From Litorilinea aerophila (GTDB lineage: Bacteria > Chloroflexota > Anaerolineae > Caldilineales > Caldilineaceae): a stretch of 64,000 nucleotides of DNA. Both the position numbers and the translations under genes were made by a program. Of this stretch, positions 1 through 64,000 are shown piece after piece. Below the pieces are notes generated by a model. That model made no database searches, was not told the DNA's origin, and saw nothing but the letters and a program-made list of their open reading frames with translations. Position 1 is the first letter of the stretch, and each line of letters begins with the position of its first letter. Location of the stretch: NCBI GenBank assembly GCA_945897075.1, contig CAMDEX010000004.1, positions 1 to 64,000 on the forward strand, in the 5' to 3' direction.

Positions 1-776
1 AGGCTATGCCAATCGCGGCCAGAACGACGGGAAAAATGTAGTGGGTCCACAGACCAGCGGCGGCGAGGAGAGCGAAGGAAATTATGAATTGTGAATTGTG
101 AATTGTGAATTGTGAATGGCGGGTTGCGAGTTGCGAATGCGCACCGCCGCCGCCGTCTGCCGTCCGCCGTCCGCCGTTTCCCAACGCCCCCCAGACCAGC
201 GCGGCGCTTTCCAGCATCAACAGGCTGTACATGCGCGCCTCCTGGCTGTAGAAAATTTGGAAGGGGTTGAGCGCGGCGAGGAGGGCGGCGAGGAGGGGGA
301 TTAGGGATTGGGGATTGGAGATTGGGGATTGGCGACTGGCGACTGGCGACGACTGGTCACTGTTCACTGATAACTGCTCACTGCTCACTCTCTTCCCAAT
401 CGCGTAGACGACAGCGACGGTCAGCGTGCCGGTGAGGGCGGAGAAGGCGCGCAATGCCCACGGGCTGTGGCCGAAGGGGATGCTCCACAACTTCAACAGC
501 CAGTAGTAGCCCGGCGGGTGGATGTCGGCGGCCGCGGCAACGGCAATCTGGGCGAAGCTGCGCTGTACCAGCCCCCAGATGTTGCCCTCGTCGTGCCAGA
601 AGGAGGAGCAGGCGAGGCAGTAGAAACGGAGGAAGAGCGCGACGCAGAGAATGAGTGCAAGGGCGAGTTTCTCCTCGCGAGGAGAAAACGGGGATTGGAG
701 ATTGGAGATTGGAGATTGGGTGGGGCTGGTTGCGTCATTTTCGGAGCGACGCGCGGACGGTGAAATCTCCAATCTC
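1..776 (-). CDS. Partial GT39/PMT-like membrane glycosyltransferase (C-terminus beyond left edge)
   Basis: Manual minus-strand translation is open from ~776 to 1: ...EEKLALALILCVALFLRFYCLACSSFWHDEGNIWGLVQRSFAQIAVAAAADIHPPGYYWLLKLWSIPFGHSPWALRAFSALTGTLTVAVVYAIGKRV...LLAALLAALNPFQIFYSQEARMYSLLMLESAALVWGALG...FALLAAAGLWTHYIFPVVLAAIGIA. The DEGN, DIHPPGYYWLLK and SQEARMYSLL motifs are typical of GT39/ArnT-like proteins. Exact start unclear. Confidence 0.8.
84..184. repeat. Heptamer tandem repeats (GTGAATT, GAGTTGC/GGGTTGC, CGTCCGC types)
   Basis: attatgaattgtgaattgtgaattgtgaattgtgaatggcgggttgcgagttgcg... then gccgtctgccgtccgccgtccgccg; lies inside the partial GT39 CDS. Confidence 0.85.
300..391. 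repeat. Heptamer tandem repeats (GGGATTG, CGACTGG, CAGTGAA types)
   Basis: ttagggattggggattggagattggggattggcgactggcgactggcgac...; inside the partial GT39 CDS. Confidence 0.85.
691..720. repeat. Heptamer tandem repeat GAGATTG x4
   Basis: gggattggagattggagattggagattggg. Confidence 0.85.
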
Positions 777-2039
777 TCAATCTCCAATCTCTTTCATCGC
801 CTCGTAGACGGGCAGCGGCGTAAAATCCGGGGCGAGCAGGCGGAAAAAGGCTTCGGGCTGACGATTTTGCTCCCAGACATCCGTGGCCCGTTTCAGATAC
901 CAGACATTCGCCACGCCCAGCCAGGGCCATTCCGCGCGGATGCGCTGGTAGGCCAGGGGCAGATAGGCGGCCTGCTGTTCCAGCGAAACCCGGCCATAGC
1001 GGGCTTCCACAGCGGCCGGCGCGGCGTTCCAGTTCATCTCGCTGATCCAAAGCGCTTTGTGTCCATCGCCGTTGGCAACCATCACATCGCGCACGTATTG
1101 GGGGCGGCCAAAGTTCATCACCCGCGGTTGCATGCGGCGGTCGGTCGGGCCGGACCAGAGACCGTAGCCCTGGGCGGCCATTACATCAAAATAAGCCGCC
1201 GCGCCGGCGTCGTACATCCGTTGCAAGAAGAGCAGATCGTTGAAGTTGCGCCCGGCAATCGTCGTGCCGTCCAGATCGATTGTGGCGGCCAGCGCGCCGG
1301 CGATGACGACAATCTCCGGGTTGGCTGCGCGGGCTGCGTTTGCGCCCGCTTTCAGCAGTTCCGTATACTGCTCCGGGCTGACCGGGTAGACGCCCCACTC
1401 CGGGTTTATGTTGGGTTCGTTCCAGAGTTGGACGTACTTCACCCGTCCCCGGTAGCGGCTGACCAGCGCGGCCACGAAGTCGGCGTAGTCCTGGTAATCG
1501 TCGGGCGGGGCGTAGGTGCCCACCGCGTCACCCCCGGCCCGACTCCAGGCGGGCGGGTTGCTGATGCGCACGATCAGCTCCATCCCGTGCTGCTCGGCCA
1601 GGGCGACGATCTGGTCGTACTTTTCCCAGGCCGAGCGGTGGGGCTGGTGGCGGCGATCCTCAAAATCGCCTTTGGCGTGAATTTCGATGTCCTCCCAGGG
1701 GAACTCCTGGCGTAGCCAGTGAAAACCGGCAGCCGCGGCCATCTCCACGGCCAGGGCGCGCTTGTCGGGTTCCACTTCCTGCTCCAGAAAGACGTTGACG
1801 CCGTAGGGGTTTACATCCGCATAGGCGGTCACGGCGGTTGGGGCTAGCTTCACTTGGGGGCGCAGCAGCCCAGCGGCCAGATCGCTCAACCCCTTCACCT
1901 GGGCGGCAAAGGCCTCCTCGCCGGTCTGCTGCCACATCCAACGCCGGGCGGGGGGCGTACTCAACAACAAAAGGGCCAGCCCAGTTACAACGAACAGGCC
2001 GGCCCAGAGGGTGAGGGTTTGTCTAACCGCGCTTGTCAT
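777..2039 (-). CDS. Glycoside hydrolase, cellulase/GH39-like TIM barrel, N-terminal signal anchor
   Basis: 420 aa; hydrophobic N-terminus; FVAALVSRYRGRVKYVQLWNEPNINPEWG (catalytic NEP motif), WISEMNWN. Confidence 0.75.
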   Translation of the reverse strand: MTSAVRQTLTLWAGLFVVTGLALLLLSTPPARRWMWQQTGEEAFAAQVKGLSDLAAGLLRPQVKLAPTAVTAYADVNPYGVNVFLEQEVEPDKRALAVEMAAAAGFHWLRQEFPWEDIEIHAKGDFEDRRHQPHRSAWEKYDQIVALAEQHGMELIVRISNPPAWSRAGGDAVGTYAPPDDYQDYADFVAALVSRYRGRVKYVQLWNEPNINPEWGVYPVSPEQYTELLKAGANAARAANPEIVVIAGALAATIDLDGTTIAGRNFNDLLFLQRMYDAGAAAYFDVMAAQGYGLWSGPTDRRMQPRVMNFGRPQYVRDVMVANGDGHKALWISEMNWNAAPAAVEARYGRVSLEQQAAYLPLAYQRIRAEWPWLGVANVWYLKRATDVWEQNRQPEAFFRLLAPDFTPLPVYEAMKEIGD

Positions 2040-2406
2040 TGAGCCGTTTCGCTATAAAACCGAAGATGTGGCGTAAGGCTGATTCGGGGGAGTCAGTGGG
2101 AAGTTGGCTCTCAACCACATGCGACTCGCTGCCACTATGCAGGTGATGTGGAAATGTGCTTATTTCTCGGTGATGAGGCGCATTATCCCATCGATAAAGC
2201 AGTCCATCAATCGCTCTACGTTCCCAATGGAAGGCATACCCATCAGCGGCAACTCGCATATCTAAATAGGACTGGTCAAACAAATGCAAGCGCAGCACAC
2301 GCGGTTTGAGTGCTGTTCCCCCTACCAATACATTTCCTGTTATAAGATGCGGAAATTCATCCAGCGCTACTGTAAGCAGGCGCTGATATCGTTCGCGTAC
2401 TTCCAT
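2023..2406 (-). CDS. DUF6516 (TumE-like) family protein, putative toxin
   Basis: LRLHLFDQSYLDMRVAADGYAFHWERRAIDGLLYRWDNAPHHREISTFPHHLHSG: RWDNAPHH...PHHLH signature. Confidence 0.65.
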   Translation of the reverse strand: MEVRERYQRLLTVALDEFPHLITGNVLVGGTALKPRVLRLHLFDQSYLDMRVAADGYAFHWERRAIDGLLYRWDNAPHHREISTFPHHLHSGSESHVVESQLPTDSPESALRHIFGFIAKRLNDKRG

Positions 2407-2683
2407 TTGCGGATTCCGTCAACAGAGTGCGAATCGATTGGATAGCCTCGATGCTATTCTGCCAATCGATATAGTCTTCCCAAGCCGGATGGGCTATCAC
2501 GCGTCCTTCAGAGATCGCCTGTTTCAGGTCAACAGGCCGTAATACGGCATAACGCTCGCGCAGTTGCCCAATCTCCGCTTCAATCAATGCTATTTCTCGG
2601 AAAAGAAAAGCTGTCAGGCTTTGCTGAAGCAGCGTCTCTTCCTGTAACGAAAGTTCTTTGGCTACAGCTTGCAGTGTGAGCAT
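2357..2683 (-). CDS. Small protein overlapping DUF6516 gene, putative antitoxin partner
   Basis: 108 aa, overlaps downstream DUF6516 ORF by 50 bp on the same strand. Confidence 0.5.
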   Translation of the reverse strand: MLTLQAVAKELSLQEETLLQQSLTAFLFREIALIEAEIGQLRERYAVLRPVDLKQAISEGRVIAHPAWEDYIDWQNSIEAIQSIRTLLTESANGSTRTISAPAYSSAG

Positions 2684-2705
2684 ATCCTCCTCCTGATTCG
2701 TGATT

Positions 2706-2918
2706 TCACAGAATTGTCCGCAATTCGGCGATCAGTTCCTCTGCGCTGTGTGACTTCAGCTTTCCCGCCCTAAACAATTCCAGGGAAATCTCCGCATCGG
2801 CGGCAATTTGCCTACGTCGTTCTGCTATATAGCGATTGTGAAGGATTTCTGCCAATATGCCTCTTTGATCTAAAGGCAACTCCATAACACTGTCAAGCAC
2901 CTGTTCCAATGTTGTCAT
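2706..2918 (-). CDS. Small putative addiction-module/antitoxin-like protein
   Basis: 70 aa MTTLEQVLDSVMELPLDQRGILAEILHNRYIAERRRQIAADAEISLE... Confidence 0.4.
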   Translation of the reverse strand: MTTLEQVLDSVMELPLDQRGILAEILHNRYIAERRRQIAADAEISLELFRAGKLKSHSAEELIAELRTIL

Positions 2919-2973
2919 AGCGCAATTCTCCTAGTTCTACACTCAATTATCCGTTCCAGCGACGCGTTTTCTC

Positions 2974-4014
2974 CTACCTGCTTGTAAACGTAATCCCCGT
3001 ACACTGTTCGCTCTGGTTGAAGGTCTTGACCCATTTGGGGGATTGGGGCGTCAGATCACCGAATCCAGTGGACTCGCTTTGACCGCCAGGGGACATAGGG
3101 CCTGGGCATTGGACGACAAAAATTTCAACGGTCGTCCCGGCCGGCGCTTTGCCGTCAAAGGGCGAGAAGCCCCAATTTCCGTCGCCCGCCCCATCGCATC
3201 CCGAGCATTTGGTGTTGCGCGGACCAAAAAAGGCCACATGAACGCAGACGCCGTTTTGCGGCGAGTTGTCCGGGTAGCGCACGAAACCTTTAAAATAGGT
3301 GTCGCTCTCATTTAGATCGCACTGTCCATTATCCGACAAGAGGAAGGGGAAATTGGCCGCAGGCGCTGGGGCGGGTGCAGGTGCAGGTGCAGGCGCGGCG
3401 GGCGCGGGTGTGTTGGTAGGTGGAGGCGGAGGCGGGTTGGTGGGCGGCGGCGCGGCGGGGATGTTGGCCGCCACCTGCACGCCGCCGGTATTTTCCTGGC
3501 TGACCAGTTGGCCGAAGACCCAGCCCGCCTGCCCGTTGAAATTAATCTGCCACCAGTCGCCCGCCCCGTTCTTGCCCGTCACAACAAAACGCTGGCCCGC
3601 ATTGGCCGCGCCGATGACGGCGTAATTTGTGCCGGGGCCGCTGCGCACATTCATCGCCGAAGTGGTCGTTACCGCAGCCTCAGTTGGCGCAGGTGTCTGC
3701 GTGGCCGTGGGTTCCTGGGCTGGGGGCTGGGTGGCTGTGGGCTGGGCTGCCTGGCCTGCCTGGCCAGCCTGAGCAGCCTGGGCAGTGGCGGTAGCTTGCT
3801 CCTCGGCGGCGCGGGCCGCGGCCGCCGCGCCGGGATCAACCGGTGCGATCACAACTTCGGCGGTCGGCGTGAAGGTAGGGGCCGGTGTGTCGGTGGGCAG
3901 GGGTGGTACGGGCGTCGCGCCCAGATTGCAGGCAGCCAGGGCCAAGAGAGCCAAACCGAGAAAGAAAAGGCGAATGGGCATCGGAGACAATTCCTTTGAA
4001 AACGTTGACAACAA
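2974..4014 (-). CDS. Lipoprotein with SH3b domain and Pro/Ala-rich linker
   Basis: Lipobox LLALAAC; SH3b TSAMNVRSGPGTNYAVIGAANAGQRFVVTGKNGAGDWWQINFNGQAGWV; PAPAPAPAP linker. Confidence 0.8.
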   Translation of the reverse strand: MLSTFSKELSPMPIRLFFLGLALLALAACNLGATPVPPLPTDTPAPTFTPTAEVVIAPVDPGAAAAARAAEEQATATAQAAQAGQAGQAAQPTATQPPAQEPTATQTPAPTEAAVTTTSAMNVRSGPGTNYAVIGAANAGQRFVVTGKNGAGDWWQINFNGQAGWVFGQLVSQENTGGVQVAANIPAAPPPTNPPPPPPTNTPAPAAPAPAPAPAPAPAANFPFLLSDNGQCDLNESDTYFKGFVRYPDNSPQNGVCVHVAFFGPRNTKCSGCDGAGDGNWGFSPFDGKAPAGTTVEIFVVQCPGPMSPGGQSESTGFGDLTPQSPKWVKTFNQSEQCTGITFTSR

Positions 4015-4076
4015 TGGGCCGAGTATAGCACACGCGGAGCAACGTTCAAAGCGTTGGAGCAGTTCCAGGGGAAGTG

Positions 4077-4146
4077 AACAGTAATCAGTAATCAGTAAAC
4101 CGGGAAACGGCTGAACTGATAACTTCTCGCTGATAACTGCTCACTT
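4077..4146. repeat. Heptamer-type repeats (CAGTAAT / TGATAAC family)
   Basis: aacagtaatcagtaatcagtaaaccgggaaacggctgaactgataacttctcgctgataactgctcac. Confidence 0.6.
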
Positions 4147-5613
4147 TCTGCCGGCGCGGCCCTGCTGATCCGCGCTGCCCCGGTAGCTGGACACTTCCAG
4201 CTTGCAAACCGTACAACGATCTGTGTCGAAAATTCGACTGTGCAGCCACGGTTCCAACTGGTTCAGTTCCGCGCTCGTCGTAATGACTGTAGGCAAGTTG
4301 GCGCTGTAGCGGAAGTTCAGCAGTTGGAAGAGCTTCTCTTTGGCCCAGGGCGTGGCGCTCTCCACGCCCAAATCGTCCAGCACCAGCAGCGGCGTCTTGC
4401 GGATTTCGTCAAAGCGCCGGTCATAGGGGATGGGTGATTGGGGGTTGAAGGCCGCACGCAGAAAATCAAGAAAGTCGGGCACAACCAGAAACATTGCATC
4501 CAGATGGCCCTGATCGCGCTGGTAATTGGCGATAGCCGCGGCCAAATGTGTCTTGCCTGTGCCATAGGATCCCATTAACACCAACCAGCCCGCGGGTTGA
4601 CCTGCGTACTCTTTCGCCTTTGTCCACACAGTGCGCAAGTTGGACAACTCTTTCGCCGACAAGTTGCGCCTTTGGATCTCAAAGGTGTGAAACTGCTGCT
4701 CCAAATGCAGGGAAAGGGTACTCAGATCGCTCTGGCTGGCGTTGGCCCCAGAGCGGAAATCCGGCGCGGTAATGTGCAACCGCTGCGCCAGATTGATGTC
4801 GAGCAGACGGCTGCGCAGTCGCTGGTCCAGGTCTTCCAGCCGCTGGTTGGTGGTGATGACTGTGGGCAGTTGTGCGTTGTAGCGGTGGTTGAGCAGTTGG
4901 AAGAGCTTCTCCTGCGCCCAGGGCGTGGCGCTCTGGCTGCCCAGATCATCCAAAACGAGCAGGCGGGTGCTGCGTACCTGCTCAAACATTTCGTCGTACT
5001 GGATTTCGCTGTTGGGGCCAAAGGTGGTGCGCAGATGATCGAGCAGATCGGGCACGACAACGAAAATCGCAGGCTGTCCCCGATCCAGCCGGTCGTTGGC
5101 AATGGCCGCGGCCCGATGGGTTTTGCCACAGCCGTAGCTGCCCGTAATCACAAGCCAGCCCTCTGGCTGCTGCGCAAAGGCGTAGGCTGTTTCGTAGGCA
5201 CGGCGTAGGGTCTCCTGGCTGGGTGCAGAAAGCCAGGAAGGAGCAGGGGCAAATTGGTCAAAGGTGTAGCGGGCCAGTGCGGCCAGGTTGCTCATCCCCT
5301 GGAATTCATGCACGCGCCGCCAGAGACGTTCCTCCTGTTTGCAGTGGCAGGGCAAGGCTTTGCCAAAATCGGGGTGGCCCAGCGGCACATCCGCCAAGAC
5401 AAAGCCCACACCGCCACAGCGTGCGCATCCGGAGGAAAGGGGCTGTAACGCCGGACTGCCCGCGGGACGCTTGGGCAAAGAGGAGGGCCGCTCGCGCACA
5501 ATTGGTTCGCTGCCGTCGATCTCTCTTTGTTTAACGGATGATGAGATCGGAGAACTCGTCCGGGGTGTAGTTTTTGGGTTGCTGTGTCGCAGAATCTCGC
5601 CCAATTCTTCCAT
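4141..5613 (-). CDS. Tandem DnaC/DnaI-like AAA+ ATPase (two complete ATPase modules) with N-terminal zinc ribbon
   Basis: [29 protein letters not shown]; Walker [14 protein letters not shown] and again [13 protein letters not shown]; Walker B LLVLDDLG twice. Confidence 0.85.
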
Positions 5614-6277
5614 TTGTCTCGTTTTTCCCTTCGGTCTCCCAGCGGCGCAACACAGCCTGGATGTAGCGCAGTGCCCGCTTGTTGGCGATCACCGCAATCT
5701 CAAACGCTTCTTGAATCCACTCTGGCGGGTAGGTGCGCTCCATATCGCGCAGTTGCTCGGCGATGATTTCGGTCATCAGCCCAACGTTCTGTTCGTAGAG
5801 CAGAAAAATGTTGGGCCGCTCCACGTGCAGCCGGGCCTCCTCGGGCAAGACCTTTTGCAGTTCGCTCAATTTGCCCTGGCGGATCAACGCCACCATGCGC
5901 CGGCCTTTGGCCGTATTGAGAAAGTACCAATCCTGACGCAGAGGCGCGGTCTCGTCGCCCGTCTCCACATCCATACGCAGAAAGGTGTTGCGGGCCACGG
6001 CCCGTTGTAGCGCGTCTTCCAAAGTAGCCAATGGCGTGCGCAGATCGCTCTCCAGATTCAGGCTGAGCAGCAGGCGTTCGTCGCCGCGCAGATCGTCGCC
6101 AGCCAAATAGCGCAGTTCACCGCTCTGTTCGTTGAGCAGCCAGAAGGCGTAGACGGTCAGCTTCAACTCGGCCAGATCGTCAATCTGGGGCAGGAGATCG
6201 GTGAAGAAGCTCTCCGGCACGATGACCGGACGCTGTTTTTCGGGGAATCCGATGAAGCCGGGCAGAGTTTTGGGCAT
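5531..6277 (-). CDS. DnaD-like primosomal protein
   Basis: 248 aa; [47 protein letters not shown] is DnaD-domain-like; adjacent to DnaC-like and dnaB genes. Confidence 0.7.
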
Positions 6278-6374
6278 AGCGAGTTGCGGGTTGCGGGTTG
6301 CGAGTTGCGAGTTGCGGGTTGCGAGTTACTACCTGCCACTTGCAACTTGCTACCTGCCACTTGCCACCCGCCAC
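6278..6374. repeat. Two opposed heptamer arrays (GAGTTGC/GGGTTGC then CACTTGC/TACCTGC)
   Basis: gcgagttgcgggttgcgggttgcgagttgcgagttgcgggttgcgagttactacctgccacttgcaacttgctacctgccacttgccacccgcc. Confidence 0.85.
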
Positions 6375-6383
6375 TTTTGCCTT

Positions 6384-8333
6384 CTAATAGTCTAGCGTCT
6401 CCCGCTGAATTTCCAAATCCCGGAATTGGGTCAGCTCTTTGCGGAAGAAGAGGCTGACGGTGCCGGTGGAGCCGTGGCGGTGTTTGGCGATAATCAAATC
6501 GGCGATATTTTGCCGGTCCGTGTCTTCCACGTAATAGTCTTCCCGATAGACGAATAATACCACGTCGGCGTCCTGTTCGATCGAGTTGTGTACTACAATG
6601 TTGCCCGCCACAAAATTGCGCAAAACGGGCACAGTCAGATCGTATACGTCACTATCGCCATCTGGCTCAATCGAAGCGATTTGGTCCCAATAAATGTCGC
6701 GATGTGCCTGTCCTGCGCATCGCCTATTGCTGGGCGCTCCTATCACCCCATAATCTGGCAAACGGATTGGAGTCCTCCAGCGCTGCCGGGTCGCGGAACC
6801 GGCGAGAGCGGGCATCAACAACCGAAGATCGTCGGGTGTCGTGATCCGATCCGCAAATTCTGTAATCCTTGTTCTCTCCAACGGCACAGCGATTCGACCA
6901 CCAACCCGCAACTCGTCCAACCTCGCCCAGCCCTGCATCGTCAGAAATTTATGATTGGCTGTTGCCTGGATTCTCTTCCCAAGACGTGTCGTCAGCCGAA
7001 AGATTGGCTTTATGCCCGTGCAAAAGGCATTGCTGACTGTGGCCTGTCGCAATTTCCAAGTAGTCGGATCGATTGACAGAACCGTAAACCCACTCGTCCC
7101 TGCCAGTGAGCGTATGGGAACGTATCGCCCTTCGTCCGGCAGGTAGATGGGCGTATCACCCGCCAGACAACCGCTCTCGCGCAGGTCGGAGAGCAGCGGG
7201 CGTTTGTCTGAACGGCTCTCCACAGCACGGCTGAGCTGGCTGAGGGCGACGACGGGCACATTGAGTTCGCGGGCCAACTCCTTCAACGAGCGGCTGATGT
7301 AGCTGATCTCCTGCTGACGGTTTTCGCCGCGGCCGGGCGCGCTGCTGCCCGACATCAACTGCATATAGTCAATAACGATCAGGTCAATGCCGTGTTCCGC
7401 ATAGAGACGGCGGGCCTTTGTGCGTATATCCATCACCGTTGCGCCAGGGGTGTCGTCAATGAAGATCTTCGTGGCCGCCAGTGTGTTGGCCGCCTCCATC
7501 AAAATCGGCCACTCCTCGTCATAGACCTGTCCCAGCCGCAGCCGGTGGCTGTCAATGGCGGATTCCACCGAAAGCAGCCGCTGCACCAACTGCTCGTTGT
7601 TCATCTCCAGGCTAAAGATCGCCACCCGCGCGCTGTAGCGTTTGGCCGCGTTCTGGGCAATGCTCAGCCCCAGACTCGTCTTGCCCATACCGGGCCGCCC
7701 GGCCACAATAATCAGATCGCTCTTCTGGAAGCCGCCCAGCATCTTGTCCAACATCACAAAACCGGTGGGCACACCCATCAACATATCCTGGTTGCGGGCC
7801 AGAAAGTCGATCTGATCCACCACCTTCGCCATAATCGAGGCGATAGGGGTCAGGTCGCGGTGGATACGGCTCTCGCTGATACCAAAGATAATCTGCTCGG
7901 CCCGGTCTACCACCTCGTCAACGTTGTTGCTCTCGTCATAAGCCAGTTCGGCGATTTTGCCTGCCGCGCCGATCAGCCGACGCAGGATGGCCGTGCGCTC
8001 CACAATGCGGGCGTAGTAGTCTACATAAATCGCGGTGGGCGTGCTGTTGATCAGTTCGGTGATATAGGCCGGGCCGCCGATGGCCTCCAGCCGCTCTTGT
8101 CGCTCCAGCTCGTCCACCAGCGTCACAAAATCCGCGGGTTCGCGCCGTTCGTGCAGCGCGATCAGCGCGCTGAAGATCCAGGCGTGGCGCTCCCGGTAGA
8201 AATCCTCGGCCCGCACAAAGCTGGCAATTTTGATCACCGCGTCGGGATCGATGAGCAGCGCGCCAAGCACAGCGCGCTCGGCGTCAATGTTGGAGGGGAT
8301 ACTTTTGAGGGGGAGGTCGCTTGTTTCGCTCAC
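6384..8333 (-). CDS. dnaB: Replicative DNA helicase DnaB, intein-containing
   Basis: [38 protein letters not shown]|intein|[17 protein letters not shown]-terminal [17 protein letters not shown]. Confidence 0.95.
6585..7169 (-). other. DnaB mini-intein (195 aa, no homing endonuclease seen)
   Basis: Starts [14 protein letters not shown], block B-like ATANHKFLT, block [25 protein letters not shown] followed by Ser+1; inserted between DLRESG and SIEQDAD. Confidence 0.92.
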
Positions 8334-8350
8334 AATCGGTTGTGCTCGCT

Positions 8351-8385
8351 AAAAACTGAGTTTCTGCCGAAGAAACTCAGTTTTT
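8351..8385. terminator. Perfect 15-bp stem hairpin flanked by A/T runs
   Basis: aaaaactgagtttct-gccga-agaaactcagttttt. Confidence 0.65.
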
Positions 8386-8455
8386 TCTATCCGGCGTCAG
8401 AGTAGGAAAAGTTCGGTGATAGACCGGGGAGTGGCTGGTGATAGTTCCAACGGCG

Positions 8456-8488
8456 CAAAAACGGCGAGCCTGCCAGGGACTCGCCGTT
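8456..8488 (-). terminator. Rho-independent terminator downstream of DUF151 gene
   Basis: Minus strand: AACGGCGAG...CTCGCCGTT followed by TTTTG, just after the stop at 8524. Confidence 0.65.
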
Positions 8489-8523
8489 GTGAGACGTTTG
8501 TAATTGGTGGGGTACGGCTATCC

Positions 8524-9042
8524 CTAATTGCCTATGTCCAGCCCCTCGATAAAGTCGCGGAAAACGTCCAAGTCTTCGTCAGCCACAGCCACCCCCTGAC
8601 CGACCGGCCCGTCCTCGTCGTCATCCACCAGAGTCAGCTCCTCTTCCGGCTCCATACCCGCCTTCTTCATCACATCGTCAGCCACGTAGATCGGCGCATC
8701 CATACGCACGGCCAAAGCCACGGCATCGCTGGGACGGCTGTCGATCTCGATGGTGCCGCCCCCGGCTTCCAGGACGATTTTGGCGTAGAAGGTGTCGTTT
8801 TGCAGATCGTTGATGATGACGTGGGAAATCTCACCGTCCAATTTTTCGATCAGATCACGCAACAGATCGTGGGTCATCGGGCGACTGACTTCGATCCCCT
8901 GCAATTGGATGGTAATGGCATCGGCCTCGAAAGGACCGATCCAGATGGGCAAATAACGGGTGCCGCCCTCTTCGCGCAAAACCACAATGCGGTGTTGGGA
9001 CATCAGGCTGACGCGAACGCTATCAATCAAGACTTCAATCAT
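8524..9042 (-). CDS. Bifunctional nuclease family protein (DUF151)
   Basis: [61 protein letters not shown]...[27 protein letters not shown]. Confidence 0.92.
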
Positions 9043-9167
9043 AGATGACTCCCGGTCACGCTCTTCTTGACACAGAAGAGGCAGTACGGTGAAGGTACAC
9101 GAGGCTTGAATTTCATTATAGCACAGGGCCGAAAGCGTGCAAAGTGATCTTATCGCCATTTTCGACG

Positions 9168-9204
9168 GAAAAGAAGTTCGACTTTTCCGAGAAGTCGAAC
9201 TTCT
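9168..9204. promoter_or_regulatory. Perfect 13-bp inverted repeat upstream of QTMAN-like gene, with an overlapping alternative hairpin
   Basis: agaagttcgactt-ttccgag-aagtcgaacttct; overlapping alternative stem ggaaaag/cttttcc. Confidence 0.5.
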
Positions 9205-9229
9205 GTGCGATTTGCTGTATGATACTTTT

Positions 9230-10369
9230 ATGCTACCCGAAACAGCCGTACCCGTCATCTGGCTCGTCTCCCCCTACCACACCGGCAGCCACCGCGCCTG
9301 GGCCGATGGCTACGCCGCGCACAGCCGCCACCGGGTTGTGCCGCTGACAATGGCGGGCCGTTTTTGGAAGTGGCGGATGCAGGGCGGCCCCATCGAATTG
9401 GCGCAACAGGCCCGGCGTCTGTTGGCCGAGGCAGCGCCGCCGACGGCCATTCTGACGACAGATATGCTCAACCTCTCCGTCTGGCTGGGGCTGCTGCGTC
9501 GGGAATTGCCTGCTGATGTGCCCATTTTTCTCTATATGCACGAAAACCAGCTCACCTATCCGCCCCGCCCGCACGAAAAACCAGACCTGACCTATGCCAT
9601 GACCAACTGGCTGAGCCAGCTTGCCGCCGACCGGGTGATCTTCAACAGCGACTACCACCGGCGTAGCTGGTTTGGCGCCTTGCCCGCTCTGCTCCAACAT
9701 TTCCCGGATTACACCCATACCGAGCAGGTGGAAGCCGTGCAACAGCGTTCCGTCGTTCTGCCCGTCGGTATCCGTTGTGAGGCGATTGACGAAGCGCGCG
9801 TCGGGGTGGGCGAACGGGGGGAAGAGTCGCCGCTTATCCTGTGGAATCAACGCTGGGAGTATGACAAACGACCGGATCGCTTCTTTCGCCTGCTTTATCG
9901 TCTGGCCGAGGCGGGCATCGCCTTTCGTCTGGCTGTGGCCGGGGAAAGCTTTCGCCGCCAGCCAGACGAGTTCGAGGAGGCCCGCCAACGGCTGGCGGAG
10001 CGGATTGTCCAGTGGGGATTTGTAAAATCGGCCAGCGCCTATCGGGAGCTGCTCTGTCGCGCCGATCTGGTCATCTCTACTGCGGATCACGAATTTTTCG
10101 GCATCAGTATTCTGGAAGCGATTGCGGGGGGCGCTTTCCCGCTGCTGCCCAACCGGCTGAGCTACCCCGAACTGATCCCGACAGAATTACACCTGGCCTG
10201 TCTCTACGAAGATGAGGACGATCTCTACGCCAAAGCCGCCCACCGTCTGCGCCATCCCCATCCTGCGCCGCCTGCGCTCCAGGCTTACGTGCGGGCGCAT
10301 TTTGACTGGCCGGTGGTCGCAAGACAGTATGACGTGGTAGTCAACTATAATCTGTTTGACGCAACGTAA
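9230..10369 (+). CDS. tRNA-queuosine alpha-mannosyltransferase-like glycosyltransferase (DUF3524/GTDC1 family)
   Basis: [85 protein letters not shown] match GTDC1/QTMAN motifs. Confidence 0.82.
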
Positions 10370-10503
10370 GCGTTCCTGTAGAATCGGTGTTAGCTGCTTT
10401 GTTAGACAGGTCTGTTGGGCGCGGATAGAGTAGTGTTTGATGTGATGCGGTCGCGGGCCTAGTCGCGGAATTTTTTCAGCTATGAGTCGTTTTGGGAGGT
10501 GTT

Positions 10504-11658
10504 ATGAGTCATTTGAGTAAATTTGAATCTATCAAAGTGGAAGGATACCGGCGCTTATCCTCTGTCCAGCTTGAAATGCGGGATTTGACAGTCATGATTG
10601 GCGCGAATGGCGTCGGTAAAACATCATTCTTGGATGTCTTCTCGCTCTTGGCGGCATCTGCAAAAGGCCAATTGCTGGAAGAAATTGGCGGTGGATTGGC
10701 GGGGATACTAACTCGCGATCAAGCCGATCACCTTGCGATCTTCTTGGAAATGAGCGTTTTGGGGCACGCCCCTCTCAAATATCAGCTTAAGTTAGCCCCG
10801 GTTAGAGGTTCTTCTTATGAAATCAGTCAAGAGAGCTTAACCCAGCAAAATGATCCCAATGCACCTCAACCTCAAAAATATATTGATTCGCGCAGCTTGA
10901 ACATCAAATATTTTAATGTTCAGACACGCTTCTTAGAGTCGCCTAACTGGGAACACAACCCTTTTGAGACGTCACTGTCGCAAGTTCCCAAAATGTATCA
11001 ACAATCGGAAAATCTAAGAAGGCAACTGGCGTCATGCACTTTTTATGGCGCATTAAGTGTTTCTCCCAGAAGTCCGGTGCGTCAGCCACAGGATATGCGC
11101 CCGGCAAAATTACCTGGTGCAAATGGAGAAGATCTGGTTTCCTGTTTATATGATCTGCGCGAGACTGATTATGAGCGTTTTGAAATGGTAGAAGATACGC
11201 TTGCGGCTGCATTCCCTGATTTTGAAAAACTAAGTTTCCCGCCAGTTGCAGCAGGAAAATTGTCTATGACCTGGAAGGACAAGAATTTTTCTAAGCCTAT
11301 CTACGTGCATGAACTGTCAGAAGGCACATTGCGTTTTTTGTGGCTGGTAACGCTTCTGCAAAGCCGGGAACTGACAGCGATTACATTAATTGATGAACCA
11401 GAGGTGAGTTTACATCCCGATCTACTGAGATTGCTTGCCGACCTGATGCGAGAAGCATCAAAACGAACCCAGCTAATCGTTGCAACCCACTCGGATAGAT
11501 TGATTCGCTTTTTGAAACCGGAAGAGGTGTTAATCTGCGATGCGGAAGAGGGGCTAATGACTGTCACTTGGGCTGACAAGCTAGATTTAGCGCAATGGCT
11601 GGCGGACTATAGCTTGGACGAGGTTTGGGCGATGAATTTAATGGGGGGACGTCCATGA
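10504..11658 (+). CDS. AAA_21-type ABC-class ATPase
   Basis: Walker A IGANGVGKTSFLDV, LSEGTLRFLWL signature, DEPEVSLHPDLL Walker B, IVATHSDRLI; RBS GGAGG upstream of ATG 10504. Confidence 0.85.
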   Translation: MSHLSKFESIKVEGYRRLSSVQLEMRDLTVMIGANGVGKTSFLDVFSLLAASAKGQLLEEIGGGLAGILTRDQADHLAIFLEMSVLGHAPLKYQLKLAPVRGSSYEISQESLTQQNDPNAPQPQKYIDSRSLNIKYFNVQTRFLESPNWEHNPFETSLSQVPKMYQQSENLRRQLASCTFYGALSVSPRSPVRQPQDMRPAKLPGANGEDLVSCLYDLRETDYERFEMVEDTLAAAFPDFEKLSFPPVAAGKLSMTWKDKNFSKPIYVHELSEGTLRFLWLVTLLQSRELTAITLIDEPEVSLHPDLLRLLADLMREASKRTQLIVATHSDRLIRFLKPEEVLICDAEEGLMTVTWADKLDLAQWLADYSLDEVWAMNLMGGRP

Positions 11659-12251
11659 AGATTGCTGTTTTGGTTGAAGGGGCCACAGAGACGGCTTTCA
11701 AGCCAACTTTGCAAAACTTCCTCAAACCCCGATTACAACAAATGCCTCGTTTGCGCTTTATACCGTATGATGGGCGCATCCCCAAAGAAACGAAATTACG
11801 GCGAATTGTTGAAAATCTCTTGGAAACCCATGACGCTGTGATTGCATTAACGGATGTTTACACAGGCACTGTGGATTTCGTGGATGCGTCCGATGCAAAG
11901 ATAAAAATGGCAGCTTGGGCTGGGCACAACCCTAAATTTTATCCTCATGCCGCGCAATACGACTTCGAAGCTTGGCTTCTGCCCTATTGGTCAACCATCC
12001 AAGAACTTGCTAAACACAAGAAAACAGCGCCGTCAGGGCCACCTGAACAAGTTAATCACAGCAATCCGCCCTCCTATCGGATCAAAGAAATTTTTGAGCT
12101 TGGTAAGAATCGGGACAGTTACATTAAACCACGCGAGGCCAAACGCATACTGGAGAAGAATGATCTGCTCGTATCTGCTCAAGCATGTCCTGAATTGAAG
12201 GCGTTCTTAAATACCATTCTATCTCTTTGTGGTGAGGCAATGATCGCTTAA
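11655..12251 (+). CDS. DUF4276 family protein (TOPRIM-like)
   Basis: MKIAVLVEGATETAF, ALTDVYTG, HAAQYDFEAWLLPYW; ATGA overlap with ATPase gene. Confidence 0.75.
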   Translation: MKIAVLVEGATETAFKPTLQNFLKPRLQQMPRLRFIPYDGRIPKETKLRRIVENLLETHDAVIALTDVYTGTVDFVDASDAKIKMAAWAGHNPKFYPHAAQYDFEAWLLPYWSTIQELAKHKKTAPSGPPEQVNHSNPPSYRIKEIFELGKNRDSYIKPREAKRILEKNDLLVSAQACPELKAFLNTILSLCGEAMIA

Positions 12252-12318
12252 TCGGAGGTTGCACCGAGTCGCGGGTTAATTCCGGTATTGGACCGCCGAC
12301 TGAAAAGAGTGCAAACCT

Positions 12319-12690
12319 TCATTCACTAATCGTCAATCGTCGCACCGCCACGGCCATCGGCCCCTTCTCACCCTCTTCCACGGCATACTCCACCAGATCG
12401 CCGGGGTGCAGACGATCCGTTCCGTCAAAGTTGGAGCGGTGGGCGAAGAGTTCCGAGCCGGCCGTGCGCGTGACAAATCCGTATTTCTTGCGCTCGTTGT
12501 ACCACTTCACCACCCCGCGCTCACGCCCGCTGGCTGGCAACAGCAGCCGACAGCCGGGGCAATGCGTTGGCTGTCCGCCGCTCTCTGCTGTCTGTTGTCT
12601 CTGATCTTCCGTCGTCCATAGAAACGAGACACCGCAGCGCTCGCAGCGCAACATCTCGTCGTTGATTGGCTTTCGTCTCATCTTCTCCAC
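12319..12690 (-). CDS. Zinc-ribbon plus cold-shock domain protein
   Basis: CERCGVSF...CPGCR then RGVVKWYNERKKYGFVTRTAGSELFAHRSNF. Confidence 0.88.
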   Translation of the reverse strand: MEKMRRKPINDEMLRCERCGVSFLWTTEDQRQQTAESGGQPTHCPGCRLLLPASGRERGVVKWYNERKKYGFVTRTAGSELFAHRSNFDGTDRLHPGDLVEYAVEEGEKGPMAVAVRRLTISE

Positions 12691-12790
12691 TCCCCCCGAT
12701 CTACGCCTGAATTTGACAATCTTCTTCTCTACTGCTACTATCCTAGCGCAAGGCGGGTGGTTGGTTCAACTTTGCCGCTGTTGTTTTTTC

Positions 12791-12862
<72 letters not shown>

Positions 12863-12967
12863 CTCTCTGATTCCGCCTCCCAACTATTTGGAGGCGGAAT
12901 TTATTTCTGGCATAAAATCAAAAAAATAAAAATCCTCCAAATACGTCCCCGCTCTCTACTGTTTGTC

Positions 12968-15833
12968 GTGTTCGCTGTCCTATCACGAAAGTATCTGAGA
13001 ATGACAGGTCTCCTCTGCTGTGTCTTCCGCCTTCGCTTCTTATCTGTCGGGCTGTTTCTGGCCGGGCTGCTGCTCTCGGCCTGTGAAAGTTTACCCTCGC
13101 CGCCGCCCATCCCCCGCCCTGTGGAAGAGATGATGCAGGACTTCACCCTCTTCACCGATCCCGTTTCGATGCTGGGGGAGCGCCCGCCCGGTTCGGTCAA
13201 AGAGGCGGCCGAGTACTATCTGCAACTCTTTCAGCCCGGCGACCGACTGCCGCGCATCTTCGAGACGACCCACATCTACGACCGCACAGGCACTCTGCTG
13301 GCCGAGATTTTCAACGAGGGGCGGCGCACCTGGGCGGAAATTGACCGGATTTCGCCCTATCTGATTGACGCCACCATCGCCACCGAAGATTCTACCTTCT
13401 TTTTCAACTTTGGCATAGACGCCCGGCGTATTGTTGGCGCGGCCATCCAGAACGCGGAGGCGGGTGAAATTGTCTCCGGGGCCAGCACCATCACAATGCA
13501 GACAGCGCGCACCCTCTTTCTGCTGCCCACCAACCGCTACAACCAGTCAATGGAACGCAAATCCATCGAATTGGAGATGGCCCGCCAACTTTCCGACCGT
13601 TTTTCCAAAGCCGAAATCCTGGAAATCTATCTAAATCTTGCCAACTACGGCCATCTGGCCTATGGACCTGAAGCCGCCAGCCAGGTCTATTTTGGCAAAT
13701 CGGCTGCCGATCTCTCCCAGGCCGAGGCTACACTGCTGGCGGGGATTCCCCAGCAGCCCGCCAATCTGGACCTCTTCACCGACTTTGCCGCGGCCAAAGC
13801 GCGCCAGCGGGTGGTGTTGAATCTGATGGTGCGCCACGACTATTTGCAGCCAGAAGAGGCTGACGCCATCTACCGGCAGCCGGTGCGCTTGAATCCCCGT
13901 TCCGATGTGACACCCTCGCTGACACCCCATTTTACCCAATTCATTGAAGCAGAATTGGACCGCTTTCTGGTTGGCGCGCATCTGGTGCGGGTGGCTGCGG
14001 GCGGGCGTTGGGACAGTCGGCGCGCCGGGCTGGAAGTGACCACAACCCTCGATCTGCCGCTGCAGCGGCTGGCCGAACGCATCGCCGCCGAGTCGGTGAC
14101 GGCCGCGCAAGCCCAATACGGCATGTCCAACGGCGCGCTGGTGGCGTTGGACCCGGTGAGCGGTGGCATTCTGGCGATGGTGGGCAGCATTGATTTTGAC
14201 AACGAAGCCATTGACGGCCAGGTGAATGTGGCGACCAGCCCCCGCCAGCCGGGCAGCGCCATCAAACCCATTCTCTACGCCGCGGCCCTGCATCAGCCCG
14301 GCCACCGTCATCTGGGACGTTCCCGTCTCCTACCAGTTGGGCGCAGGTCTGAGCTACCGGCCGGTCAACTACGACGGGCGCTTTCACGGGCCGGTCAGCG
14401 TGCGCTACGCCCTGGCCAACAGCTACAACGTGCCCGCTGTGCGTCTGCTGCAAAGCGTGGGCGGCGAGCGGATGCTGGAGCAGGCGCACGAGTTGGGCAT
14501 TGCCAGCCTGGATCGCAGCGCGCGACAATATGGCCCCAGCCTTGCTCTGGGCGCGGGGGAAGTCACGCTGTTGGAATTGACCGGTGCCTTCCGGGTCTTT
14601 GCCAACGGCGGGCAGTATACACCGGCCAACGGTCTGCTGCGCGTCACAGACAGCCTGGGGCGGCTCTTGTACAGCCCGCCCGCGCCGCTGCAGGCCGTCT
14701 CCCCCGCCACAGCCTTTCAGCTCACCGACATCCTCAGCGACAACGCAGCGCGCACCCCCATCTTTGGGGCCAACAGTGTACTGCGTCTGCCCCTGCCCGC
14801 GGCGGCCAAGACAGGCACAACCACCGATTTCCGTGACAATTGGACAGTGGGTTATACCCGCCATCTGGTGGTAGGGACGTGGGTGGGAAACAGCGACGGC
14901 ACACCCATGCGCGGCAGCAGCGGTGTCTCCGGGGCCGCGCCGCTCTGGCGCGCCTTTATGCTGGCTGTGTTGGGGGATGAAGCGGCGCGCAGCCGTTTTG
15001 GGCTGCCCACGGCGACTGAGGAATGGAATTTTGTCCCGCCGCCGGATGTGACGCTGATTGACATCTGCCCGCCGAATGTCACCTGTCGGGCGGGCGGGGA
15101 GTATTTCAGCGCGGATTGGCTGGCGCGCACACCGCCCGGCAACCCCATCGCCGATTCGGTGGTGACGGAAGTGGTAGTGCCCACCCATCAGAACGGGGCG
15201 GGTGGCTCCTATTGCAGCCCGGACGAGGCGGGGGTCGGTGTGTCGCGCACACTTGTTAGTCTATCCAGTACGGTGGGGTTGCAACGGCCAAAGCCCCAGA
15301 CAACAGAAGGGCCGCTGGCCATAGCGCTGCGCCAGGTACAGGCGACGGACGAACCGGTGGTCACGGCTTCGTTTCAACCGGTTGTCTACTACCCCGACAG
15401 CGAACTGGAACTCTTGCGCCTGTTGGGGTCGGCGGTGGGTCGCGGCTCTTCGGTCTATGTGGGCCGCTGCGCAGATCTGAACTACTATACTGTGCAGCCG
15501 GGGGATAGCTGGACTGTCCTGGCGCGCAATGTGGGATTGAGCGTAGGGGAATTGCAGACGGCCAATCTACAGGCATTGCGCGGGAGTGGCTACCTGCTGG
15601 TGGGGGATCGGCTGCTCTTTCCCAAAGGGTTGCTGATCAATCAAGAGACGGAAAGCGTCTACCATACGGTGGCCGAAGGAGAATCGTGGACATCCATTGC
15701 CCTGCAATACGATCTGCCACTGCGTCTGCTGCTGGCGACCAACCCGGATGTGGTGCGTCCCTTCTACATTCTGCGCCCCGGCGACAGATTGCTTGTGCCG
15801 ATCAGCCTGGCCCAATCGGGCGAACTGCGTTGA
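12968..15833 (+). pseudogene. Class A penicillin-binding protein (GT51 + transpeptidase + LysM), frameshifted near 14290
   Basis: ORF 12968..14836 carries GT51 and SAIKP, then loses frame; ORF 14226..15833 continues the transpeptidase (ISPATVIWDVPVSYQLG...) and two LysM-like segments. Confidence 0.85.
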
Positions 15834-15970
15834 CGACCGCGTAGGTCGGACTGCCAGTCCGACCTACAATATGCGCCCCGGCGACAGATTGTAGGTGCCG
15901 ATCAGCCTGGCCCAATCGGGCGAACTGCGCTAACGACTTTGTAGGTCGGACTGTCAGTCCGACCTACAAT
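15771..15970. repeat. 100-bp tandem duplication: PBP gene 3' end plus palindrome GTAGGTCGGACTGYCAGTCCGACCTAC
   Basis: tgcgccccggcgacagattg...gaactgcg(tt/ct)(g/a)acgac...gtaggtcggactg(c/t)cagtccgacctacaat occurs twice with a period of exactly 100 bp; palindromes at 15841-15867 and 15941-15967. Confidence 0.92.
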
Positions 15971-16040
15971 CCGCCTTACAATGCCATTGACGGAACATTT
16001 GCTGGTCTCTGTTCGTCATATACCATAACGGTGGGTTTGA

Positions 16041-18941
16041 TTGAGCGACAAGGGGTATACGATGCAAACAGAGACAAAACGCAACCGACGAACGGAAAAT
16101 GGTTGGCGCTGGACTGTGCCCCTATGCTTGGCCCTCGTCCTGCTTTTGGGCGCTTGCCAATCCTCCAACCAATCGCTTGGCCCCCGCCCTGCGCTGGGAC
16201 TGGCGGCGGTGGTGGAAGCCTATTTGCAGCGCTACCAGCCCGGCGCGATGCCCCGTCTCTTCCAGACCACCTATCTCTATGACCGCAACGGCACGCTGTT
16301 GGCCGAATTCTACGCGGAGGGGCGGCGTTCGTGGGTGGCAATTGACCAGGTATCGTCACATCTCATCAACGCCACCATTGCCACCGAAGACGCCACATTC
16401 CTCACCAATACCGGCATAGACCCGGCGCGCATCGCCGGCGCGGCCCTGCAAAATATGCAAGGGGAGGGCGTCGTCTCCGGGGCCAGCACCATCACAATGC
16501 AGTTGGCGCGCAATCTCTTTCTGGGCTACGACGAGCGCTACGACCAGAGCCTGGACCGCAAAATTCTGGAAGCCGGTCTGGCTTCGGAACTGACCGTCGC
16601 TTACACCAAAAACGAAGTTCTGGAGATGTATCTCAATCTCCTCAATTACGGCCACCTAAATTATGGGCCGGAAGCTGCTGCTCAATCCTATTTTGCCAAG
16701 TCCGCCGCCGATCTGACACTGGCCGAAGCCACGCTGCTGGCCGGTATTCCCCAACAACCTGCCAATCTGGACCTTTTCGTCAATTTCGAGGCAGCCAAAG
16801 AACGGCAACGCATTGTCCTTTCGTTGATGGTGCGCCACGGCTTTTTGAGCGAAGAGGAGGCCAACGCTGCCTTTGCCGAAACGGTTGCGCTCAACCCCGC
16901 AACCGAACGCCAGACTGTGACTGCTCCCCACTTTGTCAACTACGTCCTCGGCGAATTGGAATCCCGCCTGGGCCAAGATTATGTGCGCCGGGCCGGAATG
17001 CGCATCTACACCAGCCTGGACCTGGCCCTGCAAGAGGCGGCAGAAGAGGTGGTGAAGACCAAATCCGCCGAGCTAAGTGGACGCTTTGACAACAACAACG
17101 CTGCACTGGTTGCGTTGCGCCCCGGCACGAATGAGATTCTGGCGATGGTCGGCAGTCTTGACTTCTTCGACGAGAGCATTGACGGCCAGGTGAATGTGGC
17201 GACCAGTCTGCGGCAGCCGGGCAGCTCGATCAAACCGATTCTCTACGCCACTGCGCTCAACGACAATCTGATCAGCCCGGCCACCGTCCTCTGGGATACA
17301 CCTGTCACTTATACTCTCGGCGTCAACGAGAGTTACCGTCCGCTCAACTACGACCGCAAGCTGCACGGCCCTGTCACGGCGCGGGCCGCGCTGGCCAATA
17401 GTTATAACATTCCCGCGGTCAAATTGCTGGACGGCGTGGGTGTGCCCCGGATGCTGGAGAGCGCACGGGCGATGGGTCTGCAAAGTCTGGCGCGCGGGCC
17501 GGAGTGGTATGGGCTGAGTCTGACGCTGGGCGGCGGCGAAGTGACGCTGCTCGATCTGGCAACCGCCTACCATACGCTCGCCAACGAGGGGCGTTTTCTG
17601 CCACCCCGCTATATTCTCACCATCAGCGATAGCGCCGGCCAATCCCTCTGGGAGGAGGACAATCTGCGCGGCGTGCAAGTCATCTCTCCTACAGTGGCGA
17701 GTCTGATGACCGACATTCTCAGCGACAACCCGGCGCGTACCCCGATGTTTGGGGCCAACAGCTATTTGGCGTTGGATCGCCCGGCCGCCGCCAAGACAGG
17801 CACCACCGACGACAACCGGGACGCCTGGACACTGGGCTACACCCGCTATCTGGTGGCTGGCGTCTGGGTGGGCAATACCGACGGGCGGCCAATGAACAGC
17901 GCCACTGGCGCTTCGGGGGCCGGGCCGGTCTGGAATGCTTTTATGCGTCGGGTGTTGGACGATCCCGACCTGTTGGCCCGGCTGGATGCGCCCACAGACA
18001 TCTCCGCCTGGGAGTTTCCTCTCTCGGCAGATGTGGAGAAGCGCGACGATTGCCCGCCGGGGTTGACCTGCCGGCAGGGCGGCGGTGAACTCTTTTCCGC
18101 AGAATGGCTGGACGCCGCGGGCGAAGCGGGACCCCTCGCCGATTCCGTTGTGCGCGTTGCCTCCGCACCCGTCTACGCTGATCGCGGCGAGGGCGGGCGG
18201 CTGGCGGGCTATTGCGGCTACGAGCAGGGCGCAACCCGCGATCTCTTGCGTCTGCCCCTGGGCTTTGGTCTGCCGCAAAAGGCGCGCGAGGGCGAAGCGT
18301 CCGACGTCAACGCGCCTGTCGCCAACACGCTTATCGCCAACACGTCTGTCGCCAACACGCCTGTCGCCAACCCGCTGGCCGCTCAACTGTCGCCCGAACG
18401 CATCCGCGAGATCGCTGGGGTCATCGAATGGAGCCGAAGCGCGGGCGTGCGCGTCTATCTTGGCCCCTGCGACGGTCTGGATGTGTTGGCGCTGGGTGAA
18501 GGGGTGCAGCTTTCGATTGATCTGGCCGCGGCTGGCCAGGAGGATACGGCGGAGACGGCCGGGGCGGGTGCGGTGGCTGTAGGCAACCCGGCAGTGACCG
18601 GCGACTATCGTTATATCCTCAACCAGCCGGTCTGGCACGATACCAACTGCCCTGGCGGTTATGTGGTGGGTCAGGTACTCAATTGGGGGGGCGCACCGGT
18701 GGCCGATGTGGGCATCGGGTTGATAGACGCTTGGGGCAACCGCTACACGGCTGTGAGCAAAGCCGGCGCCACCGACGCAGGGCGGTTTGACTTCCCTCTC
18801 TTTTCCGCTACGCCCCAGACCCTCTATCTGACTGTGTTGGATGGCAACGGCAACCCCATCAGCCCGGCGATCCCTGTCCTGCACAATATAGACGCTGATT
18901 CCTCCTTTCCCTGCCATCACATAATTGTCAAGGGCGGGTAG
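16041..18941 (+). CDS. Class A penicillin-binding protein (GT51 + transpeptidase), lipobox N-terminus
   Basis: LLLGACQSS; GT51 ATEDATFLTNTGIDPARIAGAALQN, GASTITMQLARNLFL; TP RQPGSSIKP, KTGTTDD. Confidence 0.92.
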   Translation: MSDKGYTMQTETKRNRRTENGWRWTVPLCLALVLLLGACQSSNQSLGPRPALGLAAVVEAYLQRYQPGAMPRLFQTTYLYDRNGTLLAEFYAEGRRSWVAIDQVSSHLINATIATEDATFLTNTGIDPARIAGAALQNMQGEGVVSGASTITMQLARNLFLGYDERYDQSLDRKILEAGLASELTVAYTKNEVLEMYLNLLNYGHLNYGPEAAAQSYFAKSAADLTLAEATLLAGIPQQPANLDLFVNFEAAKERQRIVLSLMVRHGFLSEEEANAAFAETVALNPATERQTVTAPHFVNYVLGELESRLGQDYVRRAGMRIYTSLDLALQEAAEEVVKTKSAELSGRFDNNNAALVALRPGTNEILAMVGSLDFFDESIDGQVNVATSLRQPGSSIKPILYATALNDNLISPATVLWDTPVTYTLGVNESYRPLNYDRKLHGPVTARAALANSYNIPAVKLLDGVGVPRMLESARAMGLQSLARGPEWYGLSLTLGGGEVTLLDLATAYHTLANEGRFLPPRYILTISDSAGQSLWEEDNLRGVQVISPTVASLMTDILSDNPARTPMFGANSYLALDRPAAAKTGTTDDNRDAWTLGYTRYLVAGVWVGNTDGRPMNSATGASGAGPVWNAFMRRVLDDPDLLARLDAPTDISAWEFPLSADVEKRDDCPPGLTCRQGGGELFSAEWLDAAGEAGPLADSVVRVASAPVYADRGEGGRLAGYCGYEQGATRDLLRLPLGFGLPQKAREGEASDVNAPVANTLIANTSVANTPVANPLAAQLSPERIREIAGVIEWSRSAGVRVYLGPCDGLDVLALGEGVQLSIDLAAAGQEDTAETAGAGAVAVGNPAVTGDYRYILNQPVWHDTNCPGGYVVGQVLNWGGAPVADVGIGLIDAWGNRYTAVSKAGATDAGRFDFPLFSATPQTLYLTVLDGNGNPISPAIPVLHNIDADSSFPCHHIIVKGG

Positions 18942-18947
18942 ACAGCC

Positions 18948-20219
18948 ATGCGCATTCATTCCCGCCGGTCACTGAAACTCCCGGTTCTTTTCATCGTCGC
19001 ACTGCTGGCCTTCTCGGTGACGGTCTGGACATCCTTGTCTATTGACGCTGCCCCTGCCAGCCAGGATATCACCTCTCCGCTCGAGACGCCCACCGTCACA
19101 CCCACTATCACACCGACCAAACCGCCGGTGCGCAATGAGATCACCTTTCCGGTGAAGACGGATATTCTGATTGCCTATGCGCGGGTGATGGGCACGGCGG
19201 TGATCGATAACTACCGGGAGTACCAACTTCATATCGCCCCGGCCAACAGCGAGCAGTGGAGCTGGCTGACCACAGGTTACAATGTGGTGCGTGACAACTC
19301 CCTTTACATTTTCGACAGCCGTCTGCTGGCGGATGGTTTTTACGATCTGCGTCTGCGCGCCATCAATGTGCGGGGCAACTATACAGAGAGTTTTGTACGG
19401 GGCTTTGAGATCCGCAATTTGAATCCACCCACACCCACGCCAGAGATCACACGGCAGTTGGCCGAGGGAGAATTGCCTCTCCCCCCTCTCTCACCGCTGG
19501 AGACGCCCACACCCGTTGCCACGCCCGATTTTGAGAGTTTTGTTCCCGGTGGTCAGGGCATCTATCGTCCGGGGAACGGCGAGAAGCTGAAAAGCGTTCA
19601 AGCGGTTGTAGGTACCGTAAATGGCCGGGGGCCGGGTAAACATTTTCAGCGCTACGAAATTTATCTTTCCCCGGCCGGGATGGAGGTGTGGGAATGGCTC
19701 TATGCCAGCCAGCAGCAACTTTTCAACGAGGTGATCTACTGGCTGGACACCTCCCGCTTTGCCAATGGCAGCTATGATCTGCGCCTGCGCATCGTCTATG
19801 TGGACAGCAATTACGACGAATATCACACACGTAATCTGACAATCGCCAACAATCCGGCGCTGATCGAGCGCGGGCCAACCCTCCAGATCAAACAGCCCCA
19901 GACCGGCGCGCTGGTGGTGGGACAGATGGATATTCGCGGCACGTTGACCCATCCAGAGTTGAGCCGCTGGGAGCTTTACTGGAGTGTAGCGGACGGCGCG
20001 GTAGCGGACGATCACCGCCAATGGCTGCTGCTCTACACCGGGGAGTATCAGGTGGTGGACGATCTCATCGCCCGGCTCGATCTCGGCCAGGTGGCCGCGG
20101 GGCGCTACGATGTTCGTGTGCGGCTGGTGCGGCGGGATGGCAATTATGAAGATGCGTTTATCCGACGATTGTACGTCGCTCTGCCTACGGCAACGCCGCC
20201 GCCCTCACCGCATCGCTAG
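18948..20219 (+). CDS. Secreted protein with three ~100-aa internal repeats
   Basis: Signal peptide; repeated pattern W.WL...........LADGFYDLRLRAINVRGNYTESF / FANGSYDLRLRIVYVDSNYDEYH / VAAGRYDVRVRLVRRDGNYEDAF. Confidence 0.7.
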   Translation: MRIHSRRSLKLPVLFIVALLAFSVTVWTSLSIDAAPASQDITSPLETPTVTPTITPTKPPVRNEITFPVKTDILIAYARVMGTAVIDNYREYQLHIAPANSEQWSWLTTGYNVVRDNSLYIFDSRLLADGFYDLRLRAINVRGNYTESFVRGFEIRNLNPPTPTPEITRQLAEGELPLPPLSPLETPTPVATPDFESFVPGGQGIYRPGNGEKLKSVQAVVGTVNGRGPGKHFQRYEIYLSPAGMEVWEWLYASQQQLFNEVIYWLDTSRFANGSYDLRLRIVYVDSNYDEYHTRNLTIANNPALIERGPTLQIKQPQTGALVVGQMDIRGTLTHPELSRWELYWSVADGAVADDHRQWLLLYTGEYQVVDDLIARLDLGQVAAGRYDVRVRLVRRDGNYEDAFIRRLYVALPTATPPPSPHR

Positions 20220-20423
20220 AAAGGTCAGATTCTTCGTCGGTTACCGTTCGGCAAAGTTGGATGGGTGGCAGCCCGGTAGTATAATGACCGACTGAAGTAG
20301 TGGTGTATTGACCGCATCGGAAAGGTTAGATTCCGACAAAAAGCAGACGATTTCTTTTTGCCGCCAGGCGCGCTGAACGCGTTGTTCGGCAATGTGTAGC
20401 CAAAAATTTCTTTGGAGGAAACA

Positions 20424-22331
20424 ATGAAAGTAAATGTAATGGGCAAGGCTCTGAGCCTTCTTCTTCTTCTGGCTCTGATGGTGGGCGCAGTTGCCCCCAC
20501 TATCAATGCCCAGATGACGGCAGTGGTCGCTAGTAGCGTGAAGGGAACGCTGATTGAAGTCGGTTCTAAGCATTACTTGGGTCTGAAGGTGTTGGACCCT
20601 ACCAAATCCGTCAGAGTCATGATGGATTACCGCCAGGACGAGTCCAGACTGGACGACGGCGCTGGCTTTTATCTGTTCGATGAACAGACCTTCCAGAGGT
20701 TTGTCAGCGGTGATAACCAGGCCAATCTGGCCGCAGGCTTGGTGGACAGCAGCAGTGGCGTGAAGCAGAAGATCGCCACCATCAGCAATCCAGTGGGCAC
20801 CTTCAGCGTCGTGGCCTACAACGATTCCGGTGTTGAGCTGGCCTATACCCTTACCGCCGAGAACGCGCTCTTTGTTGATGATTCGGGCGAGCAGGTGAAG
20901 AACGCCGCTGCCGCCATGGATGACACCCCTGCCAAAGCTGTTACACAAGAGGCGACGGTCGTCGTGACTGTGGCAGCCACAACTGCCGTCAGCGAGACAG
21001 TGGCGGCTGGCCCGACAGCCGCGGTCACCCCGACTGCGCGCACAGTGGCCGCGCCGGTGATTGCCCGCGCCGAATCTTTGCAGGGCGATCTGGCGGAACA
21101 GTTTTCCAAGCACTATTTTGATCTGGCGGTTGGTGATATCAACAAGCGCGTAGAAATCACAATGAGCTACGATCCCCAGGATCAGCAGGAACTGGACAAC
21201 GGCTTCAATGTCTATGCCTACAGCTCTGATCAGTTCCAGAAGTTGATCCGCAACGGTGATACCCCAAGCGAGGCTGAGAATACCGCATCTGGCACATTGA
21301 CGACGGTTGACGGTGTGAAGACACTGCAGGCTACCATCAACGACCCCTTCAATATCTACACGCTGATTGTGGGCAACAATTCCCGCGTGCCTGTCTCCTA
21401 CACGCTGACCATCAAGAATGGTACGCTGGTGGATGCCTCCGGCCAATCCAACACAGCCAAAGCGATGATGGCTGCGCCCGGTGATGTGAGGGAAGTTGTG
21501 GTTACTACAGTCAAAGCGACCACTACCACAACCACCACGACGACAACCACGACCGATCCCGCAGTGGCTGCCGGTGAAATCTACGTTGTCAAAACGGGTG
21601 ACACCATCGCCACCATTGCCCGCGCCGCCTACGGTGATTTGAACCTGTGGGATGAACTCTGCGCCTTCAACAGCCTGGCGAATTGTGACCGCATCGAAGT
21701 TGGCGATAAGATCACTGTGCCTGCCAAAGCAGAACTGGGCACGGGTTCGGTGGCCGCGCCGGTGGCGGCTACGACCACAACGACAACCACAACTGCGGCC
21801 CCGCTGGCAGCGACCACCACCACGACAACCACTGATACAGTGGCTGCGCCTCTGGTTGCCACAACGCCTGTGACGCCGACGGCCACAACGCCGACGACCA
21901 CAACCACAACGGCTCCGGCGGCCACTGGCGGCACGATCATTGATGTCGCCACCAGCGCGCGCCAGTTCGAGATTCTGCTCCTGGCCCTGTCACTCTCCAA
22001 TCTGACCGACAGTCTGAAGGGCGCTGGCCCCTTCACCCTCCTCGCCCCGGCGGACGCGGCCTTTGCTGGCCTGCCGGAGAAGACGCTGGACTCGCTGCTG
22101 GCCGACACGGCCCAGTTGGCCCGGGTGCTGCAATTCCATGTGGTGCCCCAGAAGTTGACCGCCGCCACCATCACCAACGGCATGACGGTCACTTCGCTGA
22201 TGGGCGAGACGCTGACCTTTGCGGTCTCCGGCGGCAAAATTACGGTCAACGGAGCCAATGTCAACGCATCCGATCTGCCCGCCAGCAACGGCTCGGTCTT
22301 TGTCATCGACGCGGTGTTGCTGCCGCAGTAG
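20424..22331 (+). CDS. Secreted protein: two uncharacterised repeats + Thr-rich linkers + LysM + fasciclin (FAS1)
   Basis: LysM IYVVKTGDTIATIARAAYGDLNLWDELCAFN; FAS1 GPFTLLAPADAAFAGLPEKTLDSLL...LQFHVVPQKL...NGSVFVIDAVLLP; TTTTTTTTTT linkers. Confidence 0.88.
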   Translation: MKVNVMGKALSLLLLLALMVGAVAPTINAQMTAVVASSVKGTLIEVGSKHYLGLKVLDPTKSVRVMMDYRQDESRLDDGAGFYLFDEQTFQRFVSGDNQANLAAGLVDSSSGVKQKIATISNPVGTFSVVAYNDSGVELAYTLTAENALFVDDSGEQVKNAAAAMDDTPAKAVTQEATVVVTVAATTAVSETVAAGPTAAVTPTARTVAAPVIARAESLQGDLAEQFSKHYFDLAVGDINKRVEITMSYDPQDQQELDNGFNVYAYSSDQFQKLIRNGDTPSEAENTASGTLTTVDGVKTLQATINDPFNIYTLIVGNNSRVPVSYTLTIKNGTLVDASGQSNTAKAMMAAPGDVREVVVTTVKATTTTTTTTTTTTDPAVAAGEIYVVKTGDTIATIARAAYGDLNLWDELCAFNSLANCDRIEVGDKITVPAKAELGTGSVAAPVAATTTTTTTTAAPLAATTTTTTTDTVAAPLVATTPVTPTATTPTTTTTTAPAATGGTIIDVATSARQFEILLLALSLSNLTDSLKGAGPFTLLAPADAAFAGLPEKTLDSLLADTAQLARVLQFHVVPQKLTAATITNGMTVTSLMGETLTFAVSGGKITVNGANVNASDLPASNGSVFVIDAVLLPQ

Positions 22332-22429
22332 GAGATTAGGGATTAGGGATTGGGGACTGGGGATTGGCTTCTGCCAGTCCCAGTCCCCAATCCCCTGTCG
22401 CTAGTCCCCAATCCCCAATCCCCAATCCC
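22331..22429. repeat. Opposed heptamer arrays (GGGATTG / CCCAATC types)
   Basis: ggagattagggattagggattggggactggggattgg...agtccccaatccccaatccccaatcccc. Confidence 0.85.
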
Positions 22430-22473
22430 CAAAACGAACGCCCTCGTCTCTTTCCGCGAGGGCGTTCGTTTTG
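22430..22473. terminator. Perfect 17-bp stem hairpin, probable bidirectional terminator
   Basis: caaaacgaacgccctcg-tctctttccg-cgagggcgttcgttttg. Confidence 0.75.
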
Positions 22474-22510
22474 CTTGTGATCGTCGTACATTTGTGCTAA
22501 ACTGTGGCTT

Positions 22511-24991
22511 ATGCAACGCGACCCCTTTTCCCTCGAATTTGATCCCGACATGGCTGTAGATAGCCTGCACGATCCCTTTGCGGATTGGGATGATGCAGAC
22601 GACGCGCTGCCATCCGATGAGGATGAGGAAGGCGAACGGCAACACCACCCTTCCCTGCTGGAAACGACCGCGCTGGCCGATTTTTTTGGCGCGGATGGCC
22701 CTCTCTCCCAAGTGCTGGACAGCTACGAGTTGCGCCCCAGCCAGTTGCAGATGGCCGAGGCAGTCAAGCGCGCCATTCTGGAGAGACGCACGGCGCTGAT
22801 CGAAGCCCCCACCGGCACAGGCAAATCCATCGCCTATCTGCTGCCCGCCCTGCTCAGCGGGCGCACAGTTGTGATCGCCACGGCCAACAAATCCCTACAA
22901 AGCCAGCTCTTTCTCAAAGACATCCCCTTTCTGCGCCAGGTCTTGAAGAAGGATATCGCGGCGGTGCTGGTCAAGGGGCGCAGCAATTTTGTCTGCACCC
23001 TGAAATGGGAGAAGGAGCAGCTCGAGCAGCGCACACTGGCGATGTATGACCGGGAGAACGAGCAGGTCGCCTATCTGCACAAATGGCTGGACAAGACCGA
23101 TACCGGCGATGTGGACGATCTGCCCTTTATTCTGGAAAACGATCTGCGCCCGCGCATCGTCAGCTACCCGGATGACTGTATCCACCGCAATTGCCCCCAC
23201 TTCAACGACAGTTGTTTTGTCAATTGGATGCGCGACAAGGCGCGCCAGGCCCAGGTTCTGATCACCAACCACCACCTGCTCCTCACCGCGCTGCAAATGG
23301 GCGAGGGCGGCTACGGCATTTTGCCCGAAGGATCGATTTATGTGGTGGACGAAGCGCACCAGTTGGAGGCCACCGCCACATCCGTCTTCGAGGTGGAGGT
23401 CTCGGATTATGCGCTGACCCAACTGCTCGCCCGCAACACCTTCAAAGAGCAGGTGGACGCCGACCGGCTGGACGGACTGCGTATGCAGAGTCTGCTCGCC
23501 TTTTCCGAGGCGGATCGCCAGAGCAACGAGACTGTCTTTCGCATCGAGTCGGATTTGGAGGAGTTGAAGAAGCTGGCCGGCGCGCTCAAAGCCCTGCAAG
23601 ACGAGATGCGGCTGAAGAACCCCTACCAGAAACCGGATGAAACGGCCCCACCACAGCCCAAAGACCCCAACGCCGAGGCCAAAGCGCATTACGAACTGGC
23701 GTTGGAGGGGTTGGGGTCGCTCTATGCCAAACTGGAGACGGTGGCGACCAGCAAACGGGACGACCGGGTGGTGCGCTATGCCGAGCGGGTGCGGGGAGCG
23801 CGCATCAGCCTGCGTCTGCACGCCGCGCCGATTGACCCGGCTGGTCTGCTGCAAGAGTATCTTTTTGGGCTGGAGGAGAAGGCTGTCGTCTGCACCAGCG
23901 CTACGCTGGCCACCGACGGCCATTTTGAGCATTTCAAAGCCCGCTGTGGCGTGGAGGAGGGATCCATCGATCTGGTGGCGGGTACGGTCTTTGACTATCC
24001 CAACCAGGCCCTGCTCTACCAACCCTCGCTGCCGGCTTATGATTGGCGCGCCAAAGATGTCTATTACAAGGCCGTGTCCGGGGAGATCGAACGGCTTTTG
24101 GAGGCCAGCCGGGGGCGGGCGCTCTGTCTCTTTACCAATTGGAGCGGTCTGCAGAGCGTGCGCGAGGAGCTGGCCCACAGCGTCTGGCCCATCCGTTCCC
24201 AGGGTGACTACCCCCGCGATGCGCTGCTCGATTGGTTTCGGGGCACGCCCCACAGCGTTCTGCTGGCGACCAAATCTTTCTGGGAAGGGGTAGACCTGCC
24301 CGGCGACGACCTGAGTCTGGTGGTGCTGGACAAAATGCCCTTCCCTACCCCCAGCGATCCCCTGCACAGCGCGCGTATGAAGGCGTTGGACGACGCGGCC
24401 CAGGGCAGCAGCTTTGGCAAATATATGCTGCCGCTGATGGCGCTCAGTCTCAAACAGGGCTTTGGTAGGCTCATCCGGCGCAGCGATGACAAGGGCGTGG
24501 TGGCGATTCTGGACGAACGGTTGACCAGCAAGAGCTATGGGCGGCAGGTGCGCCAGGATTTGCCCCCGGCCCGCTTTAGCCGCACTTTTGCCGATGTGCA
24601 TCGCTTTTTCAAAGAGGCGTTGGCCAGCCGGGCCGATTTTGCGCTCAATGTTCAGGCAAGCCAGGAGGAGGAGAACGATCCTTTCACCTGGCGCTGGCGG
24701 CTGCTGCGTTTGCAGGATGGCAAGGCCGACGGTGAGGAGGGCACACTGCGCCGGGGCGACAAGGTGACGGCAGAGATGCACGCGGCCATCGAAGGGCTGA
24801 AAAACCTGCGCGCGCGCATCAGCGACGCCGGGCGCACCACCCACAGCTTTGGCGTGGAGTTGCGTTGCAGCGCGGCGACCGAGGCCGCGTTGGCTGCCGG
24901 TCAGATTGAGAACACGCTGCGCAAACGCTGGACCAACGAATGTTCGGTGTGGGGCAGCCTGGATGTGATCGGGTTGGGTCCGGTGTCCTGA
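22511..24991 (+). CDS. DinG/XPD-like ATP-dependent helicase
   Basis: YELRPSQLQMAEAVKRAILERRTALIEAPTGTGKSIAYLLPALL; VVDEAHQLE; LATKSFWEGVDLPGDDLSLVVLDKMPFPTPSDP; GFGRLIRRSDDKG. Confidence 0.9.
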   Translation: MQRDPFSLEFDPDMAVDSLHDPFADWDDADDALPSDEDEEGERQHHPSLLETTALADFFGADGPLSQVLDSYELRPSQLQMAEAVKRAILERRTALIEAPTGTGKSIAYLLPALLSGRTVVIATANKSLQSQLFLKDIPFLRQVLKKDIAAVLVKGRSNFVCTLKWEKEQLEQRTLAMYDRENEQVAYLHKWLDKTDTGDVDDLPFILENDLRPRIVSYPDDCIHRNCPHFNDSCFVNWMRDKARQAQVLITNHHLLLTALQMGEGGYGILPEGSIYVVDEAHQLEATATSVFEVEVSDYALTQLLARNTFKEQVDADRLDGLRMQSLLAFSEADRQSNETVFRIESDLEELKKLAGALKALQDEMRLKNPYQKPDETAPPQPKDPNAEAKAHYELALEGLGSLYAKLETVATSKRDDRVVRYAERVRGARISLRLHAAPIDPAGLLQEYLFGLEEKAVVCTSATLATDGHFEHFKARCGVEEGSIDLVAGTVFDYPNQALLYQPSLPAYDWRAKDVYYKAVSGEIERLLEASRGRALCLFTNWSGLQSVREELAHSVWPIRSQGDYPRDALLDWFRGTPHSVLLATKSFWEGVDLPGDDLSLVVLDKMPFPTPSDPLHSARMKALDDAAQGSSFGKYMLPLMALSLKQGFGRLIRRSDDKGVVAILDERLTSKSYGRQVRQDLPPARFSRTFADVHRFFKEALASRADFALNVQASQEEENDPFTWRWRLLRLQDGKADGEEGTLRRGDKVTAEMHAAIEGLKNLRARISDAGRTTHSFGVELRCSAATEAALAAGQIENTLRKRWTNECSVWGSLDVIGLGPVS

Positions 24992-25049
24992 GTCCGGCGT
25001 CCTGAGTCTACAGCCCTGTGGTACACGACAACGCATAGATAAGGAATCA

Positions 25050-26318
25050 ATGAGCCAAGCAACTACCCACGCGTCTAACGAATATGTAGAACTGGTCCGG
25101 GACAACCCGGATTTTCGCAATCTTTGGTTCGGCCAGATCGTCAGTCTGCTGGGCGATTGGTTCAATCTGATCGGCTCTGCCGCGCTCATCGCTACCCTCA
25201 CCGGCTCCGGTCTGGCCATCAGCGGTCTCTTTGTGGTGCGGATGCTGGCCCCTTTTCTGATCAGCCCGTTGGCCGGTGTGGTGGCCGACCGCTATGACCG
25301 GCGCACGATTTTGCTTGTGACCGATCTGCTGCGGGCAGTGATTGTGCTGGGCTTTCTGCTGGTGCGAGAGGCGCAGACGGTCTGGCTGCTCTACGTTTTG
25401 ACGGCCCTCCAATTGGGCGTCAGCGGCTTCTTCGATCCAGCCAAAAACGCCATCCTGCCCGATGTGGTGACGCCGCGGCAGTTGGGCGCGGCCAACGCGC
25501 TCAGTTCTGTCACCTGGTCGGTGATGCTGGCCTTTGGCGCGGCTTTGGGCGGTCTGGTGGCGGGGACGTGGGGTGTCTACTCCGCCTTTGCGTTGGATGC
25601 GTTGACCTTTCTCATCTCCGCCTTTTTTATCTTTCAGGTGCGCTATCGCAAGCCAGCGGGAGAGAGCAGTGCGGGCAAAAGCGTGACCGCCGCCCTGCAC
25701 GAATATGTGGAGGGTCTGCGCTATCTGCTACGCGAGCGGGACATTCTGATGATCGCCAGCCAGAAGGGGCTGATTGCCCTGGCTGTGGCGGGCGGTTTCA
25801 ATGTGGTACAGGTAGCAATTGCCGAGAAGCTCTTTGTGATCGGCGAAGGGGGCAGCCTGAGTCTGGGCATCTTTCTGACCGTTTTCGGCATCGGCACAGG
25901 GTTGGGTCCGATTGTGGCGCGCTGGTGGAGCGGCGACCGCGACGGCCCGCTGCGCCAGGCGATTGCGATCTTCTACGGGCTGACATCCGTCGGCCTGCTG
26001 GTGTTGGCTCCCCTGGCCGACTTTTACAGCGTCAATCTGGGGATGTTCTTGCGCGGTTTTGGCGGCGGGGTGGTCTGGGTCTTTGCTACCCAACTGCTGC
26101 TGCAAAATGTACCGGCTGCTGTGCGTGGGCGCGTCTTCGCCACCGAGTTTGCCCTCTTTGCCCTGGCCTCGGCCATCGGCGCAGCCTGGACAGGCTTGGC
26201 GCTGGACAATCTGGGCATCTCCGCCACCCTCTGGCTGATGTTCTGGCTCAATTTCATCCCCGCCGGGATATGGCTCTGGTGGACGCTGCGGCGCAACAGG
26301 GCCGCCCGGACGGTGTAG
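25050..26318 (+). CDS. MFS transporter
   Basis: 422 aa, polytopic; NPDFRNLWFGQIVSLLGDWFNLIGSAALI; GVVADRYDRRTILLVTDLLRA. Confidence 0.88.
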   Translation: MSQATTHASNEYVELVRDNPDFRNLWFGQIVSLLGDWFNLIGSAALIATLTGSGLAISGLFVVRMLAPFLISPLAGVVADRYDRRTILLVTDLLRAVIVLGFLLVREAQTVWLLYVLTALQLGVSGFFDPAKNAILPDVVTPRQLGAANALSSVTWSVMLAFGAALGGLVAGTWGVYSAFALDALTFLISAFFIFQVRYRKPAGESSAGKSVTAALHEYVEGLRYLLRERDILMIASQKGLIALAVAGGFNVVQVAIAEKLFVIGEGGSLSLGIFLTVFGIGTGLGPIVARWWSGDRDGPLRQAIAIFYGLTSVGLLVLAPLADFYSVNLGMFLRGFGGGVVWVFATQLLLQNVPAAVRGRVFATEFALFALASAIGAAWTGLALDNLGISATLWLMFWLNFIPAGIWLWWTLRRNRAARTV

Positions 26319-26425
26319 TTCACCGAAGCGGGTTGCGCGGCGATAGTCAGCGTCGGCAAAAGGTGGTAGAATTCCGGAGCGTATACTGGATGTTGTGAAA
26401 CAGAGGCAGAGAGGAAAACAGTAAT

Positions 26426-26740
26426 ATGTCAGCACTAGACGTAGTGAAAAAATGCAAGGTGGCTCTTGAAAGCCATTACGGCTATCAACTTAAGGGTCTG
26501 CTTCTGTATGGGTCTGTGGTGCGCAACCAAGCCGACTCAATGAGTGATATTGATTTGCTTGTTTTGTTGGGCAACCCCCTCGACTATTTTTTAGAACTTC
26601 GTCAAGTGATAGATGTGCTGTATCCCATCCAATTAGAGTCAGAGCAGCTAATTTCTGCCAAACCTGTTCCCCTGCATGAATTTGAGCGCGGAAGTATTCA
26701 ATTCTATCGAAACGCAAAACGGGAAGGGGTACTTGTGTGA
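26426..26740 (+). CDS. MNT-type minimal nucleotidyltransferase
   Basis: LLLYGSVVRNQADSMSDIDLLVLL: GSx10DxD motif. Confidence 0.85.
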   Translation: MSALDVVKKCKVALESHYGYQLKGLLLYGSVVRNQADSMSDIDLLVLLGNPLDYFLELRQVIDVLYPIQLESEQLISAKPVPLHEFERGSIQFYRNAKREGVLV

Positions 26741-27123
26741 CGCCAGAGCACGAGCAGGAGATCGCAGCCAATCTTGAACGAGCGGAGCAATCTATCCGTG
26801 CGGCTAAAGACTTGGCTGCCAAAGGTTACCACGATTTTGCAGCTTCACGTGCGTATTATGCAGCTTTTTACGCAGCCTCAGCAGTTCTGCTCAACGAAGG
26901 TTTGGATTTCAGCAAGCACAGTGGGGTCATTGCTTTCATCCATCAGCGATTTGTCAAGACTGGAAAAGTAAGTAAGGAACAGGGCAAGGACTTGAACTGG
27001 CTTTTTGAAATACGTAGTGTTGGAGATTATGGGGTCACGGCGCATGTGTCTCAGCCACAAGCGGAGCGGGCTATCCAGGCAGCAGAAAATTTCATAAGCA
27101 CCATTAAGGCCATGCTTCAGTAA
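26737..27123 (+). CDS. HEPN domain protein
   Basis: AEQSIRAAKDLAAKGYHDFAASRAYYAAFYAASAVLLNEG...EIRSVGDYG. Confidence 0.85.
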   Translation: MTPEHEQEIAANLERAEQSIRAAKDLAAKGYHDFAASRAYYAAFYAASAVLLNEGLDFSKHSGVIAFIHQRFVKTGKVSKEQGKDLNWLFEIRSVGDYGVTAHVSQPQAERAIQAAENFISTIKAMLQ

Positions 27124-27137
27124 GGACGAGAAACCGT

Positions 27138-29030
27138 ATGGACGGGAAAAGTTTTGATAACACCGCCGAAAAGATCGCCCAACTGCGCGCCATCTTCCCC
27201 GAAGTGTTTGCGGAAGATAAAGTTGACTTCGCCCGCCTGCAAGCTGTTTTAGGCGAAAGCGTTGTTTCCCCCAACGAACACTACGAATTGAGCTGGGCGG
27301 GCAAAGCCGAAGCGCGCAGGGAAATCCAAGAGCAGACTACTGCCACGCTGATTCCTGACAAAGAGAAGAGCGTGAATTTTGGCACGACCCGGAATCTATT
27401 GATCGAGGGTGAGAATTTACAAGTGCTGCGCGTGCTGCAAAAATCCTACTTCGGCAAGGTCAAGATGATTTACATTGACCCGCCTTACAATACCGGCAAC
27501 GACAGTTTTGTCTACCCCGACAACTACGCCGAGCGGCAAGACGAATACAATGAACGCACTGGAATCACCAATGGCGATGGCGAACTAAACAGGCAAAGCC
27601 TATGGCGCAAGAACAGCCGCGAGAGTGGACAGTTTCATTCGGTTTGGCTTTCGATGATGTATCCGCGCCTCTATCTTGCGCGTAATTTTCTGCGTGAAGA
27701 TGGCGTAATTTTTGTGAGCATTGACGACAATGAACAAGCAAATTTGAAACAGTTGATGGATGAAATTTTCGGGGAAGAAAATTTCATTGGCATTTTTCCG
27801 TGGAAAAAAAGAACTGCCAAAAGCGATGTACCCTTTGGCGTTTCACAGGATTACGAATGGATAGTAGGTTACACACGGGGTGGTTTTGGGGCAGGCATTG
27901 GATACGAAAGAAAATACTACCAGTCTGACGATTATCCAAATGACCAATGGCGATTAGCTGATTTGACAACGCAAAAGGTTGAAGCAGATCGCCCCAACTC
28001 CGCTTTTAATATGGTTGACCCTAAGACTAGCAAAATCTATCCATATAACCCCAATCGGTTGTGGGGAGTCACAAAGGATACCTTTCAGGACTATTATGAC
28101 CGAGGAAAAATTGTATTTCCTGGCGACTATGCTTTTTTGAATATCACAATCCCAGCGTATCGTGTTTTCGAGAGCGAAGACAAAGCAAAGGCGTTCCTGA
28201 AATATGGCACAGAAGATGCAATGAAAACTGCATCAACGCATTTGCCGAAAGAAGTTGGCATGAGTGAAGATGGAAACAAAGAAATGGTGGCTTTTTTTGG
28301 GGGAAAAATTTTTCCATTCCCAAAACCCACTGAGTTAATAAAGTACTTTCTCACGATTGCCAACGATAGAAACGACAGCCTTGTCCTTGATTTCTTCGCT
28401 GGCAGTGGCACAACCGCCCAGGCCGTCTTGGAATTGAACGAAGAAGACGGCGGCAATCGGCAATTTATTTGTGTGCAAATGCCTGAACGCCTGGAAGAAA
28501 ACAGCGAAGCCTACAAAGCCGGCTATCGCACGATTGCCGATATTTGCAGAGCGCGCATCCAGAAAGTAATCGCTCAACTGGAAACGGCGCGAGCAGAGAA
28601 ATTTAATTTGGAAGGTGAGCAACAACCACTTGGCTTTCGTTCTTTCCGTCTTGCGCCCAGCAATTTCAAGCAGTGGCGCGGCGATGTGACGGGTGACGAT
28701 ATTTTGAAGCAGTTGGAATTGCACATCCACAGCGAGAAAGAGGAGAGCGAAGGCGAAAAAATGCTGTATGAGTTGTTGCTGAAAGCAGGCTATCCGCTCA
28801 CCGCCAAAGTGGAGTCGGCGGACATAGACGGGCAAGCCGTCTATACCGTAGAAGACGGCACACTGCTTGTCTTCTTTGACGATTACACGCCCGCCGTCAA
28901 TGCTTATGTCCACCAGCAAAAGCCGCAGAAAGTCGTCTGTCTGGATAGAGTTTTCAAAGGCAACGACGAAGCCTTGACCAATTTCCAACTGAAATTGAAA
29001 GAAGCAGGCATTGGACTGACAATACTCTAA
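27138..29030 (+). CDS. Type III R-M modification methyltransferase (Mod)
   Basis: MIYIDPPYNTGNDSFVYPDN motif before LDFFAGSGTTAQAVLELN (beta-class order); followed by res. Confidence 0.92.
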   Translation: MDGKSFDNTAEKIAQLRAIFPEVFAEDKVDFARLQAVLGESVVSPNEHYELSWAGKAEARREIQEQTTATLIPDKEKSVNFGTTRNLLIEGENLQVLRVLQKSYFGKVKMIYIDPPYNTGNDSFVYPDNYAERQDEYNERTGITNGDGELNRQSLWRKNSRESGQFHSVWLSMMYPRLYLARNFLREDGVIFVSIDDNEQANLKQLMDEIFGEENFIGIFPWKKRTAKSDVPFGVSQDYEWIVGYTRGGFGAGIGYERKYYQSDDYPNDQWRLADLTTQKVEADRPNSAFNMVDPKTSKIYPYNPNRLWGVTKDTFQDYYDRGKIVFPGDYAFLNITIPAYRVFESEDKAKAFLKYGTEDAMKTASTHLPKEVGMSEDGNKEMVAFFGGKIFPFPKPTELIKYFLTIANDRNDSLVLDFFAGSGTTAQAVLELNEEDGGNRQFICVQMPERLEENSEAYKAGYRTIADICRARIQKVIAQLETARAEKFNLEGEQQPLGFRSFRLAPSNFKQWRGDVTGDDILKQLELHIHSEKEESEGEKMLYELLLKAGYPLTAKVESADIDGQAVYTVEDGTLLVFFDDYTPAVNAYVHQQKPQKVVCLDRVFKGNDEALTNFQLKLKEAGIGLTIL

Positions 29031-29031
29031 A

Positions 29032-31776
29032 ATGGCTATGAAACTTCAATTCGACAGTTCCCAGGAATACCAACTCGCCGCTATGCGCGCGGTGGTGGAC
29101 ATATTTGAAGGTCAGCCTTTAGCCAAAGGTGACTTTGAGCTTTCTTTTGCGCTGGAAGGCTCTTCACTGACCCTCAGCGAAAAAGGGATTGGCAACCGGC
29201 TGGTTTTGAACGAAGATCAGCTGCTGCAAAATGTGCGCGCTGTTCAAGCGAGAAACGGCATCGCTCTATCCGGCGCATTGGAGCGTTGCCAGTATGTGAA
29301 GAATCAGGAAACAGGCGCAACCGATTTTATCCCTTTGAATTTTACTGTTGAAATGGAAACAGGCACAGGCAAGACCTACGCCTATCTGCGCACAGTCTAT
29401 GAACTCAACAAAGTCTATGGCTTCAAAAAGTTTGTCATCGTCGTTCCCAGCGTAGCCATCCGCGAAGGCGCGGTCAAAAATCTGCAAATCACGCACGACC
29501 ACTTGCAAGCGCTCTACGGCAACCCCCCGCTCAATTATGTGATGTATGACAGCAAAAATCTGACGGCGCTGCGCAACTTTGCCACATCCAACGCCATTCA
29601 GATTTTGGTGATCAACATTGACAGTTTCACCAAAGACACGAATGTAATCAACAGTGCGCGCGAAACGGGCGTGAAGCCGATTGAATACATCCAGGCGACT
29701 TGCCCGTTTGTGATTGTGGATGAGCCGCAAAATATGGAAACCGATATACGGCGGACGGCACTGCACAACCTCAACCCGCTGTGTACGCTGCGCTATAGCG
29801 CCACCCATCGCAATTTATACAATCTGGTCTATAATCTGAATCCTGTACAAGCCTACGATTTGGGCCTGGTCAAGCAGATTGAAGTAGTTGGGATTACGCA
29901 GAGCGAGCAAGATTTTAATCAACCCTATATTCGTTATGAAAATTGCAAGCGCGGTAAGCGCAATGCCACGCTTAAATTAACGCTCAACGCCCGCACGCCA
30001 CAGGGCATTCAGCGCAAAACTGTGACGGTTCAGATGGGCAAGGCCTACTTGTTTGACCTCTCCAATGGCAACCCGCTCTACTGGGATTTATACGTCAACC
30101 ATTGGCATTACTTTGACGACGATCAGAACAGTGAAATTGAGATTTCCAACGGCTGGAAACTGCGCGAGAAAAGCGAAGTGGGCGGTCAAAAAGAGGATAT
30201 GCTCAAGTATCAAATTGAGATGACGGTCAAAGAGCATTTCCAGAAGGTAAAAGCATTGCGACCGAAGGGCATTAAGGTGTTGTCGCTGTTTTTTGTTGAC
30301 CGCGTCGCCAATTACCGCGCATACACCGCCGCCGGCACGCCAGAAAAGGGCAAGTTCGCCCGCTGGTTTGAGGAAGCCTTTACGCGCTATGCCAGTGAAA
30401 ATCCGGGAGTGATTCCCTTCCCGGTTGAGCAAGTTCACAACGGCTATTTCTCGGCGGATCGAAAAGGCGCAGGCAAAGACAAGAAGGAAGTTTGGATAGA
30501 TTCCAAAGAAAAGAACACCAAAGCCGACGAAGACACGTACAGCCTGATTATGCAAGAAAAGGAACGGTTGTTGAGTCTGGACGAACCGTTGCAGTTTATT
30601 TTCTCGCATAGCGCTTTGCGCGAAGGCTGGGACAACCCCAACGTCTTTCAGATTTGCACGCTCAACGAAAGCAAGAGCGACCTCAAGAAACGACAGGAGA
30701 TCGGGCGCGGGCTGCGTTTGCCCGTGGACAGCGCAGGGCTGCGCGTGCAGGACAAAGAGATCAACGTTTTGACCGTTGTCGCCAATGAAACATACGAGGA
30801 GTTTGCGGAAGCGCTGCAACGTGAAATTCAGGAAGAGACGAGCGTTGAGTTCAAAGGCAAAATCAAGAACGCGCGCGCCACAGCGCAGATTCGCTTATGC
30901 AAAGAATTGACTTTAGAAAACTTCCCGCTTTTGTTTGAGATTTGGGAAAAGATTAGGCAGCAAACCCGCTACGCCGTGGAATACAGCAGCGCAGAACTGA
31001 TTCGGCGCACCGTTGCCGAATTGCGTGACTTCAACTTTGCACCACTGACCAAACGCCCTCTATTGGAAGCCCGCGTTGGCCGTTTGAGTTATTCGGAAGA
31101 AGGCATCGCCGGCACGCTGCAAGATGCGGGCACGCAGAAAACCGAAGAAGTGTACTATCTCATTCCCGATGTGTACGCTTATATGCAAAGCCGCGTTGAT
31201 GTATCGCGCAACACTGTTTACGAAGTTTTGAAACAATCTGACCGCTTGGGGGAATTAGAAATCAATCCGCAGATGTTTTTGGATCAGGTGATTGGAGCAA
31301 TTCGCCGCACCCTGAATAGTTTGCTGGTAGAAGGTGTGAAATACGAGCAGATCAACGGGGCGTACTACGAAATGCGCTTGTTCGAGTACGAAGAAATCGA
31401 AACCTACCTGTCTACTCTGTTTGCCGTCAGCAAGCAGGATAAGACACCCTTCAACTACATTCCCGTAGACAGCGATGTTGAAGGCGCTTTTGCCCGCGAT
31501 TGCGAAGCCGACGAAAATATCAAGTTCTTTTTCAAACTGCCGCGCGGCTTCAAAGTGCCGACTCCAATCGGCAATTACATCCCCGATTGGGCTGTGGTCT
31601 TTGAAAACGACAGTCGCATCTACTTTGTGGCCGAAACGAAAGGCACATTGGACAAGCAATTGCTTCGGGAAGTTGAACGGATGAAGATTGATTGCGGGGC
31701 AAAGCACTTTGCTCTGTTCAAGCCTTTGGGCGTTGAATACAAATTAGCCCTAACCACAAGGGATTTGTATTCATAA
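29032..31776 (+). CDS. Type III restriction enzyme, Res subunit
   Basis: METGTGKTYAYLRTVYEL, VIVDEPQNMETD, REGWDNPNVFQICTLNES, GRGLRLPVD; C-terminal nuclease-like VFENDSRIYFVAETKG. Confidence 0.92.
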   Translation: MAMKLQFDSSQEYQLAAMRAVVDIFEGQPLAKGDFELSFALEGSSLTLSEKGIGNRLVLNEDQLLQNVRAVQARNGIALSGALERCQYVKNQETGATDFIPLNFTVEMETGTGKTYAYLRTVYELNKVYGFKKFVIVVPSVAIREGAVKNLQITHDHLQALYGNPPLNYVMYDSKNLTALRNFATSNAIQILVINIDSFTKDTNVINSARETGVKPIEYIQATCPFVIVDEPQNMETDIRRTALHNLNPLCTLRYSATHRNLYNLVYNLNPVQAYDLGLVKQIEVVGITQSEQDFNQPYIRYENCKRGKRNATLKLTLNARTPQGIQRKTVTVQMGKAYLFDLSNGNPLYWDLYVNHWHYFDDDQNSEIEISNGWKLREKSEVGGQKEDMLKYQIEMTVKEHFQKVKALRPKGIKVLSLFFVDRVANYRAYTAAGTPEKGKFARWFEEAFTRYASENPGVIPFPVEQVHNGYFSADRKGAGKDKKEVWIDSKEKNTKADEDTYSLIMQEKERLLSLDEPLQFIFSHSALREGWDNPNVFQICTLNESKSDLKKRQEIGRGLRLPVDSAGLRVQDKEINVLTVVANETYEEFAEALQREIQEETSVEFKGKIKNARATAQIRLCKELTLENFPLLFEIWEKIRQQTRYAVEYSSAELIRRTVAELRDFNFAPLTKRPLLEARVGRLSYSEEGIAGTLQDAGTQKTEEVYYLIPDVYAYMQSRVDVSRNTVYEVLKQSDRLGELEINPQMFLDQVIGAIRRTLNSLLVEGVKYEQINGAYYEMRLFEYEEIETYLSTLFAVSKQDKTPFNYIPVDSDVEGAFARDCEADENIKFFFKLPRGFKVPTPIGNYIPDWAVVFENDSRIYFVAETKGTLDKQLLREVERMKIDCGAKHFALFKPLGVEYKLALTTRDLYS

Positions 31777-31789
31777 CAATACGGGCGAA

Positions 31790-33499
31790 GTGACTGTGAG
31801 CGATGAACCTCTGCCTTTAACTTTGCGTACCAAATGGCTGCTCTCTGCTGCCACTATTTTTCTGATCCTTCTCCCCTTCGCCATCGGCCTATTCCCCAGC
31901 CCCCTCCTCGCCCAATCCCCTGTGACCGGGGCGGGGGTGGTGCGCGGTTCACTTAATTATCAGTTCGCCCAGCACACCCTCGTCCTGCGCGCCTGGGATC
32001 GTTACCAACCCGTGACGATTCTCATGGAATACTCGCCCCAGGAGCGCTGGGAATTGGATGACCGCTCCGGCTTCTTTGTCTTTGATCAGCAGGGATATAA
32101 CCGCTATCAGAACGGGGAGATACCCGGTTCGGTGGCTGTGGCCGCCGGGGATCAGCTGCCCGGCACAGGGCGGCGTTTGCAGGCGACGATTGGCATGCCC
32201 TTTCCCGGCCCCCTCTTTGTGGTTGTCTACAACGATTCACCCATTCCGATGGGCTATACCCTGCGTGCTACCAATGGGGGCCTCAGCGACAGCGGCGGCC
32301 AGGTCTTCGACGGCGGCGCGCCGGCCCCGGCTGGCGGCGGGGATGCCGCTGTCTTCCCGTTCGTAGTTGTGCCCGGCCCCACCCCTACGCCCTTTCCCAT
32401 ACGAAAACCCCTCCCTCTGCGCGCCTCCTCTGTGCGCGGGCTGCTGGACAAGCGCTACGCCCAGGACTTCTTTACGCTGGAAGTGGTGGACACGGGGCTG
32501 CCGCTGACCGTCGAGATGATCTACGACCCCGCCGAACAGATTCTGCTTCTCGACAGTTTCAACTTCTGGCTCTTCGACGAGGAGCAGTTCCGCAGCCAGG
32601 AGATCAGCGGCTCGCGCCCAGAGTTTGAGCCAAACCGGGGTGCGGGCACGCTCATCTACCGCGACGACGTGGCGGTCTGGGTTGCCCGGATTGAGGATCC
32701 GCTGGACACGTATATGCTGGTCGTCAACCAGCACGCGCACGCGCTCTCGGTGGGTTACCGGCTGACCGTACACAATGGCGTGCTGGTGGATGAGGGGCGG
32801 CAGGCCCAAGCGGTGTTGAGCCAGCCGCGCACCCTTCCCGGCGTGGGCAGCACATTGTGGATCGTCCGCACTGGCGAGACGCTGGGCGCGATTGCCCAGG
32901 CGGTCTACGGCGACCGACGCTACTATACGGCCATCTGTACGGCCAATGCACTTCCCAACTGCAACCGTCTCTATAGGGGGCAACGGCTCATCCTCCCGCC
33001 TGTGGCCGCACTCTCCCCCAGCATCCCAGCATCCCGACCCTTGCGCCAACCTACCCGTCAACCCGCCAGCGGCCCACCCGTTGCCAACAACCTGCTCGCA
33101 GTGGCGGCGGGTGAAAGCAGCCTGCAGACCTTCCGCGATCTGATCGGCCAGACTGCCCTGGCGCAGACACTGGCTGCGGCCGGACCTTACACTCTTTTCG
33201 CCTTCACCAACGAAGCTTTCGATGCCTTACTGGTGGAAGCCCAAGATGCGCTACTGATTGAACCGGAGAAGGCCTTTGCCCTCCTTTCCAGCCACATTGC
33301 CGTTGGCCGTCTCAGCCCGGATTGGGTGACCACGCGCACAAAGCATATCCCTACCCTTGACAGCGCTCTTCTGCGTCTGGACCCCGACCTGGAATCCGCG
33401 GGGGCGGGCGGATTCACCGTCAACGGCGTGCCAGTCATCGGCCCACCGCTGGAGGCGGCCAACGGCGTGATTTATCTGGTAGGTGCAGTCTTCGAGTGA
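31790..33499 (+). CDS. Secreted protein: two repeats + LysM + FAS1, paralogue of 20424..22331
   Basis: SVRGLLDKRYAQDFFTLEVVDTGLPLTVEMIYDP...; LysM LWIVRTGETLGAIAQAVYGDRRYYTAICTANALPNC; FAS1 GPYTLFAFTNEAFDALL... Confidence 0.85.
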   Translation: MTVSDEPLPLTLRTKWLLSAATIFLILLPFAIGLFPSPLLAQSPVTGAGVVRGSLNYQFAQHTLVLRAWDRYQPVTILMEYSPQERWELDDRSGFFVFDQQGYNRYQNGEIPGSVAVAAGDQLPGTGRRLQATIGMPFPGPLFVVVYNDSPIPMGYTLRATNGGLSDSGGQVFDGGAPAPAGGGDAAVFPFVVVPGPTPTPFPIRKPLPLRASSVRGLLDKRYAQDFFTLEVVDTGLPLTVEMIYDPAEQILLLDSFNFWLFDEEQFRSQEISGSRPEFEPNRGAGTLIYRDDVAVWVARIEDPLDTYMLVVNQHAHALSVGYRLTVHNGVLVDEGRQAQAVLSQPRTLPGVGSTLWIVRTGETLGAIAQAVYGDRRYYTAICTANALPNCNRLYRGQRLILPPVAALSPSIPASRPLRQPTRQPASGPPVANNLLAVAAGESSLQTFRDLIGQTALAQTLAAAGPYTLFAFTNEAFDALLVEAQDALLIEPEKAFALLSSHIAVGRLSPDWVTTRTKHIPTLDSALLRLDPDLESAGAGGFTVNGVPVIGPPLEAANGVIYLVGAVFE

Positions 33500-33503
33500 A
33501 CTG

Positions 33504-33986
33504 ATGCCCACACCGCCACCCGTCTCCGTCGCCCTCGCCGCGCTGAACATCCCCCACCGGCTTTTTGTCCATTCGGGAGCAGTCGCTTCCCTGGAACAGG
33601 CCGCATCCGAACGCGGGCAGACGCCGGAACAGGTCGTGCGCACGCTGCTCTTTCGCCTGGAAGAGGGGCGCTATCTGCTGGTGCTGGCCGCGGGGCCGGC
33701 GCAGATTTCCTGGGCAGCCCTGCGCGCCCATCTGGGCGTCTCGCGCCTGACCACCGCGGAGCGCGACGAGGTGGTGAAAGTCACCGGCTATCCCATCGGC
33801 GCGGTGGCCCCCTTTGGCCTGCCCGCGCCGATCCCCGTGCTGGTGGACGCCAGCGTGACGGCGCAGGGCGAAGTCTCCATCGGCTCCGGTGTGCGGGGGA
33901 CGGCAGTGATCTTGTCCACGGCTGATCTGTTGGCCGCGCTGGGGGATGCGCCGGTGGTCTGGCTGCGCGACGCCAAAACGGATTGA
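33504..33986 (+). CDS. YbaK/EbsC-family aminoacyl-tRNA deacylase-like protein
   Basis: LAALNIPHRLFVHSGAVASLEQAASERGQTPEQVVRTLLFRLEEGRYLLVLAAGP...GYPIGAVAPFGL. Confidence 0.85.
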   Translation: MPTPPPVSVALAALNIPHRLFVHSGAVASLEQAASERGQTPEQVVRTLLFRLEEGRYLLVLAAGPAQISWAALRAHLGVSRLTTAERDEVVKVTGYPIGAVAPFGLPAPIPVLVDASVTAQGEVSIGSGVRGTAVILSTADLLAALGDAPVVWLRDAKTD

Positions 33987-34094
33987 GTGGGTGGCTCTCT
34001 TTTTGCGCCTTTGCATCTTCACGCCTTTTGGTTGAAAATAGACGTGTCTGCGCTCACTCTCTTCCATCTCCCATTCTCCCGAAAGGCACAATCT

Positions 34095-35003
34095 ATGCAC
34101 TTCCATCTCTCCGGCCTGATTCCCGCCACTTTCACCCCCCTCCACGCCGACGGCAGCCTGAATCTGGGGCTGATCGAGCCGATGGTGGACTTTCTCATCG
34201 CCCAAAAATTGACCGGTCTCTACGTCTGCGGCAGCACAGGCGAGGGCGTTTCGCTGAGTACGGCTGAACGCAAAGCCGTGGCCGCCGCCTTTGTCCAGGC
34301 CGCGCGCGGGCGCGTACCGGTCATTTTGCAGGTCGGCCACACCAGTCTGGTCGAAGCCCAAGACCTGGCAACACACGCCCAAGCCATCGGGGCAGACGCG
34401 CTCTCTGCGGTGCCGCCCTTCTACTTCAAGCCCGGCTCGGTGGATCTGATTGTGCGCTGTATGGCCCAGATTGCCGCGGCCGCGCCCGACCTGCCCTTCT
34501 ACTACTACCACATCCCGCAGATGACCGGCGTGCAGGTGGATGTAGCCAATCTGCTGGCCGCGGGCAGCCGGGTCATCCCCAATTTGGTGGGGGCCAAATA
34601 TAGCATCCACGACGTATACAACTTGCAGGCCGCCGCGGAACTGGAACACGGGCGTTTCAATCTGCTCTTTGGCTCGGACGAGATGCTGCTCAGCGGTCTC
34701 TGCGCCGGTGCGCAGGGCGCGGTCGGTACCACTTACAACTTTGCCGCGCCCGTCTTCCAGCGGGTGATTGACGCGTTCCAGCGCAACGACATCGCCACCG
34801 CCCAGATGCACCAGGGCCAGACAGTGCAGATGATCCGGCTGATCGCTGGTTACGGGGGCGTGCCCGCCTTCAAAGCCGTGATGAAGTTCCTCGGCTTCGA
34901 CTGCGGTCCGGTACGTCTGCCGTTGCAAGCCCTGAGCAGCCAGAAGGAGGAGGAACTCAAAGCCGATCTGACCCGTCTGGGTTTCTTCCAGTGGATAGCG
35001 TAG
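34095..35003 (+). CDS. Dihydrodipicolinate synthase / N-acetylneuraminate lyase family aldolase
   Basis: [64 protein letters not shown]. Confidence 0.92.
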
Positions 35004-35034
35004 GCGGGTTGGCCGCCGGAAGGGAGAGCATCCA

Positions 35035-35838
35035 ATGACGCAGATTCACAGCGGCTTTGTGGATGTCAATCAGACTCGTCTCTATTATGAGATGGCCGGT
35101 TCTGGCGAGGTCGTCGTTTTGATACACGGCTTTACGCTGGACACCCGCATGTGGGAGGATCAATTCCTACCCCTGGCCCAACACTTTCGGGTCATCCGCT
35201 ATGATCTGCGGGGTTTTGGCAAGTCGGCCCTGCCCACAGACGAAGCCTATTCCCATGTGGATGATCTGAACGCTCTGCTCGACCGGCTGAATATCCCCCA
35301 GGCCCATCTGGTCGGGCTTTCCAAAGGCGGGGCAGTGGCTTTGGACTACGCGCTCACCTATCCTTCCCGCGTGGGACGGCTGGCGTTGATTGATACGGTG
35401 CTGGGTGGCTTTGCCTGGTCGAGTCAGTCCAATGCAGAGAATGGAGTGGTCTGGCAAGAGGCTGCACGGGGGGGAATCCCTGCGGCCAAAGCGGTCTGGC
35501 TGGCCCACCCGCTCTTTGCGCCCGCACACCGCCAGCCGTCGGTCTCGGCCCGTCTGGCCCAGATTGTGGGGGAGTATTCGGGCTGGCACTTTGTCAACCC
35601 CAACCCGGAGCGCCATCTGCAGCCGCCCGCCGCGGCGCGCCTGGGAGAATTGGGTATGCCTGTGCTGGCGCTGGTGGGCGAAGAAGATAGGGCGGACTTT
35701 CGACAGATCACCGATCTGATCGGCCAGCAGGTCCCCCAGTCGCGTGTAATTGTGGTTGCGGGGGTGGGGCATATGTCCAATATGGAAGCACCGACGGAAG
35801 TGAACCAGCCATTGCTGGCCTTTCTGACTGCATTGTGA
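35035..35838 (+). CDS. Alpha/beta hydrolase
   Basis: [61 protein letters not shown]. Confidence 0.92.
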
Positions 35839-35871
35839 AGAGGAGGGCACCGGTGGCAGTAGAGAAGGAGA

Positions 35872-36933
35872 GTGGACGCCGAAGTGCCGCCGACAGAACT
35901 GCTGGCGCTGGTGACAGATGTTTTCCTGCGCTGTGGGATGAGCGCCGCCGACGCATCCCTGTTGGCCGACACACTGGTAGACGCTGACCTGAGCGGTATC
36001 CACTCGCACGGGGTGCTGCGTGTACCCGAATACATCAAAAAGTTGACGACCGGCGGTGTCAATCCTGTCGGACGACCGTCGCTTGTGCGCGATGTGGGTG
36101 CGTGTATGGTGGTGGACGGCGGCAACAGTATGGGGCAGATCGGCATGGACTTTGCCACCAAACGGGTGATCGAGCGGGCCGCTCTCCACGGCATCGCGGC
36201 GGCGGGCATCCGGGGCAGCAACCACAGCGGCGCGATGGCCTACTATGCGCGCCAATCCGTGGCCCATGGGATGATCGGGATTGCCACCACCAACGCCCTG
36301 CCCACAATGGCCCCCTGGGGCGGCGCAGAACGCATCCTCGGCATCAACCCGCTGGGCGTCGCCATCCCCGCGGGCGAGGAGCGACCGATTGTCTACGACG
36401 CGGCCTTCAGCGGATCGTCGCACGGCAAAATCCGCATCTACCAGCAGAAGGGGTGGCCGCTGCCCGACGGCTGGGCGCTGGACCGGGAGGGCCGCCCCAC
36501 CAGCGACCCGGCGGCGGCGTTGGACGGGCTGCTTATGCCCATCGGCGGCTTCAAAGGCACAGCGTTGGCGCTGATTATGGGCGTGCTTTCGTCGCTACTC
36601 TCCGGCGCAGCCTACGGCACGGAGCTGGGCGATATGCAGAGCGGCCCGCGTGCCGGTCAGGACGGCCATTTTGTCGCCGCCATCCGGGTGGAAGCCTTCG
36701 AGGATCTGGCCCGTTTCCAAAGCCGGGTGGACGCGGCCATCCACCAGATCCACGACTGTCGCCCTGCTGCGGGCGTCGAGCGCATCTACGCGCCCGGCGA
36801 GTTGGAGTTTCTGCGCCAGGCGGAGTACCGGGCGCTGGGGATTCCGCTCAATGAGGTGACGCTGGCCGATTTGCGCCGGGCCGCGCAAAGCATAGGCTGC
36901 GCTGTGACTGCTTATGCTTGGCTGGCCGGATAG
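35872..36933 (+). CDS. Malate/L-lactate dehydrogenase family (Ldh2)
   Basis: GIHSHGVLRVPEYIKKLTTGGVNP; RGSNHSGAMAYYARQSVAHGMIGIATTNALPTMAPWGG. Confidence 0.92.
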   Translation: MDAEVPPTELLALVTDVFLRCGMSAADASLLADTLVDADLSGIHSHGVLRVPEYIKKLTTGGVNPVGRPSLVRDVGACMVVDGGNSMGQIGMDFATKRVIERAALHGIAAAGIRGSNHSGAMAYYARQSVAHGMIGIATTNALPTMAPWGGAERILGINPLGVAIPAGEERPIVYDAAFSGSSHGKIRIYQQKGWPLPDGWALDREGRPTSDPAAALDGLLMPIGGFKGTALALIMGVLSSLLSGAAYGTELGDMQSGPRAGQDGHFVAAIRVEAFEDLARFQSRVDAAIHQIHDCRPAAGVERIYAPGELEFLRQAEYRALGIPLNEVTLADLRRAAQSIGCAVTAYAWLAG

Positions 36934-37077
36934 ACTGATAATGGGTATTGGATGTTCCATAGACCGCAGCCGGGGTCTCCCAAGCAATTTTTTTGAACCG
37001 ACAAACTATTGCGTAGGCCGGACTGTTTGGTGCGACGAAATACCCAATACCCAATACCCAAAACGGAGTACAAACCA

Positions 37078-37986
37078 ATGATCCCCAATCCTCTCCTTGC
37101 CGCCCTCGGCTACGATTCTTCCGCCCGGCTGGTCATCTTCCACGCCGACGACGTGGGGATGTGTCACGGCAGCAACCGTGCCTTTTTGGAATGTCAGGCG
37201 GTCGGCCTGCTCAAAACCGGTTCGGTGATGATGCCCTGCCCCTGGTCGCCGGAGATGGTGCAGAGCGCGGCGGCCAATCCCGCCATCGATCTGGGCGTCC
37301 ATCTGACCCTGACCAGCGAATGGCCGCAATACCGCTGGGGGCCAATCAGCACGCGCCAGGTCAACAGCGGGCTGCTGGACGGCACAGGCCACTTCTGGCC
37401 GAGCGTGGCCGAGGTGGCGGCCCATCTCAACCAGACGGCAGCGGTGGGCGAGATGGAAGCGCAGATCGACCGGGCGCTGGCCGCGGGGGTGGACGTGACC
37501 CATCTGGACACCCACATGGGGTCAGCGACGATTCCGGGTCTGCTGGAAGAGTATTTGCGTCTGGGCTTTGCGTATCGCCTGCCTCTGCTCTTCTTCCGCC
37601 AGCTGGACGATGTGATGCGACAGATGGGCTATCGTCCCGCGGATGAGGCGGCCCACGCCCGGCAGGTCGGGGCGATTGAGGAGCAGGGGATGCCGCTCGT
37701 TGATTGGTTTCGCATCACCCCTGGCTACGATGGCGGCGACGGTCAAGGGGATCGGGCCGATCTCTACGAGTCAATTCTGCGGGGTTTGCAGCCCGGCGTC
37801 ACTTATTTCAGCCTGCATCCCAACGCGCCAGGCGACATTGAGGTGATCGATCCGGTCAACAACCGTTGGCGGATTCACGAATACAACTACTTCCGTTCGG
37901 ACCGTCTGGCTGAGTTTCTGGCGCAAGAGGGGATTGTGCCGATTGGCTACCGGGAAATTCGGGCGGTGATGCGAAAAAAGATGTGA
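37078..37986 (+). CDS. ChbG/YdjC-family carbohydrate deacetylase-like protein
   Basis: RLVIFHADDVGMCHGSNRAFLE; GVHLTLTSEW; DTHMGS; TYFSLHPNAPG. Confidence 0.88.
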   Translation: MIPNPLLAALGYDSSARLVIFHADDVGMCHGSNRAFLECQAVGLLKTGSVMMPCPWSPEMVQSAAANPAIDLGVHLTLTSEWPQYRWGPISTRQVNSGLLDGTGHFWPSVAEVAAHLNQTAAVGEMEAQIDRALAAGVDVTHLDTHMGSATIPGLLEEYLRLGFAYRLPLLFFRQLDDVMRQMGYRPADEAAHARQVGAIEEQGMPLVDWFRITPGYDGGDGQGDRADLYESILRGLQPGVTYFSLHPNAPGDIEVIDPVNNRWRIHEYNYFRSDRLAEFLAQEGIVPIGYREIRAVMRKKM

Positions 37987-38069
37987 AGGCTGCCGGTTGA
38001 TTCTGTGGGAAATGTGGCGTAGAATGTGGGCAGGACGAGAATTGCTCTGGATGAAAGGGTGGCAATCGG

Positions 38070-38417
38070 ATGACTCTCGACGATCTGCTGTTTGATATTC
38101 ATGTGCTGGAATACGAATTACAATCCTTTGAGCGCCGCTTCGGGGTACTTTCGGAGATGTTTTACGAGGTCTGGTCTCAAGGCGAGGAACCGGCTGATAG
38201 CAGTTGGGTCCTCCCCTGGGCGGCTTGGGCAGGTGCCTATGAGTCCTGGCGTGACTATCGGTCGGAGTATATGCAGGCTACGACTCCCAACCCCATCCCC
38301 ACATCCCTGAACTGTCCAGTACCCATCCGCACCACAAACACATCCCGCCCGACATCAAACACAACCGCATTCCCGCGCCCGGTCTCTCCTTCAACACGCC
38401 CAATCTGCCTTTTCTGA
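38070..38417 (+). pseudogene. Truncated copy of small partner gene fused out of frame to a DUF6516 3' remnant
   Basis: MTLDDLLFDIHVLEYELQSFERRF... matches the ORF at 39158; then joins the 186-bp repeat (38279-38464) of the DUF6516 gene in a different frame. Confidence 0.75.
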
Positions 38418-38464
38418 TCCGTGAGATCGAAACTCTTCCTTTGCAACACCCGCCAACCCATTGA
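38279..38464 (+). repeat. 186-bp repeat copy A (remnant 3' end of DUF6516 gene)
   Basis: Near-identical to 39681-39866 (one mismatch read: cccatccgc/cccacccgc). Confidence 0.95.
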
Positions 38465-38576
38465 ACGTGCGCGTATTGGGTTTTCCCGACACTGGTAGCT
38501 CTCGTAGATGACGCTTTCCGAGGAAGAACCCAACCTACAGCCACTGCCCCAACTTCATTCTTAGCGAGAAGAACAG

Positions 38577-39080
38577 ATGAACATCCGCGACATCACAGCC
38601 CTCTATGACTACCACTACTGGGCGAACCAACGCATCCTGGCGGCCGCCGCGCAGATCAGCCAGGAGCAGTTTCTGGGTCAGGCGGGGCACAGTCTGGGCA
38701 GCCTGCGCTCTCTCCTGGCCCACTGTGTAGATGCAGAGTATGGCTGGCGCACCCTCTGGCAGACGGGAACTGTCGCCGGGTTTGAGACGGTGGCCGAAGA
38801 GCAATTCCCCACGCTGGATGCCCTGGCCCGACGCTGGGCGCAGGAAGAGACAGCTATGCGCGCCTATTTGACCGGCCTGACCGATGACGACCTGGGCGGT
38901 TATGTGCGTTACACAACCGACGAAGGGGCAAAGCGGGAACGGCTGCTCTGGCATTGCCTCTGGCATCTGGTGAATCACGGCACCCAGCATCGCAGCGAAG
39001 TCGCCGCTATACTGACCGGTTATGGGCACTCGCCAGGCGATTTAGACTTTACGGTATTCTTGAACGAATGCCCTCGCTGA
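38577..39080 (+). CDS. DinB-family protein
   Basis: DITALYDYHYWANQRILAAAAQISQEQF...SLLAHCVDAEYGWRTLW...HCLWHLVNHGTQHRSEVAAIL. Confidence 0.88.
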   Translation: MNIRDITALYDYHYWANQRILAAAAQISQEQFLGQAGHSLGSLRSLLAHCVDAEYGWRTLWQTGTVAGFETVAEEQFPTLDALARRWAQEETAMRAYLTGLTDDDLGGYVRYTTDEGAKRERLLWHCLWHLVNHGTQHRSEVAAILTGYGHSPGDLDFTVFLNECPR

Positions 39081-39157
39081 TACGAGTTGATTTCAATCGA
39101 AAGATAACATAGAATGGGGCAGGATGAGGCTCTTGTGGGCTGAAAGGTGGCAAGACA

Positions 39158-39454
39158 ATGACTCTCGATGATCTGCTGTTTGATATTCATGTACTGGAAG
39201 AGATGCTGCATTCCTATGAACGGAAGTTCAATATGCTTTCCTGTATCTTTTACGAAGCGTATTCGGAAGGGGAGGAACCTACCAATTCAGATTGGGTACA
39301 AGACTGGACCGCTTGGGGGGGCGCGTACAAAGTATGGCTACGACGACAGCAACAATTCCGCGGAATTGTGGAGTCCCTACGCTCTGAAAGTCAGTCATTG
39401 TCCCAAGTAATTGAAAAGACAGCCCGCCGTGAATCCGTTCCAGTCCCTGCATGA
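39158..39454 (+). CDS. Small partner protein (putative antitoxin) of DUF6516 gene
   Basis: MTLDDLLFDIHVLEEMLHSYERKFNMLSCIFYEAYSEGEEP; overlaps following DUF6516 ORF. Confidence 0.6.
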   Translation: MTLDDLLFDIHVLEEMLHSYERKFNMLSCIFYEAYSEGEEPTNSDWVQDWTAWGGAYKVWLRRQQQFRGIVESLRSESQSLSQVIEKTARRESVPVPA

Positions 39455-39866
39455 GTACGAATGGTTCATCTATACCCTGGCCGATGGTTTTCCTTCCATC
39501 CGACACTCCACGCTTACTATCGTTCGTATAAGCCGGGGTATGGCTGAACTTCGAGGGGATGTGGACTTTTCCGCAGGTATGCGGCTAAGAGTCTACGAAC
39601 TACTGACATGGGATGGTGGAACACTTCTGATCGATTCATACAGTTATGATGTCTTTCAGGTTGACCTGCAAATGTACTGGTACGACTCCCAACCCCATCC
39701 CCACATCCCTGAACTGTCCAGTACCCACCCGCACCACAAACACATCCCGCCCGACATCAAACACAACCGCATTCCCGCGCCCGGTCTCTCCTTCAACACG
39801 CCCAATCTGCCTTTTCTGATCCGTGAGATCGAAACTCTTCCTTTGCAACACCCGCCAACCCATTGA
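39411..39866 (+). CDS. DUF6516 (TumE-like) family protein, putative toxin
   Basis: [71 protein letters not shown]; alternative GTG start at 39429. Confidence 0.65.
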   Translation: MKRQPAVNPFQSLHEYEWFIYTLADGFPSIRHSTLTIVRISRGMAELRGDVDFSAGMRLRVYELLTWDGGTLLIDSYSYDVFQVDLQMYWYDSQPHPHIPELSSTHPHHKHIPPDIKHNRIPAPGLSFNTPNLPFLIREIETLPLQHPPTH

Positions 39867-39875
39867 AAGTACGCG

Positions 39876-40781
39876 ATGCTCACCTCTGCTGGCAAGATGC
39901 ACGCCGACGAAGTAATGACCGACCCATCTCTTGTGTACCGGTTGCTCTCCGCACAATTTCCCGATTGGGCTGACCTGTCCATCGCGCCGGTTGCCTCCGC
40001 CGGCACAGACAACGCGCTCTACCGGCTGGGCGAGGAGATGGCTGTGCGCCTGCCGCGCATCCACTGGGCTGTGGGGCAGGTGGAAAAGGAGATGCGCTGG
40101 CTGCCACGGCTCGCCCCCCATCTGCCGCTTGCCATCCCAGAACCGCTGGCGATGGGCGAAGCGGGCCACGGCTACCCCTGGCGTTGGGGGGTCTACCGCT
40201 GGCTGGCGGGCGAAAACGCCACCCCTGAACACATCACCGATCCCCGGCAGGCTGCGTTCGATTTGGCCGAATTTGTGGTCGCTTTACAGAAGGTTGACGC
40301 CACGCAAGGGTCGCGCCCTGGTGCTCTCAAATCCAGCCGGGGTGTCCCGCTGGCCGAGCGGGATGGGGCAGTGCGCGCCGCGATTGTCTCCCTGGCCGGT
40401 GAGTGGGACAGCGACACGCTGACCGCAGCCTGGGAAAGTGCCCTGTACACGCCAGTTTGGGCTGGCGCGCCCGTCTGGCTGCACGGTGACCTGCAAGCGG
40501 GCAATCTGCTGGCCCGCAACGGGCGGCTGGCCGCGGTGATTGACTTTGGCTGTCTGGGTGTGGGCGATCCGGCCTGCGATGTGATGGCGGCCTGGCTCTA
40601 TCTCTGCGCCGACACCCGACAGATATTCCGGGATGCGCTGCAAGTGGACGACGATACCTGGGCACGGGGCAAGGGCTGGGCGCTTTCGATGGGGCTGATG
40701 GCCCTGCCCTACTATCGAACGACAAATCCGGTGCTGACCGCCATTGGCCGGCGCGCGATTGAGGAAGTGTTAGCAGATTGA
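39876..40781 (+). CDS. Aminoglycoside phosphotransferase (APH)-family kinase
   Basis: VWLHGDLQAGNLLARNGRLAAVIDFGCLGVGDPACDVMAAW. Confidence 0.9.
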   Translation: MLTSAGKMHADEVMTDPSLVYRLLSAQFPDWADLSIAPVASAGTDNALYRLGEEMAVRLPRIHWAVGQVEKEMRWLPRLAPHLPLAIPEPLAMGEAGHGYPWRWGVYRWLAGENATPEHITDPRQAAFDLAEFVVALQKVDATQGSRPGALKSSRGVPLAERDGAVRAAIVSLAGEWDSDTLTAAWESALYTPVWAGAPVWLHGDLQAGNLLARNGRLAAVIDFGCLGVGDPACDVMAAWLYLCADTRQIFRDALQVDDDTWARGKGWALSMGLMALPYYRTTNPVLTAIGRRAIEEVLAD

Positions 40782-41212
40782 ATTGGAGGGTTGACGTGAA
40801 ACGAAAAGAAAAACCTTCGGGCAGCGAAGCGGTTGTCGAGTTTCTGGCCAATACCCAGCACCCGCTCAAGCCGGGAATCGAGGAGTTACGCCGAATTATT
40901 CTCGAAGCAGGCGTGCCTCTCACCGAACAGATCAAATGGAATGCCCCCAGTTTTTGTGCTGAGGGCGACGATCGCATGACCTTCAAACTGAATTCCCCAG
41001 AGGCCGTTGAGATCGTCTTTCATCGCGGGGCAAAGGTCAAAGCACTGCCCGCCCAGAATCTAATCGAAGACCCCCACGGATTGCTCAAATGGGCAACGAC
41101 CGACCGAGCCGTTGCCTCCTTTACTGGTATGGATGACATACGGAGCAAGGAAAAACCATTGATTGAAATAGTCAATCAGTGGATATCTGCTGCGGCTGAT
41201 ACGCCGCAATGA
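40778..41212 (+). CDS. DUF1801 family protein
   Basis: LKPGIEELRRIILEAGVPLTEQIKWNAPSFCAEGDDRMTFKL... Confidence 0.8.
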   Translation: MNWRVDVKRKEKPSGSEAVVEFLANTQHPLKPGIEELRRIILEAGVPLTEQIKWNAPSFCAEGDDRMTFKLNSPEAVEIVFHRGAKVKALPAQNLIEDPHGLLKWATTDRAVASFTGMDDIRSKEKPLIEIVNQWISAAADTPQ

Positions 41213-41290
41213 GTTGTGCTGGCTGTTGCCGGTATAAGCAGCCAGCAACCTTTGACGTTCGCAGAGAGCAGATTGTCCACCCCCTCCCAA

Positions 41291-41345
41291 CCTCCCCCAG
41301 ATTGGGGGAGGAGTCGTCACAATCCCCTCCCCAATCTGGGGAGGG
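41291..41345. repeat. Pair of oppositely oriented ~21-nt palindromes (REP/REPIN-like)
   Basis: cctcccccagattgggggagg ... ccctccccaatctggggaggg. Confidence 0.75.
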
Positions 41346-41423
41346 TTAGGGTGGGGTGGCTGCGTAATTACCATCCAGCAGACAACCCACCGGCCACACC
41401 GGCTCACAACAGAAAGCAGACCC

Positions 41424-42233
41424 ATGACCGCAAAAATCTCCTTTATCAGCGCCAACTTCGTCGCCCGCCAGCTCGGCTACCAGATGACCGCAGGCTGGAT
41501 GCAGGGTGACAGCGCCACCAATGACTATTTTCGCCCGCTGGAATCCTTTGCCGAGCGCTTCGACGCAATGCTGAGCGAAGTCTCGGCGATGGGCTTCAGC
41601 GCCATTGACATCTGGCTGGCCCATCTGCACTGGAACTGGGCCAGTCCGCCACACATCGCCATCGCCCGCGACCTGCTGGCAAAGCACAATCTTACCGTCA
41701 CCAGTCTGGCCGGGGGCTTTGGCGCAACCGCCCAGGAATTCGAGGCTGCTTGCCAACTGGCCGTGGCGATGCAGACGACGATTCTGGGCGGCAACACCCC
41801 ACTGCTCTACGCGGATCGGGCGTCGGTGGTGGATATTCTGAAGACATACGGGGTGAAGCTCGCCATCGAAAATCACCCCGGCGAAAAGACCGCGGCCGAG
41901 ATGCTGGCAAAGATCGGCGACGGCGGCGACGGCACAATCGGCACAGCCGTGGACACGGGCTGGTGGGGCACCCACGGCTACGACGCGGCGCGGGCCATCC
42001 GCGAACTGGCCCCCCACGTCATGCACGTCCACCTGAAAGATGTGCTGGCCCCCGGTGGACACGTCACCTGCCGCTACGGGCAAGGCTGCGTGCCGATTGC
42101 GGGCTGTGTAGAGGCACTGGCGGAGATCTGCTACAGCGGCGACATCGGCGTGGAACACGAACCGGACGACTACGACCCGACAGCAGATTGCATCGAGAAT
42201 CTGCGTATGTTGCGTGGCTGGCTGGGCGGTTGA
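41424..42233 (+). CDS. Sugar phosphate isomerase/epimerase (xylose isomerase-like TIM barrel)
   Basis: GFSAIDIWLAHLHW; VKLAIENHPGEKTAAEML; DTGWWGTHG; HVMHVHLKDV. Confidence 0.88.
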   Translation: MTAKISFISANFVARQLGYQMTAGWMQGDSATNDYFRPLESFAERFDAMLSEVSAMGFSAIDIWLAHLHWNWASPPHIAIARDLLAKHNLTVTSLAGGFGATAQEFEAACQLAVAMQTTILGGNTPLLYADRASVVDILKTYGVKLAIENHPGEKTAAEMLAKIGDGGDGTIGTAVDTGWWGTHGYDAARAIRELAPHVMHVHLKDVLAPGGHVTCRYGQGCVPIAGCVEALAEICYSGDIGVEHEPDDYDPTADCIENLRMLRGWLGG

Positions 42234-42276
42234 TCCGTCAACTACACTTACCACAAACCACCATACAGAGGCAGCC

Positions 42277-43593
42277 ATGCAAATCGCCATCCTCGCCCTG
42301 GGCAGCCAGGGCGACGTGCAACCCTACGTGGCTCTGGGCCGAGGGCTGCAAGAAGCCGGCCACAGTCTACGCCTGATCACCCACGAAAACTATGCGGGCT
42401 TTGTAACCAGCCACGGACTGGAGTTCTGGCCCGCGCGCGGCGATGCGCAGGCTGCGGTCAATGCGCCGGAACTGCGCGCCCTGGTAGAAAAGGGCAATTT
42501 CATCGCCCTGACCCGCCACACGGCCAAGCTGGCCGCAGAAGCCGCGCTCCAGTGGGGGGAAGACAGCCTCGCCGCCTGTGACGGCGTGGAGCTTCTGCTG
42601 GCAGGTATCGGCGGGCTGAATGTCGCCATCGCCCTGGCCGAAAAGCGTGGGATTCCCCTGCTGCAAGCCTACGTCCTGCCCTTCACGCCGACCAGCGCCT
42701 TCCCCGGCGTCCTCTTTCCCCCAACCATCGCCCGTCTGGGTGGTTTTGCCAACCGGATTTCCCACCATCTGGTGCGCCAGGTGATGTGGCAGGGCTTTCG
42801 CGCCGCGGATGGACGGATGCGCCGGGAGGTGTTGGGTCTGCCGCCTGCTCCCTTTGCGGGGCCATACAGGGCGCAGAGTTTGCGCGGGACTCCGGTTCTC
42901 TACGGCTTCAGTCCGTCGGTCATCCCCAAACCAGCGGATTGGGGCGTGGATGTACACGTCACCGGCTATTGGACGCTCGACCCCACACCGGATTGGATGC
43001 CGCCCCCCGCGTTGGTGGACTTTCTCGCCAGCGGTCCGCCGCCGGTCTATGTGGGTTTTGGCAGTATGGGCAACCGCAATCCAGAAGAGACGGCCGCGCT
43101 GGTTTTGCGGGCCATCAAACAGACAGGTCAGCGCGCTGTCTTACTCTCCGGCTGGGGTGGTCTGGCCGCCGGGGAGGTGGCGGAGAGCGTCTTTCTGGTG
43201 GATTCTGTGCCCCACGCCTGGCTCTTTCCGCGTATGGCCGCGGTCGTGCATCACGGCGGCGCGGGCACAACCGGGGCCGGGCTGACCGCGGGCGTGCCGT
43301 CCATTGTCATCCCCTTCTTTGGCGACCAGCCCTTTTGGGGCAAACGGGTGGCGGAATTGGGTGTGGGGCCAGCGCCGATCCCGCGCCAACAATTGTCGGT
43401 GGAGCGGCTGGCCCAGGCCATCCAACAGGCGGTGAGTGATCAGCCCATGCGCCAGGCCGCAGCCCGGCTGGGCGAGAAAATCCGGGCCGAAGATGGGGTT
43501 GCTGCCGCGCTTGCGCTGGTGGGGCAGATGGAGAAATCCGGGAGAAGCCGACTTGGGAGTGTTCAAAATGAGTTGGAGAGACGACACCTATGA
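42277..43593 (+). CDS. GT1-family glycosyltransferase (UGT/sterol glucosyltransferase-like)
   Basis: MQIAILALGSQGDVQPYVALGRGLQEAGHSLRLITHENY; VYVGFGSMGNRNPEETA; VVHHGGAGTTGAGLTAGVPSIVIPFFGDQPFWG. Confidence 0.93.
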   Translation: MQIAILALGSQGDVQPYVALGRGLQEAGHSLRLITHENYAGFVTSHGLEFWPARGDAQAAVNAPELRALVEKGNFIALTRHTAKLAAEAALQWGEDSLAACDGVELLLAGIGGLNVAIALAEKRGIPLLQAYVLPFTPTSAFPGVLFPPTIARLGGFANRISHHLVRQVMWQGFRAADGRMRREVLGLPPAPFAGPYRAQSLRGTPVLYGFSPSVIPKPADWGVDVHVTGYWTLDPTPDWMPPPALVDFLASGPPPVYVGFGSMGNRNPEETAALVLRAIKQTGQRAVLLSGWGGLAAGEVAESVFLVDSVPHAWLFPRMAAVVHHGGAGTTGAGLTAGVPSIVIPFFGDQPFWGKRVAELGVGPAPIPRQQLSVERLAQAIQQAVSDQPMRQAAARLGEKIRAEDGVAAALALVGQMEKSGRSRLGSVQNELERRHL

Positions 43594-43913
43594 CCGACCC
43601 AATCCTCCAAACCGACATCGAAACCATCCAGCGCCTGGACGTCGGCATCTTCGCCACGGACGAGGGCAAGTGGCTGGTGTTGATCCACAACGACAACGTG
43701 ACGACTTTCGAGTTCGTCATTGACATCCTGCAGCGCATCTTCCGCCTGTCCAAAGAGATCGCCGAGCATATCGCCCAGGAGACCCATACGCGGGGGGTGG
43801 CCCCGGTTGTCGCCCGCCCGAAGGCCGAGGCTGAGCGTTTGGTGGGCTTGGCCCACGCCGCGGCGCGGGCCAACGGTTTTCCCCTGGCCTTTACCATCGA
43901 ACCGAAGGAGTGA
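43590..43913 (+). CDS. clpS: ATP-dependent Clp protease adaptor ClpS
   Basis: WLVLIHNDNVTTFEFVIDILQRIFRLSKEIAEHIAQETHTRGVAPV. Confidence 0.88.
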   Translation: MTDPILQTDIETIQRLDVGIFATDEGKWLVLIHNDNVTTFEFVIDILQRIFRLSKEIAEHIAQETHTRGVAPVVARPKAEAERLVGLAHAAARANGFPLAFTIEPKE

Positions 43914-43919
43914 GCCGCT

Positions 43920-44441
43920 GTGACCCAACTTCACGACCCGCTGCATCCCCACAGCCACGATCCCAACCCCGCGCCCCCGTCCGAAAATGCCGATTTCCTT
44001 CTTTCGCTGCCCGACGGCACTGTACAAACCATTACCCCGGACAATCTGCGCGGTCGCCCCCAGACGACCCTCCGCGACTGTTTTATTGTCAGTACCGGCC
44101 ACGGCACATCCGGCCCCTTCGCCTTCACTGGCGTAACGCTGGCCGATTTGGTGGGTGACTATTGGGCCGCGGCGTGGGAAGAGGCCGAAGTGATCAGCGC
44201 GGACGGCTTTGGCACGCGTCTTTCTGCCGCCGAAGTCGACGCGGTCACATCTCGCCCCATCCTCCTCGCCTGCGCCGTCGCCGGCCAGCCCCTCAGCCGC
44301 GCCGCCGGTCTGGTGCGGTTGATCGTCCCCAGCGAGACCGACGACGCTTTGAAACAGGTCAAATGGATCGGAGAAGTCAGAATTCTCAACGCCGAGACGC
44401 AGAGGCTCGCCGAGCCTACTCCACCCAGCGCCGGTCCGTAA
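43920..44441 (+). CDS. Molybdopterin-binding oxidoreductase-domain-like protein (small SUOX-fold)
   Basis: RDCFIVSTGHGTSGPFAFTGVTLADLVGDYW...AGQPLSRAAGLVRLIVPSETDDALKQVKWIGEVRIL. Confidence 0.6.
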   Translation: MTQLHDPLHPHSHDPNPAPPSENADFLLSLPDGTVQTITPDNLRGRPQTTLRDCFIVSTGHGTSGPFAFTGVTLADLVGDYWAAAWEEAEVISADGFGTRLSAAEVDAVTSRPILLACAVAGQPLSRAAGLVRLIVPSETDDALKQVKWIGEVRILNAETQRLAEPTPPSAGP

Positions 44442-45189
44442 TCGAATAGCCGCCATCCACGACCAGCGTCGTGCCGGTGACGAAATCTGAGGCGGGGGCG
44501 GCCAGGAAGATGGCCGCGCCCACCAGATCGTCCGGTGTGCCCAGACGCCGCGCCGGTGTCTTGTGACGGACTTCGTCGCCCAGCGGTCCATCCAGGATAT
44601 CCCGGTTGATGTCGGTCTTGTGCCAGCCGGGCAGCAGGGCGTTGGCCTGTATGTTGTGGACAGCCAACTCCACGCCCAATGCACGGGTCAACCCCACCAT
44701 GCCGGTTTTGGCGGTGGCGTAGTTGGCCACATTGGGTGGGCCGAGCAGCGAATACATCGAGCCGATGTTGATAATTTTGCCGCCCCGCCCGCCCGCCACC
44801 ATTGCCCGCGCCCCGGCCCGGGCGCAGAAAAAGGAACCGGTCAGGTGGGTCTCCAATACGGCGTTCCACTCTGCCGTGGACATCTCCAACACACTGCCCC
44901 GCCGCGCAATGCCGGCGTTGTTGACCAGAATATCCAGGCTGCCGAATTGGGCCACAACAGCGGCCACGGCCTGGTTCACGGCGTCTTCGTCGCGCACGTC
45001 CAATGCAATGACTGCGTGGCCTTCGCCCAGCTCAGCGGCCATCGCTGCGTTTTTGTCCGGGTTGCGCCCAGTGGCAATGACGGTTGCGCCGTGTTCTTTG
45101 AAGCCCAGGGCGATGGAGCGACCGATGCCGCCGTTGCCGCCTGTGACGAAAGCTACTTTGCCAGCCAGGGAAAAGAGAGAAGAAATCAT
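44416..45189 (-). CDS. SDR-family oxidoreductase
   Basis: KVAFVTGGNGGIGRSIALGFKEHGATVIATGRN; LVNNAGIARRG; NIGSMYSLLGPPNVANYATAKTGMVGLTRALGVE. Confidence 0.95.
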   Translation of the reverse strand: MISSLFSLAGKVAFVTGGNGGIGRSIALGFKEHGATVIATGRNPDKNAAMAAELGEGHAVIALDVRDEDAVNQAVAAVVAQFGSLDILVNNAGIARRGSVLEMSTAEWNAVLETHLTGSFFCARAGARAMVAGGRGGKIINIGSMYSLLGPPNVANYATAKTGMVGLTRALGVELAVHNIQANALLPGWHKTDINRDILDGPLGDEVRHKTPARRLGTPDDLVGAAIFLAAPASDFVTGTTLVVDGGYSITDRRWVE

Positions 45190-45240
45190 GGGGGTCGCTC
45201 GCTTTCTACAAGTAGTGGGGGTGAAAAGGGTATTTTGGAC

Positions 45241-45290
45241 GGACAAAACAAGAAGCCGGACTGGCAAGGGTCCGGCTTCTTGTTTTGTTC
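45241..45290. terminator. 20-bp stem hairpin
   Basis: ggacaaaacaagaagccgga-ctggcaaggg-tccggcttcttgttttgttc, 19/20 pairing. Confidence 0.65.
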
Positions 45291-45292
45291 TG

Positions 45293-45743
45293 GCGGTCAG
45301 GGATGGGCCGACAACGACAGAATAAGGAGAGGCTACAGGTGGTACGGCATGGATTCAAACTGCTGAAGGGAGGTCGAGGGTTGGTGTCAATGCAGGGTTT
45401 GTTGCTCGATCTCCCACTTGACCTTCTGACGAAGCACCTTTAGTCCTCGGCGATTGCGGTAGACAGTAATAATACACTGACCACTTCGATCCATTAGAAC
45501 AGTTGTCCCTTCCAAGCGCTGCACCCGTTTTCTATCCACTTTGGGGATGTCATTGTGGCGTAGAAAGTAGTGCAGTGCCCCACCGCTCCGCACCAGGCAG
45601 CCAAATTGAATGACGTACTCAACGTCTTCAGCGGACAGGTTGCGTTGCGCCATACGCATCAGCGCGTGATTGGATAGTTCCATTTCTTGCATCATAGCCA
45701 CCTTCCTTGGGGGGAGTAGCGTTGTCGGCCCATCTCTGCCCGC
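45293..45743. mobile_element. Putative non-autonomous element: DUF4258 gene flanked by 24-bp inverted repeats
   Basis: Left gcggtcagggatgggccgacaacg (45293-45316), right cgttgtcggcccatctctgcccgc (45720-45743), 22/24 complementary. Confidence 0.55.
45387..45701 (-). CDS. DUF4258 family protein
   Basis: MELSNHALMRMAQRNLSAEDVEYVIQFGCLVRSGGALHYFLR...TVYRNRRGLKVLRQKVKW. Confidence 0.7.
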   Translation of the reverse strand: MAMMQEMELSNHALMRMAQRNLSAEDVEYVIQFGCLVRSGGALHYFLRHNDIPKVDRKRVQRLEGTTVLMDRSGQCIITVYRNRRGLKVLRQKVKWEIEQQTLH

Positions 45744-45821
45744 AAGAGTGTAGCGTCAGAATACACGAAATCGATTTTTTTGGCAATTGCTATAGTCTAC
45801 TTCCTTCCCCTCCCGATCCGT

Positions 45822-46667
45822 TCAGGCTGGACGCGACAGCAACAGCCCCGCCAGATTTTCCCCCAGAATTCGCACTTTGTCCTCCTCCGCCACAAAATCG
45901 CAGTGGGTGCGGAAGGCTTCCAGCGCCTGCCGGTAGGTGATGTTGTGCCGACAGACCGGGTAGTCGGATCCCCAACAGAGGCGCGCACCGCCGTAGGTTT
46001 CGTAGAGCGGACGCACGATGGCGTCAATGGTGTCGCGGTGGGGGAAATCCCAGAAGGGGCCGACGGTGGAGTAGTAGAAGCCCGATACTTTGATGTGGAT
46101 GTTTGGGTACTGGGCCGATTCCAACACAAGGAGAAGATTGTCCACCTGCCCCACGCCGGGATGGCCCAGGTGGTGGATCAGGATGGGCATGGATGGGAAA
46201 GCCGCGGCCACCTGGTTGATGGCCGTGTGGTGTTGGGGGCGGCAGGCGATGCTGGCGATCAGCCCCAATTCCGCGGCGGCGGCAAAGAAGGCCATTCCCT
46301 CCTCGCCGGTGTACCAGCTTCCGTCGTCGTCGCCTTTCACGTAGTGGGTGAAGGCGGGCAGATGCCAGCGCTCGGCGGCCTGACGCAGACGCTCTGCCGC
46401 ACCGGGCAGGTGGTAGGTCTCTGACCAGGAGCAGTCCACATCCGCGCATTGGATGATGCGATCCGGGTGGTGGCGCACTGCGGCCGCGATGTAATCGTTG
46501 TTGGCCGGGTTGTGGTCGATCCCCGCACAGACGAGAAAGGCTTTGTCAACCCCGTTCACATCCATCTCAAAGAGAAGCTGGTCAATGGCGCTGCGCGAGT
46601 AATAATCGGGCACAGGCGGCTGGTAGGGCCAGCGCTCCCAGGCGTGGCAGTGGCTGTCTATAATCAC
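45822..46667 (-). CDS. Amidohydrolase (metal-dependent TIM-barrel hydrolase)
   Basis: MIIDSHCHAWERWPYQPPVPD; ILIHHLGHPG; RLCWGSDYPV. Confidence 0.9.
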   Translation of the reverse strand: MIIDSHCHAWERWPYQPPVPDYYSRSAIDQLLFEMDVNGVDKAFLVCAGIDHNPANNDYIAAAVRHHPDRIIQCADVDCSWSETYHLPGAAERLRQAAERWHLPAFTHYVKGDDDGSWYTGEEGMAFFAAAAELGLIASIACRPQHHTAINQVAAAFPSMPILIHHLGHPGVGQVDNLLLVLESAQYPNIHIKVSGFYYSTVGPFWDFPHRDTIDAIVRPLYETYGGARLCWGSDYPVCRHNITYRQALEAFRTHCDFVAEEDKVRILGENLAGLLLSRPA

Positions 46668-46719
46668 AGTTCGTTTGCTCCGTTGGAATCTGATTCGGGA
46701 AGACGTGAAACGTATAAAC

Positions 46720-47574
46720 TCACCCCGCGAAGACCTTCTTCTTCAACGTCGTCTGCGTCTCATAGATCGAGCCGCCTTTGAGCGCGGGGGGCAGGGGCAT
46801 CAGCACCGGCACAGCGGTCAGGCGCGGGCGGTTGGTGGGTTCGCCGCGCAAAATGTTGGCGTTGAATGCGCCCCACTCCCCCCCGCCGCCGATGGGCCAG
46901 GCATCCACCGCACAGTATTGAAAGAGCAGCAGACGACGGGAATAGGCCGATTTGTTGAGGGCCGAGGCGTGGAGCGTGCGGGCGTGGTGGATAGTAATGC
47001 CGCCTGCTTTCACTTCCAGCGGCACGGCGCTGTCTGCGTTCGGTATATCCTCCGAGACCGCGCCCACGAAATGGCCGTCCTCGTGATGGGAGTAGATCGG
47101 CCCCTTGTGGCTGCCAGGGATGACGAGCAGGCAGCCGTTGATCAGCATCATATCGTCCATACAGACACCCACGGCCAGCAGGTCGTCGTTGGTGTGGGGA
47201 TAGAAGGCCCAGTCCTGATGCCATTCCACCGGGCTGCCAAATTCGGGCGATTTCATATTCAGTTTGTTGCCATTCGTGCGGATGGCAGGCCCGATCAGAT
47301 CGGCCACAATGTCCAGAATGGCGGGATGACGCAGGGTGTTGTCGTAGACCGGGTGGTGGAGAATGGGATTCTTCAGGCGGCGCAAACGGGGCGCTTCTGG
47401 TGTGTGGCCCGGCTCCAGATCAAAAACATCTGTGTGTTCGGTGAAGGCCGCGCTCTGCTGCACAAAGTCGTCGGTGACACGGCGCAGCTCGGCCACGTCG
47501 GTGGATGAAAGCACATTCTCTACGGCCAGGTAGCCGTTTTCGTGATAGAAGGCGATCTGTTCTTGGGACAGCAT
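46720..47574 (-). CDS. Phytanoyl-CoA dioxygenase family protein
   Basis: MLSQEQIAFYHENGYLAVENVL; VEWHQDWAFYPHTNDDLLAVGVCMDDMMLINGCLLVIPGSHKG; GGITIHHARTLHAS. Confidence 0.92.
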   Translation of the reverse strand: MLSQEQIAFYHENGYLAVENVLSSTDVAELRRVTDDFVQQSAAFTEHTDVFDLEPGHTPEAPRLRRLKNPILHHPVYDNTLRHPAILDIVADLIGPAIRTNGNKLNMKSPEFGSPVEWHQDWAFYPHTNDDLLAVGVCMDDMMLINGCLLVIPGSHKGPIYSHHEDGHFVGAVSEDIPNADSAVPLEVKAGGITIHHARTLHASALNKSAYSRRLLLFQYCAVDAWPIGGGGEWGAFNANILRGEPTNRPRLTAVPVLMPLPPALKGGSIYETQTTLKKKVFAG

Positions 47575-47677
47575 TGGGGTCTCCTGAGATAAATGGTGGA
47601 TTGCCACTGATTGCAGGTGTATACGCTACCTTAAACCGGGGGCGATGTCAAAGACGGAAAAACCGCTTGAGGACAAA

Positions 47678-47717
47678 ACAGATGCCGAGGACTTCTTGTC
47701 AAGTCCCCGGCATCTGT
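47678..47717. terminator. 17-bp stem hairpin
   Basis: acagatgccgaggactt-cttgtc-aagtccccggcatctgt, 16/17 pairing. Confidence 0.55.
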
Positions 47718-47776
47718 CGAGATCGGTCTACTCGTTCCGCTGAAAATTCAGGTACACTCTGGTTGATGCCAAGCGA

Positions 47777-48076
47777 TCAGATACGACTGACCCCAGCGTG
47801 CAGCTTCAATCCTAGTGCCTCGATAACCTTCAAAATGATAGCGAAGTCGGGTTTACGTTCACCGGAAAGCGCTTTGTAAAGACTTTCACGAGAAAGACCC
47901 GCGTCTCGAGCAACCTGGGTCATGCCTTTGGCGCGGGCGATGTCGCCAAGCGCCTTGACCACAAAGGCGGCATCGCCGTTGGCCTCTTCCAGACAGGCCT
48001 CAAGATAAGCAGCCATTTCCTCCGGGGTTCGCAGGTGTTCTGCAACATCATAACGAGTGGTACTGGTTTGGGTCAT
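47777..48076 (-). CDS. HigA-like HTH antitoxin
   Basis: YDVAEHLRTPEEMAAYLEACLEEANGDAAFVVKALGDIARAKGMTQVARDAGLSRESLYKALSGERKPDFAIILKVIEALGLKL. Confidence 0.88.
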   Translation of the reverse strand: MTQTSTTRYDVAEHLRTPEEMAAYLEACLEEANGDAAFVVKALGDIARAKGMTQVARDAGLSRESLYKALSGERKPDFAIILKVIEALGLKLHAGVSRI

Positions 48077-48081
48077 AGCGT

Positions 48082-48378
48082 CTATTCCGAAAGGTTTCGT
48101 GCAAGGCGTAGGGCTGCTCTGATATCTTTGGCTTGCGTACTCTTGTCGCCACCGACCAGGAGAATAATCAGCGCGTTCCCGCTCTGCTTGAAATATACCC
48201 GATAACCGGGGCCGTAGTGGATGCGCAACTCGGAGACGCCCTCGCCAACAGGCTCGACATCCCCAGGATTTCCGGCGGCGAGCCGCTCGATCCTAGCTTG
48301 GATGCGCGCTCTGTCCTGGATGTCACGGAGTTCGTTGAGCCAATGAGCGAAAAGATCAGTCTTCCGAATTTCGATCAT
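48082..48378 (-). CDS. HigB/RelE-superfamily toxin
   Basis: FAHWLNELRDIQDRARIQARIERLAAGNPGDVEPVGEGVSELRIHYGPGYRVYFKQSGNALIILLVGGDKSTQAKDI. Confidence 0.9.
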   Translation of the reverse strand: MIEIRKTDLFAHWLNELRDIQDRARIQARIERLAAGNPGDVEPVGEGVSELRIHYGPGYRVYFKQSGNALIILLVGGDKSTQAKDIRAALRLARNLSE

Positions 48379-48634
48379 AGCGTCACTATAACAATCCAGC
48401 TACACATTGTCAATGGTGAACACAGCGCGACGACGCTGCGTATCCAAGTGGAGAGCTACGAACCACGAAACCACCTGAAAGCAAAGGATTGTCAACCGGG
48501 ATTTTATACAAACTGCGTACTTACCCATTTGCGTTGTCCGTTCAAGCGGTGTTTACTGTAGGAGAAGACAGATCACAGAATTGACGGATAGCCGAATACG
48601 AAATATCCAATACCCAATACCCCAGGAGACCCCA

Positions 48635-49408
48635 ATGCCCACCCCCGTTCTCGCTGCCCAACTCTACACTGTGCGTGAATTCACCAAAACCGCGGCGGAT
48701 TTTGCCGACAGCCTGGCCAAAGTGCGGGCGATTGGCTATACCGCCGCGCAGGTGTCGGCCATCGGCCCCATCCCACCCGCCGAGGTCAAACGGATTGCCG
48801 ACGACAACGGCATCGTCATCTGCAACACCCACATCGGCTGGAATCGTCTGTTGGACGACCTGGACGCGGTGATTGACGAGCATCACCTGTGGGGCTGCCA
48901 GCACGTAGCCGTAGGCAGTATGCCCGCGACGTATCGGGACGCGGGCGAGGCGGGCTATCACCGCTTCGCGGCCGACGCCACGGCAGTGGGGCGCAAGCTG
49001 GCCGCGGCTGATCTCACTTTCAGCTACCACAACCACAGCTTCGAGTTCCAGCGATTTGGCAAGCGCAACGGGCTGGAGATTCTCTACGCCGAGAGCGATC
49101 CCCGCTATGTGCAGGCCGAACTGGACACCTATTGGATTCAGCACGGCGGCGGCGATGTGATTGATTGGATCAAACGGATGGCAGACCGGATGCCGGTGAT
49201 CCATCTGAAGGATATGGCGATTGTCGGCCAGCGGGAGCAGGTGATGGCCGAAGTGGGCGAGGGCAACCTCAACTGGCCGGGGATTCTGGCTGCTTGTGTA
49301 GATGCAAATGTCGAGTGGTACGCTGTGGAGCAGGACATCTGCCCCGGCGACCCCTTTGAGAGTCTGGTGATCTCCTATCGCAATTTGGCCGCGCTGGGGT
49401 TGGAATGA
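48635..49408 (+). CDS. Sugar phosphate isomerase/epimerase
   Basis: AQLYTVREFTKTAADFADSLAKVRAIGYTAAQVSAIG; SYHNHSFEFQRFG; LDTYWIQHGGGD; PVIHLKDM. Confidence 0.9.
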   Translation: MPTPVLAAQLYTVREFTKTAADFADSLAKVRAIGYTAAQVSAIGPIPPAEVKRIADDNGIVICNTHIGWNRLLDDLDAVIDEHHLWGCQHVAVGSMPATYRDAGEAGYHRFAADATAVGRKLAAADLTFSYHNHSFEFQRFGKRNGLEILYAESDPRYVQAELDTYWIQHGGGDVIDWIKRMADRMPVIHLKDMAIVGQREQVMAEVGEGNLNWPGILAACVDANVEWYAVEQDICPGDPFESLVISYRNLAALGLE

Positions 49409-49463
49409 GAACGAGGCGTACCAACGGAAAAGTCCACCTGCTGGTTTCACCTACAAATCTCTA

Positions 49464-49613
49464 AGAGGCTGTTGAATAATTCAGACACGAGGGACGCAAA
49501 CCAACAACCACGGAATACACGAAACACACGGAAAATTTTCTTTTGTCTTCCCTTCCGTGTGTTTCGTGTATTCTGTGGTTAGCCAAGAGCCTGTTGAATA
49601 ATTCAGGCTCTAA
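49464..49613. mobile_element. MITE-like compound palindromic element
   Basis: Inner 28-nt arms aaccacggaatacacgaaacacacggaa (49506-49533) / ttccgtgtgtttcgtgtattctgtggtt (49553-49580); outer repeats aagaggctgttgaataattcagac and aagagcctgttgaataattcaggctc. Confidence 0.65.
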
Positions 49614-49879
49614 GCGAACAGATCGGAATGCGTCCCCGTGCGAATGAGAATGATCTCTGTATCGGTCACTTCATAGATCAGCAACCAATCAGGTGCAATA
49701 TGGCATTCGCGTGTGCCCTTGTATTGCCCAACGAGGGCATGATCACGGTAATGCATTGCCAATTCTTGAGCCTCAAGCAATTGCTGGATCACGATCTTGA
49801 ATTCCGTAACGTCCTTGCCGCGTTTCAACATCCGCTTGACATCTTTTTTGAATTGGTTGGTGCGACTCAGGCGTTTCAT
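49610..49879 (-). CDS. YafQ-family RelE-like toxin
   Basis: TNQFKKDVKRMLKRGKDVTEFKIVIQQLLEAQELAMHYRDHALVGQYKGTRECHIAPDWLLIYEVTDTEIILIRTGTHSDLF. Confidence 0.92.
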   Translation of the reverse strand: MKRLSRTNQFKKDVKRMLKRGKDVTEFKIVIQQLLEAQELAMHYRDHALVGQYKGTRECHIAPDWLLIYEVTDTEIILIRTGTHSDLFA

Positions 49880-50139
49880 CAGATTCCCAAATCTGTAAAC
49901 AATTCATTGGCGTCAGCATAAGTGGTTAAATTTTGCCGCGCCTGGGCTTGTTGTAACGCCGCCACAGTGTTAGCGTTAGGTAGCTTAATCGTAAACGGCA
50001 ACCCTTGCTGCAACTCTACTTGCCGGAAAAATAGGGTGATGGCTTGTGTTGTCGTTAATCCTAACCGCGCAAAGACCTGCTCAACGCTCTCTTTAAGCCC
50101 TGGTTCAATTCGTGTACTAATCACTGCGCTTTTGCTCAT
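49879..50139 (-). CDS. RelB/DinJ-family antitoxin
   Basis: MSKSAVISTRIEPGLKESVEQVFARLGLTTTQAITLFFRQVELQQGLPFTIKLPN; overlaps the toxin start. Confidence 0.92.
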   Translation of the reverse strand: MSKSAVISTRIEPGLKESVEQVFARLGLTTTQAITLFFRQVELQQGLPFTIKLPNANTVAALQQAQARQNLTTYADANELFTDLGI

Positions 50140-50319
50140 TGCGTCCTCCTCCATTTTTGTATGGCTATTGTACATACATTTTATCATGGAGTAACGAAAC
50201 GGGCAAAAGCTATACATCCTCTGCCCCATTCCCCATCCCACTCGGTGTCACTTTTTATGTCACCCACTGCCACTGACAAGCTTTCTGCGATCTGCTAGAA
50301 TAGCCGTGTCCCTTCCCTT

Positions 50320-53300
50320 TTGTTCGCCGCAGACCGTCAGATGACGGGTAGTAACCAGGAGAGAACCGTGAACAGCACAGGCAATCCTCGCCGTTTTGTT
50401 CCCAGCCGCTTGCCGAAGCGCGCGCTGGCCGCTTTGGGCGCGCTCATTTTGCTGGCGCTGGCAGCCCTGTTGTATTTGCCCGCGTCTTCTCTGGGCAACC
50501 GGATGAGCGGCCAGCCCAGCGGTGACGATCTGTTGCGCTGGGCGTTGTCCAACGCCCAGGACGCGGGCAGCTATACCGTCAACATCGCGCTCAGCCAGTC
50601 GATCATTCCTCAGGACCCCTTCGGGATGAATACCCAGGAGCAGTGGTCGCGCTTCAACATTCGCGGCGATATCGGCGGCACAGACCGGGCGCGTTTCTCG
50701 GTCACACCGGGGCAGAGCAGCTTTGCCCAGATGGCGACCACAGCCCAGGAGATTCTGGTACGCGACGGCACGACATACGAATGGCGGCCCGAGAGCGGCG
50801 TAGACCGCTGGAGCCGGGTTGATAGTGCGCCCTCCCTGGTGGGGATGGACTCGGACAGTCTCTCCCTGCTTTCGGTAGCCAAAGAGATTCACCTCTTGGA
50901 AGTCGCCAGCGGTCTGCCGGGGCCAGACGGCCGGGAAGCCGAATACCAGCGGGTTGCCTTTGCCTTGAAGGGGCCGGATATTCTGCGTCTGCTGCTGGGG
51001 CGTCAGGGCGCGCTCAACAGCCAGACGATGGATGTGGCTCAACGCAACGAGACTGGCATCTCCGGCGCGGGTGAGCTTTGGATCGACAGCCGCGGCCTGC
51101 CCGCCCATCTGATCCTCGATCTTTCGTGGATGCGCCACGAGAATATCCCCTATCGCGTGCGCGCCCACACCGAAACCGACTATACGAGCTTTGGCCGGGT
51201 ATTTGCCCCTGCCCGTTTTGATCCCTCCGTGGCGCCGGGCGCGGGCGAGCCGGTGGCCGAACTGGTGGCTCTGGACACGTTGCAAACGGCGATGTGGCTG
51301 CCGATGCTGGCGGCGGCGCTGGCCCTGCTCTGGCTGCTATGGCGGGCGCACCGGGGCAGCCGCCGCGCCCTGCGCGGCCTGACAATTCTGCTGCTGATTG
51401 CGCTGCTGGCACCCTCCTTTGTCAGTGTGGCCGACGCCGCGGGTTTGATGGGCGGCACTAGCGCTTCCGGGGTGGAAAAGAGCGCAGCGGCCGTGCCCGG
51501 CAGTCAGGCGGGCGAGATGCTGCGCGACATCCGCTCTATGCGCGCTGGTCTGCAGAGCGATGCGGGCAACCCCGCCAGCTTTCTGGACGAATTCGGCGAC
51601 GAGGACGGCGACACGCTGCCCAACGGCTACGAAGTTCAGTACGGCACAAGCCCCTTTGCCCCCGATTCGGACTACGACACCCTCAGCGACTACGAAGAAC
51701 TGAATGGGATCACCTGTGCCATCAACAACGGATCGGTTGTCGTCAAATCCAACCCGTTGAATCCCGACACCAACCAGGACGGGCTAAACGACGGGGACGA
51801 GTTTCACAAGGGCAAATGCGGCGATAGCTATACACTGGGCTGGATGTGGGATGACGACAACGACCACGACAGCGTGCCCGACGGCATGGATTTGTCGCCC
51901 TTTTCCTGGTCCAACAAACAGATACTCTATGAAGGCGGCAACTGGCAAGCGCCCAACTATACCTTTGAAACGCTGGACCAGAACCCGGACAACGAAGCGA
52001 CCAATCCCTACCCCTTTTATGTGGAGATGCAGATTCGCCCGCGTGAGGCGAAGTCCCTGCGCTGGGCCTACAAACATGTGACCTGGCCCGGCGACGATAC
52101 AGCGGCCATCCAGAATACAGACCCGACCATCCGGCTGCTCAAAAAGATACAGTTTGGTATTGATTACGGCACCAGCGGTGACGTTACATTTGTGCCTTTT
52201 CTGCAGGCCACTGTGCGGGAACGGGACTTGCCCACGGCCAAAGCGATGAGCGTCTATGGCGTCAGCGCGGCCATACACAAAGACGCGGCTGGCAATCCGG
52301 TCTATGAAAATGGCGAGCAGATCTGGGATATGACGATACCGCTGATGACGGTGGAGCGGGGCGGCCAGGTCTTCGCCTTTCAGATCAAAATGCTGTACGA
52401 CCGGCGGCCCGGCAACAACGACCTAACCCGCCACTGGAAAGATGTGCGGCTGAAGTGGGCCGCGGTGGCCGACGTTCTGCTCTTGGATAACAACGGCCAG
52501 CCTGCGCAGAGTCCCAACGGCGGCTGGGGGCTGTGGGTCTACGACGAAGCCTACGAATTGACTGGTTTGCAGGTCTCCCGGCAGGGCGGCGCGTCGATGC
52601 TGGTGGCGGCGGCTTTGCCCACCGTCGGCTACGACGACGGCCCAATTACGCTGTTGCGGGGCGGCCTGGAAGCCCAATTCCTGCCCGGCGCTATCACCCT
52701 CTACGATATCAAAAACCGCTTTGACACCCCCAACAACGCCAGCCTGGAAGAGCGCTGGGGCATCCCGCAGGATCAGCAATACCGGGTGGTCTACGACAGC
52801 AAACAGAATTTCAAACATCTGGACGAGGCGATTGCCACGACCACAATGACGACGACCCGGCAGTTGCTGGACAGTGTGTTCGATGGCTGGAGCAATCTGA
52901 ACCCGACTGTCCTCTACGCCAGCGAGCAGCGCACCTCCTCGGTCAACCTGGACGAGGTGTCGAACAAAGATTATCTGGACATTACCATCAACACCTGTCT
53001 GAAACCCCTCGTCACCAGCCGCAGCCTTAAGCTGCAAAGCTACGAGTGGGCCTTTGCCGACGGCGACCTCTTCGGCCACTGGGAGGCTATGTCCCTGGAC
53101 GACGTGCTGACGAAGGTGGAGGGCGAGTATGTGGCCTCCACCCCGGCCAACGATCCTTTCTTCGCTGAGCAGCTCATCATTTTGAAGATGGCGATGACTA
53201 CCTGGCAGTTGGGCGTCACCTCCGTCTACAGCATCGGCCAGGTGGTGATCACAGACGTCGAAAATCTCATCAGCGATGCCAAATTGACCCAAGCCTTTCT

Positions 53301-56300
53301 CAATGAAAATGGCGTCATTCCCAAAGATTTCACGACCGTCGTGGATATGCTCTTGCAAGTCTGGGGCGCGGGGGGTCCCCAACTCTGGCTGGAAAGCAAA
53401 TGGACGACTGTCGTAGAAGTTTTCGACAGCGTGGATCACCTATTCCGGGGCAGCTATCTGGATTTGGGCAAGAAGACGCCGGACTCGTACATCAAAGTCA
53501 TCCCGATGGGTGACGCGCCCAATGGGGATCCGCCCGCGCCGCCGTCGGAACCGGTAGACATCAAAATCGCGGGCTATACCCAAATCGCCCTGACCGTTCT
53601 GGGCATTGTAGCGTCAATTATTGGCGACGAAACTTTCACAACCGTCATCGACATCCTGACCAAAATCGTGCAGATCTACCAGAAGTTCCGCGCCCTGGTC
53701 GAAACGATCAAAGCGGTGATCGATGTGGTGGACAAAGCCAAGCAGGTGGTGGAGACCGCGGCTCAAGTTGCCACAGAGCTTTCCTCTATGGCGCAGTCAA
53801 TGGCCGTTGTCGGGCTGATCTTTACGGTTGGGATCATCTGGATTTCGGTTCTGGTGCAGATCGGCGACCTCGGTCCTAGCATCGCCCTGACTATTGTGCT
53901 GCGCGCCATTGTGGAGACGGTCCTGGCTGTCGTCCTCTTTGTCGTAGCCCTCATCTACCCCATCGGCACAATCGTTGCCATCGCCATCGGCCTGATCAAA
54001 CTGATCGAGAATCTCATCGGCTTCCAGTTCGATCCCATCTCCCTGCTCTTGGACTGGCTCTTTGGTGTGGAGGCTGTCCAGCGCACAGACTTGAAAGGGG
54101 ATCCCCAATTCGGCGATCTGGTTCTGGATCCTCTACAGCCGGGTGCGGGCATCATTTCGGGCGCCGACTTCCGTCTCAGCCTGCCCGCCACTGCTGCGAT
54201 GAAGACCGTCAACGACGGCGTTAAAAGCGATCTCAACCAATCCTTCACCCAATTGCACGTGGGCCGCTTCGACGACTGGCCCGATCAATACCCCAGCATC
54301 TCTCTGCCCACCCGCGAAGTCTTTAACACATACAAAGACGAGGCGGGCAGCTACTATGCCGACGAATTCCACGCCGCCGAAGCCCACATTATCTATTACA
54401 AAGTGCCCACCGCTGGCTGGTATTTCAGCGCGGGACACAGCGAAACCAAAGGTACTACCAAAGCGGCGGGCAGCGGCTTCAAGCGCACCGACACGCTGTT
54501 GGGCTGGTTGGATGTCTCCCCCTCGTCGGGTATCAACAAGCGGCTGGTGCTGGACATTGCCATGGATGTGCGCATCCGCTACGACCAGTGTTCCACAGTC
54601 GGCGGCTGCGACGCCTATCTCAACGACTCCACCTCCCCGCCCGCCTTCAGCGAATTCTACTTCGACATCCTGCCCTCCTCCCTTCACGCCCTCTGGTATT
54701 GGAGCGAACTCAAGAATATAGACCCCGACGGCGACGGATTGGCCGGTTATGAGGACCCCAAAACCAAAAAAGTCTATGGCTTTGACGCCAACCTCTGCCC
54801 CAACTTCCCCAACGTCAAAAGCTGGGAGCAGTGGGACAGCGACAGCGACGGTCTCTCCGACCTCTTCGAGAAGACGACACCCGGCTTCAATCCGTGCAGC
54901 TCGGACACCGACAAAGACGGTCTCTCTGATGAACGGGAGCTGCTCATCGGCACCCATCCCAACGATACCGACACCGACAACGACGGCCTGACCGACCAGC
55001 AGGAAGAACCCTACGACAACGGCTTTGGCATCACCTGGCCCTGGACAATCACCCTCAGTCAGCAATATCCGGGTATGCCCAACCCGCCTGCTCTCCCCAA
55101 CCCGCGCCGGGCCAACTTTGATGGCGATTATCGCAACGACAAAAAAGAGAAGGAGAAGGCCAGCAGCCCCACCTCCTACAACGCCGTGCCCGTGGGCGAT
55201 GTGCTTACCTTTGGCATCGGCCAGAGCTTCCAACCCGGCGGCAAACAGAGCTTCTCCATCCAGTCCGCGCCCTGGGCCAACACAGAGGCAGTCGGTCTCA
55301 ATGTCAGTCTGACACTGACAATGCCCGTGACACTGGGCAGCCCGACCAACAGCGCCGCGCTCAAACCACCCTTCAACGTGCCCTGGTTAAACTTCGGCTC
55401 GTTGGAGGCTGGCTCCGGTCCGCTGGTCTATCGCTGGCTGCTGCCACCCCTCAGCCTCCACCGCTACCTGCAAATCACCCTGACCGGCGTGCCCGGCGCT
55501 GCCCCGGACCCGGCGGTCATCTACGCCACTTTGGAATATGACGAAGGCGCTGCCCATCAGACTTTTTCAACGGAGACCGCTCTGCTCGTCAACAGCGGCG
55601 GCCCCCACGTCACCTTCACAAATGTCCAGGGCGCGGCGGTCGTCAGCGGCCTAGACAGTGGACAGCGGACGGCAGACGGCGGTCAGTGGTCCGCTGTCCG
55701 CGGTCAGCAGACATCCGACGGCATCGTCACCATCTCCGGTCTGGCCGAGGACCCGGATCGAGTGCAGCAGGTCTTCGTCTGTGTCACCGGCGGCGCCGCC
55801 TGCCCCAACAACGGCTGGAATACGGCTATGGCCGTGGGCGGCAGCTTTTCCACTTGGAGCTTCAACTACGACCCGCCCGTAGAGGGAAGCTACACCGTCT
55901 GGGCATACGCCATAGATGTCTACGGCAAAGCGGGCAGCGCGGCTGGGCCTCTGGTCATCGGTGTCGATCAGGCCGGGCCTAGCGGGTTCAGCCTGAACCA
56001 GAGCGATTTCATCTATGCCAAAACTGTCAACCTGCCCGACCGCTCCCCCGCGCTGCTGCTGACCGGCGAATTGCAGGATGCGACCAGCCCCTACGCGGCC
56101 GGCGCGGGCAGCGTCGCCCTCGTCTACGGCCCAAGCGCGGTCAGCGTCCCGGTGGACCAGCCCGGCCAGCCGAGCAGCCCCTTCACGCTGCCCTGGACGC
56201 CGCCGGTTTGGGGCGAGGGTTCTTCTGTGCGCACAGCCCAGGGCTACTACGAATTGTTGATCGGCGGCGCGGATCAGGCGGGCAACGCTACCGCCACACC

Positions 56301-59300
56301 CAAAACCGTGCGGGTGGTGGTGGACGACACCCCGCCCCTCGTCTACGGCCAGCCGCCCCAGACGCAGGCCGGTCTCAGTCTGGCTCTCTCTGGTCTGGCC
56401 GACGACACCGCCCTCGTGCGTAACCGCACGTCGGACGATAACCCCTTCTTATCAGCCGACACCGCCCACGCCGCCAGCCGCTTCGCCCTGACCAGCGCCA
56501 CAGGCAAGGCAGTGGTGGTGGGCGATCTCAACGGCGACGCCATTGACGACGCTGTGCTGCTCCTGCCCGCGGTCAGCGGGCTGGCTCCCACAGCCTCCAA
56601 AGTGGCTCTCTTCTTCGGCAAACCCGGCGGTCTGCCAGCCCAACTCAGCGCCGCCAACGCCGATGTCACCTTCCAGGGCGAGCTGCCCATCGGCAACAGC
56701 GCCTTTGGCCCCACTGCCGCCCGTGTCGGCGACGTCAACGGCGACGGCGTGGACGACCTCTTCGTGGGCGACCCCGCCGCCGACAGCGGCAAAGGCCGCG
56801 CCTATCTGGTGCTGGGCCGTCGCGGAGTCTGGCCCCAATCCTTCAATCTCTCCGCCGCGGCCTGGAAGCTCAATGTAGCGGGCACAACCGGCTTCGGCGC
56901 TACTGTGGCCGGGGCAAAAGATGTAAACGGCGACGGACTGGCCGACCTCCTCGTCGGCGCGGCCAAATCAGCACCGGGAGCGTCAGCGACCGGCGGCGGC
57001 TGGCTCTTCCTGGGCCGGGAACAGGGCGTTCCCGCTGCCCCCGCCGCCAGCTTCACCCCGCCCGCCGGGGCCACCGCCGCCCCGCCCAGCCTGGCCGGTC
57101 TGGGCGACACCAACGGCGACGGCCTCTCCGATCTGCTCCTCGCCTTCCCCGGCGCGGCCGTGGCTCTGGTCAACGGGCGCACCAGCGACGGCTGGACAGG
57201 TGGCTTCGTCAATCTGGGCAACCAGAGCAATGCGCTCTTCACGGCACGCGGCGCAACGCCGGTTGTGGCTGCTGCGGGCGATGTCAACGGCGATGGCCTG
57301 CTGGATCTGCTCATCGGCGACCCCGCCGCCGCCACACCGACCGTCTTCCTCGTCTACGGCCGCCGCCCAGAAAAGGCATGGCCCACCCTTCCCGCCAGTT
57401 TGGCCCTGGCCACCCAGTCCGACGCCTCCTGGACGGGCGCACGCGGATCCCGTCTGGGCGCGGGGCTGGCCGCGGTCGGCGACGTGGACGACGACGGGCG
57501 TAGCGACCTGCTCGTCGGTCAGCCGGGCAGCGGCGCAGGGCCCAACCGGGCCGGTCTGCTTCTCAGCAACCAGACCCTAGCCACGCTGAACCAGAGCTTT
57601 GACAGCACGGCCCAGATGATTCCGGGCACGGCCAACAGCCAGAAAATGGGCGAATATCTCTCTGCCGGTGATCTCTCCGGCGATCACATCATAGACCTGC
57701 TCCTGGGCGCGCCGGGCGAAAACGCTGCCTACCTGCTCCTGGGCGACTTCGACCCCGGCAGCGTGGCGGGCATCAGCCAGGTGGAGATCGGCTTCTTCGG
57801 CCCCGTGACTGACGCCAGCCAGCCCATTTCCGCCACCCTGCCCGCAGCCTGGACAACCGCCACCCTCGCCAATGTCAACGCCGCCATCACCCCCTGGAAC
57901 GGCGCATTGACCCTCCCCGCTCTGGGCGACTACCGCATCTATGCGCGGGCCAGCGACCGCGCCGGCAACCGCAGCCACGAAAATGGCTGGTATCTGGGCA
58001 GCGTCTGGATCACCGACCCGGCCCAGCCCTTCTCCGGCACACTGGCGCTCAACCCGGCCACCCTGACCGCACAGACAACCATCAGTCTGACCGGCAGCCT
58101 CAACACCAGCCGAGCAGCCCAACAGCTACGCGTCTACGATGGCTACGCCTGGCATCGGCTGCCGCCCCAAACGGGTGGCTGGTCACAGGGCGCGCTGATC
58201 CCCCGCGCCGATCTGCGCAGCCTGACCCTGCGCGCCGTCGCCCGCGACGCCTTCGGCCACACAGCCCAGGCCCAGCAGACCCTCCCTGTGGACACGCTGG
58301 CCGTCAGACTCGCGCTGGCCGCCAACCTGCCCGTCGCCGCCTGGCAGACCGACGCCTCGCCTGTCTTGTCGGTGACGTGGCCCGCGCCGCTGGATGGCAG
58401 CGGGGTGGCTGCCCTCAACGGCGCAATAGACACCAGCCCCCGCACACAACCGACGACGCCCGCGCCCCAAAACCAGCTTTCCAAGATGCTGGACGCGGCC
58501 GGCATCTACTACGCCCACGCCCTGCTGCAGGACGGCGCGGGTAACCGCAACCTGGCCCGCAGCGGCCCTTATCTGGTCAACCGCAGCCAGACGCCATCTG
58601 TCATCTTCCCCGACGGTTATCTGGACATGCGCGGCGGCGAATATCCCAACGGTTCGCTGCTGGGTTACGACCCCTACGCCCTCCACAAACCCGCCGCGCT
58701 CTGGGGCACGTGGGACGCGGCCAAACTCTATCTGGGCTTCCCCGGCGACCGCTGGAACAGAGAGAGCCGTCTGCTCTTTTATCTGGACACCGGCGCGGGC
58801 GGTCTGAACAGTGGGCTGCCGGTTGGCCCTGAACACAAATTGCCCTTTGGCGCAGACTTCGCCCTGCTGGTGGGTGGGGAGAGTGAGAAGGGCTACGAAC
58901 TCTACCAGGCCAATGGCGGCTGGCAAATGGTGGGCGATCCCAAGAGTTTTGTGGCCCGTGAGCAGGACACAGAAGTTGTCTTGGACCGGGCAGAGATAAA
59001 AGCTACCGGCGGGCTGGGCTTGCTCGTCCTGGCGGAAGATAGCGAAGGCGCGTGGGCTGTGCTGCCCGCCGCGGCCCGCCCCACCACCGACGCGCAGATG
59101 GCTGGTGCGCTGACTCTGGGCGCGGCGATGCAGTGGGCAGGTCTGGGCAACGGCGTCAAACCCAACGCCGGGTTAAGCCAGATTCTTGCGCCGCAAGTTT
59201 CTATCCTGACCGAATGGGACAATGTGCTGGTCAGCGGACGCACGGCTACCTTCCGCGTAGTAATCCACAACCCGGACGTCGCTCCCTATGCCAGCGCCCC

Positions 59301-60663
59301 CCTCTCGCTGCAAGTGGATGAGAAACTGGCCCTCTTCTCGGCGGACGGCGCACGCTGCCAATCCTGCCCGGAGCGCGGCCACGACTGGACGCTGCTGGTG
59401 GATGTGGCCGCAGGCGGCACGCAGACGGTGACGGTGCAGGCCAATGTGCTGGGCCAGGACGTGACCGGCGTCGTGCCGCTGCTGCTCAACGCGGGGCTGC
59501 TGAACAGCGGTCTGCCTGCCGCGCCCCAAGCGAAGGCTGTCGCTCAATACTGGCTAGATCACGGCACAGTGGCGATGAAGCAGGCCAACGGGCTTTCGGA
59601 TATTTATGTGCAACCGGGCGAGTTTACAGTGGGTGTGATCGCTGACCTCGACTTCCCTTCGCTGGGCCGCTGTTTCAGCCAGGTGGAAGTGAACCCGGGC
59701 GTGACAGGCTGGCAGCCTGTCTGCTGGCTGGGGGATTGTACAACCGTGCGCGGGACCATCGCCGCGGGTGCGTCCCAGAATCTTCAGGTGCGCACCACCG
59801 GCGTCAATGGGCGCAGCTCGCAGCCGCTGGTGATGAATGTGATCGCCGATAGCGTTGCGCCCACAACGGCGATGTCAGTGACAAAAGTTCTGTCGGGCAG
59901 TCTAGCCTTTGTAGAAGGGCTGGCCTGGGATGAATTCCCCACCACACGCAGCCCGGCGCGTGTGGAGATGAATTTCGACGGCGGCGACTTCTATCCCGCG
60001 CTGCTCACGCCATCCACAAACCGCAGCGTGCAGGCGGCGAATGGGGCGCAGGTGGATGCGGCTGTCACCCACTGGCGGCTGCCCCTGCACCTGACCTGGG
60101 AAGATGGCAAGACGGTGCAAGTGACGGCCCGTTCGATAGATGAGGCGGGCAATGTGGGACGGACGACCAGCCCGATGCAGATCATCCTGGACAATCTTGG
60201 CCCGCAACTGACGATGGCGCAGAAAGAGGGTATGCTACAGGGCACGGCTACGGACGGTTCAGGTGTGGCAGTGCTGGAGATCAGTCTGGATGGGGGCATA
60301 CGTTATGAGCCTGTGGTGTTTGACGAAAAGGGGTGGTCCTACAACCCACTGGCCTGGCGTGGCATTGAGGTAACTGTCGCCATTTTGCGTGGGATCGATG
60401 TTTACGGCAATCGCTCGCTTTTGCTTGCACCCTTTGCGCCCAGCTTTGGCGAGAAATACTATCTCTTCCTGCCCACCCTCAATCGAAACGATGCCGGTGT
60501 GCGTAACGAAAGCAGTCTGCCAACAGGGGTGACAGAATCGCCGGTACTCCCAGAGACGGTAGGGGAGACTGCGTCCGATCAGAATGGGGAATTGATGGAT
60601 ACCGCTCCCATAGAGTCGCCGCGCTGGCTCTTCTTGCCGCTGATGAGCAGCGCTGGTGAATAG
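50320..60663 (+). CDS. 3447-aa giant secreted/membrane protein with Ca-binding (TSP3-like) repeats, internal hydrophobic region, FG-GAP repeats and Ig-like segments
   Basis: N-terminal TM; DTDKDGLSDERELLIGTHPNDTDTDNDGLTDQQE; AVVVGDLNGDAIDDAVLLLP and VGDVNGDGVDDLFVGDP repeats; hydrophobic stretch at ~53554-54080. Confidence 0.9.
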   Translation: MFAADRQMTGSNQERTVNSTGNPRRFVPSRLPKRALAALGALILLALAALLYLPASSLGNRMSGQPSGDDLLRWALSNAQDAGSYTVNIALSQSIIPQDPFGMNTQEQWSRFNIRGDIGGTDRARFSVTPGQSSFAQMATTAQEILVRDGTTYEWRPESGVDRWSRVDSAPSLVGMDSDSLSLLSVAKEIHLLEVASGLPGPDGREAEYQRVAFALKGPDILRLLLGRQGALNSQTMDVAQRNETGISGAGELWIDSRGLPAHLILDLSWMRHENIPYRVRAHTETDYTSFGRVFAPARFDPSVAPGAGEPVAELVALDTLQTAMWLPMLAAALALLWLLWRAHRGSRRALRGLTILLLIALLAPSFVSVADAAGLMGGTSASGVEKSAAAVPGSQAGEMLRDIRSMRAGLQSDAGNPASFLDEFGDEDGDTLPNGYEVQYGTSPFAPDSDYDTLSDYEELNGITCAINNGSVVVKSNPLNPDTNQDGLNDGDEFHKGKCGDSYTLGWMWDDDNDHDSVPDGMDLSPFSWSNKQILYEGGNWQAPNYTFETLDQNPDNEATNPYPFYVEMQIRPREAKSLRWAYKHVTWPGDDTAAIQNTDPTIRLLKKIQFGIDYGTSGDVTFVPFLQATVRERDLPTAKAMSVYGVSAAIHKDAAGNPVYENGEQIWDMTIPLMTVERGGQVFAFQIKMLYDRRPGNNDLTRHWKDVRLKWAAVADVLLLDNNGQPAQSPNGGWGLWVYDEAYELTGLQVSRQGGASMLVAAALPTVGYDDGPITLLRGGLEAQFLPGAITLYDIKNRFDTPNNASLEERWGIPQDQQYRVVYDSKQNFKHLDEAIATTTMTTTRQLLDSVFDGWSNLNPTVLYASEQRTSSVNLDEVSNKDYLDITINTCLKPLVTSRSLKLQSYEWAFADGDLFGHWEAMSLDDVLTKVEGEYVASTPANDPFFAEQLIILKMAMTTWQLGVTSVYSIGQVVITDVENLISDAKLTQAFLNENGVIPKDFTTVVDMLLQVWGAGGPQLWLESKWTTVVEVFDSVDHLFRGSYLDLGKKTPDSYIKVIPMGDAPNGDPPAPPSEPVDIKIAGYTQIALTVLGIVASIIGDETFTTVIDILTKIVQIYQKFRALVETIKAVIDVVDKAKQVVETAAQVATELSSMAQSMAVVGLIFTVGIIWISVLVQIGDLGPSIALTIVLRAIVETVLAVVLFVVALIYPIGTIVAIAIGLIKLIENLIGFQFDPISLLLDWLFGVEAVQRTDLKGDPQFGDLVLDPLQPGAGIISGADFRLSLPATAAMKTVNDGVKSDLNQSFTQLHVGRFDDWPDQYPSISLPTREVFNTYKDEAGSYYADEFHAAEAHIIYYKVPTAGWYFSAGHSETKGTTKAAGSGFKRTDTLLGWLDVSPSSGINKRLVLDIAMDVRIRYDQCSTVGGCDAYLNDSTSPPAFSEFYFDILPSSLHALWYWSELKNIDPDGDGLAGYEDPKTKKVYGFDANLCPNFPNVKSWEQWDSDSDGLSDLFEKTTPGFNPCSSDTDKDGLSDERELLIGTHPNDTDTDNDGLTDQQEEPYDNGFGITWPWTITLSQQYPGMPNPPALPNPRRANFDGDYRNDKKEKEKASSPTSYNAVPVGDVLTFGIGQSFQPGGKQSFSIQSAPWANTEAVGLNVSLTLTMPVTLGSPTNSAALKPPFNVPWLNFGSLEAGSGPLVYRWLLPPLSLHRYLQITLTGVPGAAPDPAVIYATLEYDEGAAHQTFSTETALLVNSGGPHVTFTNVQGAAVVSGLDSGQRTADGGQWSAVRGQQTSDGIVTISGLAEDPDRVQQVFVCVTGGAACPNNGWNTAMAVGGSFSTWSFNYDPPVEGSYTVWAYAIDVYGKAGSAAGPLVIGVDQAGPSGFSLNQSDFIYAKTVNLPDRSPALLLTGELQDATSPYAAGAGSVALVYGPSAVSVPVDQPGQPSSPFTLPWTPPVWGEGSSVRTAQGYYELLIGGADQAGNATATPKTVRVVVDDTPPLVYGQPPQTQAGLSLALSGLADDTALVRNRTSDDNPFLSADTAHAASRFALTSATGKAVVVGDLNGDAIDDAVLLLPAVSGLAPTASKVALFFGKPGGLPAQLSAANADVTFQGELPIGNSAFGPTAARVGDVNGDGVDDLFVGDPAADSGKGRAYLVLGRRGVWPQSFNLSAAAWKLNVAGTTGFGATVAGAKDVNGDGLADLLVGAAKSAPGASATGGGWLFLGREQGVPAAPAASFTPPAGATAAPPSLAGLGDTNGDGLSDLLLAFPGAAVALVNGRTSDGWTGGFVNLGNQSNALFTARGATPVVAAAGDVNGDGLLDLLIGDPAAATPTVFLVYGRRPEKAWPTLPASLALATQSDASWTGARGSRLGAGLAAVGDVDDDGRSDLLVGQPGSGAGPNRAGLLLSNQTLATLNQSFDSTAQMIPGTANSQKMGEYLSAGDLSGDHIIDLLLGAPGENAAYLLLGDFDPGSVAGISQVEIGFFGPVTDASQPISATLPAAWTTATLANVNAAITPWNGALTLPALGDYRIYARASDRAGNRSHENGWYLGSVWITDPAQPFSGTLALNPATLTAQTTISLTGSLNTSRAAQQLRVYDGYAWHRLPPQTGGWSQGALIPRADLRSLTLRAVARDAFGHTAQAQQTLPVDTLAVRLALAANLPVAAWQTDASPVLSVTWPAPLDGSGVAALNGAIDTSPRTQPTTPAPQNQLSKMLDAAGIYYAHALLQDGAGNRNLARSGPYLVNRSQTPSVIFPDGYLDMRGGEYPNGSLLGYDPYALHKPAALWGTWDAAKLYLGFPGDRWNRESRLLFYLDTGAGGLNSGLPVGPEHKLPFGADFALLVGGESEKGYELYQANGGWQMVGDPKSFVAREQDTEVVLDRAEIKATGGLGLLVLAEDSEGAWAVLPAAARPTTDAQMAGALTLGAAMQWAGLGNGVKPNAGLSQILAPQVSILTEWDNVLVSGRTATFRVVIHNPDVAPYASAPLSLQVDEKLALFSADGARCQSCPERGHDWTLLVDVAAGGTQTVTVQANVLGQDVTGVVPLLLNAGLLNSGLPAAPQAKAVAQYWLDHGTVAMKQANGLSDIYVQPGEFTVGVIADLDFPSLGRCFSQVEVNPGVTGWQPVCWLGDCTTVRGTIAAGASQNLQVRTTGVNGRSSQPLVMNVIADSVAPTTAMSVTKVLSGSLAFVEGLAWDEFPTTRSPARVEMNFDGGDFYPALLTPSTNRSVQAANGAQVDAAVTHWRLPLHLTWEDGKTVQVTARSIDEAGNVGRTTSPMQIILDNLGPQLTMAQKEGMLQGTATDGSGVAVLEISLDGGIRYEPVVFDEKGWSYNPLAWRGIEVTVAILRGIDVYGNRSLLLAPFAPSFGEKYYLFLPTLNRNDAGVRNESSLPTGVTESPVLPETVGETASDQNGELMDTAPIESPRWLFLPLMSSAGE
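55657..55722. repeat. Heptamer-type repeat tract inside giant CDS
   Basis: gtggacagcggacggcagacggcggtcagtggtccgctgtccgcggtcagcaga, encodes DSGQRTADGGQWSAVRGQQTS in frame. Confidence 0.7.
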
Positions 60664-60689
60664 ACCAGCGGCGTCAGACCCCAAGCGAT

Positions 60690-60745
60690 AGAAACAGAGA
60701 AGAGTTGTCAGGTTATTTACTGCCTGACAATTCTTCTCTGTTTCT
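60690..60745. terminator. 23-bp stem hairpin after giant gene
   Basis: agaaacagagaagagttgtcagg-ttatttactg-cctgacaattcttctctgtttct, 22/23 pairing. Confidence 0.75.
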
Positions 60746-60759
60746 AGACCTATTCAGAT

Positions 60760-60849
60760 GGGTGTGTTCAAAATGAGCTACAAAGTCCCCGGCACTTCAG
60801 AAAGTGCCGGGGACTTTGCCGACCACCCCAACTGATTTTGAACACACCC
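60760..60849. mobile_element. 90-bp MITE-like element with 15-bp TIRs, internal hairpin and 9-bp target-site duplication
   Basis: TIRs gggtgtgttcaaaat / attttgaacacaccc; flanking tattcagat at 60751-60759 and 60850-60858; inner hairpin caaagtccccggcactt/aagtgccggggactttg. Confidence 0.8.
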
Positions 60850-61099
60850 TATTCAGATGCGCCGCTGCCCCCCCCGTAAAATTCATTTGACAACTACTTT
60901 CTATTTATGTAGAATAGGGTGCAACCTACTTACAACCCTTTCCAAACCGAATCCGTCCAATCTTCCCAATCGGTTCTTTCAACCCCCTTTTCTACTTCTA
61001 TTGCGAGGTGATTTATAAGTCAGCAAAGAACAGAAATAGACCCCAATACGCTGCAACCAATACCAATTTGTTTCAATTTGTGAAGTTAGGGAGGAATGT

Positions 61100-62941
61100 A
61101 TGAAACTGAAGTTAGGGTATGCTCTGATCGTTTTCGTCGTGCTGGCTATGTTACTGGCGGCGTGCCAACCGGCGGCTCCGGCAGAACCAGCCGCAGAACC
61201 AGCCGCAGCCCCGGCGCAAGAGGCAGCCCCCGCGGCCGCCCCGGCCGCTGCAGGCGAAATCAAAGATGTTCCCCGCGAGAAGACCTATGTGGTCACTTTA
61301 TGGTCGGACACGGGTGGCACAATGCCCGGATTCGACAACTGGAACCCGCTGATGAATGCTGGCGGCGCTCTGCGCGGCAACGGCGGCAACGCTGGGTTGT
61401 CCGAAGGTCTCTTCTACCGCAACCTGAACAACGGTGAGGAGACCCCCTGGCTGGCCGTGAGCTATGCGCCCAATGATGATTTCACCCAGTGGACGATCAA
61501 CCTGCGCGAGGGCGTGGAATGGTCCGATGGCGTGCCGTTCACCTGCACAGATGTGAAGTTTACGCTTGACCTAATCAAGGCCAGCGCTCCAGACATGCAA
61601 CTATCCTCCTACTTCGATGAATGGATGGCGGATGTCAGTTGCGCCGATGAACTCACGGTTGTGATCAACCTGAAGAGGGCCAGTTCGCGCTTTATCTATC
61701 CGCTGGTGATCGGCCATGAATACCATTTGGCGATAGTGCCTGAGCACATCTGGAAGGATGTCGCCGATCCCAAGACATTCACCAATTTCGATCTCGCCAA
61801 TGGCGGGCCGGTATTCACCGGCCCCTACAAAGTGGTCAGCGCATCGGGCACGCAGGTCATCCTCGATCGCCGCGACGATTGGTGGGCTGCCAAGAGCGGT
61901 TTCCACGAATTGCCCGCACCGGAGCGCATCATCGTCATCCCCTTCGGCAGCGATGAAGCAATGGCCCAGAAGTATATCACCAACCAGATTGACTACGGCG
62001 GCCCCCTGCTGATCGGCACCTATCTGGCTGCGGCGCAACAGAACGACAAGTTGATCCCCTGGTTCAAAGAGGGCGATGTGCGCGGTGCGCCCGATGGCTG
62101 TCTCTATGATCTACAACTTAACAACACGAACCCGCTCTTTGCGGACAAAAACGTGCGTCTGGCCCTCAACTACGCCACTGACCGCCAGCAATTGGTGGAA
62201 CTGGCCTATTTGAACTCCACCCACGCCACGGTCGTCCCCTTCTCCAGCTACATCTCCAACTGGGTTACCGGCGACCTGAAGACGGCGATTGATGGGTATG
62301 ATCGGGGTACACCCAGCGCCAGCAAAGTGGAAGAGTATATGACCGCGGCTGGCTATGCCAAGAATGGCAGCGGCATCTGGGAAAAGGATGGCGCGACCGC
62401 CAAGTTCACAATCCGCACACCCAACTGGCTGGCACCGATTGGCCCCGTATTGACCGAACAGTACACGCAGGCAGGCTTTGAGGTGACCGAAAGCCCCGAC
62501 CGCACCAACACCTTCGGCACCGAGTTGACCGCCGGCACCTTTGATGCCATGGTCTTTGTCTTCTGTGGCAGCCTCAACGACCCGTTTGACACGCTTGAGA
62601 GATTCCATAGCAAGAAGTATGCACCGGCCGGGGAAAACGTCCCCGACGGTATGGCTGGCTGGCGCTATAAGAACCCCGATATGGATCTAGCGATCGAGGC
62701 CATGGAAGCCATGATCCCCGACAACAACAACCCTGCCTACATGGAGCAGGTGATCGCCGCGACCAAGCTCTACCTTGAGGATATGCCTGCCCTCATTCTG
62801 GCCGAAGAGCTGCATGTGATTCCGGGCAACTACACCTACTGGACCGGATTCCCGAACGCGGACGACCCGTATGTGGCCCCCTACCCCTGCTGGCGTGATA
62901 TCTTCTTGATGACCCTGAAGCTCAAACCAGTAGTGCAATAA
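61100..62941 (+). CDS. ABC transporter substrate-binding lipoprotein, family 5 (oligopeptide-type)
   Basis: Lipobox LLAACQPAAP; SEGLFYRNLNNGEETPWLAVSYAPNDDFTQWTINLREGVEWSDGVPFTCTDVKFTLDL. Confidence 0.93.
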   Translation: MKLKLGYALIVFVVLAMLLAACQPAAPAEPAAEPAAAPAQEAAPAAAPAAAGEIKDVPREKTYVVTLWSDTGGTMPGFDNWNPLMNAGGALRGNGGNAGLSEGLFYRNLNNGEETPWLAVSYAPNDDFTQWTINLREGVEWSDGVPFTCTDVKFTLDLIKASAPDMQLSSYFDEWMADVSCADELTVVINLKRASSRFIYPLVIGHEYHLAIVPEHIWKDVADPKTFTNFDLANGGPVFTGPYKVVSASGTQVILDRRDDWWAAKSGFHELPAPERIIVIPFGSDEAMAQKYITNQIDYGGPLLIGTYLAAAQQNDKLIPWFKEGDVRGAPDGCLYDLQLNNTNPLFADKNVRLALNYATDRQQLVELAYLNSTHATVVPFSSYISNWVTGDLKTAIDGYDRGTPSASKVEEYMTAAGYAKNGSGIWEKDGATAKFTIRTPNWLAPIGPVLTEQYTQAGFEVTESPDRTNTFGTELTAGTFDAMVFVFCGSLNDPFDTLERFHSKKYAPAGENVPDGMAGWRYKNPDMDLAIEAMEAMIPDNNNPAYMEQVIAATKLYLEDMPALILAEELHVIPGNYTYWTGFPNADDPYVAPYPCWRDIFLMTLKLKPVVQ

Positions 62942-62957
62942 ATCGCTGGTTGCTATG

Positions 62958-62983
62958 AGAGGGCAGCGTAGATGCGCTGCCCT
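62958..62983. promoter_or_regulatory. 10-bp GC-rich stem-loop between SBP and permease genes
   Basis: gagggcagcg-tagatg-cgctgccctc. Confidence 0.6.
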
Positions 62984-62994
62984 CCCTCTTCGAG

Positions 62995-63065
62995 GGGGCA
63001 TGAGGTTCAGCGAAAAAGTACCTGCGATTCACCTGTGGGTTCTCTCCTGCTGAACCTCGTGCCCC
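62995..63065. promoter_or_regulatory. 17-bp inverted repeat upstream of permease
   Basis: ggggcatgaggttcagc (62995-63011) / gctgaacctcgtgcccc (63049-63065), one mismatch. Confidence 0.6.
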
Positions 63066-63086
63066 TATTGTTTAAGGAAGTACTCC

Positions 63087-64000
63087 ATGCTCAACTATAT
63101 CGGCCGCCGCTTTCTCCAGTTCCTCTTGATCATCTTTATTGCCAACTCATTGACCTTCTTGTTGCCGCGCCTCACCCCCGGCGACCCAATCCAGGAGGCA
63201 TTGACGGCCAAGGCCGCTACCGCGGGCAGAACCAATGTGGACATTCAGGCTTGGGCGGCAACCTACAACGCCAAGTTTGGGCTGGATCAGCCACTTTGGA
63301 AACAGTACCTCAACTATTGGTATGATATGATCCACCTGGATTTTGGCTTTTCGCTCAACGATTATCCTGCCACTGTGATGTCGAAGATTCGGGCAGCGAT
63401 TCCGTGGACACTCGGTTTTATGTCAGTAGCAATTTTTTTGGCATTTATCGTTGGCTCGGCATTGGGCGCTCTGTTGGCCTGGCCCAACTCCCCGGGCTGG
63501 ATTCAGGGGATGGTGCCAATTTTGATGATTATCTCAGCCATCCCCTTCTATCTTTTTGGGCTGGCGCTGATCTGGATCTTTGGCGTCCAGTTGCGTTGGT
63601 TACCCACCGGTGGGGCCTACGATCCGATTTTGATCTTGCGCTGGGATTGGAAAACCACCGCCAACATCCTCCAACATGCCATCTTGCCGGCTACGGCGTT
63701 GGTACTCTTTGGCGTTGGCTCGTGGGCGTTGAGTATGCGGGCAACGATGATTAGCATTTTGGGCGAGGATTACATCACTTTTGCCCAGTCCAAAGGGTTG
63801 CCCGATCGCGATATTTTCCTGCGCTACGGCATACGCAACGCGCTCCTGCCCCAGGTAACGGGGTTGGCTATCTCATTCGGTCTGATCCTGGGCAGCGGGG
63901 TGTTGATCGAATCGATCTTCACCTATCCCGGCATCGGCAGCCTGATCTACGGCGCGATCAACAGCAAAGACTATTTTGTGATCAACGGCACCGTGGCGAT
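63087..64000 (+). CDS. ABC transporter permease (DppB/OppB-like), truncated by window end
   Basis: MLNYIGRRFLQFLLIIFIANSLTFLLPRLTPGDPIQ...FAQSKGLPDRDIFLRYGIRNALLPQVTGLAISFGLILGSGVLIESIFTYPGIGSLI. Confidence 0.93.
   Translation, partial: MLNYIGRRFLQFLLIIFIANSLTFLLPRLTPGDPIQEALTAKAATAGRTNVDIQAWAATYNAKFGLDQPLWKQYLNYWYDMIHLDFGFSLNDYPATVMSKIRAAIPWTLGFMSVAIFLAFIVGSALGALLAWPNSPGWIQGMVPILMIISAIPFYLFGLALIWIFGVQLRWLPTGGAYDPILILRWDWKTTANILQHAILPATALVLFGVGSWALSMRATMISILGEDYITFAQSKGLPDRDIFLRYGIRNALLPQVTGLAISFGLILGSGVLIESIFTYPGIGSLIYGAINSKDYFVINGTVA

Follow-up and report, generated by a model that had tools for sequence, protein, structure and literature searches.

Repeat units whose length is not divisible by three are expected outside genes. 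Here, we asked what heptamer tracts are doing within the frame of a membrane glycosyltransferase gene, and how they may have come to be there. The gene lies at the left edge of the window, by which we mean the whole 64,000-nucleotide stretch of DNA analyzed (positions 1–64000, counted from the first base of contig C4; the assembly totals 6.38 Mb in 397 contigs, with an estimated contamination of 8.77%). A sequence-only reading of this stretch had described a minus-strand frame that stays open through three heptamer tracts inserted into loops of a GT39-like enzyme, and had proposed that the repeat class can spread through coding loops.

An intact gene across a contig break

The minus-strand frame is indeed open from 787 to 2, where it exits contig C4 at its end, and the three peptides quoted for its tracts are exact. 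The gene had been described as absent from the open reading frame track; it is not missing but extends past the window edge. Bases 1–103 of C4 are an exact match to the reversed end of contig C166 (a 103-bp overlap), and the joined coding sequence has 864 codons, with neither stops nor frameshifts. Its product aligns end to end with the single-contig orthologues of three congeners at 69–71% identity. Because the joined frame is uninterrupted and the orthologues align over their full length, we ruled out a pseudogene; the stops or frameshifts that were to be looked for left of the window are not there. A profile search with the N-terminal part scored 29.2 bits to PF13231 (PMT_2), above the curated cut-off of 26.1, and a PDB search with the N-terminal 262 amino acids gave no match. 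Judged by its sequence, the gene encodes an intact membrane glycosyltransferase of GT-C type, and its host is a Chloroflexota bacterium that, going by the taxa named in a scan described below, probably belongs to the Caldilineaceae.

In the joined coding sequence, period 7 accounts for nine tracts and periods 5, 6, 8, 9, and 10 for none, against a mean of 0.024 tracts in 500 codon shuffles. The original three are all present but are an undercount, as the tracts group into five elements, with E1 where the gene begins, E2 and E3 farther on but still within the window, and E4 (a single arm) and E5 in C166. Most are not single tracts either, but paired convergent arms around a core. See Table 1 for the positions of the arms. 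The units had been held to be free of stop codons in every frame, which fails for tandem CAGTGAC, since it contains TGA; the tract at 352–389 stays open only by being short and by varying in its units.

Hydropathy agrees with the earlier placement of the tracts. E1 lies in the N-terminus of the protein, and E2–E5 occupy alternate inter-membrane loops, while the catalytic-side loop with WHDE is free of elements. By the usual GT-C topology all five sites would be cytoplasmic, the side being assigned from hydropathy only. At E1, the repeat now supplies the start region of a gene. The G-rich arm of E1 carries the TTG start and a GGAG motif in register, and this stretch is near-identical in four congeners, whereas the other arms turn over.

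Table 1. Positions of the glycosyltransferase gene, its heptamer arms, and related features in the window
Feature	Position	Strand	Remarks
Overlap of contigs C4 and C166	1–103		Assembly break inside or adjoining a heptamer tract
PMT_2-type GT-C glycosyltransferase CDS, N-terminal 262 codons	1–787	-	TTG start at 787; rest in C166 (L009 1-1911); total 864 aa
E3 C-rich arm	80–136	-	TCGCAAC then TTCACAA; peptide SQLATRHSQFTIHNSQFII; period-7 tract
E3 G-rich arm	152–177	-	ACGGCGG; peptide NGGRRTADG; period-7 tract
E2 C-rich arm	297–350	-	CCAGTCG then CCAATCC; peptide SPVASRQSPISNPQSLIP; period-7 tract
E2 G-rich arm	352–389	-	AGTGAGC/AGTGAAC; peptide VSSEQLSVNSDQS; period-7 tract
E1 C-rich arm	690–719	-	(CCAATCT)n; peptide TQSPISNLQSP; period-7 tract
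E1 G-rich arm	764–792	-	GAGATTGGAGATT on the gene strand; includes TTG start, overlaps stop of upstream gene
Upstream gene, PF00150 GH5-like, 420 aa	777–2039	-	Last codons (KEIGD-stop) encoded by E1 G-rich arm
Convergent heptamer pair	22334–22432		GGGGATT arm, core CTTCTGCCAGT, AATCCCC arm; same anatomy as the elements of the glycosyltransferase gene
Heptamer cluster in frame within 3454-aa ORF	55654–55719	+	In the census sample

Several other features of the window were seen in passing. The replicative helicase DnaB (6384–8333, minus strand) has an intein splicing domain (PF14890, residues 396–583) within its ATPase domain, and the domain search reported no homing endonuclease domain in this intein. 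A TumE-type toxin gene (2023–2406, minus strand; PF20126, E = 8e-17) adjoins a 108-aa ORF (2357–2683) that may be its partner. A 100-bp tandem repeat of 2.1 copies at 15764–15970 is unrelated to the heptamers.

Convergent heptamer pairs across the genome

We next counted such tracts in a census sample of 879 kb, about 14% of the genome, made up of contig starts together with the window, C166, and part of C22, the last three having entered because of their hits. The sample contains 169 period-7 tracts, while the other periods from 4 to 12 give 0–60 each and triplet-shuffled sequence gives no period-7 tract at all. Together with the codon shuffles of the glycosyltransferase gene, this rules out chance as the origin of the tracts. 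The units fall into 61 classes, all of period 7, with ATTGGGG the commonest (32 of 169 tracts). The genome therefore shows the feature of the heptamer simple-sequence class, namely, G-rich 7-nt tandem units dispersed over the genome.

The tracts are often paired in convergent order, an arm of G-rich heptamers first and one of C-rich heptamers last, with a short unrelated core between the two. Neighboring tracts 3–40 nt apart in the census sample are convergent in 35 cases, reversed in 1, and of the same orientation in 4. G-runs capable of forming quadruplexes are found in many arms, yet they are not required: pairs with no GGG or CCC in either arm number 13 convergent and 0 reversed. Quadruplexes were dropped as the cause of the polarity because arms lacking G-runs obey the same rule.

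We then ran pattern scans over 199 genomes of the class, the counts of which include overlapping registers of one element. Convergent matches numbered 32 in G000, 16 in G001, 54 in G017, and 21 in G136 on this basis, with no reversed match in any of the four; reversed matches occurred in three genomes (G157, G143, and G168). At four places in G157 (L111, L113, L114), the order is C-rich arm, core, G-rich arm, with no convergent matches to that pattern. In a scan of named genomes, the convergent GGGGATT form turned up in Caldilineaceae MAGs, Litorilinea, Stenotrophomonas, and Lysobacter, and also in MAGs of Acidobacteria gp6 and Ruminococcus (a single contig in the latter) and in an uncultured cyanobacterium.

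The two arms of a pair are related to one another. Their units differ by a mean mismatch of 1.60 within pairs vs 2.44 ± 0.14 under random pairing, which rules out an independent origin of the two arms, and they pair across the core better than chance (stem of 6.6 vs 5.3 ± 0.2 expected). Arm lengths within pairs are uncorrelated, and about one third of pairs have unlike arm units. A search for target-site duplications at 79 elements found none (shared flank 3.46 vs 3.54 ± 0.10 at random), only 1 of 351 pairs of cores had at least 8 bases in common, and pairing of the outer flanks was looked for and not found. With no target-site duplication and no common body, the elements are not classical MITEs.

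Residence within genes and selection

Many coding sequences have been entered, as the idea of a class spreading through coding loops implied. In the census sample, 31 of 121 tract clusters lie within open frames, in 23 ORFs by heuristic gene calls, among which ORFs 2 and 19, and perhaps 15, may be spurious. The hosts include NAD-dependent DNA ligase (LigA), TrpF, Elp3, a copper P-type ATPase, glucan phosphorylase, a DegT-type aminotransferase, HyuB, and two more PMT-type enzymes, without any single common function; these names are our reading of the sequences, with LigA also compared to the PDB. The LigA insert spans query residues 164–204, replacing the equivalent of residues 161–163 of Escherichia coli LigA (2OWO). 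A YfhO-like membrane enzyme (L027 12007-13288, in G000:C19) has five heptamer clusters in one gene, as dense as the glycosyltransferase gene.

On the sense strand, 9 of 55 intragenic tracts include a stop trinucleotide, compared with 130 of 310 strands elsewhere (odds ratio of 0.27, P = 0.00025). Such stop avoidance reads as a mark of purifying selection.

The same sites in related genomes

Orthologues of the glycosyltransferase in congeners have tracts at the same loops, often with other units. For example, the E4 unit is TACGCAA in the query and CCAATCT in G006 and G001. Among orthologues from other genera, tracts are found in G020 and G010 only, and most other genera of the family are without the elements. 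The orthologue alignment bears out that these segments have been added, when compared with most homologues from outside the genus. Insertion is only part of the change, however: the loops are lengthened, but several inserts also take the place of old loop residues, so an exact empty site is unreadable at these distances.

LigA, TrpF, and Elp3 follow the glycosyltransferase, with the same site and a different unit in congeners. The LigA insert is present in five of the six congeners examined, with varying unit and length, and missing in G004 and in all examined genomes outside the genus. In these alignments, the position in the loop is constant between species and the repeat content varies.

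Formation of the elements

We favor the explanation, to which we give a probability of roughly two in three, that about five heptamer hairpins, belonging to a genome-wide family, rebuilt the N-terminus and four inter-membrane loops of the glycosyltransferase, and that such hairpins form in place by fold-back and slippage and are filtered by selection. A nascent strand ending in G-rich heptamers would fold back at a short hairpin and give rise to the C-rich arm, which would yield the observed convergent polarity. Slippage in 7-nt steps would lengthen, mutate, and rewrite each arm separately. The insertions may be neutral or slightly harmful, and selection would purge those that shift the frame, carry stops, or hit the structure, so that those in loops and at termini remain; the added peptide would have no specific function. 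Formation in place is favored over copy-and-paste because the elements show neither a target duplication nor a recurring core, and their outer flanks are unpaired. For the same reasons, spread in the sense of transposition fits less well. Three observations count against our explanation. The uncorrelated arm lengths argue against a simple fold-back without later slippage, the unlike arms in about one third of pairs are unexplained by fold-back alone, and some genomes, such as G157, have the opposite polarity. A missing SbcCD was ruled out as the cause, as SbcD-like hits occur in heptamer-rich and heptamer-poor genomes alike.

It is unlikely that Y1 transposases (IS200/IS605, RAYT-like) instead mobilize the elements as single-stranded hairpins, which would make them non-autonomous palindromes comparable to REP/BIME or Rickettsia palindromic elements. 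The convergent pairs look like inverted REP pairs, and Y1_Tnp (PF01797) genes are present in all heptamer-rich genomes examined (seven each in G000 and G001, five in G005, six in G006, four in G017, and three in G136) and in none of seven low-repeat relatives, although these seven represent about two clades of mostly smaller genomes. One Y1 gene (L228, G006:C64) has matched heptamer arms on both sides (TTCTGGT ... ACCAGAA), but such arms flank the Y1 gene at just 1 of 20 loci, and the surroundings of Y1 genes have 125 tracts per Mb vs about 190 genome-wide. Unrelated cores and the lack of target duplication also weigh against mobility. RAYT mobilization is thus suggested by co-occurrence but not borne out by the flanking test, and we set it aside. 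Separately, a heptamer element sits at the start codon, or adjoins it, in all of three similar Y1_Tnp genes (L223, L226, and L229, in G000, G001, and G006).

We also see only a small chance that the tracts are kept for a function, be it as disordered linkers, in translational control, or as switches phase-varied by 7-nt slippage. Sites are conserved over congeners in four gene families, and the near-identical G-rich arm of E1, with its GGAG motif and TTG start, would suit such a role. However, unit type, length, and peptide vary freely at one site, congener G004 has no LigA insert, and the host genes share no function. LigA is expected to be essential, and slippage by a single unit would put it out of frame, which makes phase variation improbable as a general role.

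A more far-reaching proposal, which we regard as a long shot, is that a strand-specific and probably enzyme-driven process writes changing 7-nt units outward from small hairpins, with fixed polarity genome-wide, and keeps rewriting the same protein loops. If true, enzyme-driven writing would continually supply essential enzymes with new peptide segments.

We give still less credence to a dedicated activity that extends 3' DNA ends by G-rich units of 7 nt prior to joining, leaving a scar like a telomere fusion. Two G-rich 3' ends meeting would produce convergent polarity, unlike arms could meet, and the length of 7 would stay fixed while units vary, but the arm units are coupled above random. 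A Ku gene is found in none of 16 genomes, which rules out Ku-dependent end joining, and we know of no candidate enzyme for adding 7-nt units to 3' ends.

Finally, an artefact of assembly or binning, or a pseudogene in decay, which 397 contigs, 8.77% contamination, and a contig break adjoining a tract might bring to mind, is hardly credible and is refuted for the glycosyltransferase gene, as its 864-codon frame is intact and three congeners, in other assemblies with the gene on single contigs, have tracts at the same sites.

In practice, heptamer elements break assemblies and can mislead gene callers. Conserved enzymes, DNA ligase among them, contain heptamers in frame, and the rewriting of these at fixed loops from species to species offers a natural record of loops that tolerate insertion. 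The fixed convergent polarity, independent of G-runs, constrains how heptamer repeats can form, and it makes an old question, the bacterial preference for 7-nt repeats, testable.

Comparison with known repeat systems

Literature searches on heptamer repeats in Chloroflexota found no report. In other phyla, Xanthomonas has 70–75 convergent GGGAATC pairs per genome, mostly intergenic, and Nostoc has few pairs (Rehm et al. 2015, PMC4692102). The GGGAATC and GGGGA(C/T)T repeats of these genomes are 7–11% intragenic, partly through mere ORF overlap (PMC4692102). Like the elements described here, the Xanthomonas, Nostoc, and cyanobacterial STRR heptamers are dispersed G-rich 7-nt units, and Xanthomonas shares the convergent polarity. 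However, Xanthomonas and Nostoc have one unit class per genome, while here there are 61 classes, the two arms of a pair can have different units, the polarity does not depend on G-runs, and roughly one cluster in four lies in frame within a gene.

The TAACTGA repeats of Beggiatoaceae are heptamer direct repeats as well, some of them inside ORFs and at protein edges (MacGregor 2015, PMC4679880), and some are reversed within ORFs and read as a heptapeptide. They differ in being mostly direct repeats 5' of start codons, with one inverted case and no paired arms in conserved enzymes. REP/BIME sequences with RAYTs are likewise small palindromic or inverted units found many times in a genome, with Y1 transposases present, but a RAYT gene invariably has inverted REPs on its flanks (Nunvar et al. 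2010, PMC2817692), whereas the Y1 genes here are generally without flanking heptamer arms.

Tandem repeats of Borgs evolve fast and add peptide to proteins (Schoelmerich et al. 2023, PMC9879509). Within ORFs, they form perfect tandem repeats at the amino-acid level and are strongly selected, in contrast to the imperfect 7-nt inverted pairs seen here. Rickettsia palindromic elements (Ogata et al., as reviewed in PMC10969869) are palindromic DNA tolerated in frame in unrelated genes; they form families of ~150 bp with a recognizable body and a conserved peptide, unlike the unrelated cores and simple-repeat arms here. Our elements share the in-frame residence in unrelated genes (23 ORFs) and not the conserved body. 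Rickettsia palindromic elements are the closest precedent for in-frame palindromic DNA, and Borg repeats for protein segments built from repeats. The kind is known, as convergent heptamer pairs, mostly intergenic, occur in Xanthomonas; new are the mixed arms, the in-frame residence in essential enzymes, the rewriting at the same sites, and the polarity without G-runs.
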